A DNA stretch of 44,779 nucleotides from Nitrososphaeraceae archaeon. GTDB lineage: Archaea; Thermoproteota; Nitrososphaeria; Nitrososphaerales; Nitrososphaeraceae. Both the position numbers and the translations under genes were made by a program. The DNA lies in the NCBI GenBank assembly GCA_022545895.1, contig JAKEIK010000009.1, positions 1-44,779 of the forward strand. Reading direction: 5' to 3'. This document shows positions 1 to 44,779 of this stretch, one piece after another (within the stretch, counting starts at the first letter, position 1; every line of letters starts with the position of its first letter). The notes below the pieces were generated by a model. That model had not been told where the DNA came from. It did no database searches and worked only from the letters and a program-made list of their open reading frames with translations.

Positions 1-219
1 TAGAATCGCAGATCCATTTATCAAAAAAATAAATACACCCTCAAATGAAAGATAGACTGTTTAAACACTAAGTTACAGAAAATCTTACCGAGTTGAAATA
101 TATCTCCAACGACGAGATTCATTGGGCTTTTCTTAATGAGCATCAATTCGAGATATTTCGGTCTTAAAACACGCCTAAACAGCAACACTTTACTATCCCA
201 ATATGCAAATTTCAAATGA

Positions 220-372
220 ATGTTCGGAAAATCAAAATGTAGGATATGTGGAGACAAAGTTAGATTTGTGATAAGACATTTAAATGAAAAACATCCTGAA
301 ACTTTAAGTGACAGGGATGTCATGAAATTGAAAATGCAAAATATAATTGCAAAATACTTTTCAGAGGAGTAA
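220..372 (+). CDS. 50-aa single C2H2-type zinc-finger microprotein (MFGKSKCRICGDKVRFVIRHLNEKHPETLSDRDVMKLKMQNIIAKYFSEE)
   Basis: Translated by hand; CxxC followed by HxxxxH; below the ORF-track length cutoff; opposite strand to the listed 21..323 ORF. Confidence 0.7.
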   Translation: MFGKSKCRICGDKVRFVIRHLNEKHPETLSDRDVMKLKMQNIIAKYFSEE

Positions 373-451
373 TGCCTTCGAATTGGACACTATTGGTGCA
401 CATACCGATTTTCCTTGGAATGTATGTCTCCGTGTAGGAATATTCTGATAC

Positions 452-778
452 TTGAATTCTACAAACGTGAAGATTTCAATAAGAATTATTTTACCCTTGT
501 TGTATAACGATAAAACTCGCATCGAACGATCATTATTTATCAAAACCAAAGAGGAATTACATGACACCTTCGGTGGAAAAACTGAACTAGTACCTACCAC
601 GGGAAGTTGGAAGGATGAAAAGGGTCGATTGAACGAGGAACCGTCCGCAGGCTTTGAGGTGATAGCTGACAAAACGAATGAAACGGTTAAATTCTTAAAG
701 AATTATAAGAAAAAATTGAAAACCAGGTTTAAACAAGACGATATAATGATAACCTATTACCCAGTCAATGTAATTTGA
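452..778 (+). CDS. conserved hypothetical protein
   Basis: 108-aa ORF with protein-like composition (TTGSWKDEKGRLNEEPSAGFEVIAD...KKKLKTRFKQDDIMITYYPV); resembles a small family I recall but cannot name with certainty. Confidence 0.65.
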   Translation: MNSTNVKISIRIILPLLYNDKTRIERSLFIKTKEELHDTFGGKTELVPTTGSWKDEKGRLNEEPSAGFEVIADKTNETVKFLKNYKKKLKTRFKQDDIMITYYPVNVI

Positions 779-900
779 CGATTCAACAATAATCGTCAAC
801 TAGAATGTAGCTAGATTAATGGCCTTGTTACCGATCACATTCTCGAATAGTTAATTGCTATACATCTGACAATTCAATACACTTCAAATAGGGATTGATT

Positions 901-1113
901 ATGCACGTAATTGCAAGAATTAATATTTTAGCTAAGTCATTAATATAACTCGTTACTTCCACAATTAACAATATTCAAGGCATTGAAAGGAATTTGGAAT
1001 ATATTTATTCAAACAGGAAAGCCGACGACAACAAATTTGTTGAGATGGTATTTTTTGCCAAACAGAAGATAATTTCTAAATTGCTTATAGCACCTTGTCT
1101 CTTACTTCAATGA
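901..1113 (+). pseudogene. possible decayed ABM/YgiN-like monooxygenase-fold gene with in-frame stop
   Basis: Frame reads MHVIARINILAKSLI*LVTSTINNIQGIERNLEYIYSNRKADDNKFVEMVFFAKQKIISKLLIAPCLLLQ*; one internal TAA at 946-948. Confidence 0.3.
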
Positions 1114-1540
1114 ATTAACTAATGGATTGTGAACGTACTCAGAATCTGGCGGATGTCATATTTTGAACACTGTTTAGAACGTTTTCAAATCTTAGAATAA
1201 AAGCACCTGTAACAGAAATTAAAGTAGAATTGTCATATTGATTGGAACTTCAACTGCCAGTTTCGTCCTTATGGGTTTTGCTGAGGTTCTGTGATTAGTT
1301 CAAAATTACGTTCATGCATGTACGAAAGTCTTACATGTCAATTTTGAACTAGAACAAATTATCCATTTTTAGATTCATTGAAAGCTTCGCCAGTGGAATT
1401 AGGAAAATTATTATGAAAATTACTGTAATCGAAATTATTGTTATGATAAAAACTGCAACTAAGTCCATTTGAAACCTTTTGATTTGACATTTGTTAACTA
1501 TACTCCTTGTATATTAGGGATTAGAATTCAGCTGTAATTA

Positions 1541-1873
1541 TCATTTTAAAGACTTCATATCAAATGGATGCAGCAATGAAGTCAGCATGTATAACATCCT
1601 TTTAATATACCTGTCCTTCGATGGAACCATGATTAATTCTCTTTGATAAAAGGCAATCAAGTGCTCAATCAGGCAATCAGTACTCTGTTTGTCTTCCCCT
1701 GATGATAGATGAGTAAGGATCATTGCATACCAGTATTGAACTACTGCATCTTCTCCGTACTTGGATTCTAGATCTATTAAAAATGAAAAATTAGAATGAC
1801 ATCTTCTGCATAGGCCGTCATGAGCATCTGCATATCTTTTTTCAACTATATGACCACACTTTGCCTTCTTCAT
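1541..1873 (-). CDS. hypothetical protein with N-terminal zinc-knuckle-like motif
   Basis: 110-aa ORF, KCGHIVEKRYADAHDGLCRRC. Confidence 0.65.
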   Translation of the reverse strand: MKKAKCGHIVEKRYADAHDGLCRRCHSNFSFLIDLESKYGEDAVVQYWYAMILTHLSSGEDKQSTDCLIEHLIAFYQRELIMVPSKDRYIKRMLYMLTSLLHPFDMKSLK

Positions 1874-2115
1874 TTTGATAAATAATATCGTGAAGAAGGC
1901 ATATGAATGCTATTGTCGCCTAATTACTGTGATATCATTAACCCTATATTCCATCAGACTACAGAGGTCCGATCACCAAAATCTTCGTACAAGGTAAAAA
2001 TTCAGAGTAATGTTATTCGCATGCTGTACGCATAAAGGATCCATAAGCTTCAAGAGTCCCAAGATATAACCTTAATTTAAAAACTAGCTTGTTTTAAGAT
2101 AAGTCATCATGTAAA

Positions 2116-2880
2116 TTAATTTCTCGCTTTCATCAACTGATTTGAAATGTGAAATCTGTTGTACCAAAAAAGAGCACCTGCCATAATAATAAAATCTGTA
2201 ACATAGAAAAGATCCCAGAACCAAAGATTATGGGAATTGTGGTTTACAAAGTCATGTACGTAGCCGTCATCTGCGATAGCGTTAACTAATAAGGATAATG
2301 AAGAGAGAAACCATGGAATCGCCTGCTGATAATCTTTCCTTAAGTTTACAAGGATTGTCGCAGAGGGAATTATTAATGACAAATCCAAAATAGGATAAGT
2401 AATAGTTAGGACAAAGGCAGCCAGGTCCTCATCTGTAAGAAAAAATGAAGGAGTTAAATTAATTATGTCATAGGCAATTAGTAACAAAGTAGCGCAGGAT
2501 GCTACAATTATGATTCCAAGGTTGATTTTATTCTTCAAGGATTTGAGTGTTATAACCAGATGTAAGGTGAGAAAGACATATCCGCTTATCCAGAACAAGT
2601 CTGCAAAAGAAATTAACTTTCCCTCTTCTATCCCTAAGGCATAATAATAGTATGTGAGGGTTAGATCGGCTGACAACCAACTAATGAGGCCAATAGTAAG
2701 AAATAGATAGGATTTTCCGTGAGGTCCAAGAAGTCCATGCCGGTATACAGCAACCAAACCCAGACCCGAAGCAACGGATCCAGTTATATTTAAAATCCAT
2801 AGAATGATAGGATATCTATAGATTGAATCCGAAAAAACAATTACGGAAATAGCAATCACTACTGAGGCAACCATAAACAA
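2116..2880 (-). CDS. multi-pass integral membrane protein, function unknown
   Basis: 254-aa ORF with several hydrophobic segments. Confidence 0.75.
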   Translation of the reverse strand: MFMVASVVIAISVIVFSDSIYRYPIILWILNITGSVASGLGLVAVYRHGLLGPHGKSYLFLTIGLISWLSADLTLTYYYYALGIEEGKLISFADLFWISGYVFLTLHLVITLKSLKNKINLGIIIVASCATLLLIAYDIINLTPSFFLTDEDLAAFVLTITYPILDLSLIIPSATILVNLRKDYQQAIPWFLSSLSLLVNAIADDGYVHDFVNHNSHNLWFWDLFYVTDFIIMAGALFWYNRFHISNQLMKARN

Positions 2881-3205
2881 AGTCGTATACCTCAGTGTTG
2901 TTTTGTGGTCTATCTGCTTGCCGATTGACAGATGATGTTGGACTAACTTGGTTGCATAAAGATTTTTCTGATAGTAAAGCCAGCTATATCAATTGAAAAA
3001 ATGGGCGCTCCAAAACTATCCAAATTCATTTGTGGTAAATCTGTATTACCATTTTGACTTTTCTCTGAGGCAGCTTTCAATACGAAGGCTTTGGGCATTG
3101 GGCAAAGTTGCTACTTTTTGCCTCCATATTACCCTGAGATCTTAACTAGATAACAAATGGAATCAGACATGAATAGTTTATTTACTCCAGGGATTATCTA
3201 CAGGC

Positions 3206-3775
3206 ATGTTTGTTTGTAAAATAAATATTCTAATAATAGTGGGCGCGATACTAGTTCTTGGTGGTTTTGTTTGCACCAATACTTCGTTTTCCGCATCCGC
3301 GCAGTCCACCATGGAAATTACATCTGATAACGCATCGAGTAACGATACTTATATTTCACAGAAAACAGAGATGTCTGTTCCAGCATCTCCAATGGTTACC
3401 CCACCAGGTAAACTCCCACACCAGACGGTATTTGCTCTCCCCCTTAGAGATGATGGCAAAATATGGACAGGCGTTGTTACCTTTACGGCAAGTAAACCTA
3501 TTGAAATAGAGGTGCTTCATAATTATGATCCCAATATTCTACCAGATGCACAACATGGCGAACCCTATCATGCAACCCTTCCTACTAATCAGACGATCGC
3601 ACTTTCTACAATGACCATGTTTACGGACACACCGGTGAGCGTTACCGATACGCCTATTAGCACTGGTTCTTTGGTGTTCACTGGAAGCGCATTGGTGTTT
3701 CATAAAACAAGTGGGGAACCTTTTACAGTCACATATACCGTCGATGCAGTTGCCAAAAAGCCTAATCATCAATAA
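3206..3775 (+). CDS. secreted protein, function unknown
   Basis: 189-aa ORF with N-terminal signal-like hydrophobic segment and beta-rich, Thr-rich body. Confidence 0.75.
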   Translation: MFVCKINILIIVGAILVLGGFVCTNTSFSASAQSTMEITSDNASSNDTYISQKTEMSVPASPMVTPPGKLPHQTVFALPLRDDGKIWTGVVTFTASKPIEIEVLHNYDPNILPDAQHGEPYHATLPTNQTIALSTMTMFTDTPVSVTDTPISTGSLVFTGSALVFHKTSGEPFTVTYTVDAVAKKPNHQ

Positions 3776-4098
3776 TGGTTATTGTGATTGATTGATCTTT
3801 TAATAATTCACTCTCATATCCTAGAAGAATTTAATGAGGCGCAGTTAATAGGAACAAACTCGACAATATAAAATACCATGAAAATTTATTTAATTCCAAC
3901 TGTGTGATAATATGGATAACAAATGCCCGGTCAATAACTCTAATAACCACATGAATGAGAAGGTGTTAAACCTTACTCTGTCTGTGGTATTACTGTACCT
4001 AGATTTAGGAGCGCATAAGATTGAATCACGGACGGCGGCATTGTTTAGTTTACATTGGCTGTTTGGGTATGTGAACTGGGACGGGAATACGAGCGTGC

Positions 4099-4122
4099 TT
4101 TGATAAATTTGAATTTATCAAA
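4099..4122. repeat. perfect 11-bp inverted repeat TTTGATAAATT-TG-AATTTATCAAA
   Basis: Read directly. Confidence 0.9.
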
Positions 4123-4332
4123 CAGACTGAACTATTAAACATATGTTGCTTGTAGAATTACTTGACATTAACAAGGAACATGTTCAACATCAAATTAAAC
4201 TTTACAAATCATCATACAAATAAAGCCAAAGAATCCTATTTCATTCTTGAATCATACATACTAGCTCACACCCAGCTGTCTGTCGACAACTTTCATGGTC
4301 GAATTCCTTAAAATAACAGAGCCCCAAGATAT

Positions 4333-4725
4333 TTGATATTGCCAAATGCAGATAACTTTGCCGTTGAGGAAGGTATGGGAACCAAGGCGGTAGAGTGGAT
4401 GAATTCATTTTCCAAAAAAAATAACAATAGCTTCAACTGTGAGCTTGAGGGATATACCATTTCGACTTTTCATTTTGGAAATTTTGAAGTCTTATCATGG
4501 AAGGGAAATTGGTCTGATGCCCGAAAAATTATCGTGAAGGCAAGTGGGAAGCTAAATATGAAGGTGATAGAAGCTGGTTACCATCTGAAGGACAATATTC
4601 TGCTGTCATTGATTGGAAGTAGTAAGGAACATGCCAAAGTCTATAGAAAGGGAAATTTTGCAGGTATCTTAGTACTGGGGAGGAAGTCTGGACACTGGAT
4701 TGTAAAATCTGAAAAGTTGGGGTAA
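4333..4725 (+). CDS. conserved hypothetical protein
   Basis: 130-aa ORF; TTG start as listed, internal ATG (MGTKAVEW) is an alternative. Confidence 0.65.
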   Translation: MILPNADNFAVEEGMGTKAVEWMNSFSKKNNNSFNCELEGYTISTFHFGNFEVLSWKGNWSDARKIIVKASGKLNMKVIEAGYHLKDNILLSLIGSSKEHAKVYRKGNFAGILVLGRKSGHWIVKSEKLG

Positions 4726-4980
4726 AATCCCGCCTGGGATAGTGGGAAATTTACAATGCTAAAGTTCAATTAGTTGGACAGCCCTTATTGATTGCAAACC
4801 CAATAAAAAAAAGAATGATTGGTTTTGAGATAATTATTAAGTTGGATTTCTTGGCCTTCACTAATTCTTATTAATCTTTAAATACTTTGAAAGACAAATT
4901 TTTTGCTTACTTAAAAACCATATTATTTTAGTATAAGCTTCTTTAAGTAGAACCTCGGATAACCTCTCGTTAAGACCTGA

Positions 4981-5130
4981 ATGATCTGTGGGGTTTGTAA
5001 GCTAGAGATACCGTTGCATAGACGGAAGGAGCATCTGACTAAATACCATAAAATCGATGAGCATTTGGTAAATTGGATTATACGAACCGACGATGATCTT
5101 ATTTCTCTACAGCCAAAAATGCGAAAATAA
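4981..5130 (+). CDS. 49-aa single zinc-finger microprotein (MICGVCKLEIPLHRRKEHLTKYHKIDEHLVNWIIRTDDDLISLQPKMRK)
   Basis: CxxC plus HxxxxxH spacing; not in the ORF track. Confidence 0.65.
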   Translation: MICGVCKLEIPLHRRKEHLTKYHKIDEHLVNWIIRTDDDLISLQPKMRK

Positions 5131-5526
5131 ATCTTTTTTTATGCAATCATTTGCTTTTATTTCCTTGTGGCTACAATTGCTGTCTGTGTATCTGTCGTTT
5201 CCCAACGGGCTTATGCAACTTCTAACTGTGTCCACCCCAAGAATTTAGCATTTGATGAGGGTAAATCCACAAACAAAGAATTGACGAAGTGACCTGACTA
5301 CTCAATTCCTGGGAGAATTCTAGCTTGACTGTAATCTATAGATTCTTCAACAGCAATCCGGTTGCCATTGCATTGAAATCAAATTGTTATCTTTGTTGCA
5401 GTTTGGGACAAGCAGTTAACTTTCAAAGATAGCTTTATACTCCCAACCTTACTGACGTTCTCCTTTGCCCAACATCGAATGATTTAGGAATTATTTTTCA
5501 ATCACACGGCACTTCTAGTAGTTTTT

Positions 5527-6417
5527 TTATATAATACATTGTTTTCGTATGCCCTTGACTAGATTCCTGATGGTGACCTCAGTTACACCGCCCGCTTCTG
5601 CAAATATTAGCTGAGTTCTATATTCTCCTAAGGCTAAACATGACAGATAAAGCACCGTTGCTGCAAGTCCCATTGGATTTTTGCCATTAGATTCTCTGCT
5701 TTCAGTAACAATAGACATTAGATCCATGGCGTGGCGTCGAGTCTTCTCACTTATCCCTATCTTATTCGCTACCCGATTAATACAATTCATTGGATCTACT
5801 AACGGTATTTTCAAATCAAGGCCCAATACAAGGATCCCGTAATTTTTTCTAAGCTCTCTATGAGTGACATTTATTACTTTAGCAACGTCTTTCATAGTGC
5901 GGGGGTTTCCAGTTTCTCTGCATGCTATATATACTGCTGCACCCAATACTCCAGAAATCGTTCTACCCCTTACCAATTTTTTTTCATGCGCCTTCCTATA
6001 GATATAAGCAACCTTTTCAACAACGCTATCTGATAATCCAAGTTTGTACTTCAACCTATCAAGCTGGTTAAAAGCCTCTTTGAGATTTCTAGTTGATGCA
6101 TCTATTTGGGTCCTGCTATCCAATGTTCTTAATCTGCGCACTGATGGATAGAGATAGTTATCCATTTCGTGACCACCAGCTTCTTTGCCATTTCCTATAA
6201 CAGTGTATAGTCCTTTATCATGACGCGCAAGCGAAAAGGGAGTTCCTGTCCGTTGGCGATTAGTATTTTCACTAGAATTGAAATTTCGCCATTCAGGTCC
6301 TGTTTGTTCCGTTCTGTCCACCGTGACTATGCCGCATGTGCTGCAAAAGACCTCCCCACACTCTAAATCTGATATTAAAGGACTATTGCAGATTGGACAC
6401 AATAATGAGTTTTCCAT
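5527..6417 (-). CDS. tfb: transcription initiation factor IIB (TFB)
   Basis: N-terminal zinc ribbon CPICNSPLISDLECGEVFCSTCG, B-finger-like region, two cyclin-like repeats. Confidence 0.95.
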   Translation of the reverse strand: MENSLLCPICNSPLISDLECGEVFCSTCGIVTVDRTEQTGPEWRNFNSSENTNRQRTGTPFSLARHDKGLYTVIGNGKEAGGHEMDNYLYPSVRRLRTLDSRTQIDASTRNLKEAFNQLDRLKYKLGLSDSVVEKVAYIYRKAHEKKLVRGRTISGVLGAAVYIACRETGNPRTMKDVAKVINVTHRELRKNYGILVLGLDLKIPLVDPMNCINRVANKIGISEKTRRHAMDLMSIVTESRESNGKNPMGLAATVLYLSCLALGEYRTQLIFAEAGGVTEVTIRNLVKGIRKQCII

Positions 6418-7099
6418 TCAAAACAAGACAATTTTATAAACATTATTGATCTTATAAACATGTTCCAAAGAAATTAGATCCATTTTAACTCACATCATCC
6501 ATAGCTTTTATTCGAAAAATCGTCAAACCTGAAAGCCTAACGGATAACAAGCGCACAAATCTAGATTTTTTAAAATTCACATGTAATATGAATGTTAGAC
6601 GAATGGGAGATGAATTAGTACGTTAATTTGATCTTTAGGTGGCAGGTACGAACTCGTGTCCTTACCTTGTTTTCTGCTTTTCCGTGCCTAACAAACTAAC
6701 GCTAACAACCCGCTCATTTTGGCAATTTTATCGCTCGTTAGGTGAGTCAAATAAACAAATTAGTACAAGGATCTTCGGAATAATCGTATTCATATTATAT
6801 GCCCTCCCTATGAAATCCTCTTGAGCGAGACAGTAGGTCAGTCAATTCTGGAGCGCACAAATTGCGGTCAAACTTCTTTACTTGAGGTCTTAGTTCATGA
6901 AACAAAAAATATGAAGATGAACCTGAGGATGGTAATCTCATGACTTTTAATTAACGACCGAACCTGTTTCATTTGCTCCCAGTTTGTTATACGAAGACGA
7001 AGATTCTACGATTTTACAATTCCAATCACGGAAAAGAGTCAACTTGCCAAAAGATTGGGCAGTCAACATTACTAAAATGATTAGAAGTAACTATTGTCA

Positions 7100-7969
7100 C
7101 TACCTTGATTGATTCTGACCTTGCGGTACAGGTAATTGGAAGAATGGAAAGCCACCACCCCCTAATGCATAAGGTAATTGACCATTCCATCTATTGATTG
7201 CTTGCCATTGTAGATACTCAGGACTTGATCTTAATTGGCCTGTGATTATTTTTATGGCTTCGGATTCTCCACTGGCCTTTGCTATGTTTGCTCTCGCTGC
7301 AGCTTCAGCCTGTACAACATTTTGATTTGCTATGACTCGTACGGCCTTCAAATTATTTTGCTCAGTTAGAAACTTTTGGAAAGCCACTACCTTTTGTTCA
7401 ATCTGGGAAGCAAACGCATCCGAAAACTTGAAGTCGGTGATGAAAACGTTCTCTACTTGTATGTTGTTTGATGAAAGGGTGTTTCTAATCGCCTGAGCAA
7501 TGACACCCTTTGCAGTCTCTCTCTTCGTAATCAGCTCCTCTGCGTTAAATTTAGCTACGCTGGCTTTGACCGATTCTTGGATGGTAGGTGAAATAACACG
7601 ATCAGCATAGTTCACACCTAATAGCTGATAGATCCTATTCGCCTCTTGTGGATCAATCCTATAATTTAATGCTATAACGGTTTGAACCTCCTGTAAATCG
7701 TTGGAGGCAGCAGATGCCTCAGCTTGGAATTTTTGTGTGCGGACTTCCATTTGTATTACTTGCTCGGCAAACGGAACTATGAAGTGCAGTCCTTCCCCAA
7801 GAACACGATTTTCTACTGCACCAAGGTAAAGAACAACACCCCTGTGACCTGCTTCAACAATTACAACTGATTCTATCATTACAATTATGATTACGATGAA
7901 TGTTACGATCGCGGCAGCGATCTTTATTTTGTTAAACCTTGGAAGTCTTGGCATTCCACTGTACGACAT
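7100..7969 (-). CDS. prohibitin/SPFH-domain (band 7) membrane protein
   Basis: N-terminal TM then VEAGHRGVVLYLGAVENRVLGEGLHFIVPF and an Ala/Glu-rich coiled coil. Confidence 0.93.
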   Translation of the reverse strand: MSYSGMPRLPRFNKIKIAAAIVTFIVIIIVMIESVVIVEAGHRGVVLYLGAVENRVLGEGLHFIVPFAEQVIQMEVRTQKFQAEASAASNDLQEVQTVIALNYRIDPQEANRIYQLLGVNYADRVISPTIQESVKASVAKFNAEELITKRETAKGVIAQAIRNTLSSNNIQVENVFITDFKFSDAFASQIEQKVVAFQKFLTEQNNLKAVRVIANQNVVQAEAAARANIAKASGESEAIKIITGQLRSSPEYLQWQAINRWNGQLPYALGGGGFPFFQLPVPQGQNQSR

Positions 7970-8204
7970 CTGGTAGCTGTCTTTAACTCCGGCTGCCTAT
8001 TTATGTTAGCTCCAAATGCATTTTAGAGGAAAAAATATTTGCAGGACCTTTGCAACAGCTTAGTTCAGATTGATAAAGAGTAGGAAATTGCGTCATTCAC
8101 TATCAATTGGGGATTTTGTTAAGTTTACACTAATTACCCTAGTGTATTGTAGTATGCCCGTTATAATGACAAGAGTTGTATTAAGTTGAAAAATATATTA
8201 TACA

Positions 8205-8519
8205 TTACCGAGTATTTGACGAATGATCGATAATACTTTCTCCCTTGAGTACCAGACAGCAAGCACAATGTTGTTCTAGACAATTCTTAGCTTGTTCGTG
8301 TTTACATATAGGACAAACACATCGTTTTGACATGATATTTGCAAATGCTCTTTGTTTCTTTGATTTCTCATCTGCATAGAACCATAGTATGACCACTGGT
8401 ATTCCTATCACAAAAAAGACAATAATTGTCCTTATCGGGACCCGTATTACAAAAAGGGAGATGGCAAAACACACTGTTCCGATCCCCATTATAAATAACC
8501 AACGTCGGATGATGTCCAT
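8205..8519 (-). CDS. small membrane protein with C-terminal Cys-rich putative zinc motif
   Basis: Two hydrophobic segments then CVCPICKHEQAKNCLEQHCACC. Confidence 0.7.
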   Translation of the reverse strand: MDIIRRWLFIMGIGTVCFAISLFVIRVPIRTIIVFFVIGIPVVILWFYADEKSKKQRAFANIMSKRCVCPICKHEQAKNCLEQHCACCLVLKGESIIDHSSNTR

Positions 8520-8916
8520 GTCTCCAGACTCTACCTGATATATAATACCTCTGACTAGTATTTAATAATCATACTACAAACAAACTGTGAGATTGCATGG
8601 GACATTGGTTTTAATGATTTTCGAAAATCACTCATTTCACAGCTTAACTTTCTCCATGCTAATAATTTGAGTTATAAAAAGCGTTAAAGAATTTAAGAAT
8701 TGTTCGAACCTTTCTCCTCCCAGGGGGAGTAATTTTGGATTTATATTAGTTCAAGTCACACTATGATAATCATAACTAGCATTCGTTAAAACTATCCCTA
8801 GAATCTTACAAATCCATCACAATAGAACCGAATCCAATTTCTTACTTCGATATTCTAATAATAGATTCAAGGGGAGATCCAAATAAGACTTGCTTTTGAA
8901 ATAGTTTACAAATAAT

Positions 8917-9238
8917 TTGCTTATGAAAAACGGTATTGGACTCAAGATTGGAATGGCGGGAATAGTCTTAGTTCCATTGCCTCTATGCATTTTCAATAAT
9001 CACAATCCTTCCAAGTATTCGCACAAGCAAAGGCTAATGCAACTTCAATTCATCCATCCTTTTGCCATAGTAATAGGTGATTGCGATATAGGGAGTTTAG
9101 TGTTTGTTGCCTACTGCTATATTGAGCCTTATCTGCAACTTGAGGACTCCCCCAGCAATATAGCAAAACTCATATCGAGTACAGACTTGATATGGGAGAG
9201 GATGCAGGAGTCTATGAAGAGCTAAAGCAATAAGTTTA
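8917..9238 (+). pseudogene. probable remnant of a gamma-class carbonic anhydrase-like (left-handed beta-helix) gene
   Basis: FIHPFAIVIGDCDIGSLVFVA matches the gamma-CA N-terminal hexapeptide pattern, but the ORF lacks the rest of the helix; another frame gives LPQQYSKTHIEYRLDMGEDAGVYEELKQ* ending at about 9232. Confidence 0.45.
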
Positions 9239-9768
9239 ATATCGAAGTATTAAGGAAAACAGGTTGTAGTGATTTTGTTTAGAAAACTTGATATCCTTGA
9301 GGAGAACAATATGCATGATTGACAATAGATCTCCAATACCAAATTGGGCCACAGAAAAAAAGATCCTTCTAATTTTGAACCATGCAACACCAGTTCCAAA
9401 TATAACCTCCATTCTGATATTCCTTGCATTGTTACTATGTATGAGCAAAATGCTCAAATACGTATTTATTTTAGGGATCGCTTAATTTATTATTACTTTC
9501 AATTCATATTTTATATAACTAGAAGAGTCTGAATGAATTAATTGCTAAAAGCTCGTGATCACTAAAATTAACGAGCAGACAGAATAACTCGGTTAAATGC
9601 TATACTATCAATTGGAATTGGCTTCAGTTACCAAAACCTTGACAATTTTGCATCTACAAATGAATGAGATCAGATTTGGGACGAAATTAATGGATCTTGA
9701 AAAGTCGTATTTTAATTGACTTAAATTTTAAACGTAACACAATTATACAACTCTTTCGAGTATCTGTC

Positions 9769-9948
9769 ATGAAAACACTATCATGCCGCGAAGCGGGATT
9801 CGACTGTGACTACGTAGTCAAAGGAGAGACAGAAGAAGAGATATTCAAGAATGGTGCAGAACACGCCACGAAAGATCATGGTTTGAAACCAGAAGATATA
9901 ACTCCGCAATTCAAGGAGAAACTGAGAGGCCTAATTCGTAATTCTTAG
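9769..9948 (+). CDS. DUF1059 family small protein
   Basis: MKTLSCREAGFDCDYVVKGETEEEIFKNGAEHATKDHGL; start placed at the internal ATG. Confidence 0.88.
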   Translation: MKTLSCREAGFDCDYVVKGETEEEIFKNGAEHATKDHGLKPEDITPQFKEKLRGLIRNS

Positions 9949-10448
9949 CAGTTTATTCTTTTTAATTTTTCTAAAATTAGCTTGCACAGATCTCGAATCG
10001 AGTCCAAATTGCTAGAATTTGATCCACAATCTCATATAAAATCTAGTTGACAACAATCATATTGAAAAACTGCGTCATTCGGACTGAATCCTGAAGCTGT
10101 GAAATAGTATTTGTAATGAAGATCATGCTGGAACTACGTTGTTACTCAATGTAGAAAATAAATGTATAGAGATAGACAGTTTCAGAGCAAATGTACGGAT
10201 CAAAGGGTTTTGGAAGCTTAATATTGAAACTTGTATTTGAAATTGAAACAGGATATCTTCGGGTAGAGATAACTCCCTTAACTTCTGGCATTACATTAGG
10301 TTCAAAGAAATGAGTAAGATGTCTCTCCAAGGTGATGTGTAAGGTTTACGTGAAGGGGATCAACTTCAATTCACAATTTTGATTCGTTGTCCAATGTCAC
10401 CGCGTCTTCATAATTAGCCAAATTGGATGACTGTGTCAGTTTCATTGT

Positions 10449-10658
10449 CTAATACGAAAGAGATTCAGTCTCATGAATCTTATGGTCGGCAAATATTGCA
10501 ACTGGCGCATCACATTTATCACATCGCCATGAAAATAATCTAATCTCTCTGTCAGAAGTGTAGAAACTGTCTTTAATTTCCCATGTTCGATTCTTTGGAT
10601 TGTATGAAGGTGGTCTATAACACATTCTGTGTTTACAACGACGCATGCTGACAACCAT
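10449..10658 (-). CDS. small zinc-ribbon-like protein
   Basis: MRRCKHRMCYRPP...FSWRCDKCDAPVAIF; alternative frame 10442..10654 rejected. Confidence 0.5.
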   Translation of the reverse strand: MVVSMRRCKHRMCYRPPSYNPKNRTWEIKDSFYTSDREIRLFSWRCDKCDAPVAIFADHKIHETESLSY

Positions 10659-11235
10659 CTGGTGTGCTATGATAAATAATCTTTGTTACTTTATAGAGTA
10701 AGAACAACCAGGTGCACTTAAAGAATGTATAGTAAATTAATCACTAAAGAATTTGAAAGGAGACATAATTAAAGCATGGTGAACTGAATTAGCACCTTTG
10801 ACAGGTCCAATTTTCTCTGGTCACCAGGAAGTTTCTTCAGGCATGAGTATTACCTATCTATTAGGAATTGATAAGTAACTTACTTCTTAACACAAGCGTA
10901 CAACCACACTCAGACAGTCGACCAGTCGATAAGTACTTGCTATCGAGTCCAATCGAGCCGACTATCCCTTAGATGGTTGCAGCCATGTTGTTATTGTTTG
11001 TTTGAGGAGTTAACAGTTGTACTTGCACCTAGAATCATTACGGCTACAGATGAGGTAATATAATGTGAGGCATACGAGGACTCTAGGAAGGCGGGCACTA
11101 CTTTTTCAATTAATTTATGTTTTTCACGACGCCCATCATTACCATCACATCGTTATTCCAATCTTCGCATTCTTCCAAATTGGCCTCAATTTAAATCCAT
11201 CATCCTTCATAAACGGCGCCAAAAGGTGGTAAATT

Positions 11236-11553
11236 TTATTCAGAGTATTTCCAATACTCCATTTCTCTCCCACAATTGTCACACACATATTTTTCACACA
11301 ACACTGGCTTATCGTAAGTGGTGTCATCCTGAACTATCTGTTCCAAGTAAAATTTGTCCGAAGAACATTTTCTACATTGTTGTCCAGAGGGTAAATTCAG
11401 TCCCAGTCTTCTCTCTTCGCCAACAGTGATAAAATATGAGACACTCAAGTCAATCAAATCAAGTTGGATAGAGCTAGGAATAGTCATATTATTCAAAGCC
11501 GCTACTAATGGAACTACAATGAGGAGGTTCCGCTTGAGATCAATATCGGGCAT
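11236..11553 (-). CDS. hypothetical protein with C-terminal zinc ribbon
   Basis: CRKC...YVCDNCGREMEY; start placed at MPDIDLK (ORF open to 11622). Confidence 0.6.
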   Translation of the reverse strand: MPDIDLKRNLLIVVPLVAALNNMTIPSSIQLDLIDLSVSYFITVGEERRLGLNLPSGQQCRKCSSDKFYLEQIVQDDTTYDKPVLCEKYVCDNCGREMEYWKYSE

Positions 11554-12135
11554 TTGTAATATAATGAAAGTATTACTTATAAGAATATCTTTCTTTTTCA
11601 AAGGTTTCCTGAATGGTTCCACACGTTACATTAGTAAAGTCCAGATCTTGCAATATCTAATTTGTGAAAGCACAGCTTCATATCATATCGTCTTTTTGGA
11701 CATAAATTAGTTATTAAAAATTAAGCTAAAAAATCACAGATTTATTGAATGAGACTAACCCTGATATTTAGTAAGAGAGATATATCATTTCCCACGACCA
11801 TCACATTCTCTATCTATGCATTGCGGAATAGAAACTCCTCCTCTAATGAGCAATGTAGTGGTCTAGAGGCTAGACTATTAAGGCCATATAACTAATCATC
11901 ATGATATTTATTTAATTTAGTCATGTAAAGTACGGCATAGATTTCAATCAAAAAAAAGATTTCACGTTGTATGTCGATTTGATTCCTCTCTAACCCATCT
12001 ATTTTTTTCTCATTCTTACAAACAGGGTTGATCGAATTGTTAAGTTAAATGATAGTTCCTAGACTTGATCTGCTAGCTACAATCTAAATTTCTTTTTTCG
12101 TTTCGATAGAAAGATCATAATAGAATTAGTTCGTG

Positions 12136-13032
12136 TCATGTTTTTCGAGCTTTTATCACAACATAGTCAATAATTTTTTTCTTTGAAGTGTTCCTCATCT
12201 TTACCATGGATCTATAAAGGATATTCTCAACATACGACGGATATTGTGTTAAAATTCTTTCTCGGAGTAGTTTTCTATTCTTAAAATAATATTCAGCTAG
12301 TGGATCGTACACCCGTGAACCTATTATGTCGATTCCTGTAATTTTAAATCCCTGCTTCGTAATTGTTGATTTAACATAGTCTAATCTATAATGCTGCGAC
12401 GACCATGTCAAAGCAAGAATTCCAAGCTTGAACAATATTTTAATGGGATCTTCTGAAATAACTGTCACGGGTATTGCGATAACAAGCAAGCCGTTGAACT
12501 TCAAGATTTTCCAAGATTCTTCTATAAACAAAGAAAGAGGTTTGAAATGCTGCGCAGATTCTAGAGAAATTACCCTATCAATAGAATGATTTGCAAAAGG
12601 CAATGCTAATGAAGTGCTATTAATGAACGAAATACCGTTTATTTCATATGGATTTGACATTACGCCAGGATTTTCAAACGCGCGACAAACAGCTTTGGAT
12701 GACGTTGCCAGTTGCTGACAATTAATATTCACACAAAATATCTGTGGGTTAAATACATTTTTCCAAAGAACAGCCGGTGCTGCAAAACCACTTCCAACAT
12801 CAACTAGTCTTTTGGAAGAGTCAAGTTCTGCGATTCTTCCTACCATCATGCAAAGTTTCGATTGAGCTTCAATTGGAGTCTTAACATCATCTACCCAATA
12901 TCCAAAATTGAGCATATTTGCACCTGTTGCAAGTTGCATTATAGGTGATAAAGAATTGTAAAGGCGAATAACGTCCTTCTCGTTTCGTCTAAATGTCCAT
13001 AGAAAAACCTCAATGGGATTGATGCCGATCAA
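12136..13032 (-). CDS. class I SAM-dependent methyltransferase
   Basis: VDVGSGFAAPAVLWKN motif I, later LLVIAIP strand. Confidence 0.88.
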   Translation of the reverse strand: MIGINPIEVFLWTFRRNEKDVIRLYNSLSPIMQLATGANMLNFGYWVDDVKTPIEAQSKLCMMVGRIAELDSSKRLVDVGSGFAAPAVLWKNVFNPQIFCVNINCQQLATSSKAVCRAFENPGVMSNPYEINGISFINSTSLALPFANHSIDRVISLESAQHFKPLSLFIEESWKILKFNGLLVIAIPVTVISEDPIKILFKLGILALTWSSQHYRLDYVKSTITKQGFKITGIDIIGSRVYDPLAEYYFKNRKLLRERILTQYPSYVENILYRSMVKMRNTSKKKIIDYVVIKARKT

Positions 13033-13251
13033 TGATATTCTTGTATCTAATTTAGCATTATTTAATTAAGACTTAAGAATGCACTTGATCGTCTCGCCAA
13101 TTTCTTATTCTCAGCTTCTTTTACAGTCATTTCAATTTCTTGCTGCCTCAGGCTGTCTCTCGTTCAAACTTGCCATCATCCATTGTATTTTGTTCTCAAT
13201 CATTTGAAAAAGGGAATTATCAAATAGCCAAAAATAAATTTATTTAATCAC

Positions 13252-13638
13252 TCACGCAATACTTCCCTTTTTGGCTTTGAGTAGATTTTGAAGTTCATGG
13301 GAACACTCAAGCAGTGTCTGTCGGGCCTGATCAGTATTGCGCGCAACTACAATGATCTCGCCTGGACCAAACTTACAACTATTTATTTCGATGGGAATTT
13401 CGAGGTGGAGAGTTCTAGCTATTAATTCAAATAATTTTGGATAAGTTTTGTTATTCTTGTACAAGAACGAGGCGCTGTCCCCATTTATCAGAACATCCTT
13501 TTCCACCGGGAATACAAGTTCTTCCTCTGCAATCCACTTCATAATCTCCTCTTCTAATTTTTCAGCTACTTGTATTTGATCGCTAATCCTCGCTTGATTG
13601 GCCTCCTCCGAATAGGTTTCCAATCTATCAAAATTCAT
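13252..13638 (-). CDS. hypothetical protein
   Basis: 128-aa ORF of coding-like composition. Confidence 0.65.
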   Translation of the reverse strand: MNFDRLETYSEEANQARISDQIQVAEKLEEEIMKWIAEEELVFPVEKDVLINGDSASFLYKNNKTYPKLFELIARTLHLEIPIEINSCKFGPGEIIVVARNTDQARQTLLECSHELQNLLKAKKGSIA

Positions 13639-13894
13639 GAATTTGTGTATACTGAATCCCTAATTAAATCAATTCCATCTTAATACTGAGATTTCTTAAT
13701 GGTTGTCGATATTTTTATGATTACGATATCTATATGAGATTCTATAACTGATGATATTCCACAGTTTAGTGTCGAGGGCCACAAAAATTCAAAAATTTCA
13801 TTCCCTCCTTACAGAGCAATTACTTACGACCCACCTTAGATTGGTTTAGAGTGAACTTCCGAGCAATCACATAATAGATAACGGTTTGGATTAT

Positions 13895-14446
13895 TCAACC
13901 AGTACTCAAAGAACTCGCATATTGACGAATTGCCTCTTCTTGAACCTGGGTTTGAATCGAACCTGGACGCAATTTCCTGATTTTTCTGATGGCTTCCTCA
14001 GCATTCAAATGTTCTTTCTTTAACAAGTAAGCGGCCAATATTGTTCCAGTTCTACCTTTGCCAGCTGCGCAATGTACCAGTACCGGCCTCCTATTGGATT
14101 CTATTTCACTCTCAAGAAAAACAGTTGTCGATTTTAATTCTGCAATTGTAGGTGCTTTATAATCTTCAACTTCCAGATGTAGATAATTGATGTTATCGTC
14201 TTTGTTATCACTATCCTTGGACTTATATTTATCATTACCTATCTCGGTAAACCATCTAGAGGGAAGTGAGATTTCTCTTACCGTCACAATAGTTTTGATT
14301 CCATGATCCTTTAGCCATTTGAATTGATCGAACGTCATGGGCAATCCGCTACCTGCAAGTTGATTTTCTATGACCCAACTAAAATTGGTAGGACGAGATG
14401 AAATTCGGCTATACAACCACCGATAGGCGTCACCTATGATTGTCAT
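13895..14446 (-). CDS. dual-specificity / protein tyrosine phosphatase family protein
   Basis: CX5R active site VHCAAGKGRTGTILAAYLL. Confidence 0.92.
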   Translation of the reverse strand: MTIIGDAYRWLYSRISSRPTNFSWVIENQLAGSGLPMTFDQFKWLKDHGIKTIVTVREISLPSRWFTEIGNDKYKSKDSDNKDDNINYLHLEVEDYKAPTIAELKSTTVFLESEIESNRRPVLVHCAAGKGRTGTILAAYLLKKEHLNAEEAIRKIRKLRPGSIQTQVQEEAIRQYASSLSTG

Positions 14447-14591
14447 TCGTACCTCTATGGAAATCTGGTTATATTAATTTGAATAAACAAATTGATCCCA
14501 TTTTATTATACAGGCAAGCATTGGCATCTTACAAACTTAATACAGAATATGTTCGCTCAATACATGATCTAAACTAACGACACGCATGCCA

Positions 14592-15116
14592 TCAAGTCCT
14601 AATCTGAACCTTTACAGACGAATCGGTTAGCTCGAATGAGCCCTCGATATTCAATGTATTTTTTAAAGCTGATTTAAGATAACCATGAAAAAATTGAGAA
14701 CCTTTTCTACCTAGTCTATGTCTAATTACAATGATTTTTAGATCATTCTGATTTACCTCGTCATAAGTTCCCAAATACCCGTATCTGCAGATTATTTTTT
14801 CTATATAGTCTACCACAGTTTCTTGTGTTAGTGTTTTTTTCCAGAAAAGAATTGTATCACGAGGTATGACTTCGCCCAAAGAGATGCCAAGTCCATAAAT
14901 ATCTTCTTCTGTATAACAGTCTAGGAGTGAATTCAAAAGTTCGCGATTTATGATTACCAAATCAATTTTTGATAGAAATCTAGTAAATTCAGCATAACGC
15001 TTCAATATCATATTCACCAAACCGTTTACTGAAACACCCATCCTTTCCGCCTCTTCATCCAGTATTTTGGAGAGGTCGTTATCTACTCTAAAGGAGCGTG
15101 TTGTGGAAGGTGGCAT
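14592..15116 (-). CDS. ribbon-helix-helix DNA-binding regulator with C-terminal extension
   Basis: TTRSFRVDNDLSKILDEEAERMGVSVNGLVNMILKRY is RHH-like. Confidence 0.75.
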   Translation of the reverse strand: MPPSTTRSFRVDNDLSKILDEEAERMGVSVNGLVNMILKRYAEFTRFLSKIDLVIINRELLNSLLDCYTEEDIYGLGISLGEVIPRDTILFWKKTLTQETVVDYIEKIICRYGYLGTYDEVNQNDLKIIVIRHRLGRKGSQFFHGYLKSALKNTLNIEGSFELTDSSVKVQIRT

Positions 15117-15143
15117 ATCTTAACTTAGTATACATGAACATAA

Positions 15144-15178
15144 ATGTGTTTTTTTGTGACCATTTGTGTTATATTGTG
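15144..15178. promoter_or_regulatory. four TGTG cores at exact 10-bp phase; putative RHH operator
   Basis: TGTG at 15145, 15155, 15165, 15175 (CACA on the gene strand), 29-62 nt upstream of the RHH ATG. Confidence 0.6.
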
Positions 15179-15387
15179 TTGCTGGTGGTAATTTTAACAT
15201 TGATCATTAAATTATTCCCTTATAGTGTTCTTGCAAGAGCATATTGGTAAATAAGTTCTCTAAAAAAAGAACGACCAAATCTGAAATTATCACAGAATGT
15301 TGTGGGTTAGGATAGTGTGTGATGGTGCTGACTCGAAAAGTGGTAAAAATTGGCAGTAATTTTTGTTGGATCGGTCAAACTACAATC

Positions 15388-15395
15388 TATATAAA
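15388..15395 (+). promoter_or_regulatory. putative TATA box TATATAAA for the response regulator
   Basis: TATATAAA about 45 nt upstream of the start codon at 15440. Confidence 0.5.
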
Positions 15396-15439
15396 GCACA
15401 TTAAAATAATATGGAGCTCTGACGAATAATGGATTCAGT

Positions 15440-15841
15440 ATGACTAGCAGACAGAATAAAAAACCTCTGAAGGTCATGATTATCGAAGATGAGCAAGATA
15501 TATTATTACTCTATAAAGATTATCTAATCAGTAGGGGGCATAATGTTTTAGTTACTGCTACCTCGGCATTGGAAATTATTTCCGATTATGAAAAGATCCT
15601 TCCGGATATAACCATACTTGACTACAAATTACCTGATAACAGAAATGGCATTGAAGCGGCAATTAAGATTTTAACCACGTATCCATCAGCTGCGATTCTA
15701 ATTGTTACAGCATATGATACAGTGAAAGAAGAAGTATTGAAACAATCAATTTTCGAAGGGAAAAGATTTGCCATCCTATTCAAACCCATAAAATTAGCTA
15801 GATTGGAGAACGCAATTTACGATTTACTAGAGTCAAAATAA
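15440..15841 (+). CDS. response regulator receiver-domain protein (stand-alone)
   Basis: KVMIIEDEQDILLLYKDYL, TILDYKLPD, and Lys near FKPI; no output domain. Confidence 0.93.
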   Translation: MTSRQNKKPLKVMIIEDEQDILLLYKDYLISRGHNVLVTATSALEIISDYEKILPDITILDYKLPDNRNGIEAAIKILTTYPSAAILIVTAYDTVKEEVLKQSIFEGKRFAILFKPIKLARLENAIYDLLESK

Positions 15842-16061
15842 TGTGTATCACCGATAAAAGTTATTGGATTTAGGGAATTACGGAGGACTCAAATAACAAT
15901 TGTCTAATAGAAAGTATACTTTACCGCATGAGAATGGAATGATGGGCAGATTTTAATCGACGAAATAAATCATTTTGTTTAATAGTATGATTTGCATATG
16001 TACGGCCGAGCCTATATACCGATGTCAATCAGTCAAAAAATAAAATTTTTCAAGAGAAAGA

Positions 16062-16085
16062 AATAATATCACCAAAAATATTATT
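16062..16085. repeat. 8-bp inverted repeat AATAATAT-N8-ATATTATT
   Basis: Read directly. Confidence 0.7.
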
Positions 16086-16360
16086 GGGAAACAAGGAAGT
16101 GAATCTATAGACAATTTAAGCTTCCATCTGACAGATGATGGAGACCGTTCTAATCTCGCAAATCATGATGAGTGTTCATCTTGATAATATGATAAAACGG
16201 CCACGCTGTTCTTATTATGGGAACACAATAACTATTTTAGTTTATCTAATCGCTATATCTTAAGCCATTAATAGAAAGGTCCTTCTATATGAATACTTCA
16301 TCTTACTGTAATTGAAGATAAAAAGACTTATGATTGAATAGAACTTTTCTATTTCGCAGT

Positions 16361-16615
16361 TTATTGAATCTTAAGCAACGCATCCATTTTCTCATAAAGT
16401 ACTAAAAACCTTAGTCCCTTTCGGGTAGTCTTGTACACTTTATTAATTTCATCATATTCCAGCAAATCATTTTCGGTTAAGAGTTTCAAAAATCTCTTTA
16501 CTTGTGTAAACGAGAGGAAAGAGCTATACATTATTCTAGTCATCAGCGTTCCTTCTTCCGCCGTAGCAGAATTAAGAATAGATGCAATAACATCCGTTCT
16601 ACTACGGTATTTCAT
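16361..16615 (-). CDS. winged helix-turn-helix DNA-binding protein
   Basis: SRTDVIASILNSATAEEGTLMTRIMYSSFLSFTQVKRFLKLLTENDLLEYDEINKVYKTTRKGLRFL. Confidence 0.85.
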   Translation of the reverse strand: MKYRSRTDVIASILNSATAEEGTLMTRIMYSSFLSFTQVKRFLKLLTENDLLEYDEINKVYKTTRKGLRFLVLYEKMDALLKIQ

Positions 16616-17313
16616 GTATAATCATACACATAAGTTACTAATAAGTCGATCCTAATTGGGCTTACAGAAACAGATACTCACCTTTAAATGTTAATTTTAT
16701 TTAGCTTCCCATTAGGCAGTTAGATTGGCTTCCTTACAATTTCCATACAATGCTTTATGTACGTTAATCATAAGTACACTTTTTAATTCAAGTATCTTGA
16801 ATCTGGTAAATATAACTTAGGACCTCATATCAGTTTATTTTTCATATTCATATTCCTTTTCTGATAAACCGGTAATGCCCCACGACCTAAGTAACTTGCT
16901 TTCCAGACTATGGAAATGAGTGTACCCGATAACACTTTACTTGATAACTTCGAACAGTAAAATCACTTGATTCATCAATTCTTGACCGATATTGTAATTT
17001 ACTTTTAATGCTTTTCGTGCCGGGCGGTGCATGATTATACCCAGAAGCAAAGGGGTTTGAGATAAGTGCACATAAATATGACAGTTAGAAACCCTACATG
17101 GACCAAAATACACATTAGGGACATTGTCACAATATCTAAAGTCCTTCAAATTCTGGCGATACTGCAAATGTTGAGGTTTTATTATCCATTCTCGTTGTAT
17201 ACTGGTTTATTTTTCCTTTTCTATATTAATCCGGCATTAATGTGTCATTAAAGCCAGCTTTTTTGGTAAATTATTTAAGGCTCAGATTGAAATAATATTT
17301 GTGTCTTGGCATG

Positions 17314-17337
17314 GCTATTATAGCTACCTATAATAGC
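17314..17337. repeat. perfect 10-bp stem / 4-nt loop hairpin GCTATTATAG-CTAC-CTATAATAGC
   Basis: Read directly, upstream of the microORF and hflX. Confidence 0.9.
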
Positions 17338-17414
17338 ACGAACATCTAATATAATTTGATCAAATACAAGTTGTCAATACTGATATCAATATGTGGACGT
17401 GGAGGTTTTTCCTG

Positions 17415-17537
17415 ATGTTTACAACTGAAGAAACGAAAGATGATTTCAATTCGACAATCCTAATTTCTAATGATTCATGTACAAGTTATATAGAGCGCAA
17501 TAATGAGTGTGCGTCTGATTGCTATGGGTGTTATTAA
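17415..17537 (+). CDS. 40-aa Cys-rich microprotein (MFTTEETKDDFNSTILISNDSCTSYIERNNECASDCYGCY)
   Basis: ATG preceded by GGAGGT; stop 15 nt before the hflX start; four C-terminal Cys. Confidence 0.55.
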   Translation: MFTTEETKDDFNSTILISNDSCTSYIERNNECASDCYGCY

Positions 17538-17552
17538 GGAGATATAGGGACT

Positions 17553-18647
17553 TTGAAATCAAAGAATGTAATTTTGGTTACCTATCCTGACGATTTCAGT
17601 CAGCAAGAAGGACGAAGCTTGGTAGAATCTGTTGATAACAATAATGTAGTAAAGATCTTTTCTCAAAAATACCTTGGTCATTCAACATATGGTTTGGGAT
17701 CAGGAAAAGTTGAAGAAATCAAGGAATTTCTCACAGAGAATAAGTTAGAAAAGTTAGTAGTGGACGATCATATGACTTCTAAGCGAATATATAATTTAGA
17801 GAAGGCAACAGGATTAAAGGTCATCGATAGAGAGAGACTAATACTTGATATTTTTTACTCTCGAGCAACCACTACGGAAGCAAAATTACAGATCCAACTC
17901 GCTGAAATTAAGTACGAGTTGCCACGGGTTAGGGAAGAGGCCAAACTAGCCATAGGTAGTGAGAGACCTGGAAGAGGTGGAAGCGGCGAGTACGTAGTAG
18001 ACGTAAAATTCCGCGACCTCAAAAGACGAATGGGATTCATCGCAGACAAGCTGTCAAATTCCCAGCATAAACGTCAGCTTTACCAAAAACAGAGAACTAG
18101 TAACGAAATGCCAATAATTGCTCTTGTAGGGTATACAAGTTCAGGAAAAACCACTCTATTTAATTTACTCACACATGAAAACAAAGAAACGTCAGATAGT
18201 TTGTTCACTACCCTCTCAACAACTACAAGGTCTTTTATTATTGATAGTCAGAAGCTTCTTCTAACGGATACTGTCGGGTTTATCAGCAGACTGCCAACTT
18301 ACATGATCGAGGCTTTTAAATCTACTTTAGAAGAATCTCTAATGGCCGATATTATTCTATTGTTAATAGACTCTTCCCAATCTGTTAATGAAATAAGAAT
18401 AAAGTACTCAAGTTGTTGGCAGACCTTAGACGAGCTCAGAGTAGACAGGGAGAAGGTTTTTGTAATTTTTACAAAGTGTGACAATGCAGAACAAATGCGA
18501 ATCCAAGAAATAGCCACAGATCTGGGCATGTTAAATCCTATAGCCACATCAGCCAAAACGGGCTATGGAATCCATAAACTGAAAAACTTAATTGCACAAC
18601 GCATATTGCTAAAAACTTCAGGCAAAAAGATCAAAATACCTGCATAG
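17553..18647 (+). CDS. hflX: GTPase HflX
   Basis: TTG start after GGAGAT; N-terminal HflX domain (SERPGRGGSGEYVVDVKFRDLKRRM), GYTSSGKTTLFN P-loop, DTVGFISRLP. Confidence 0.93.
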   Translation: MKSKNVILVTYPDDFSQQEGRSLVESVDNNNVVKIFSQKYLGHSTYGLGSGKVEEIKEFLTENKLEKLVVDDHMTSKRIYNLEKATGLKVIDRERLILDIFYSRATTTEAKLQIQLAEIKYELPRVREEAKLAIGSERPGRGGSGEYVVDVKFRDLKRRMGFIADKLSNSQHKRQLYQKQRTSNEMPIIALVGYTSSGKTTLFNLLTHENKETSDSLFTTLSTTTRSFIIDSQKLLLTDTVGFISRLPTYMIEAFKSTLEESLMADIILLLIDSSQSVNEIRIKYSSCWQTLDELRVDREKVFVIFTKCDNAEQMRIQEIATDLGMLNPIATSAKTGYGIHKLKNLIAQRILLKTSGKKIKIPA

Positions 18648-19020
18648 TATAATTTCGTTCGAAATTGGAGAACTTAGATTCCAATAGCGAATATGTTATG
18701 AAATGGTTTGCTTCCCAGTTAGTATTTGATACTTTACCATCAAGAAGGTATTACAATATACACAATAGAATGCGCCGTTGCTCTTCTCACTGATTACCCG
18801 AGGTTTTTGAATCGCCTCATGATTCTGTTCCTGTATAGGGACTGTTATACGGTCGTTTTAATCTATCTCTTAGTTACAACCTCCCTTGTATTCTTAGTTA
18901 CTATCTCCTAGTACCAAGTCAAAATCCCGATTTAGGGTCCAACCATCGAAAAAGTTTTGTGAGGATGGATGCGGACAGCTTATGAGCTATGGTAATTGAA
19001 CATTTTGTTACTCATACAGA

Positions 19021-19524
19021 TCATTTTACTACAAGCACAGGACATGTCGCATAGCGTACAACTCCTGTAACTACACTTCCTAGTAGCATTTTCTTGAGGC
19101 CAGCCATTCCGCTCGAACCAATGACTATCAAATCTCCTTTTTGTTCTTCAGCATAGTTTACTATGGCACCATCAATAGACATATGAGTTTCAATGATATT
19201 TGTTTTACAAATAATATTCTTATTTTGAGCATCTTTTTTTATTTTGTCAAATAGCTCTTCTGCTTTGATTCTTTCGCTTTTATGCCATTCTTCAGGCTTT
19301 CCTGAGTGACCCAAACCAACCGCGGTATGTATTACTGTTAATATGGTCAACTGGGAACTATCGCGACTAGCTAAAGATACTGCAAAATCAGCAGCACTTA
19401 GAGATGATTCAGAGCCATCTACAGTCACTATTATATTAGAAAATCTCGTCTTTTCTTCATTCAACTTATATTTCGACTTTATATTTTTAAACTTAAAAAT
19501 GTTATATCGGCCAGTATCGACCAA
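19021..19524 (-). CDS. universal stress protein (UspA family)
   Basis: IIVTVDGSESSLSAADFAV and GSSGMAGLKKMLLGSVVTGVVRYATCPVLVVK. Confidence 0.95.
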   Translation of the reverse strand: MVDTGRYNIFKFKNIKSKYKLNEEKTRFSNIIVTVDGSESSLSAADFAVSLASRDSSQLTILTVIHTAVGLGHSGKPEEWHKSERIKAEELFDKIKKDAQNKNIICKTNIIETHMSIDGAIVNYAEEQKGDLIVIGSSGMAGLKKMLLGSVVTGVVRYATCPVLVVK

Positions 19525-19527
19525 ATC

Positions 19528-19767
19528 CTATTCCCCATCGATAGCATTCTTAAATTTATCAGAAGCCGCATTGAACCTACCCATTACTTGCAAGTTAAAA
19601 TCTTCATCTTTTTCATTGTCTACTGCTTTTATGATTTCAGAGCGTAAACTGATTGCATTGTCAATATTTGTCTCGTATTGTTCTATCAAATCCTTTAGTA
19701 TGTCTCGTCCTTTCTCTGTTGACAACTCAGTCAATAAAGTTGATCTGTATATATAAATCGAGTTCAA
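19528..19767 (-). CDS. hypothetical small helical protein
   Basis: 79-aa coding-like ORF next to the usp gene. Confidence 0.5.
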   Translation of the reverse strand: MNSIYIYRSTLLTELSTEKGRDILKDLIEQYETNIDNAISLRSEIIKAVDNEKDEDFNLQVMGRFNAASDKFKNAIDGE

Positions 19768-20100
19768 GCATTGTTAAGAATTTAGTCCTTTCGTTTTTAG
19801 TCATTCATAGCCATCTACATATCTTGGCTCCAAAGTCAAGACCACCTCTGAATTTCTCGGAACAGTTACTTATGTTAGATTTGGTCAGCGAGTCATCATA
19901 TTGGGCCATCTTTCTAATTACGTTTTCCGCCGCAGTCGACAAAGTAGGAAAGACGAGGGCAGGATTAATTTTTCCCTCGGTAGACAAAAAGTTCCAGATA
20001 TGATGCCTTTTCGCAATATAATGACAAACGAATGGTTCGATACCTCTTCAGTCATTGGTGACTACAGAACGGAACTTCTAAGCAAACATGGAGAACTTTT

Positions 20101-20376
20101 TCAATTTGAAGTAGATGCCTTATGCTTTTCATCATAATGCTGTTTGTACTCTAACTCTGTATTGAACATGATATTACACTTACTGCACATTATGGGTTCA
20201 TTTGTTTGTTCTCCCACGCTTACTCCTTGGTCCATTCCTGTATTTGCACTCTTGTATCTACAATACTCGTTATCGCATTCATAGAATTCAACGATGCCAT
20301 CTTCTTCAGCGACCTTACTGATGGGTCTCATATGACCTTCAGAGCATTGAGGACAGAGTCTCAAATTCTCAGCCAT
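20101..20376 (-). CDS. zinc ribbon plus C2H2 zinc-finger protein
   Basis: CPQCSEGH...YECDNEYC and CSKCNIMFNTELEYKQHYDEKH. Confidence 0.8.
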   Translation of the reverse strand: MAENLRLCPQCSEGHMRPISKVAEEDGIVEFYECDNEYCRYKSANTGMDQGVSVGEQTNEPIMCSKCNIMFNTELEYKQHYDEKHKASTSN

Positions 20377-20771
20377 TTACTTCCTTATTTGATCTATCTA
20401 TTTGCGCACTAATGAACTCTACTTTTGGATCGCATAACACATTTGAGGACCTTGATAGGACATACTATCGATTTAGACCTGTTAGGGGACATTAGCTATT
20501 GAAATATCTATTACGCTCCAACCATACACCTTCATGAATATACGAATCAAATAATTTCAATGAAATGGAAAATCTACGATGAAATGTCTGAAAGTATTAA
20601 TCGCGATCCTGTACAATTTATCATTTTAAATTAATCTTCTTAATGCATCAAAGACGGTATTGAGGGATGTTGACTTTGTGGTGTGTTCTGTAGTTAACTG
20701 GTTCTGCCTTTGCTATATTGAGTTGCTTGGTTGCTCGTACCATCAGAACTATCCTACAAAACGGATTCATT

Positions 20772-22295
20772 CTATGCCTTTCTAACAGACAGACCATCAG
20801 GGATAGGCGTCAGCTTTTTCCGTAAGAAAAATGCAAGTACTATAGGTACCAAAGAAGTCAAAGCTATAGTAAGAAATATGAGGCTGTAGGATTCAGGGGA
20901 AGGAAATGAACCAATTATGTCTTTCTTGATGACTTGATGTGATTGCATATAAATACCTGCAACAGCAGGTCCTATCGAGCCCCCAATCAAATTAAAAAGA
21001 ACAGTCATTCCAAGAGATATTCCACTAAACTGTCTCGGTGTAGATTGTAGGACAATATCAAAACCTCCAACCTGCATTAGCGATAATCCAGCAGCGATTA
21101 TAGAAAGATTTGTTGCCACTAAAAATTCTGTTGAGTGAAACACAAACAGACTAAAAAATCCAATACTGCTGACTATGCTTCCAATAAGGGTTGGTTTCAC
21201 ATTGCCTAGCTTAGAGACAATAAAACCAGAAGATGGCGCAAATAACAAAAATACAATCATGAATGGAAGTTGGATATCCGCACTTGTTATAGCGCTTCCC
21301 CCAAATCCTAAGGGTTGTGGACTCCTTACTAAAACAGGTATAGTTTGAAAGACTGTAAACATACTGAGAAAAGCAATCACTAGAATGATGTTTGCAGAAA
21401 GAATCATCTTATTTGTCATTAATTGTAAATTTACTAGAGGGGATTCTGATCTCCTCTCTATGAACACAAAAAGTACCAATGAAATAGCTCCAACAGATAA
21501 AAATACTGGGACTAGAGGAGATCCCGTAACGTTTGCCGACTCTGAATATGAGAGCACCAGCAGAAATGAAGTTATCGTAACAGCAAGAGTTATTGTACCT
21601 TTTATATCTATAGCTCTAATATCACTCCTTCCGTAACGTTTTTCTAATTTATTAAGGGACGATTCAATAACGATATCCGTTTTTGGTAATGGCGTCATGA
21701 TGTCGTGATCATGATTGTCAGAAATGTATCGTTTAATTATAAACCACAAGCCAATCGCAACAAATATAATTGAAAAAAATGTAGTACGCCATCCAAAATT
21801 CTCAATTATATTTGCACCTATAGCTAAACCTACGACAGAACCAGCTGCAAACATCGAGCTAAATATCCCTACACCTATGGCAAGCTTCTGTTCTGGAAGT
21901 TGATCCCTTATTATGCCAAATGCTATGGGGAACATCGAGATACCAATTCCTTGAATTACTCTAGCGATTACCAGAAATGTAATATCGGGTGAAAATCCTC
22001 CCAGGCTAATTCCAAAGATATAGATTATCATTATCGTTATTACCATCTTTTTCCTGCCATAGATATCGGATAACTTTCCGGCAATGGGTGTTGCAACAGC
22101 ACCTGAGATAAGATATGATGAAAGAATCCACGAGGAGGTATCATACGGGATATCAAATTCTTTAATGATGTCAGGAATCGCGGGAAGCAACATCGTTTCG
22201 CCGTACATTGTAATTAGTAGAGTGGAACCCAAAATTCCAAGTGTCATCCAAGCTGTCCTGGATATCTTTTGATGAGAAAGTGGTGGTGGGGTCAA
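20772..22295 (-). CDS. MFS transporter, DHA2/EmrB-QacA-like
   Basis: 507-aa, about 14 hydrophobic segments, GKLSDIYGRKKMV motif A. Confidence 0.93.
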   Translation of the reverse strand: MTPPPLSHQKISRTAWMTLGILGSTLLITMYGETMLLPAIPDIIKEFDIPYDTSSWILSSYLISGAVATPIAGKLSDIYGRKKMVITIMIIYIFGISLGGFSPDITFLVIARVIQGIGISMFPIAFGIIRDQLPEQKLAIGVGIFSSMFAAGSVVGLAIGANIIENFGWRTTFFSIIFVAIGLWFIIKRYISDNHDHDIMTPLPKTDIVIESSLNKLEKRYGRSDIRAIDIKGTITLAVTITSFLLVLSYSESANVTGSPLVPVFLSVGAISLVLFVFIERRSESPLVNLQLMTNKMILSANIILVIAFLSMFTVFQTIPVLVRSPQPLGFGGSAITSADIQLPFMIVFLLFAPSSGFIVSKLGNVKPTLIGSIVSSIGFFSLFVFHSTEFLVATNLSIIAAGLSLMQVGGFDIVLQSTPRQFSGISLGMTVLFNLIGGSIGPAVAGIYMQSHQVIKKDIIGSFPSPESYSLIFLTIALTSLVPIVLAFFLRKKLTPIPDGLSVRKA

Positions 22296-22833
22296 GATAT
22301 TGTTACCATTTTAAAAATATATGATAACAAACTCATAGTGATCAATTCTACCAGCAGCCTCAATTGCTACTCCTTTCGATACTTGAAACAGCTATTTCCC
22401 CTAATTTTACCTCCGAGTCATGTGAAATCAAGTGAAAACCTTTTCTGGTCATCTTGTGGCGCAGTATGTTGAGCCATGGTAACACAGGTAGAAGATGGAA
22501 AGGTAAGTCCCAAAATAACATTAGTAATGATAGGAGAATTCATTAGTATCTAAGGACAATGAATATTGGTGCATATATGAATTGATTGGAATCAGTGAAT
22601 TAAAGTGCCTTTCATAGAGTCACCATATCATACCACAGTCTTCTTGTACGCATACGATTGGTTAGGCGATAAAAAACAACAGGAATTATGCCTATCCACT
22701 ATTTTGAAGTAAGCTTTAAGATTGTAGACAATATATTGCATTGAGCTATCGGTCCGAATCATCTTGGAGCATTTTTTTAACACAACCTTCTCTCTATCAA
22801 TCTCAATATGACATCACTTTTGCATAATCTTGT

Positions 22834-22866
22834 ATAACATAAAATTATTCTACTTTGTTATGTTAT
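22834..22866. terminator. 9-bp inverted repeat just past the ligase stop; possible 3'-end hairpin
   Basis: ATAACATAA / TTATGTTAT with a 15-nt loop. Confidence 0.3.
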
Positions 22867-22870
22867 GTCA

Positions 22871-24778
22871 TTAGTTGAATTTCCGGATCTGATCTTTGTA
22901 CATTTCCACTATTTCTTCTACTGTTGTTGCGTCCTCTGGACTCTTATCGTCCCTTGTCTTTCCAGTAAACTTGGGAAATCTGAGTGCCAATCCATAACCT
23001 TTTCTAATAGAATTCATAGCAGCGCTATACGCAGAACTAACAGTTATTTCTGAAGCTATGACTTCAATCACTATGCTAGGTTCAAACCATACATCCATAT
23101 TTTGTGCTATGGTATCCACTCTAGGATGCACATGCTCAATTTTATGTTTTTCTAACTTCTTATAAAAGTCTTCAAGGTGAATGTCTGTAAAGCCTGCTCC
23201 GACTTTAGAAATACTTCTAAATATATCTGCTTCATGATCGTAACATGCTAAGAGTAATGCTCCATATTTCCCCACTCTTCTTCCTCTACCATGAAGCGCA
23301 CCTACTATGACTAAATCTAAGGTATCTGCAAGCTCACTTCTATATTCGCGTTTTAATTTGGTCCATAAATATCCTCTTGAACCAGCTTTGTATATGCTGC
23401 CTAGCTGTTTTAGTACTAGACCTTCACATCCACTCTCTATTGCAGAACTCATATACTTCTCTATTTCTTCTGAACTTTTTACAAGTGTCTGGGGTATCAG
23501 TTGAATCATACTAGTATTATAATTATTTTCAAGTATGTCTCTGTTACTATTGTTCGAACTATTATGTTTATTCTTATTTATCTTCTTATTCACTTCATCA
23601 CTTGTCTTTGTTGCTACCTGCTGCAGAATTCTTTCCAAAATCTTTCTCCTTTGGTTATAGGGTAATGAGGTCTTATCATCTCCATCTAAGTACAAAACAT
23701 CAAAAATGTTCAGTCTTACAGGATATTGCTCTATTGTTTTATCTATTTCATGTTTCCTTCTTCTATGCATCAGCTCTTGAAACGGACGTAATTCCAAAGT
23801 TTGGGGGTCGATTGCTACTACTTCACTCTCAAAGATTGCTTCCTTTGCTACTTTTTTAAGGGAGCTTACAATAGCGTTAATGACATCTGGATATTGATGA
23901 GTGATGTTTTCAAGTCGTCTTGAGAATAGTTCTACCTTACTACTGCTGTTGCCCCCATCTCGAATATTATTATCCACATCGTATAGTTCCTTTCCTAAAT
24001 GAACTTGAATTCTTTCACCATCCAATTTGTATTCTGCAGCTGCTACGCCACCTTCCATTCGACTGAGAGCTTCATGAGCTGTTCTTACCCTTTCTGCTAG
24101 CATCGGTCTGATAGGTTTGAATAAAGTTATTTGAATGGCCTTTACAGCTTCAATACCTTTAGTTGCGACAACTTTTGCCACAGTTCCTAGGTCACTGCAT
24201 ACATTATATGCATCCTCCAAAATCTTTCGATTTGATTTATTGCCTGTGAATGATATTGCTAATGCGTCCATTACTGTGTAATCTGCGATACCTAATCTCA
24301 AAGTCCCCATAACAAATTTTATTATATAACGAGCTTCTCTAGATGTTGAGTGATTTAGGAGTTCAACAATATAATTGACTTTTAACTCCTGAGAGCCTGC
24401 CCCAGAAGTTCTTGCTATCACTTCCAATGTGGAATAGATGTGCTCCACTGTAAATCTTGTTGTTTTTTTATTCTCTTTTGACGATATTATTTTTCTAGCG
24501 GCATCGCCTAAATCTCCAGTCTGTCTATATGCCTCCTCTATTGATGATATGTCTACACTTAGGGCACAAGAAAGTGCTCTTATTATCATCTTCTCAGCTA
24601 TACCCAGTTCTATTCCTTCGTAGTCTGGACGTAGCTTACCCTGAATAAGATATATAACCTTATCAATTATAGTTGAAGGTGTATTGTGGATTAATGACAC
24701 AAGATAATCTGTAAGAGCTAATCGACTTTTCGTTGCTTCCATCAATTCAAATGTATCTACCAATTCTGAAAGATTCAA
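22871..24778 (-). CDS. lig: ATP-dependent DNA ligase
   Basis: Motif I EYKLDGERIQVH, motif IV EGLVLKQ, motif V YLWTKLKREY. Confidence 0.96.
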   Translation of the reverse strand: MNLSELVDTFELMEATKSRLALTDYLVSLIHNTPSTIIDKVIYLIQGKLRPDYEGIELGIAEKMIIRALSCALSVDISSIEEAYRQTGDLGDAARKIISSKENKKTTRFTVEHIYSTLEVIARTSGAGSQELKVNYIVELLNHSTSREARYIIKFVMGTLRLGIADYTVMDALAISFTGNKSNRKILEDAYNVCSDLGTVAKVVATKGIEAVKAIQITLFKPIRPMLAERVRTAHEALSRMEGGVAAAEYKLDGERIQVHLGKELYDVDNNIRDGGNSSSKVELFSRRLENITHQYPDVINAIVSSLKKVAKEAIFESEVVAIDPQTLELRPFQELMHRRRKHEIDKTIEQYPVRLNIFDVLYLDGDDKTSLPYNQRRKILERILQQVATKTSDEVNKKINKNKHNSSNNSNRDILENNYNTSMIQLIPQTLVKSSEEIEKYMSSAIESGCEGLVLKQLGSIYKAGSRGYLWTKLKREYRSELADTLDLVIVGALHGRGRRVGKYGALLLACYDHEADIFRSISKVGAGFTDIHLEDFYKKLEKHKIEHVHPRVDTIAQNMDVWFEPSIVIEVIASEITVSSAYSAAMNSIRKGYGLALRFPKFTGKTRDDKSPEDATTVEEIVEMYKDQIRKFN

Positions 24779-24945
24779 TATTGATCTGATCTAGCATATA
24801 CTATAAAATGCATATGTCATAACTCATCGATCAACACACAAATACCACTATGACTATTTATCGTAGGACTTAATTACACATTCAATGTATTCATCAAATC
24901 GTTTGGTTTAAGTCTGGTATTGCTACATAGGGAAAATATATAGCA

Positions 24946-26736
24946 ATGAGCAAGAATTCTGAAGCTGCCAAAATCCTTCGTGAAATAGCTTTTATCTTGC
25001 AGACGGAAGAAGAAAAAGAAAGTGAACCAAATGCAATTTTTAAAGTTAGATCTTATAATCGAGCAGCAGACGAAATACAAAATTTGTCTTTTGATATAGG
25101 CGACATTTATAAAAGAGACAAGCTAAATGGATTACTAAAAATACCTTCGATTGGAAAGGCTATTGCATCAAAACTCGAAGAATATATCACAACTGGTAAG
25201 ATTCATTATTATGAAGAATTGAAGAAGAAGATGCCGGTAGACGTAAGTCAGTTTTTTGGTTTAGAGGGAATAGGTCCAAAAACAATAAAAACCCTTTATA
25301 GTCATCTGGGAATTAAAAATATATCCGATTTAGAAAAGGCAGCAACCGAGGGCAAAATTAGGAGTATTCCTGGGTTTTCCAAAAAAAAGGAAGAATTAAT
25401 TCTAAAGAAGCTACAGTTCTTTAAAAAAGGCGGCGGGAGACTACTAATTGGCGAAGTCTTTCCATTGGTAAAGCGAATAGAGGAACGACTTTCAAAATTT
25501 AGGGGAGTAAAGCAAGCGGTGGCTGTTGGTTCGTTTAGACGAATGAAAGAGACTATAGGAGATATTGATTACGTGGTGTCCGTAGTATCAGAAAAAGAAG
25601 GAGATAAAATAATTGATTATTTTGTAAATATGCCAGAAGTTAAAGAGGTAAGTGGCAGAGGCTCAGCTAAAGCATTTGTCAAATTAAACATTGGGATTGA
25701 TGCTGATTTGCTAGTTGTACCTGCAGAGAGTTTTGGTGCAGCCTTGCAATATTTTACAGGTAGCAAAGAACATGGAGTATCTATTAGAAAAATAGCTATA
25801 TCTAAAGGACTTCGTCTAAATGAGTGGGGCGTTTTTGATGAACAAAATAACAGAATAGCTGGTTCTACTGAAGAGGGAGTATATCAATTATTGGGCCTAG
25901 ACTGGATACCTCCGGAGATGCGAGAAAATAGAGGAGAGATAGAACTTGCAAAAATAGGGAAAAAAGAAGAAAATGCAAGACTCTCACAATTAATAGGGTA
26001 CGATGATTTGAAAGGTGATTTACAGGTTCATAGCGACAGCACAGATGGAACGATGTCTATAGAAGAAATGGCTCTATATGCAAGAGACAAGTTTGGATTG
26101 AATTATATTGCAATCTCAGATCATACGAAAAGTCTGAGACTTACTAACGGACTGGATGAACAGCAACTAATAAATCAAGCACACAGAATTGAAGAGATAA
26201 ATGATGAAATTAACAAAAGTAGTAACAAGAATAAGAATTTCCGCATTCTATCTTCCGCAGAAGTAAATATTCTAAAAGATGGATCACTTGATATTTCAGA
26301 TAATGTATTGGACAAACTAGACATCGTAGGCGCTGCAATTCATTCTAATTTTGCCTTACCCATCGAAGTACAGACCGAGAGACTCATAAATGCAGCTCAA
26401 AATTCTAGTGTTGACATTATATTCCATCCGACAGGCAGAATTATTAACCGAAGAGAAGGATACCCTGTCAACATATCCAAGTTGATTGAAGTGGCAAAAG
26501 ATTCAAACACAATTCTTGAAATTGACGCACACTATGACCGGCTTGATTTAAAGGATGAATACATAAGAATGGCAATTGAAAATGAAGTTAAATTGGTAAT
26601 TGATTCTGATGCCCATCATCCTTCACATTATGCTTTCCTGCAATTTGGAATTGGACAAGCTAGAAGAGGATGGGCTACGAAGTCGGATATATTGAATACA
26701 TTGTCAGCCAAAGAATTGCTTAGTAGCCTCAAGTAA
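24946..26736 (+). CDS. polX: DNA polymerase X family protein with C-terminal PHP domain
   Basis: HhH motifs, VGSFRRMKETIGDIDYVV nucleotidyltransferase motif, PHP motifs (DLQVHSDSTDG, ISDHTKSL, DSDAHHP). Confidence 0.95.
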   Translation: MSKNSEAAKILREIAFILQTEEEKESEPNAIFKVRSYNRAADEIQNLSFDIGDIYKRDKLNGLLKIPSIGKAIASKLEEYITTGKIHYYEELKKKMPVDVSQFFGLEGIGPKTIKTLYSHLGIKNISDLEKAATEGKIRSIPGFSKKKEELILKKLQFFKKGGGRLLIGEVFPLVKRIEERLSKFRGVKQAVAVGSFRRMKETIGDIDYVVSVVSEKEGDKIIDYFVNMPEVKEVSGRGSAKAFVKLNIGIDADLLVVPAESFGAALQYFTGSKEHGVSIRKIAISKGLRLNEWGVFDEQNNRIAGSTEEGVYQLLGLDWIPPEMRENRGEIELAKIGKKEENARLSQLIGYDDLKGDLQVHSDSTDGTMSIEEMALYARDKFGLNYIAISDHTKSLRLTNGLDEQQLINQAHRIEEINDEINKSSNKNKNFRILSSAEVNILKDGSLDISDNVLDKLDIVGAAIHSNFALPIEVQTERLINAAQNSSVDIIFHPTGRIINRREGYPVNISKLIEVAKDSNTILEIDAHYDRLDLKDEYIRMAIENEVKLVIDSDAHHPSHYAFLQFGIGQARRGWATKSDILNTLSAKELLSSLK

Positions 26737-27243
26737 TAGTTATGTGAATAGATATATGACTACTTCGCCTTTAATTCTAAATTCTTTACCGATGCAACTA
26801 ATTTCCTCGATCATGTAAATAACTAAAAACAAGGTCTACCATGGTTGTCAAAGGAAACGAAATAATGATACTAATTACAAGATTCTTATCGGCTGTTAAT
26901 GGGAAACTCAATTTTGAATGAAATATCAGATTCTAGTAATATTCTGTAAAGGGTTTAAGGTCTTTCGATACAATCCATAATTATGATGGCAATATTCCCT
27001 TCTATCAGCTAAACTTTGAGTCTCAAAATTCCAATCTGTTCGGAATCATCTGGCCAATGATTGTGTTATCTATAAGGAATTTTACCGCATTTATCTTCTT
27101 TACTGGTTTCGTAGTTCCGACAAACATTAGTTGTAGAATCTTTGTTCCTAAGATACAGCTGATATGCCCGCACAATTAATAATCTAATTGGACGCTATTA
27201 ACTTGATCACAACAGCCTCTAAAAATAAGTTTAGTATTCGTAA

Positions 27244-27924
27244 CTATTTCATAGTACCTTCTAGCCACCTCGCTGCAACATTACCAACTTCTTCAATTTT
27301 ACCTTCTTCCTCAAACAAATGTGATGCACCTTCAATAACTTCTAATTCCTTGACTTTAACGTTGGTTAATTGATCTATTGTCTTTTTGTTAATTTCTATC
27401 ACTTCTTTATCATTACCACCAACTATAAACAAACATGGGCTTGTTATATCTCCCAGTATTTCCTTATCTGCCATATCAGTTCTTCCACCACGTGACACAA
27501 CTGTTCTAACATCACGGAAGCTTGATGCAGCATATAGAGCAGCGGCGGCTCCCGTAGATGCACCGAAATAACCAATTTTCAGATTTTTTGTATCATTATT
27601 ATTCTGAACCCATTGAGTAACAGCATCAAGTCTTTCTGTTAGTAATTTTATGTTGAATTTATTCAAAGTAACACCGGGTAACTCATGAATTATCCGTAGT
27701 GTTCTAATGTCGCTTTCCTGTTCTTCTTTAGTTAATAGATCAAATAGCAATGTGCCAAGACCATTATCATTAAGAATCTTTGCAACTATCTGATTCCTTG
27801 AGCTTGTTGCACCGCTGTCACTACCATGAGCAAATATGACGATGGAGATTGAGTCGTTGGGAATAGATAGGATTGCTTCAAGTGATACAAAAGCATTGAT
27901 TTGAATTACTTGCAAATTCTTCAT
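27244..27924 (-). CDS. alpha/beta hydrolase, dienelactone-hydrolase-like
   Basis: FAHGSDSG, GYFGASTGAAAALYAA nucleophile elbow, GASHLFEEEG; start placed at MKNLQV. Confidence 0.88.
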   Translation of the reverse strand: MKNLQVIQINAFVSLEAILSIPNDSISIVIFAHGSDSGATSSRNQIVAKILNDNGLGTLLFDLLTKEEQESDIRTLRIIHELPGVTLNKFNIKLLTERLDAVTQWVQNNNDTKNLKIGYFGASTGAAAALYAASSFRDVRTVVSRGGRTDMADKEILGDITSPCLFIVGGNDKEVIEINKKTIDQLTNVKVKELEVIEGASHLFEEEGKIEEVGNVAARWLEGTMK

Positions 27925-28024
27925 AATTTTTAATGACCATGGATAAAGAAATATTTTAATCAAACAACTTAAAACATCAATGCCTCTGTTATATGGAAAA
28001 TTCTAAACTAATAGGAGTCAAAGT

Positions 28025-28219
28025 TTACGTCTTCTTAATCAAGCTCCGATATTTCTCCTCGTTCTTCTTAACATCTTCTTCAAATTCTGCAGCAGTTATT
28101 CCATGCTCTTCCAAAGCATGTTTCTTTGCATTGTCAAATAGTTCTTGTTCCGTTTCCCCAGAGATTGTATGCGAACACGTTGGATCTCCGGCATCTTTAC
28201 AGTTTATTGATAATGTCAT
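28025..28219 (-). CDS. DUF1059 family small protein
   Basis: MTLSINCKDAGDPTCSHTISGETEQELFDNAKKHALEEHGIT. Confidence 0.85.
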   Translation of the reverse strand: MTLSINCKDAGDPTCSHTISGETEQELFDNAKKHALEEHGITAAEFEEDVKKNEEKYRSLIKKT

Positions 28220-28684
28220 CGGGAGTAGTTTATTGTGATCTTGTATTTAAGATTCTCTGGCACTACTGGGTTGGTCAACACTAGATGCTCATAAGGATCA
28301 CAGTTCTAAAATTCAAAGCTCAAGAGTTCGCTAACTTTGTCTGCCCACACCCGTGTAGGTTTGCGCTGACTGGGGATATACATCTGTTACATCTGAAAAG
28401 TCACTGAACTACATTCTAAAAATTCTAAATCTATAGTGGCTCATTAAAAAAATGCATGTATGTATCTTATGTAGAAATTACAGTAACTAGAATAAAAAGG
28501 CATTTGATTGATATCCTTTAATTTTTTAAAGAGACTTCAAGATAATCGGCGGCAAAAAGTTTGTTCATGCTCAATAACTTGTAAGATTACGATTTTTCGA
28601 ATGGTTTGTATCTCACTAGAATTGAACATATATCACTTGGGAATATTAGAAAACTTTAACTCGAAGCACGAGTCGATCTTCACT

Positions 28685-29401
28685 ATGAATGTTGCGCTAG
28701 ATGTTTTTTTCCCAATCCGACCTTCCGTAATAATCACCATGGTTACCTTTAGTTTACTGTCTTTATTGATAGTTTTGTCAAACAACAATGAGTCTATTTT
28801 TGCACAACAAGGTCAGGCCCATAACTCCAGTAGCTCGGATCGCTCGGACGATTTTAATGCCAATAGTTCAATTTTGAAACACCCAAATGAATCGTTTAAC
28901 GCAGAAGGAACCATTGATACAGTCATATTTGACCATGTCTTACCGAATCAAGGAACAATTAAGAACGATAGCCAACAAAATCTAAATGTCAATTTATCAG
29001 CAAAATATGTCTTAGGGGGGAAATGGAGGCTTGATGTCGCGAATGAAACTGTAACTTATTTTAAGTCGAATATGACTATGATAACTACTGAAGGTCAGCA
29101 ACAGCATTTTCATTTGATTGTATATAAACCTCAGAAACCTTCGCCACTAGGAATTTCTATGTTGACTTCAAACACCGATAAGGGAGGGAATTTTTACTTT
29201 AATTCAGAAAATAATACATTATCTTTCTCAGGCTCTGCTGACGTTACTACAAATAGTGGACTGGAATGGAAAGGAATACCCATTACTGTCTCAATGCACG
29301 GCAACAACGTATTGAAAATTTACTTGGATAAAATTGCAACTCATAATCACTTCTTTGGGAAGCCTATATATGGTATAGTTGATTCTATCGAACCCATGTG
29401 A
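28685..29401 (+). CDS. secreted protein, paralogue of 35788..36369
   Basis: Signal-like N-terminus; shared C-terminal motif HNHFFGKPIYGIVDSI; ORF open from 28508. Confidence 0.75.
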   Translation: MNVALDVFFPIRPSVIITMVTFSLLSLLIVLSNNNESIFAQQGQAHNSSSSDRSDDFNANSSILKHPNESFNAEGTIDTVIFDHVLPNQGTIKNDSQQNLNVNLSAKYVLGGKWRLDVANETVTYFKSNMTMITTEGQQQHFHLIVYKPQKPSPLGISMLTSNTDKGGNFYFNSENNTLSFSGSADVTTNSGLEWKGIPITVSMHGNNVLKIYLDKIATHNHFFGKPIYGIVDSIEPM

Positions 29402-29661
29402 ATATCTGCAGATACTTCCGGAAAATAGGTTGAATCTAACCATCCTATTCGGATCTATATGTAAAGCATCTTAAGGGACCCGAATTGATATTATATATAA
29501 GTAAAATATTCTTAATTAAAGTCATAACCTAGTTATAATTTGGTAATATTACCTGTTAATTAGAACAATAATAAATAGCTTAGGCCAAATGACTTGGACA
29601 CATTCAGTAGTGATCCTAACGAGCAACTCACGATTAAAGACATAGGAGATGAGTGGAGCAC

Positions 29662-32600
29662 TCAATTTTCCTTACGCCCCTTTTTCAGTTTAACTAAACT
29701 TGTTTTAAAATCAATCACACTTTTTACATACATAAACGCGATTATGATCAGAGCTATTGTAACGCTAGGTGCAACAATTTGACTGTAAGGTAATCCTTCA
29801 AACGAAGTTTTTTCAGCAATGCCTTTACCTGATTCTACGCTGCCTACCTGCGGTATTCCGGATACGACTGTACTCTTAATCACTCCAAGTGCGTTACCTT
29901 TCTGTTCTGCAAACCAGACATTACCTTCTGAATCTGACGTGAGCCATTGAACAAATGGGGATTGTCCTGGTAATGTTACTTCTCTAACTTTACCAGTTTG
30001 TTGGTCTATTACGGCTATCTTGTTAATTGTGTGTTCAGCTACCCATAGATTACGATACTTGTCTAATGTCATGCCAAACGGAAGTCCATTGGGGTCTAGA
30101 GGCCCATAATGGTTAAAGGCGTGTGTAAGCGGATTGAACTTCGAGACCCTGTTGCCTTCATGTTGGGAGATGTAAATGCTGCCACTGACTTGGTCTACAA
30201 GCAAGGCGGTGGGACTCCTCAATGTTTCATTTATTCCACGGGGCACAAATTCTGTTAATGTGTAGTTTTTACTAGGATCAATCATTACAAGCTTTCCCTT
30301 TTCATCTGCGACCCAAATTATATCTGATACAGAATCTATGGCAATGGCGATTGGGCTTGCATCTTTACTTTGTAAGTGAAATTTGGATGTAAAGTTTCCT
30401 TTACTTGGATCAAATCTCAATATTTCGTTTGTTGCAGGGGATGTGATCCATACTTTGTTAGCGATGTCAATTGCAACCGCCGAAGGAATAACTCTGTTTG
30501 GTAATCCGTACAATTTGTTGCTACTGGTTGAAGGGTCATAACTACCTAGATGTCTTGTTAATGGGTCAATATACCAGATCCTTCCGTTACTGTCCTGCGC
30601 AGCCACCGTAATAATACTAGTTCCATCTATCTTATGTTCGATATATTTGTTGGAGTCTAATCTGAATTCGAGTATTCGTCCACTATCAATTGTAGTGTCT
30701 CCGACCCAGATGGCATTCCTATTACTATCGTAAATCGGATATAGTGGTTGACTATTATTACCTGGTATCTCGAACCTGTTCGCATTGAACTGCAACTGAT
30801 CGAGCTTTGGTTTTACGACAATATTTTCAAACGTAGCGACTACTCGAGGGACATTAGACTTATTCGGGACACCTTCTATTTGTATGTACCATACACCAGG
30901 AATCCCAAATGCTGCTTTCACAAAGAAGACGCCTTTTGATACTTGTTGAAGCTCAACATCAATAGGCCCAATAGACTTCTCAATCTCTGTATACTTCATT
31001 TCTGCTAGTTTCATATCTATGGGATTGTTTTTTGAATCAACAAATGAAATGGAGAAATTGTTACTCCCTACGGCAAATGGAGTTATAGAGAGGACCACTC
31101 GTGTATCATTGTCAATAAAGTCAGTTGCTTTAAAGCTCTCGACCCCGGTCACATAGGATGTCACACCGCTGGAGGACTCTTGTTGTCGAAATTGATTCTG
31201 AAATTCACTTTGAGGCAATCCTGTGTTTACAAGAAATGCAACCGACGCTAAAAGAATAATCCCGACAACGCTTTCTATTTTTGTGCTCCTAGAAAATCTA
31301 GAAACTATGTCACGACTTTTTCCAGTAGGTTTGTTTTGTCTCTTACCTGGAGGAGGATCGAAATCCGGACTAGTCTTTGATCCTTTATGACCTTCTGCCA
31401 CAGTTATCGGCAAGGATGTATACTTCATAGAGTCCCTGTAAATTATTAATTGATTATATGCCCCCAGCGCCAACATTATTGTAGCTAAAGTAAGCTTTAC
31501 TATTATGGTCTTACCATAGAGCGAAGATATTAGCAGGTCAATACGGTTTTCAAGAATGTATAGTAGGAAAGGACCGGTTATTACGATAAAGCCAAGCACA
31601 ACTATCACAGAGGTTGAAAATCTTGGGATAAGTATTGTGAGAAATGCAATTTTTGTGTATTCGTTGAGAGAATGTTCGCCTTTGAGTTTAGGAATGAGAA
31701 CAAACGCCAAGTAGATAATGCCCCCAATCCATATTGATGCCGTCAGGTTGTGCACAAAATCAATAGCTATAGACGAAAACTGGTTATTAGCAGCGCCATG
31801 ACCGATCAGACTAGTTGTAAGAAGTAAGGTAACACCCAGTGAAATTATTCCTGTCATTTCTCCTTTGGATAAAACCGTCCTGAATTTTCTGAACCTACGA
31901 AATTCAAACAAGGATACTCCCAAGAGTGTAAGTGATAAAAAGATCCTTGCAACCAACACCATGCCAAATCTAGTAGTAAGAACATCTAACAAAGTAGCAG
32001 ATATTGCGAATGCTTGAAACACGACTATAGCGAAATCTGACACGACTAAAATTATAGATCCTAGTAGGAACAAGGAAACCAACCTTTTGTCAATATCCTT
32101 TCTAGTTTCCAAAATGATATCTGAAAGCCATTGTATCTTTGAAAAGGGCCTCCATAGCCAAAGCACACTGAATGCGCCACCCACTATGATGACCTGTCCT
32201 ACAAGGGTAGGAAATCTTGCAATTGCTTCAGGTACATATATGATAGATGATTCCGAATTAGTGCTTGACAAGTTCGAAGGAATCGCGGCCTGGCCAACAG
32301 CAAATACAAAAGCACTTTTTGTAACATGGCCATCAGTTTGTGACAGTACATTTGTAGACACGGTGTACACTCCGTCCTCTAGCCGTGGTAGTGTAACACT
32401 TAGTGAGGACTGGTCTCCATCAATGTGGTGGATATCTTTGTTATCCACTTCTTTCCCATTGGGATCAAGAACTTTTACTTGGCTATATTTGATATCGACT
32501 GGTTCACTAAAGAAGGCTTCTATCTTTCCAGGGGGAGAAGATAATGATTGAGAAGCCCCCGGATTACTATTTGTAAGAAACGCATGGCCATATGATTTCT

Positions 32601-32751
32601 CCATCGTACCACAGATAAGAAATGAAGCAATTGCCAATACGACTACTGTTAGAAGTAGATTCCTATGTCGCTGCTTTATAAAATAGTTAACTCTAACAGA
32701 CAAATAGCATTTGGTATACACACGCATAGTGTATTTTATTATTTCCCTCAT
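29662..32751 (-). CDS. CopC-CopD fusion with C-terminal extracytoplasmic beta-propeller (Vgb/NHL-like) and terminal TM
   Basis: CopC: HAFLTNSNPGASQSLSSPPGKIEAFFSEPV; multi-TM CopD; YtkA/FixH-like beta domain; repeats such as NRNAIWVGDTTIDSGRILEF, GNVWFAEQKGNALGVI. Start moved from 32868 to MREIIKYTMR to avoid overlap with the divergent gene. Confidence 0.88.
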   Translation of the reverse strand: MREIIKYTMRVYTKCYLSVRVNYFIKQRHRNLLLTVVVLAIASFLICGTMEKSYGHAFLTNSNPGASQSLSSPPGKIEAFFSEPVDIKYSQVKVLDPNGKEVDNKDIHHIDGDQSSLSVTLPRLEDGVYTVSTNVLSQTDGHVTKSAFVFAVGQAAIPSNLSSTNSESSIIYVPEAIARFPTLVGQVIIVGGAFSVLWLWRPFSKIQWLSDIILETRKDIDKRLVSLFLLGSIILVVSDFAIVVFQAFAISATLLDVLTTRFGMVLVARIFLSLTLLGVSLFEFRRFRKFRTVLSKGEMTGIISLGVTLLLTTSLIGHGAANNQFSSIAIDFVHNLTASIWIGGIIYLAFVLIPKLKGEHSLNEYTKIAFLTILIPRFSTSVIVVLGFIVITGPFLLYILENRIDLLISSLYGKTIIVKLTLATIMLALGAYNQLIIYRDSMKYTSLPITVAEGHKGSKTSPDFDPPPGKRQNKPTGKSRDIVSRFSRSTKIESVVGIILLASVAFLVNTGLPQSEFQNQFRQQESSSGVTSYVTGVESFKATDFIDNDTRVVLSITPFAVGSNNFSISFVDSKNNPIDMKLAEMKYTEIEKSIGPIDVELQQVSKGVFFVKAAFGIPGVWYIQIEGVPNKSNVPRVVATFENIVVKPKLDQLQFNANRFEIPGNNSQPLYPIYDSNRNAIWVGDTTIDSGRILEFRLDSNKYIEHKIDGTSIITVAAQDSNGRIWYIDPLTRHLGSYDPSTSSNKLYGLPNRVIPSAVAIDIANKVWITSPATNEILRFDPSKGNFTSKFHLQSKDASPIAIAIDSVSDIIWVADEKGKLVMIDPSKNYTLTEFVPRGINETLRSPTALLVDQVSGSIYISQHEGNRVSKFNPLTHAFNHYGPLDPNGLPFGMTLDKYRNLWVAEHTINKIAVIDQQTGKVREVTLPGQSPFVQWLTSDSEGNVWFAEQKGNALGVIKSTVVSGIPQVGSVESGKGIAEKTSFEGLPYSQIVAPSVTIALIIIAFMYVKSVIDFKTSLVKLKKGRKEN

Positions 32752-32763
32752 AACTGGTACAGT

Positions 32764-32800
32764 CGTCGAATATTGGGGGAAAGATTTAAGCGTCGAATAT
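32764..32800. promoter_or_regulatory. direct repeat CGTCGAATAT (32764-32773, 32791-32800) flanking ATTTAAG in a divergent promoter
   Basis: Two identical 10-mers 27 bp apart, with a near-symmetric TATA-like element between them. Confidence 0.6.
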
Positions 32801-32818
32801 GATAGATGATACTTAAAA

Positions 32819-33529
32819 TTGAAGTCTATTCGTTTCATATTGGTTATCTTTTTGTTGTCGTCATTCACAATCGCATTTTTGCTTTATTACAGTTACATAC
32901 CCACCTATGGTCATTTAACCAAAAAGTTTGGAAACGTTACTATTCTCGTCGGCTGGGTAAATGAGCCTGCTCTTGTAGGCGATTTAAATAACGTATTGAT
33001 AGAAATCCAAAAGGGGTCGGGAAAAGGTATATCTCCAGTGTTGAATGCATTCTCCAATTTATCAGCTTCAGTAAAATATGGGACATTAACAAAGAATCTA
33101 GATCTTCTGCCTTCAGAAACGACTGATGGTTCATATGAAGGCAAGTTAATTCCTACGCGAATTGGTGCATATTCCATAGTTCTTAAGGGCGATGTTCAGG
33201 GACAGAAAATCAATGGAGAAATTCAGCTCGATGCAGTGGAAGGTAAGCAAGGAATTTCATTCCCAGATACCTCACCTGCTGACGCTAACACTAACAATGC
33301 TCTAGTTTCAAAAGTTGAGGGAACTCTAAGTCAATTGTCCAATGAACTACAGGATGCGCAAGACAATATTGGACAACTTGGAAAGAATCTTCAAAATGTA
33401 CAAAACTCAATTAATTCTATAAATCAGAGCGCAGATCGAACATACATGATCAGTGTGACTGCCATCGGAGTGGGATTGGCGGGTATAATAATTGCCGGCT
33501 TTTCATTATCACGCAAGACAAAAATATAG
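32819..33529 (+). CDS. extracytoplasmic protein with C-terminal TM; probable YtkA/FixH-like beta domain
   Basis: N-terminal hydrophobic segment, VTILVGWVNEPALVGDLNNVLIEI, coiled coil, C-terminal TM; TTG start. Confidence 0.8.
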   Translation: MKSIRFILVIFLLSSFTIAFLLYYSYIPTYGHLTKKFGNVTILVGWVNEPALVGDLNNVLIEIQKGSGKGISPVLNAFSNLSASVKYGTLTKNLDLLPSETTDGSYEGKLIPTRIGAYSIVLKGDVQGQKINGEIQLDAVEGKQGISFPDTSPADANTNNALVSKVEGTLSQLSNELQDAQDNIGQLGKNLQNVQNSINSINQSADRTYMISVTAIGVGLAGIIIAGFSLSRKTKI

Positions 33530-33879
33530 TTCTTGAGCTATTCTGAACAAATCGGTATTTTCAGTTATTCAGATTCTGGTGTGAACAAGGACGATCATAA
33601 TGGAGGGATGATTGCAGTGAGCAGCATTAACAAACTTACTCACTGTTATGACAATTTGTCTGTAAGGCGGCCAATAAGATACGCGACCTGAATAGACAAT
33701 ACTCTTGAATAGGAGTAATGACAGTCCTAATTAATTAATTTCCGAAATTAAAGTATCTCACACCAACATTGCCATTCAGTTAAGCTCGTAGGGTCTTTTA
33801 CTGAGTCGGGAGAATATGAGTGATATTTTGCCAGTAAAGTATATGCACGGTGACTCAGATACAGCCATTGGCGTTGACT

Positions 33880-34089
33880 ATGGGATCTAGCGAGAGATTG
33901 GAAGATGTCGAAAAAATATGCATCAAATGCGGAAGAAAGAATTCCGAACATCCCGCTACGGGACGTTTCAACACCATAGTTTTGTACGGTCCGGAATGCG
34001 CTTGGAATCCTGACGATGAATTTAGAGACTTTGTAATGAACTCTTTGAAGAGCTCTGGATATAATTTAAACGATTTTGGATATGATTAA
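33880..34089 (+). CDS. small hypothetical protein with CxxC
   Basis: MGSSERLEDVEKICIKCGRKNSEHPATGRFN; start placed at the internal ATG. Confidence 0.65.
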   Translation: MGSSERLEDVEKICIKCGRKNSEHPATGRFNTIVLYGPECAWNPDDEFRDFVMNSLKSSGYNLNDFGYD

Positions 34090-34397
34090 ATAGTAATTAG
34101 AGACTCTTCAGGTTCTTAAAGAAAGTCTTAAAATTTTTTTGAAAAGAATATAGAAGCCTGTTGACTTTTCATCTTGTTTCCTTCCTAAGATAACTCTCGC
34201 ATTAGCCTTGATGAAATTCCTTATTATCTAGGATTTACCCAAACCATTTCTATTTCAGGGTAATGTAAAACATTGTGTAGTGGACAAATCGAATCTTTTT
34301 TTCAGAAATACTATCTGTGAATAGAATCTCGTCATCATATTTCTTTGCTGAAAGGGGGATAACATACCAGTTAGAATTGGTTATTGAAATTATCAAA

Positions 34398-35111
34398 TTA
34401 GATCTTGTTTTTTCGTCTCAAATAAATTGCAATGGCCAAAATTACTACGGATGCTGGAATGACATAGTATGTTATTAATTCATCGAATGGTATTATCTGA
34501 TTCGGATTGCCAGCAGACAAATCAAAATCTACAGAAAGAGGATTGTCTCCATAGATCGGGTCGCCGTTTATCCTAGTTTGAAGAGTTACGACGTAGTCAC
34601 CTATCTTCTTGAAACTAAAGGGAAAGGTGAGGTCACTAAATTCATAAAATTTGAATGGAAAGACCTTGACCACATTGCCCGAATTTTTCTCTCTGATTAT
34701 CAGGGAAGCAAAGATATTGTTTACATTTTGATTATCCTTATCAAGGACACTGAAATTAAGTAGCGTAGAATTGTCTCCAGCTAGGGGAACAGAAGGGGCT
34801 GGTTGAAAAACTATCTGATAACCATTCACGGTTTTTGTAGCACCAAAAAAGTGAGCGTGAGCCGGCGCATAAAGACTAAAAAGTAACGCTTTGTCCTCTC
34901 CAATCTGCAGAAATATTGCCAAAACTAGAACCACAATGATAAGATCTGATAATCTTACTCTTCCTTTAATTCTTAACAATTCGCCCAGCAATATGAGTTT
35001 AATAATACTAGGTAAAATACATGCTGACTCATCATGTACAATTGCCGTCATACTATTAATAATACGTAATTTTATTTCCTTGTTCATATTGATGTCAGCT
35101 CTCATTCGCAT
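34398..35111 (-). CDS. extracytoplasmic beta-domain protein with C-terminal TM
   Basis: N-terminal hydrophobic segment, HAHFFGATKTVNGYQIVFQPAPSVPLAGDNSTLLNFSVLD, C-terminal TM and Arg/Lys tail. Confidence 0.78.
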   Translation of the reverse strand: MRMRADINMNKEIKLRIINSMTAIVHDESACILPSIIKLILLGELLRIKGRVRLSDLIIVVLVLAIFLQIGEDKALLFSLYAPAHAHFFGATKTVNGYQIVFQPAPSVPLAGDNSTLLNFSVLDKDNQNVNNIFASLIIREKNSGNVVKVFPFKFYEFSDLTFPFSFKKIGDYVVTLQTRINGDPIYGDNPLSVDFDLSAGNPNQIIPFDELITYYVIPASVVILAIAIYLRRKNKI

Positions 35112-35787
35112 TTGTCTAGCATTGAATTATTCTACGATGACCAGCTCAGCGACGAGTGGAATTCGGAAAATGATAGTGGAATAGGGTAGACTTAAGGTTC
35201 ATTTTTTAAATTCTATCGGAAGAAAGTGTAAATGTAACTTAAGTTAATAAATATGCTTTTTCCGTTGACCATGCTTTCAAATAAAATACTGAAAAGTTGC
35301 TATAGTAGGCAGTATCCACCAATCAGAGTAAGTAAATTTGGTTATGTTCTGGATCAATATTATTATTTTTGTTCACTAATATAGTGGACCTGACATAAAT
35401 TGTTACTTGACGAATATAACAAATTTCATCAACCAATTATCTCTCTCTGTTCCATTGTTGTTTGAGATTTCAAAAAGGGAATTATCCTTAGGCACATAGT
35501 GAATTATCGTTTCGTTTTCATTTGTAAAATAATCCTTGAATGCTCAATGTTGAGTCCTAAACATAACTACTGGAACTGGATACATGGGTTTGTAACTCTA
35601 TAAACTGATTTCAGATCTGATGCTCAATACGTCCTTTTCAAGTCAACATGGAATATATCTCAGTCATGAGTTTTTAAAAATATCATATCCACATGTACGA
35701 TAATCTCAACGTCTTATTTTAGTGAGTAGGTGTTATGGAGTTGAATTGAGTTACCTTTAAGTTAAGCTTCTCCCATTATTACCATGA

Positions 35788-36369
35788 ATGAAAATTATTT
35801 TGAAAGAATACGGCCTGGCTTTGGGAGTGATTGCAATGGGGTTTCTTATTATGGGAAGTTCCGCTGTACTGTCTATAGGAAAAGCGAGCGCCTTCCCTCC
35901 GAGCATTTATGGTGAAGGTAAATTTCTGTTCGGTAACATAGGCAGCATTCAGAATGATAAGGATGGTAAGCCGGCATGGTTATTGTCCGGTCATTGGAAA
36001 TCAAACTTAATTAACATGTCAGAAAATGACAATGCAAACTCGTCTGCATTCAGCGCCTCATTTGAGATGGTTATGTTAGACGGAAAGAACGCTCATACAC
36101 ATGCAATAACTAACTTTATGTTGAAAGGCAAATCAACAGAAGGCAATTCTACTCTGGTTTTCAATGGCACTTCTTCTGCAAGCTTGCGAAATGGTTTGGT
36201 ACAAAATGTACCAACAACGATCAAATTCATGGGCAATAAAGTAGTGAGTATATGGGTAGACCCTTCAATGGTTGATAATCATTTCGGAAATACACCTATA
36301 TACGGAACTATAATGAAACCAGATGCTGGATTCGATAGGGCAAATTCGAATTCTAATTCCTCGAGATAG
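35788..36369 (+). CDS. secreted protein, paralogue of 28685..29401
   Basis: Signal-like N-terminus; DNHFGNTPIYGTIMKP motif. Confidence 0.78.
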   Translation: MKIILKEYGLALGVIAMGFLIMGSSAVLSIGKASAFPPSIYGEGKFLFGNIGSIQNDKDGKPAWLLSGHWKSNLINMSENDNANSSAFSASFEMVMLDGKNAHTHAITNFMLKGKSTEGNSTLVFNGTSSASLRNGLVQNVPTTIKFMGNKVVSIWVDPSMVDNHFGNTPIYGTIMKPDAGFDRANSNSNSSR

Positions 36370-36457
36370 TTGGAGGCAGGCTTTAGAGGTTACTTTTTCA
36401 AACATTGATTCATATGAATACATAAATACGACCGTTTTCTTTATCGAGTAGATATTC

Positions 36458-37438
36458 ATGGATTCTAGGATTGTAACTTTTTTCGTTTTGGCTGTTGTCT
36501 TTTCATCATCAATGATTTTAAACGGAGCAATATCTGTTTATGGTGCTGATCAGTATTCATTTGTACGCAAGTGGGGTTCGTATGGGGCAGTAGCAGGGAA
36601 GTTCTCTCAACCGATCGAGATAGCTATAGATTCAAAAGGTTATCTATACGTAACCGATCTCACTGCTGTAACACACGATGTACAGAAGTTTACCAAGAAT
36701 GGAACTTATGTTACTTCATGGGGCTTCCTTGGATTTGGGCCAGGAAGATTCACGAATCCAGCAGGACTGACTGTGGACTCCTCAGATCATGTGTACGTGA
36801 CTGATAACGGAAATCCCGATAATGGAATACAAAAATTTACTGACAACGGTACATACATTACTGGATGGGGTACAGTCGGACTGCAGCCTGGAGCATTCAT
36901 TAATCCATCTGGAATCGGCGTAGATTCATCTGGAAATGTCTATGTGAATGATTTTGGAGAGAATAATAGGGTGCAAAAGTTTGACAGCAATGGTGACTTT
37001 GTAATGCAATGGGGAACAGTGGGAAGAAATGATGGTCAATTTATGAACCCAACAGATATCTTGGTCGATCCCCAAGGTCTTGTATATGTCGTAGATAGTG
37101 GCAACGACAGGATTCAAAAGTTCGATGGCAATGGTAAATTCATTTCCAAATGGGGTGATTCAGGAAGAGGTGATGGACAATTTGATCGCCCTGGAGGTAT
37201 TGCTATAGACTCTTCTGGTTTTATTTATGTAAGTGATATAGGTAACAATAGAGTTCAGAAATTTACAGCCGATGGTCAATTCGTAACGAAATGGGGAAGC
37301 TCAGGTAGTGGCGATGGACAATTTAACGGTCCCATGGGTTTAACAGTGGATCCTTCTGGATACGTATATGTAGTCGACATTGGTAACAAGCGAGTCCAAG
37401 TTTTCGCTCCTTCAAATCAAACTACTGTAAATCCATAA
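36458..37438 (+). CDS. secreted NHL-repeat beta-propeller protein
   Basis: Signal peptide plus six or so repeats of the type GDGQFxxPxGIAVDSSGxVYVxDxGNxRVQKF. Confidence 0.93.
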   Translation: MDSRIVTFFVLAVVFSSSMILNGAISVYGADQYSFVRKWGSYGAVAGKFSQPIEIAIDSKGYLYVTDLTAVTHDVQKFTKNGTYVTSWGFLGFGPGRFTNPAGLTVDSSDHVYVTDNGNPDNGIQKFTDNGTYITGWGTVGLQPGAFINPSGIGVDSSGNVYVNDFGENNRVQKFDSNGDFVMQWGTVGRNDGQFMNPTDILVDPQGLVYVVDSGNDRIQKFDGNGKFISKWGDSGRGDGQFDRPGGIAIDSSGFIYVSDIGNNRVQKFTADGQFVTKWGSSGSGDGQFNGPMGLTVDPSGYVYVVDIGNKRVQVFAPSNQTTVNP

Positions 37439-37663
37439 ACTCGAAACTTCTGTAGTAAATTAGTAATAATTTAGAAATAATCTATACCTTTTTACTCGAT
37501 CTGTACGTTTTCAATCAGTGCGCTTGAGATGAGGATTCAGAATTCTAAGCAGAAGAAATTAAATAGTCCGCGCTTATCGGTGAGCTACTTTCGAAGCGAT
37601 TCATGCTTGAGGAATCAGATCAAAAATGAAAGATGGCTTAATAGTCGCGAAGCTGCACTAAAG

Positions 37664-38071
37664 TCATTTTCTACCTAAATAAATTATTTCTTCCTCACCG
37701 TACTTTTTGAAGATCTCGTCATATTTTGCAACTCTATCTTGAATAATCTTTCCTTGATTATCATACATCTTCACAAAATTAGCACGCATAGCCAAATTGC
37801 CTTTCGAATCAATGAATCTTATGCTATAACTAATTAAGCCATTCGTTCTTGTTTCGGTTACAAACCTAGCTTCTGCAACTTCCTCTAAATTTAGATGTAT
37901 ATGCCACGATTTGTCTTCGTGTCCGATTGTTGCCCATTGTTCTCGAATACGAAAGGGTAAATTCTTCTCCACCCTCGCCTCACAGATCCCGCTTCCACTA
38001 TTGATTGAAAGAATAACATCGTCTTGTGAGAGTATGTCGTAAATCAACTTCTCTGTCATGGCATTCGTCAT
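37664..38071 (-). CDS. hypothetical protein, possibly ChuX/HutX/HemS-like fold
   Basis: SWHIHLNLEEVAEARFVTETRTNGLISYSIRFIDSKGNLAMRANF. Confidence 0.65.
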   Translation of the reverse strand: MTNAMTEKLIYDILSQDDVILSINSGSGICEARVEKNLPFRIREQWATIGHEDKSWHIHLNLEEVAEARFVTETRTNGLISYSIRFIDSKGNLAMRANFVKMYDNQGKIIQDRVAKYDEIFKKYGEEEIIYLGRK

Positions 38072-38539
38072 TCGCTTTTTCTTTAGTTGAAGTCGGTAAT
38101 AAAATAATCGTACTCGAGTTCTAAGTCTTTTTGAGGAAGTTCATTTATTTAGCATCCACTGAAAGTTGTTGTCAGCTATCTGCTCTTGCACCATTTCTTT
38201 TTTCAAGTTCCACAAGGACTAATCTCATGGCGGGGCCAAATGGTTGGATATTCAATGAACCGAGAACAGATCAGAATCAAACAGGGACAATCTTTTACAA
38301 TAAGATAGAAATGGTGCACTTATTGGTGCAAGGACAACACATTGCTTTTGTTAATCAGATATTGACATTGAAAGTCTTCAAGGAATTATCCGGGGCTAGA
38401 GAGGCTTTTGAAATTAATGTTGACTGCACCAGAAGTATTAGAGGAGGAACAGCCTCTCATAAACATTAGTATAGGTAAGTGAAATCTACAAATTCACAAA
38501 TAGATAAATCTTTTAGTAATAGGAAATTACAAAATAGAT

Positions 38540-38893
38540 ATGGATTATGCCAAGTTGTGCAGGGAGATCTCTGACTTAGATCCAAAGATTCGATTTGCTG
38601 GTGTATGTGATGACACTGGCGAAATAAAGTATGGAGGCCAGCGAGATGGTGTAAATAATATACTTTCATCTGAAGAGACAAAAAAATCAAACCTTCAGGC
38701 CATGGCCAGATGGGGCTTACGTAATTCTTTATCTCCTAAGACAGGCAGAGGAAGGTATGCCATGGCCGAATATGAGAAGATAAAACGTATAACAATTCCA
38801 CTAAGAAATGATCACCTCTTACTCGTCACAACGGAAGTCGAAGCAAATCACACAACGATTATAGAGAATATCCTGAAATTGGTAAACGGATAA
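38540..38893 (+). CDS. DUF6659-like protein
   Basis: IRFAGVCDDTGEIKYGGQRDGV...YAMAEYEKIKRITIPLRNDHLLLVTTEVEANH. Confidence 0.8.
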   Translation: MDYAKLCREISDLDPKIRFAGVCDDTGEIKYGGQRDGVNNILSSEETKKSNLQAMARWGLRNSLSPKTGRGRYAMAEYEKIKRITIPLRNDHLLLVTTEVEANHTTIIENILKLVNG

Positions 38894-38909
38894 TACTCGG
38901 ATAAAAGTC

Positions 38910-39143
38910 ATGCAGACCGCCTACGTTCTAATCAGCTGTGATCCGGAAGATATCGAAGGAATAATTACTATGCTCAATACTATTTCTAATATTTCGGAGG
39001 CAAACAGGGTTGAAGGTCCTTATGATATTCTAGTTAAAATAAACGCTGAAAGTCCTGAAAAGCTAAAAGAAATCATATCAATTCAATTGCGAAAGATAGA
39101 AAGGATCAAGCACACACTTACGTTGACGGCAATTCAGAATTAG
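38910..39143 (+). CDS. Lrp/AsnC ligand-binding (RAM) domain protein, no HTH
   Basis: AYVLISCDPEDIEGIITMLNTISNISEANRVEGPYDILVKI. Confidence 0.9.
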   Translation: MQTAYVLISCDPEDIEGIITMLNTISNISEANRVEGPYDILVKINAESPEKLKEIISIQLRKIERIKHTLTLTAIQN

Positions 39144-39242
39144 TCATCTTGAATGCGTATAGTTAGTACTTGAAAAAAACCTTAGTCAGACCATAGGCTG
39201 CTTGGTCCACTTTTCTAGTGCTCCTTATTTTGGGATAGTACT

Positions 39243-39416
39243 TCATTTTATGATAAAATTTAATTGATCTTGTTCGTAAGTTTGAACGAGTCTAGCCTCA
39301 TCGTAATATACAGGATCAGTAGAACGTTTACTTCCACGCAATATTGAGTTATCAACTATTTTCGGAAAACTCATTACCACTGCACCACCTGCAAGTATTA
39401 GAGTTCCACCTAACAT
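39243..39416 (-). CDS. 57-aa microprotein (MLGGTLILAGGAVVMSFPKIVDNSILRGSKRSTDPVYYDEARLVQTYEQDQLNFIIK)
   Basis: AGGAGGT 6 nt upstream of ATG; hydrophobic Gly-rich N-terminus and polar tail; below the ORF-track cutoff. Confidence 0.55.
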   Translation of the reverse strand: MLGGTLILAGGAVVMSFPKIVDNSILRGSKRSTDPVYYDEARLVQTYEQDQLNFIIK

Positions 39417-39733
39417 ACCATTACCTCCTACAGGTATTAATCCTCCTGCTGCTGTCGAGAAGATAAAGAAGTATCATTAGTAAATACCCGGGACAGATTT
39501 TGTTTTTATTTTGTATTTTGTATAGTGTTTTGTACTCTAGCTCAATCTATGTGAAGACAGCAGGTATGACACAGAAAGACACGTCCTATGATCGCACAAA
39601 TATCTCCCGGTTTTTATGGTGTGCCTTGAGCCATTATTTTGGAAGATTTGTGGTAAATCTTGACAATGTAACGGCATAACATGTGAAATAATAGATATGA
39701 AAACTTTATTACATTCAAAATGCAGTATATTTT

Positions 39734-40093
39734 ATGAATTATCAAAACATTCATGCTCATATCATGAATCTTGACCAGAAAATTAGACTGGTCACAATTT
39801 GCGATTCGAATGGAAAAATTATGTTCTCAGATCATAGACCTGGAGTAATCAATTTGCTAAGTCCAGAAGAAAGTAAAAAGTCCCTTGAGATGGCAGTTAA
39901 CGCATGGAAGACGCGTACGGAGCTTGCAGGCAAGATAGGAAAGGGCAAGTATGTTCTGGCAGAATATGAAAAAATAAAAAGAATTACAATGCCCTTGGGA
40001 AATGATCATCTCCTGTACATTACAGCAGAAGTAGAAGCGGACCATTCCAAAGTACTTGATGGCGTTAAGAGACTGGAATCGGAATTGAAATGA
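39734..40093 (+). CDS. DUF6659-like protein
   Basis: IRLVTICDSNGKIMFSDHRPGV...YVLAEYEKIKRITMPLGNDHLLYITAEVEADH; paralogue of 38540..38893. Confidence 0.8.
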   Translation: MNYQNIHAHIMNLDQKIRLVTICDSNGKIMFSDHRPGVINLLSPEESKKSLEMAVNAWKTRTELAGKIGKGKYVLAEYEKIKRITMPLGNDHLLYITAEVEADHSKVLDGVKRLESELK

Positions 40094-40448
40094 ACCCAGG
40101 GCAGAGCTAGCTCAGTTCCTTCCACGGATGAACATCAAAGAAAAGTTAATGGAATAGAACTATGGTTTTCTAGGAGTGTATTTTTATTCAAAAAGTCGTT
40201 TGATATTTCTAGCAATTCCTTGCGACTTGATAGATATAGTATTGCGTAGCCCTGTTATCACTGTGTTACCACTAGAGAGAAGGGGCAAAATAATGCAGGT
40301 CAGGGTACTATCCATAGCTTTTGACTGTATGCGTTATACTAAAAAACGAATTTGGATTCCAAGGTCAATTTGCCTCATCAAAAAGAAATTCTTATTCAGT
40401 GATTCATGGAATCCGTATTTGAGAATTTTACCATTCTTCTTCAATGAC

Positions 40449-41843
40449 TTATTCAACAAGGAGCCTACTTGATATGTCCTTCACTACCACAGATTTAATG
40501 TTTACAAATTCCTTGATACCAAATTCTGATAACTCTCTCCCTATTCCAGAATTCTTGATACCGCCAAAGGGCATCCTTGGGTCGGATCTAACCATTTCAT
40601 TCACAGAAACGATGCCGCTTTGAATTCTTTTGGCAAGCCTTACTCCCTTCTCGATATTGTTTGTCCATATGCTTGCTCCTAGACCAAATTCAGAGTTATT
40701 GGCTTCTGTTATCGCTTCCTCTTCATTTTCAACAACTAAGATAGGAGCTACAGGTCCAAATACTTCCTCTTTCAGCACCCTCATATCATGATTTACTTTG
40801 GAAATCACTGTAGGTTCAAAAAAGAAACCTTTACTTTCGATTCGTCTTCCACCTAACAGAATTTCTGCTCCATGACTTCTTGCCTCCTGTACCTGTTCAT
40901 CAATGGTAGTCCTTTGATTTTCTCTTACCAGTGGACCCACAGTTGTTCTATAATCCATCGGATCTCCTACTACTTCCGCTTTTGTCTCTTCAACAAAAAG
41001 GTCGGTGAATTTCTTGACAACCTCCTTTACAACTATGAATCGTTTCGCTGAAATGCAGCTCTGACCGGTGTTCAGTAGTCTGGACTGAGCTGCCATATGT
41101 GCAGTCTGATTTAGATCTGCATCTTCCAGGACAATAAATGGGTCACTGCCTCCAAGCTCCAGAACAAACTTCTTCAAGCCCCTGGTTGCAAGTTCTCCAA
41201 CCCTTTTCCCTGTGCTTACACTTCCTGTAACAGAAACCGCATCAATGTCAGATTGGACGAGGGATTCTCCGGTTCGATAATCACCCAAAACGACTTGAAA
41301 AACATTTTCAGGAAAACCTGCATCCCTGAAAGCTTGTGCTATTTCAAGGGAGCTTCCTAAGCAGACACTGGAGTGTTTCAATATTGCAACGTTACCTGCA
41401 GTAACTACAGGGGCTGCAAATCTCATGACCTGCCAAAATGGAAAATTCCATGGCATAATACACGCTATTACTCCAAGAGGTTCAAAGGATACAAAGCTCT
41501 TACGAAACTCCGTAGGGACCAACTCATCTCTTAGAAAGGGTTCAGCATGTTCTGAATAATAGTCACATACCCAAGCACACTTTTCAATCTCTGCTATTGA
41601 TTGCCTCAGAGGTTTTCCCATCTCTTCGGTGATTATCTTGGCATATTGTTCCTTATTTTTTCTCATTATCCTTCCAAGACTTCGCGTGTATGTTGCTCTC
41701 TCAGAAAGATCTATGTTTTTCCATTTACCGAACGCTCCTCTCGCATCTTGAGTTACGCGTTTAATCGCTTCAGTGTCCATAATATCATAAGATCTAATGG
41801 TTTCGGCAGTTGCGGGATTAATAGTTTCAATTTGATCTTTCAT
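40449..41843 (-). CDS. NAD(P)-dependent aldehyde dehydrogenase, succinate-semialdehyde dehydrogenase-like
   Basis: MPWNFPFWQ, VTGSVSTGKRVGE, LELGGSDPFIVLEDAD, NTGQSCISAKRFIV. Confidence 0.95.
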   Translation of the reverse strand: MKDQIETINPATAETIRSYDIMDTEAIKRVTQDARGAFGKWKNIDLSERATYTRSLGRIMRKNKEQYAKIITEEMGKPLRQSIAEIEKCAWVCDYYSEHAEPFLRDELVPTEFRKSFVSFEPLGVIACIMPWNFPFWQVMRFAAPVVTAGNVAILKHSSVCLGSSLEIAQAFRDAGFPENVFQVVLGDYRTGESLVQSDIDAVSVTGSVSTGKRVGELATRGLKKFVLELGGSDPFIVLEDADLNQTAHMAAQSRLLNTGQSCISAKRFIVVKEVVKKFTDLFVEETKAEVVGDPMDYRTTVGPLVRENQRTTIDEQVQEARSHGAEILLGGRRIESKGFFFEPTVISKVNHDMRVLKEEVFGPVAPILVVENEEEAITEANNSEFGLGASIWTNNIEKGVRLAKRIQSGIVSVNEMVRSDPRMPFGGIKNSGIGRELSEFGIKEFVNIKSVVVKDISSRLLVE

Positions 41844-42432
41844 CTTAATTTCATATCATTTTAGCCCTATTTTTGTCCTTTCTTTTTGGATTTACGAGTC
41901 CTTTACGAATAAATATAATTATGATGCTTAAATCGCTACTATGCAAGACAAAAATATCTGGAAGCTACTTACAGGATAGTAATAGTTTGTTTGTCCCGCA
42001 ATTAATGACTTCGTAAGGGGTTTAGGGTCGGAAATAATCAGCATCAACTACAATAGACATAAGAGCACTTTTTATGGCACCTGTCAAATCGTCCAGTCAA
42101 TATTATATAACAACATGAACCGCTATAATGCCCTTTGATCTCAGGGATTGACTCGATTCCCCCATCCCATTTTTGACTTGATATGCCCATCTCGTTTAGC
42201 AATTTCATTTTCTGCGGTTGAGAAAATAACATGGTTGGACAAATACAAGTATCTATAGCCACCTCTAATAGGTCGATTTGGAGATTTGCTCGTAGATCTT
42301 ACATATAATGATGTTAAAAAAAGGTAGATAGAAAAAAGATATTAATGAATAAAGATGAAGAAACCAACCTTTTCTAATGGTCCGTAACCAATAAGAAAAA
42401 GAGTTGCCCCATCTCATCGTCATTAATTCTTT

Positions 42433-43101
42433 CTATTTGACTATGACTTTTCCTACCATTGAAGGATGTATACTGCAGAAATATTCATACGTTCCAGGAT
42501 TTTCGAATTTATGAGTAAAAGACTGTGCTTCGCCTAAGGTGCCTGAATCAAATTCCTGGCCAATGGATGGTCCCTCATCACTTCCAGATGTTACGGTATG
42601 GATATCATTATCACTATTTGTCCAAGTAACGGAATCCCCTGCGTCGATATTAATTGGATTTGGATTAAATGATTTGCCGCTCTTTATACCTACTATGGAT
42701 ACATTTTGGATCCCCGGTGCAGATGCTGTGCTATCATCAGATGATGACAAGGATGCTTGAGAATTATCACTGCTTGAACTAACTTGCGGAGCAATATTTG
42801 ATGAAGATGTAGTAGTAGTTTCCTTTCCATTCTGTTCTTTTTCCTTATTTTGGTCCTTGCCGTGGTTGGTGCTGTCGTCCTTGGGATTGTCATTGTTATT
42901 ATCTGTATTCGTGCTAGATACAGTATCGCCAAAAACTGAGTCTGACGCAGCATATGCGTTCGAGACGAGTCGAAGTGTATTTCCAAATATAGAAAGTGTG
43001 GGGTAAGATAACAATAGTCCCGTACCACTAATCCCTACAGCAACGAGAGCGACAACAAGTACTGATCGTCCGATCAATTCTTTTTTCGTAGTTTCTTTCA
43101 T
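42433..43101 (-). CDS. plastocyanin-like cupredoxin with N-terminal membrane anchor
   Basis: TM, Ser/Asn-rich linker, DSVTWTNSDNDIHTVTSG and YEYFCSIHPSMVGKVIVK copper ligands. Confidence 0.95.
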   Translation of the reverse strand: MKETTKKELIGRSVLVVALVAVGISGTGLLLSYPTLSIFGNTLRLVSNAYAASDSVFGDTVSSTNTDNNNDNPKDDSTNHGKDQNKEKEQNGKETTTTSSSNIAPQVSSSSDNSQASLSSSDDSTASAPGIQNVSIVGIKSGKSFNPNPINIDAGDSVTWTNSDNDIHTVTSGSDEGPSIGQEFDSGTLGEAQSFTHKFENPGTYEYFCSIHPSMVGKVIVK

Positions 43102-43427
43102 AGCAATCTGAACCGTTAAATAATCACAATTTATACTCGGAGGTAATGTATCTTAGACTAAGAATTGAAAACTGACAACACCTAAGTGAGAAACACGCGA
43201 ACTCAAATGAAAAATGTCGTAGTCAAACAGAAGCAAAGGCGTAAAAGTTAGACTGACACATCCAAAAAATTAAAACAGAACAAATGATCTGTTGACTAAC
43301 TTGGCAGAAGATCGATCGTTGAACATTAGTTGCACGTTCCGTACCTCCACTGGCCTTTGAGCTCGTCTGTTCCCTCGCCGCGTCCCCAATTCCTCATCGA
43401 TTGTCCCCATATGAACCCGGGAAGAAC

Positions 43428-43655
43428 CTAAGGCTTAGGAGTCTGCAAGGCACTCATCCGAATTAGTTCTTCTTTCCTCCTAAAATATGCCCATTTTTTC
43501 AAGATATATCTAATTTGATGTGAAATAGTCGGTTGGGTCAGTAGACTATGATTGTAACCTATTTTAGCATATTTTTCGAGTAGCATAAAATCCTCCAACG
43601 AGATCTTGGTTGATACAACTTTCTCGAGTTTCTCACCAGTCTCTTTCCTCGGCAT
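43428..43655 (-). CDS. small putative DNA-binding protein (RHH-like)
   Basis: KVVSTKISLEDFMLLEKYAKIG...LTQPTISHQIRYILKKWAYFRR. Confidence 0.55.
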   Translation of the reverse strand: MPRKETGEKLEKVVSTKISLEDFMLLEKYAKIGYNHSLLTQPTISHQIRYILKKWAYFRRKEELIRMSALQTPKP

Positions 43656-44197
43656 ATATCTATAATTACATAATTGCATCTATTATATTTTTATTTTTTG
43701 ATATGCCACAGTATTGGTCGTTTAGTTGCACTTAGGGTCATTTGAGATATCCCTGTTTGAAAAATATAAGACAACTCCAATTTTAATGCGAAAAACGATA
43801 ATTTTTTTGGAGTCACTTGGATTGACCGCCTCTATCACACGTCATAGAAAGATTTAATTTACCTCAAAAACTAATAAGACGTAAATCTTCCCAATTTGGT
43901 GTGAGACGGTCTATTTCTATGAAATTCGTGAAAATTATACGAGGAGAAAGGCGTTGTTATTCGGAACGGAGAGAAGCGATCGTATCCCATACTCCTTGGG
44001 GCAAACATAACTCCAACTCCTTCTCAGTTCACCACTTAGGCAAAGAGGCCATGACCTCTAGTAATACTCGATGCCGTGTGGATGGCTGATTGGGGAAATC
44101 GCTGTGGATAGTATGCATCTTCACAGTCGTATGTAACTAAACCAATAAATCACATTCTTTACCCACTCGTCGTGTCCTAATAAGGACTCCAGTACAG

Positions 44198-44437
44198 TCA
44201 ACTATAGTTTGCCCGTTTACTTTTTCTTCGACCCGATTTCTGACGGTCTGTCAATGGAGTATTATTGAATACTTCTGCTGCTTCGTCTTCATCCAATTTC
44301 GGCTCTTTAATTATAAGAACTGCTGCTTCTAATCCACAAGTTTTGCAAGTCACAAGGAAATCAATATTTGCTTTTCTGACTATCTGGGCGTTACCCTTTT
44401 TCTTAGTTCCACAATGAATACAGAATTTTTCAGCCAT
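44198..44437 (-). CDS. zinc-ribbon small protein
   Basis: FCIHCGTKKKG...VTCKTCGLEAAV. Confidence 0.7.
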   Translation of the reverse strand: MAEKFCIHCGTKKKGNAQIVRKANIDFLVTCKTCGLEAAVLIIKEPKLDEDEAAEVFNNTPLTDRQKSGRRKSKRANYS

Positions 44438-44555
44438 GGTTTAGTTTTCTCTCTTCGAGGTATGACTATACTTGATAGATTTTATCTAAGGTCACAAAAT
44501 AAAGATCCTCGGTTGGTTACATCCCAGCCAGGGAAAATGGATCCTAGAACTCATT

Positions 44556-44779
44556 CTATCTTATCTTCGACCTTTTGATCTTTTCTTGTAGTAACATACA
44601 GCCTTGAATTAAAGTTTCAGGTCTGGGAGGACAACCAGGCACATACACATCGACCGGTACAATTCCATCTATACCGGGAAGCACATTATAAGAGTCTATA
44701 TAAAGGCCACCTGTTATTGCACAGGCCCCCATGGCTATAACGTATTTGGGTTCTGGCATCTGATCGTACACCATCCTAA
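44556..44779 (-). CDS. nuoB: NADH-quinone oxidoreductase subunit B (NuoB), partial at window edge
   Basis: [19 protein letters not shown]...[29 protein letters not shown]-terminus outside the window. Confidence 0.95.

Follow-up and report, generated by a model that had tools for sequence, protein, structure and literature searches.

Four CACA boxes, set exactly 10 bp apart, form an array (15145–15178, minus strand) upstream of the gene for a 174-aa RHH regulator in the window, as we call the whole 44,779-nt stretch of DNA analysed here, which comes from a soil ammonia-oxidizing archaeon of the Nitrososphaeraceae. Single occurrence in the genome and conservation among relatives mark the array out as an operator-like element, and comparison of the loci indicates that it is very probably a protein-binding site controlling the RHH gene and, in most relatives, a neighboring TFB gene. 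The original prediction, an autoregulatory site for the RHH protein, was probably right in kind and incomplete in its account of the site, since in most relatives the element sits between the RHH gene and a divergently transcribed TFB gene. A more fitting description is that of an operator serving a divergent RHH-TFB unit, one arm of which survives in the window.

Read on the minus strand from 15178 to 15139, the site is CACAATATAA CACAAATGGT CACAAAAAAA CACATTTATG, with CACA cores starting at 15178, 15168, 15158 and 15148 and the fourth core ending at 15145. The minus-strand sequence thus bears out the four CACA cores at 10-bp intervals that had been noted; the gap between the last core and the RHH start codon (ATG at 15116), previously put at about 29 nt, is 28 nt by our count. 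Adjoining the last repeat is a TATA-like sequence, TTTATG (15139–15144, minus strand), a putative promoter element. By the usual spacing of archaeal promoters, TTTATG would be the TATA box of a nearly leaderless mRNA, with transcription expected to begin at the ATG or immediately ahead of it; the BRE would then be covered by any protein bound to the last box.

Four YACA words in exact 10-bp phase are found once in the 2,565,190-base assembly, at the window site, while the reversed control pattern has no match in the same 2.57 Mb, and at other periods from 6 to 24 no run of YACA in the window exceeds three units. Three-unit arrays are not rare, with a few chance matches per genome, so the weight of the case rests on the fourth unit and above all on conservation across genera at the same promoter. 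Chance or low-complexity repetition might be suspected in an AT-rich region, for a word as simple as CACA and for a pattern whose three-unit form turns up a few times per genome, but the four-unit array is unique in 2.57 Mb and recurs at orthologous promoters far above the level in shuffled sequence; this explanation has a negligible probability and is refuted by the conservation found.

Orthologues of the RHH protein are 76–98% identical throughout the genus and 52–68% identical over much of the family Nitrososphaeraceae, from which we assembled 51 non-identical orthologue upstream regions. At least three (C/T)(A/G)CA boxes in exact 10-bp phase occur in 35 of the 51, loci that are related and therefore do not amount to 51 independent events; dinucleotide shuffles of the same regions gave a mean of 0.15 and a maximum of 2 regions with an array. 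None of the 51 has three or more phased boxes at periods 7–9 or 11–14, and one has them at period 15. The pattern of at least three boxes is present in five gene-bearing genera, examples being GTAACACACATGGTTACAAAACAACACATTTAAG (g1), ATTACAAATGGTTACAAATAGTTACAGTTTTAAG (g2), CAACACAAATAGCTACAAATCACCACACTATTTATT (g7), AACACATAAGAACACAACATAACACAATTATA (g11) and GTTGCAGTGTACTGCAAGTTGCTACATAACACTTTATTATAACA (g12), and TATA-like boxes (TTTAAG, TTTTAAG, TTATA or TTTATT) follow straight after the array in g1, g2, g7 and g11. The prediction had looked to conservation of the 10-bp phase in orthologous promoters; this phase is found in several genera, beside the TATA box, so the operator reading does not founder on a lack of conserved repeats. 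The outermost (fourth) box is TGCA, not CACA, in the same-genus relatives L004, L006, L007 and L009. With a weight matrix built from g2, g7 and g11 only, leaving the window genus out, the window site scored 24.6 bits and the next unrelated site 11.8; the second-best match (13.8) was the window site itself, shifted one repeat out of register.

Conservation is concentrated in the boxes. A 40-bp alignment of 28 loci has six invariant columns, all inside boxes, and with weighting by lineage a box column carries 1.46 bits of information, a spacer column 0.51. This bears on a structural explanation, in which phased CA steps and A-tracts would bend the DNA or position chromatin proteins without any sequence-specific regulator. 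The exact 10-bp phase and A-rich spacers such as CACAAAAAAA would suit such a signal, but it is the boxes that are invariant and the spacers that are poorly conserved, the g12 arrays keep the phase with TGCA boxes and GC-richer spacers, and the element stands at one promoter per genome rather than recurring; we regard a purely structural role as very unlikely.

The array profile R1 was searched in 37 genomes, with the best 150 candidates per genome scored, such that weak sites may escape, and with loci used for building R1 matching it by construction. In all 11 same-genus genomes with a full-length orthologue, the top match was the RHH promoter (E 4e-8 to 1e-4), the next match among the best 150 candidates having an E of 0.005 or weaker. 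Weaker matches (E 0.004–0.02) checked in G006, G013, G015, G028, G030 and G032 were intragenic or at loci that lack RHH and TFB genes alike. A genome-wide regulon sharing the same array was rejected, since almost all genomes have no comparable second R1 site, G071 (below) being the exception. In G011 there are two array matches, one upstream of each of two gene copies; this bin carries both a TFB-less (G011:C24) and a TFB-paired (G011:C161) version of the locus (L002, L061), reflecting either duplication or strain mixture. We likewise rejected an array common to RHH paralogues, as the paralogues examined (at most 36% identity) have neither the array nor a TFB neighbor. Several of the paralogue promoters carry a GTTTACA-like motif; a ACGTTTACA / ACGTATACA-like motif is common to those of L112, L113, L114, L116 and L125 and may be what a different branch of the family recognizes. 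Conservation among orthologues, the top matches within the genus and absence at the paralogues examined together define a conserved, locus-specific operator-like element.

The RHH gene (14592–15116, minus strand) was identified as an open reading frame with sub-threshold Pfam similarity, supported by profile comparison and an AlphaFold2 model. Pfam RHH_1 and HicB match several family members and fall below cut-off for the window protein. The predicted DNA-binding region (about residues 5–51; 14964–15104, minus strand) has the features expected of the MetJ/Arc/CopG class of RHH proteins, a TRSFRVD strand followed by helices at residues 13–26 and 30–51; the RHH strand forms in the dimer, and in the monomer model (mean pLDDT 92) the N-terminal strand is invisible. 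The family profile compared against the PDB has AvtR as its best credible match (E 0.006), followed more weakly by MazE7, CopG and NikA; the top-ranked match is the repeat protein k-cTRP5, whose single stretches are not significant. A single-sequence search found no PDB homologue, and a viral structure library gave no significant match. The invariant residues are R10, L19, F91, H133 and S140, with no cysteine among them.

The C-terminal part of the protein (about residues 52–174; 14595–14963, minus strand) is modeled as an alpha/beta domain with a predicted V4R / TRAPP-Bet3 / H-NOX-like fold. In Foldseek comparison with the PDB, Bet3, TPC6 and YslB gave the best values (E 8.2e-5 at best, TM at most 0.46), sGC was weaker (E 0.016), and several designed proteins scored like the Bet3/TPC6 chains; Pfam V4R had no match in the RHH protein. 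Bet3 and the prokaryotic V4R domain are homologues (PMC2253512), and this homology, joined to the Foldseek likeness, makes a V4R-like sensor likely; the evidence is moderate and the ligand-sensing role putative. Type II antitoxins (HicB, RelB, BrnA) matched weakly, below threshold and over the RHH part only, and neither conserved neighbor, TFB or receiver, is named as a toxin in the annotation. Orthologues have the TFB or receiver gene on one side and a phosphatase, isochorismatase-like or other gene on the opposite side. In the window, a dual-specificity/tyrosine phosphatase gene (PF22784, PF00782; 13895–14446, minus strand) follows the RHH gene, and it recurs with another gene near the RHH gene of L079.

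In most orthologue loci the divergent gene encodes a TFB and starts about 125 bp away; the partner in L003, for example, matches PF00382 (TFIIB repeats, E 1e-30) and PF08271 (Zn ribbon, E 3.8e-7). A near-palindromic TGTWTACA box closely precedes the TATA-like box of this TFB gene. The distance from the TGTWTACA box to the last repeat of the array is 40, 48–51 or 58–60 bp in all loci where both were found, and by hand count 20 bp in L148 and 49 bp in L145, where the box is degenerate; none of these spacings is more than two bases off a multiple of 10, so the box keeps nearly the same helical face despite its variable distance. The RHH-paired TFB of G012 is encoded at G012:C1:838044-838889, and matching the order and spacing of the six TFBs of G012 to the locus numbers of N. 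franklandianus suggests that it is NFRAN_0924.

The gene order within the genus is RHH in one direction, and TFB followed by a CheY-like receiver in the other. The window and G011:C24 are missing the TFB, so that the receiver gene (15440–15841, plus strand, in the window), separated from the RHH gene by the TFB gene elsewhere in the genus, is directly beside it. The window intergenic region (15117–15439) is without the TFB gene and the TGTWTACA box of same-genus relatives: the box was not found there, and a TFB remnant was looked for in the gap and rejected, none being found. The window assembly (G000, 94% complete) has no orthologue of this TFB, its best TFB being 38% identical, as against 81% or more for the orthologues in sister genomes. 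The window does encode another TFB paralogue, at 5527–6417 (minus strand), which shares 38% identity with the RHH-paired TFB. G036 retains its TFB only as a pseudogene interrupted by five stops, beside which the RHH gene and the array remain. The array can thus outlive its TFB, having been kept where the TFB was lost (window, G011:C24) or decayed (G036).

Some loci break the pairing of RHH gene and array. G071 has two TFB copies (L148, L149) with intact-looking arrays, no RHH gene beside either, and no orthologue found in the assembly; in L148 the TFB box doubles as the first array unit. G016 has one TFB with a phased array, GATTACAAATGAATACAAATGGTTGCA, again with no RHH gene beside it and no RHH orthologue found in the genome. 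These arrays are either read by another protein or relics of recent RHH loss. On their account, the part of the original prediction that made the site autoregulatory needs qualification: the conserved, locus-specific element stands, and a purely autoregulatory role does not explain these arrays. Conversely, g3 keeps the RHH gene without the TFB and without the array, and g5, which has the TFB, and L029 have no array. Taken together, these cases indicate that the array tracks the divergent region as a whole and not a single gene. In g9 (L142, L143, L144), a distant RHH homologue (24–29% identity) is also divergent from a TFB; a simple word search found no 10-bp array in these intergenic regions, which have TTGT/ACAA-type inverted motifs in its place. 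The RHH-TFB pairing may therefore predate the 10-bp array operator.

The arrays of G071 (two copies) and G016, beside TFB genes and without an RHH gene, are a reason to consider that the array serves chiefly to control the divergent TFB, bound by some other factor (a paralogous RHH protein or TFB itself), with the window copy simply inherited from a shared promoter. Related proteins may read similar half-sites, as the GTTTACA-like motifs at some paralogue promoters hint. But the window and G011:C24, which have lost the TFB, and G036, where it has decayed, retain a perfect four-unit array, and in most lineages the array adjoins the TATA box of the RHH gene; the g3 loci, with RHH and without TFB, have lost the array, so that neither gene explains every case. 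We think this arrangement unlikely.

We favor, as the probable reading, a conserved tandem operator on which RHH dimers would sit side by side, repressing their own gene, controlling the TFB where it is present and responding to a ligand. RHH dimers, most probably the product of the adjacent gene, would bind cooperatively to the (C/T)(A/G)CA boxes, all on the same side of the helix. Because the innermost box adjoins the TATA box and overlaps the position of the BRE, a filled array should block TBP and TFB, giving negative autoregulation of the RHH gene. Ancestrally, a single operator spanning the divergent promoters would, along with the TGTWTACA box on nearly the same helical face, have controlled the TFB gene as well; the window lineage then lost this gene and kept the RHH-side array alone. 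A small molecule on the C-terminal V4R/Bet3-like domain would probably modulate DNA binding. A more specific version, which we put forward tentatively and hold to be somewhat short of an even chance, is a divergent switch made up of a ligand-sensing RHH protein and an alternative TFB, with dimers stacked over both promoters setting the TFB level; the window would then have lost the TFB arm and kept an autoregulated sensor.

That the proposed effect is repression rather than activation we infer from position only. Archaeal genes can be activated from upstream sites that adjoin the BRE, and the TFB-side box does lie upstream of the TATA box of the TFB gene, so that the RHH protein on the array might instead recruit TBP or TFB and activate its own gene, the TFB gene or both. 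The last repeat, however, adjoins the TATA box and leaves no room for a BRE free of bound protein, and the archaeal RHH proteins studied in most depth act as repressors (PMC5569661); activation therefore seems a distinctly improbable alternative to the repression that we favor.

Archaea use several TFBs as alternative initiation factors. The element described here is a concrete, conserved candidate circuit for one TFB in globally important soil nitrifiers, and its boxes, phase and position make it a clean operator for the reading of tandem repeats by an RHH protein beside an archaeal core promoter. If the divergent switch is real, it would resemble the circuits that control sigma factors in bacteria. 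A literature search of limited scope found no earlier description of the RHH-TFB pairing.

Among known systems, the viral regulators SvtR and AvtR share the RHH fold with the window protein, AvtR being the best credible profile match noted above. SvtR acts as a repressor at its own promoter, apparently in competition with the recruitment of TBP/TFB, and for RHH proteins a polymerisation along the DNA toward the BRE and TATA box has been proposed (PMC5569661). Their consensus sites are imperfect inverted repeats, in contrast to the 10-bp direct repeats here, and unlike SvtR and AvtR the window-type gene is chromosomal, has an extra C-terminal domain and is paired with a TFB in relatives. The ParR/parC system likewise has direct repeats of about 10 bp in tandem at an RHH gene promoter: one ParR dimer binds each parC iteron, the solved complex has 10-bp repeats, and the repeats, situated beside or across the promoter, repress it (PMC5016525). 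Unlike that system, the locus here is chromosomal, has three to four repeats and not long arrays, and has no actin-like ParM gene among the annotated neighbors; its C-terminal part is a folded domain, as against the ParM-binding tail of ParR.

By analogy, MsvR of methanogens is a close functional parallel. This V4R regulator has boxes at its own promoter, an operator that in one species is shared with a divergent gene and that in another, where the partner is absent, serves self-control only (PMC3729527). Like the RHH protein, MsvR joins an N-terminal DNA-binding domain to a C-terminal V4R domain (V4R-like and predicted here); the DNA-binding domain is a helix-turn-helix in MsvR and an RHH here, the three conserved V4R cysteines for redox sensing contrast with the absence of an invariant cysteine here, and the partner is an F420H2 oxidase rather than a TFB. 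Ammonia-oxidizing archaea have multiple TFBs, and the TFB that diverges from the RHH gene in relatives belongs to such a set of paralogues. In biofilms of these archaea alternative TFBs change expression, and a 2025 study found TFB genes, NFRAN_0924 among them, induced in biofilms of cultured species (PMC12448741). The main text of that study names no RHH regulator or operator; the loci compared here go beyond it in offering a conserved candidate regulator, together with its operator, for one TFB.
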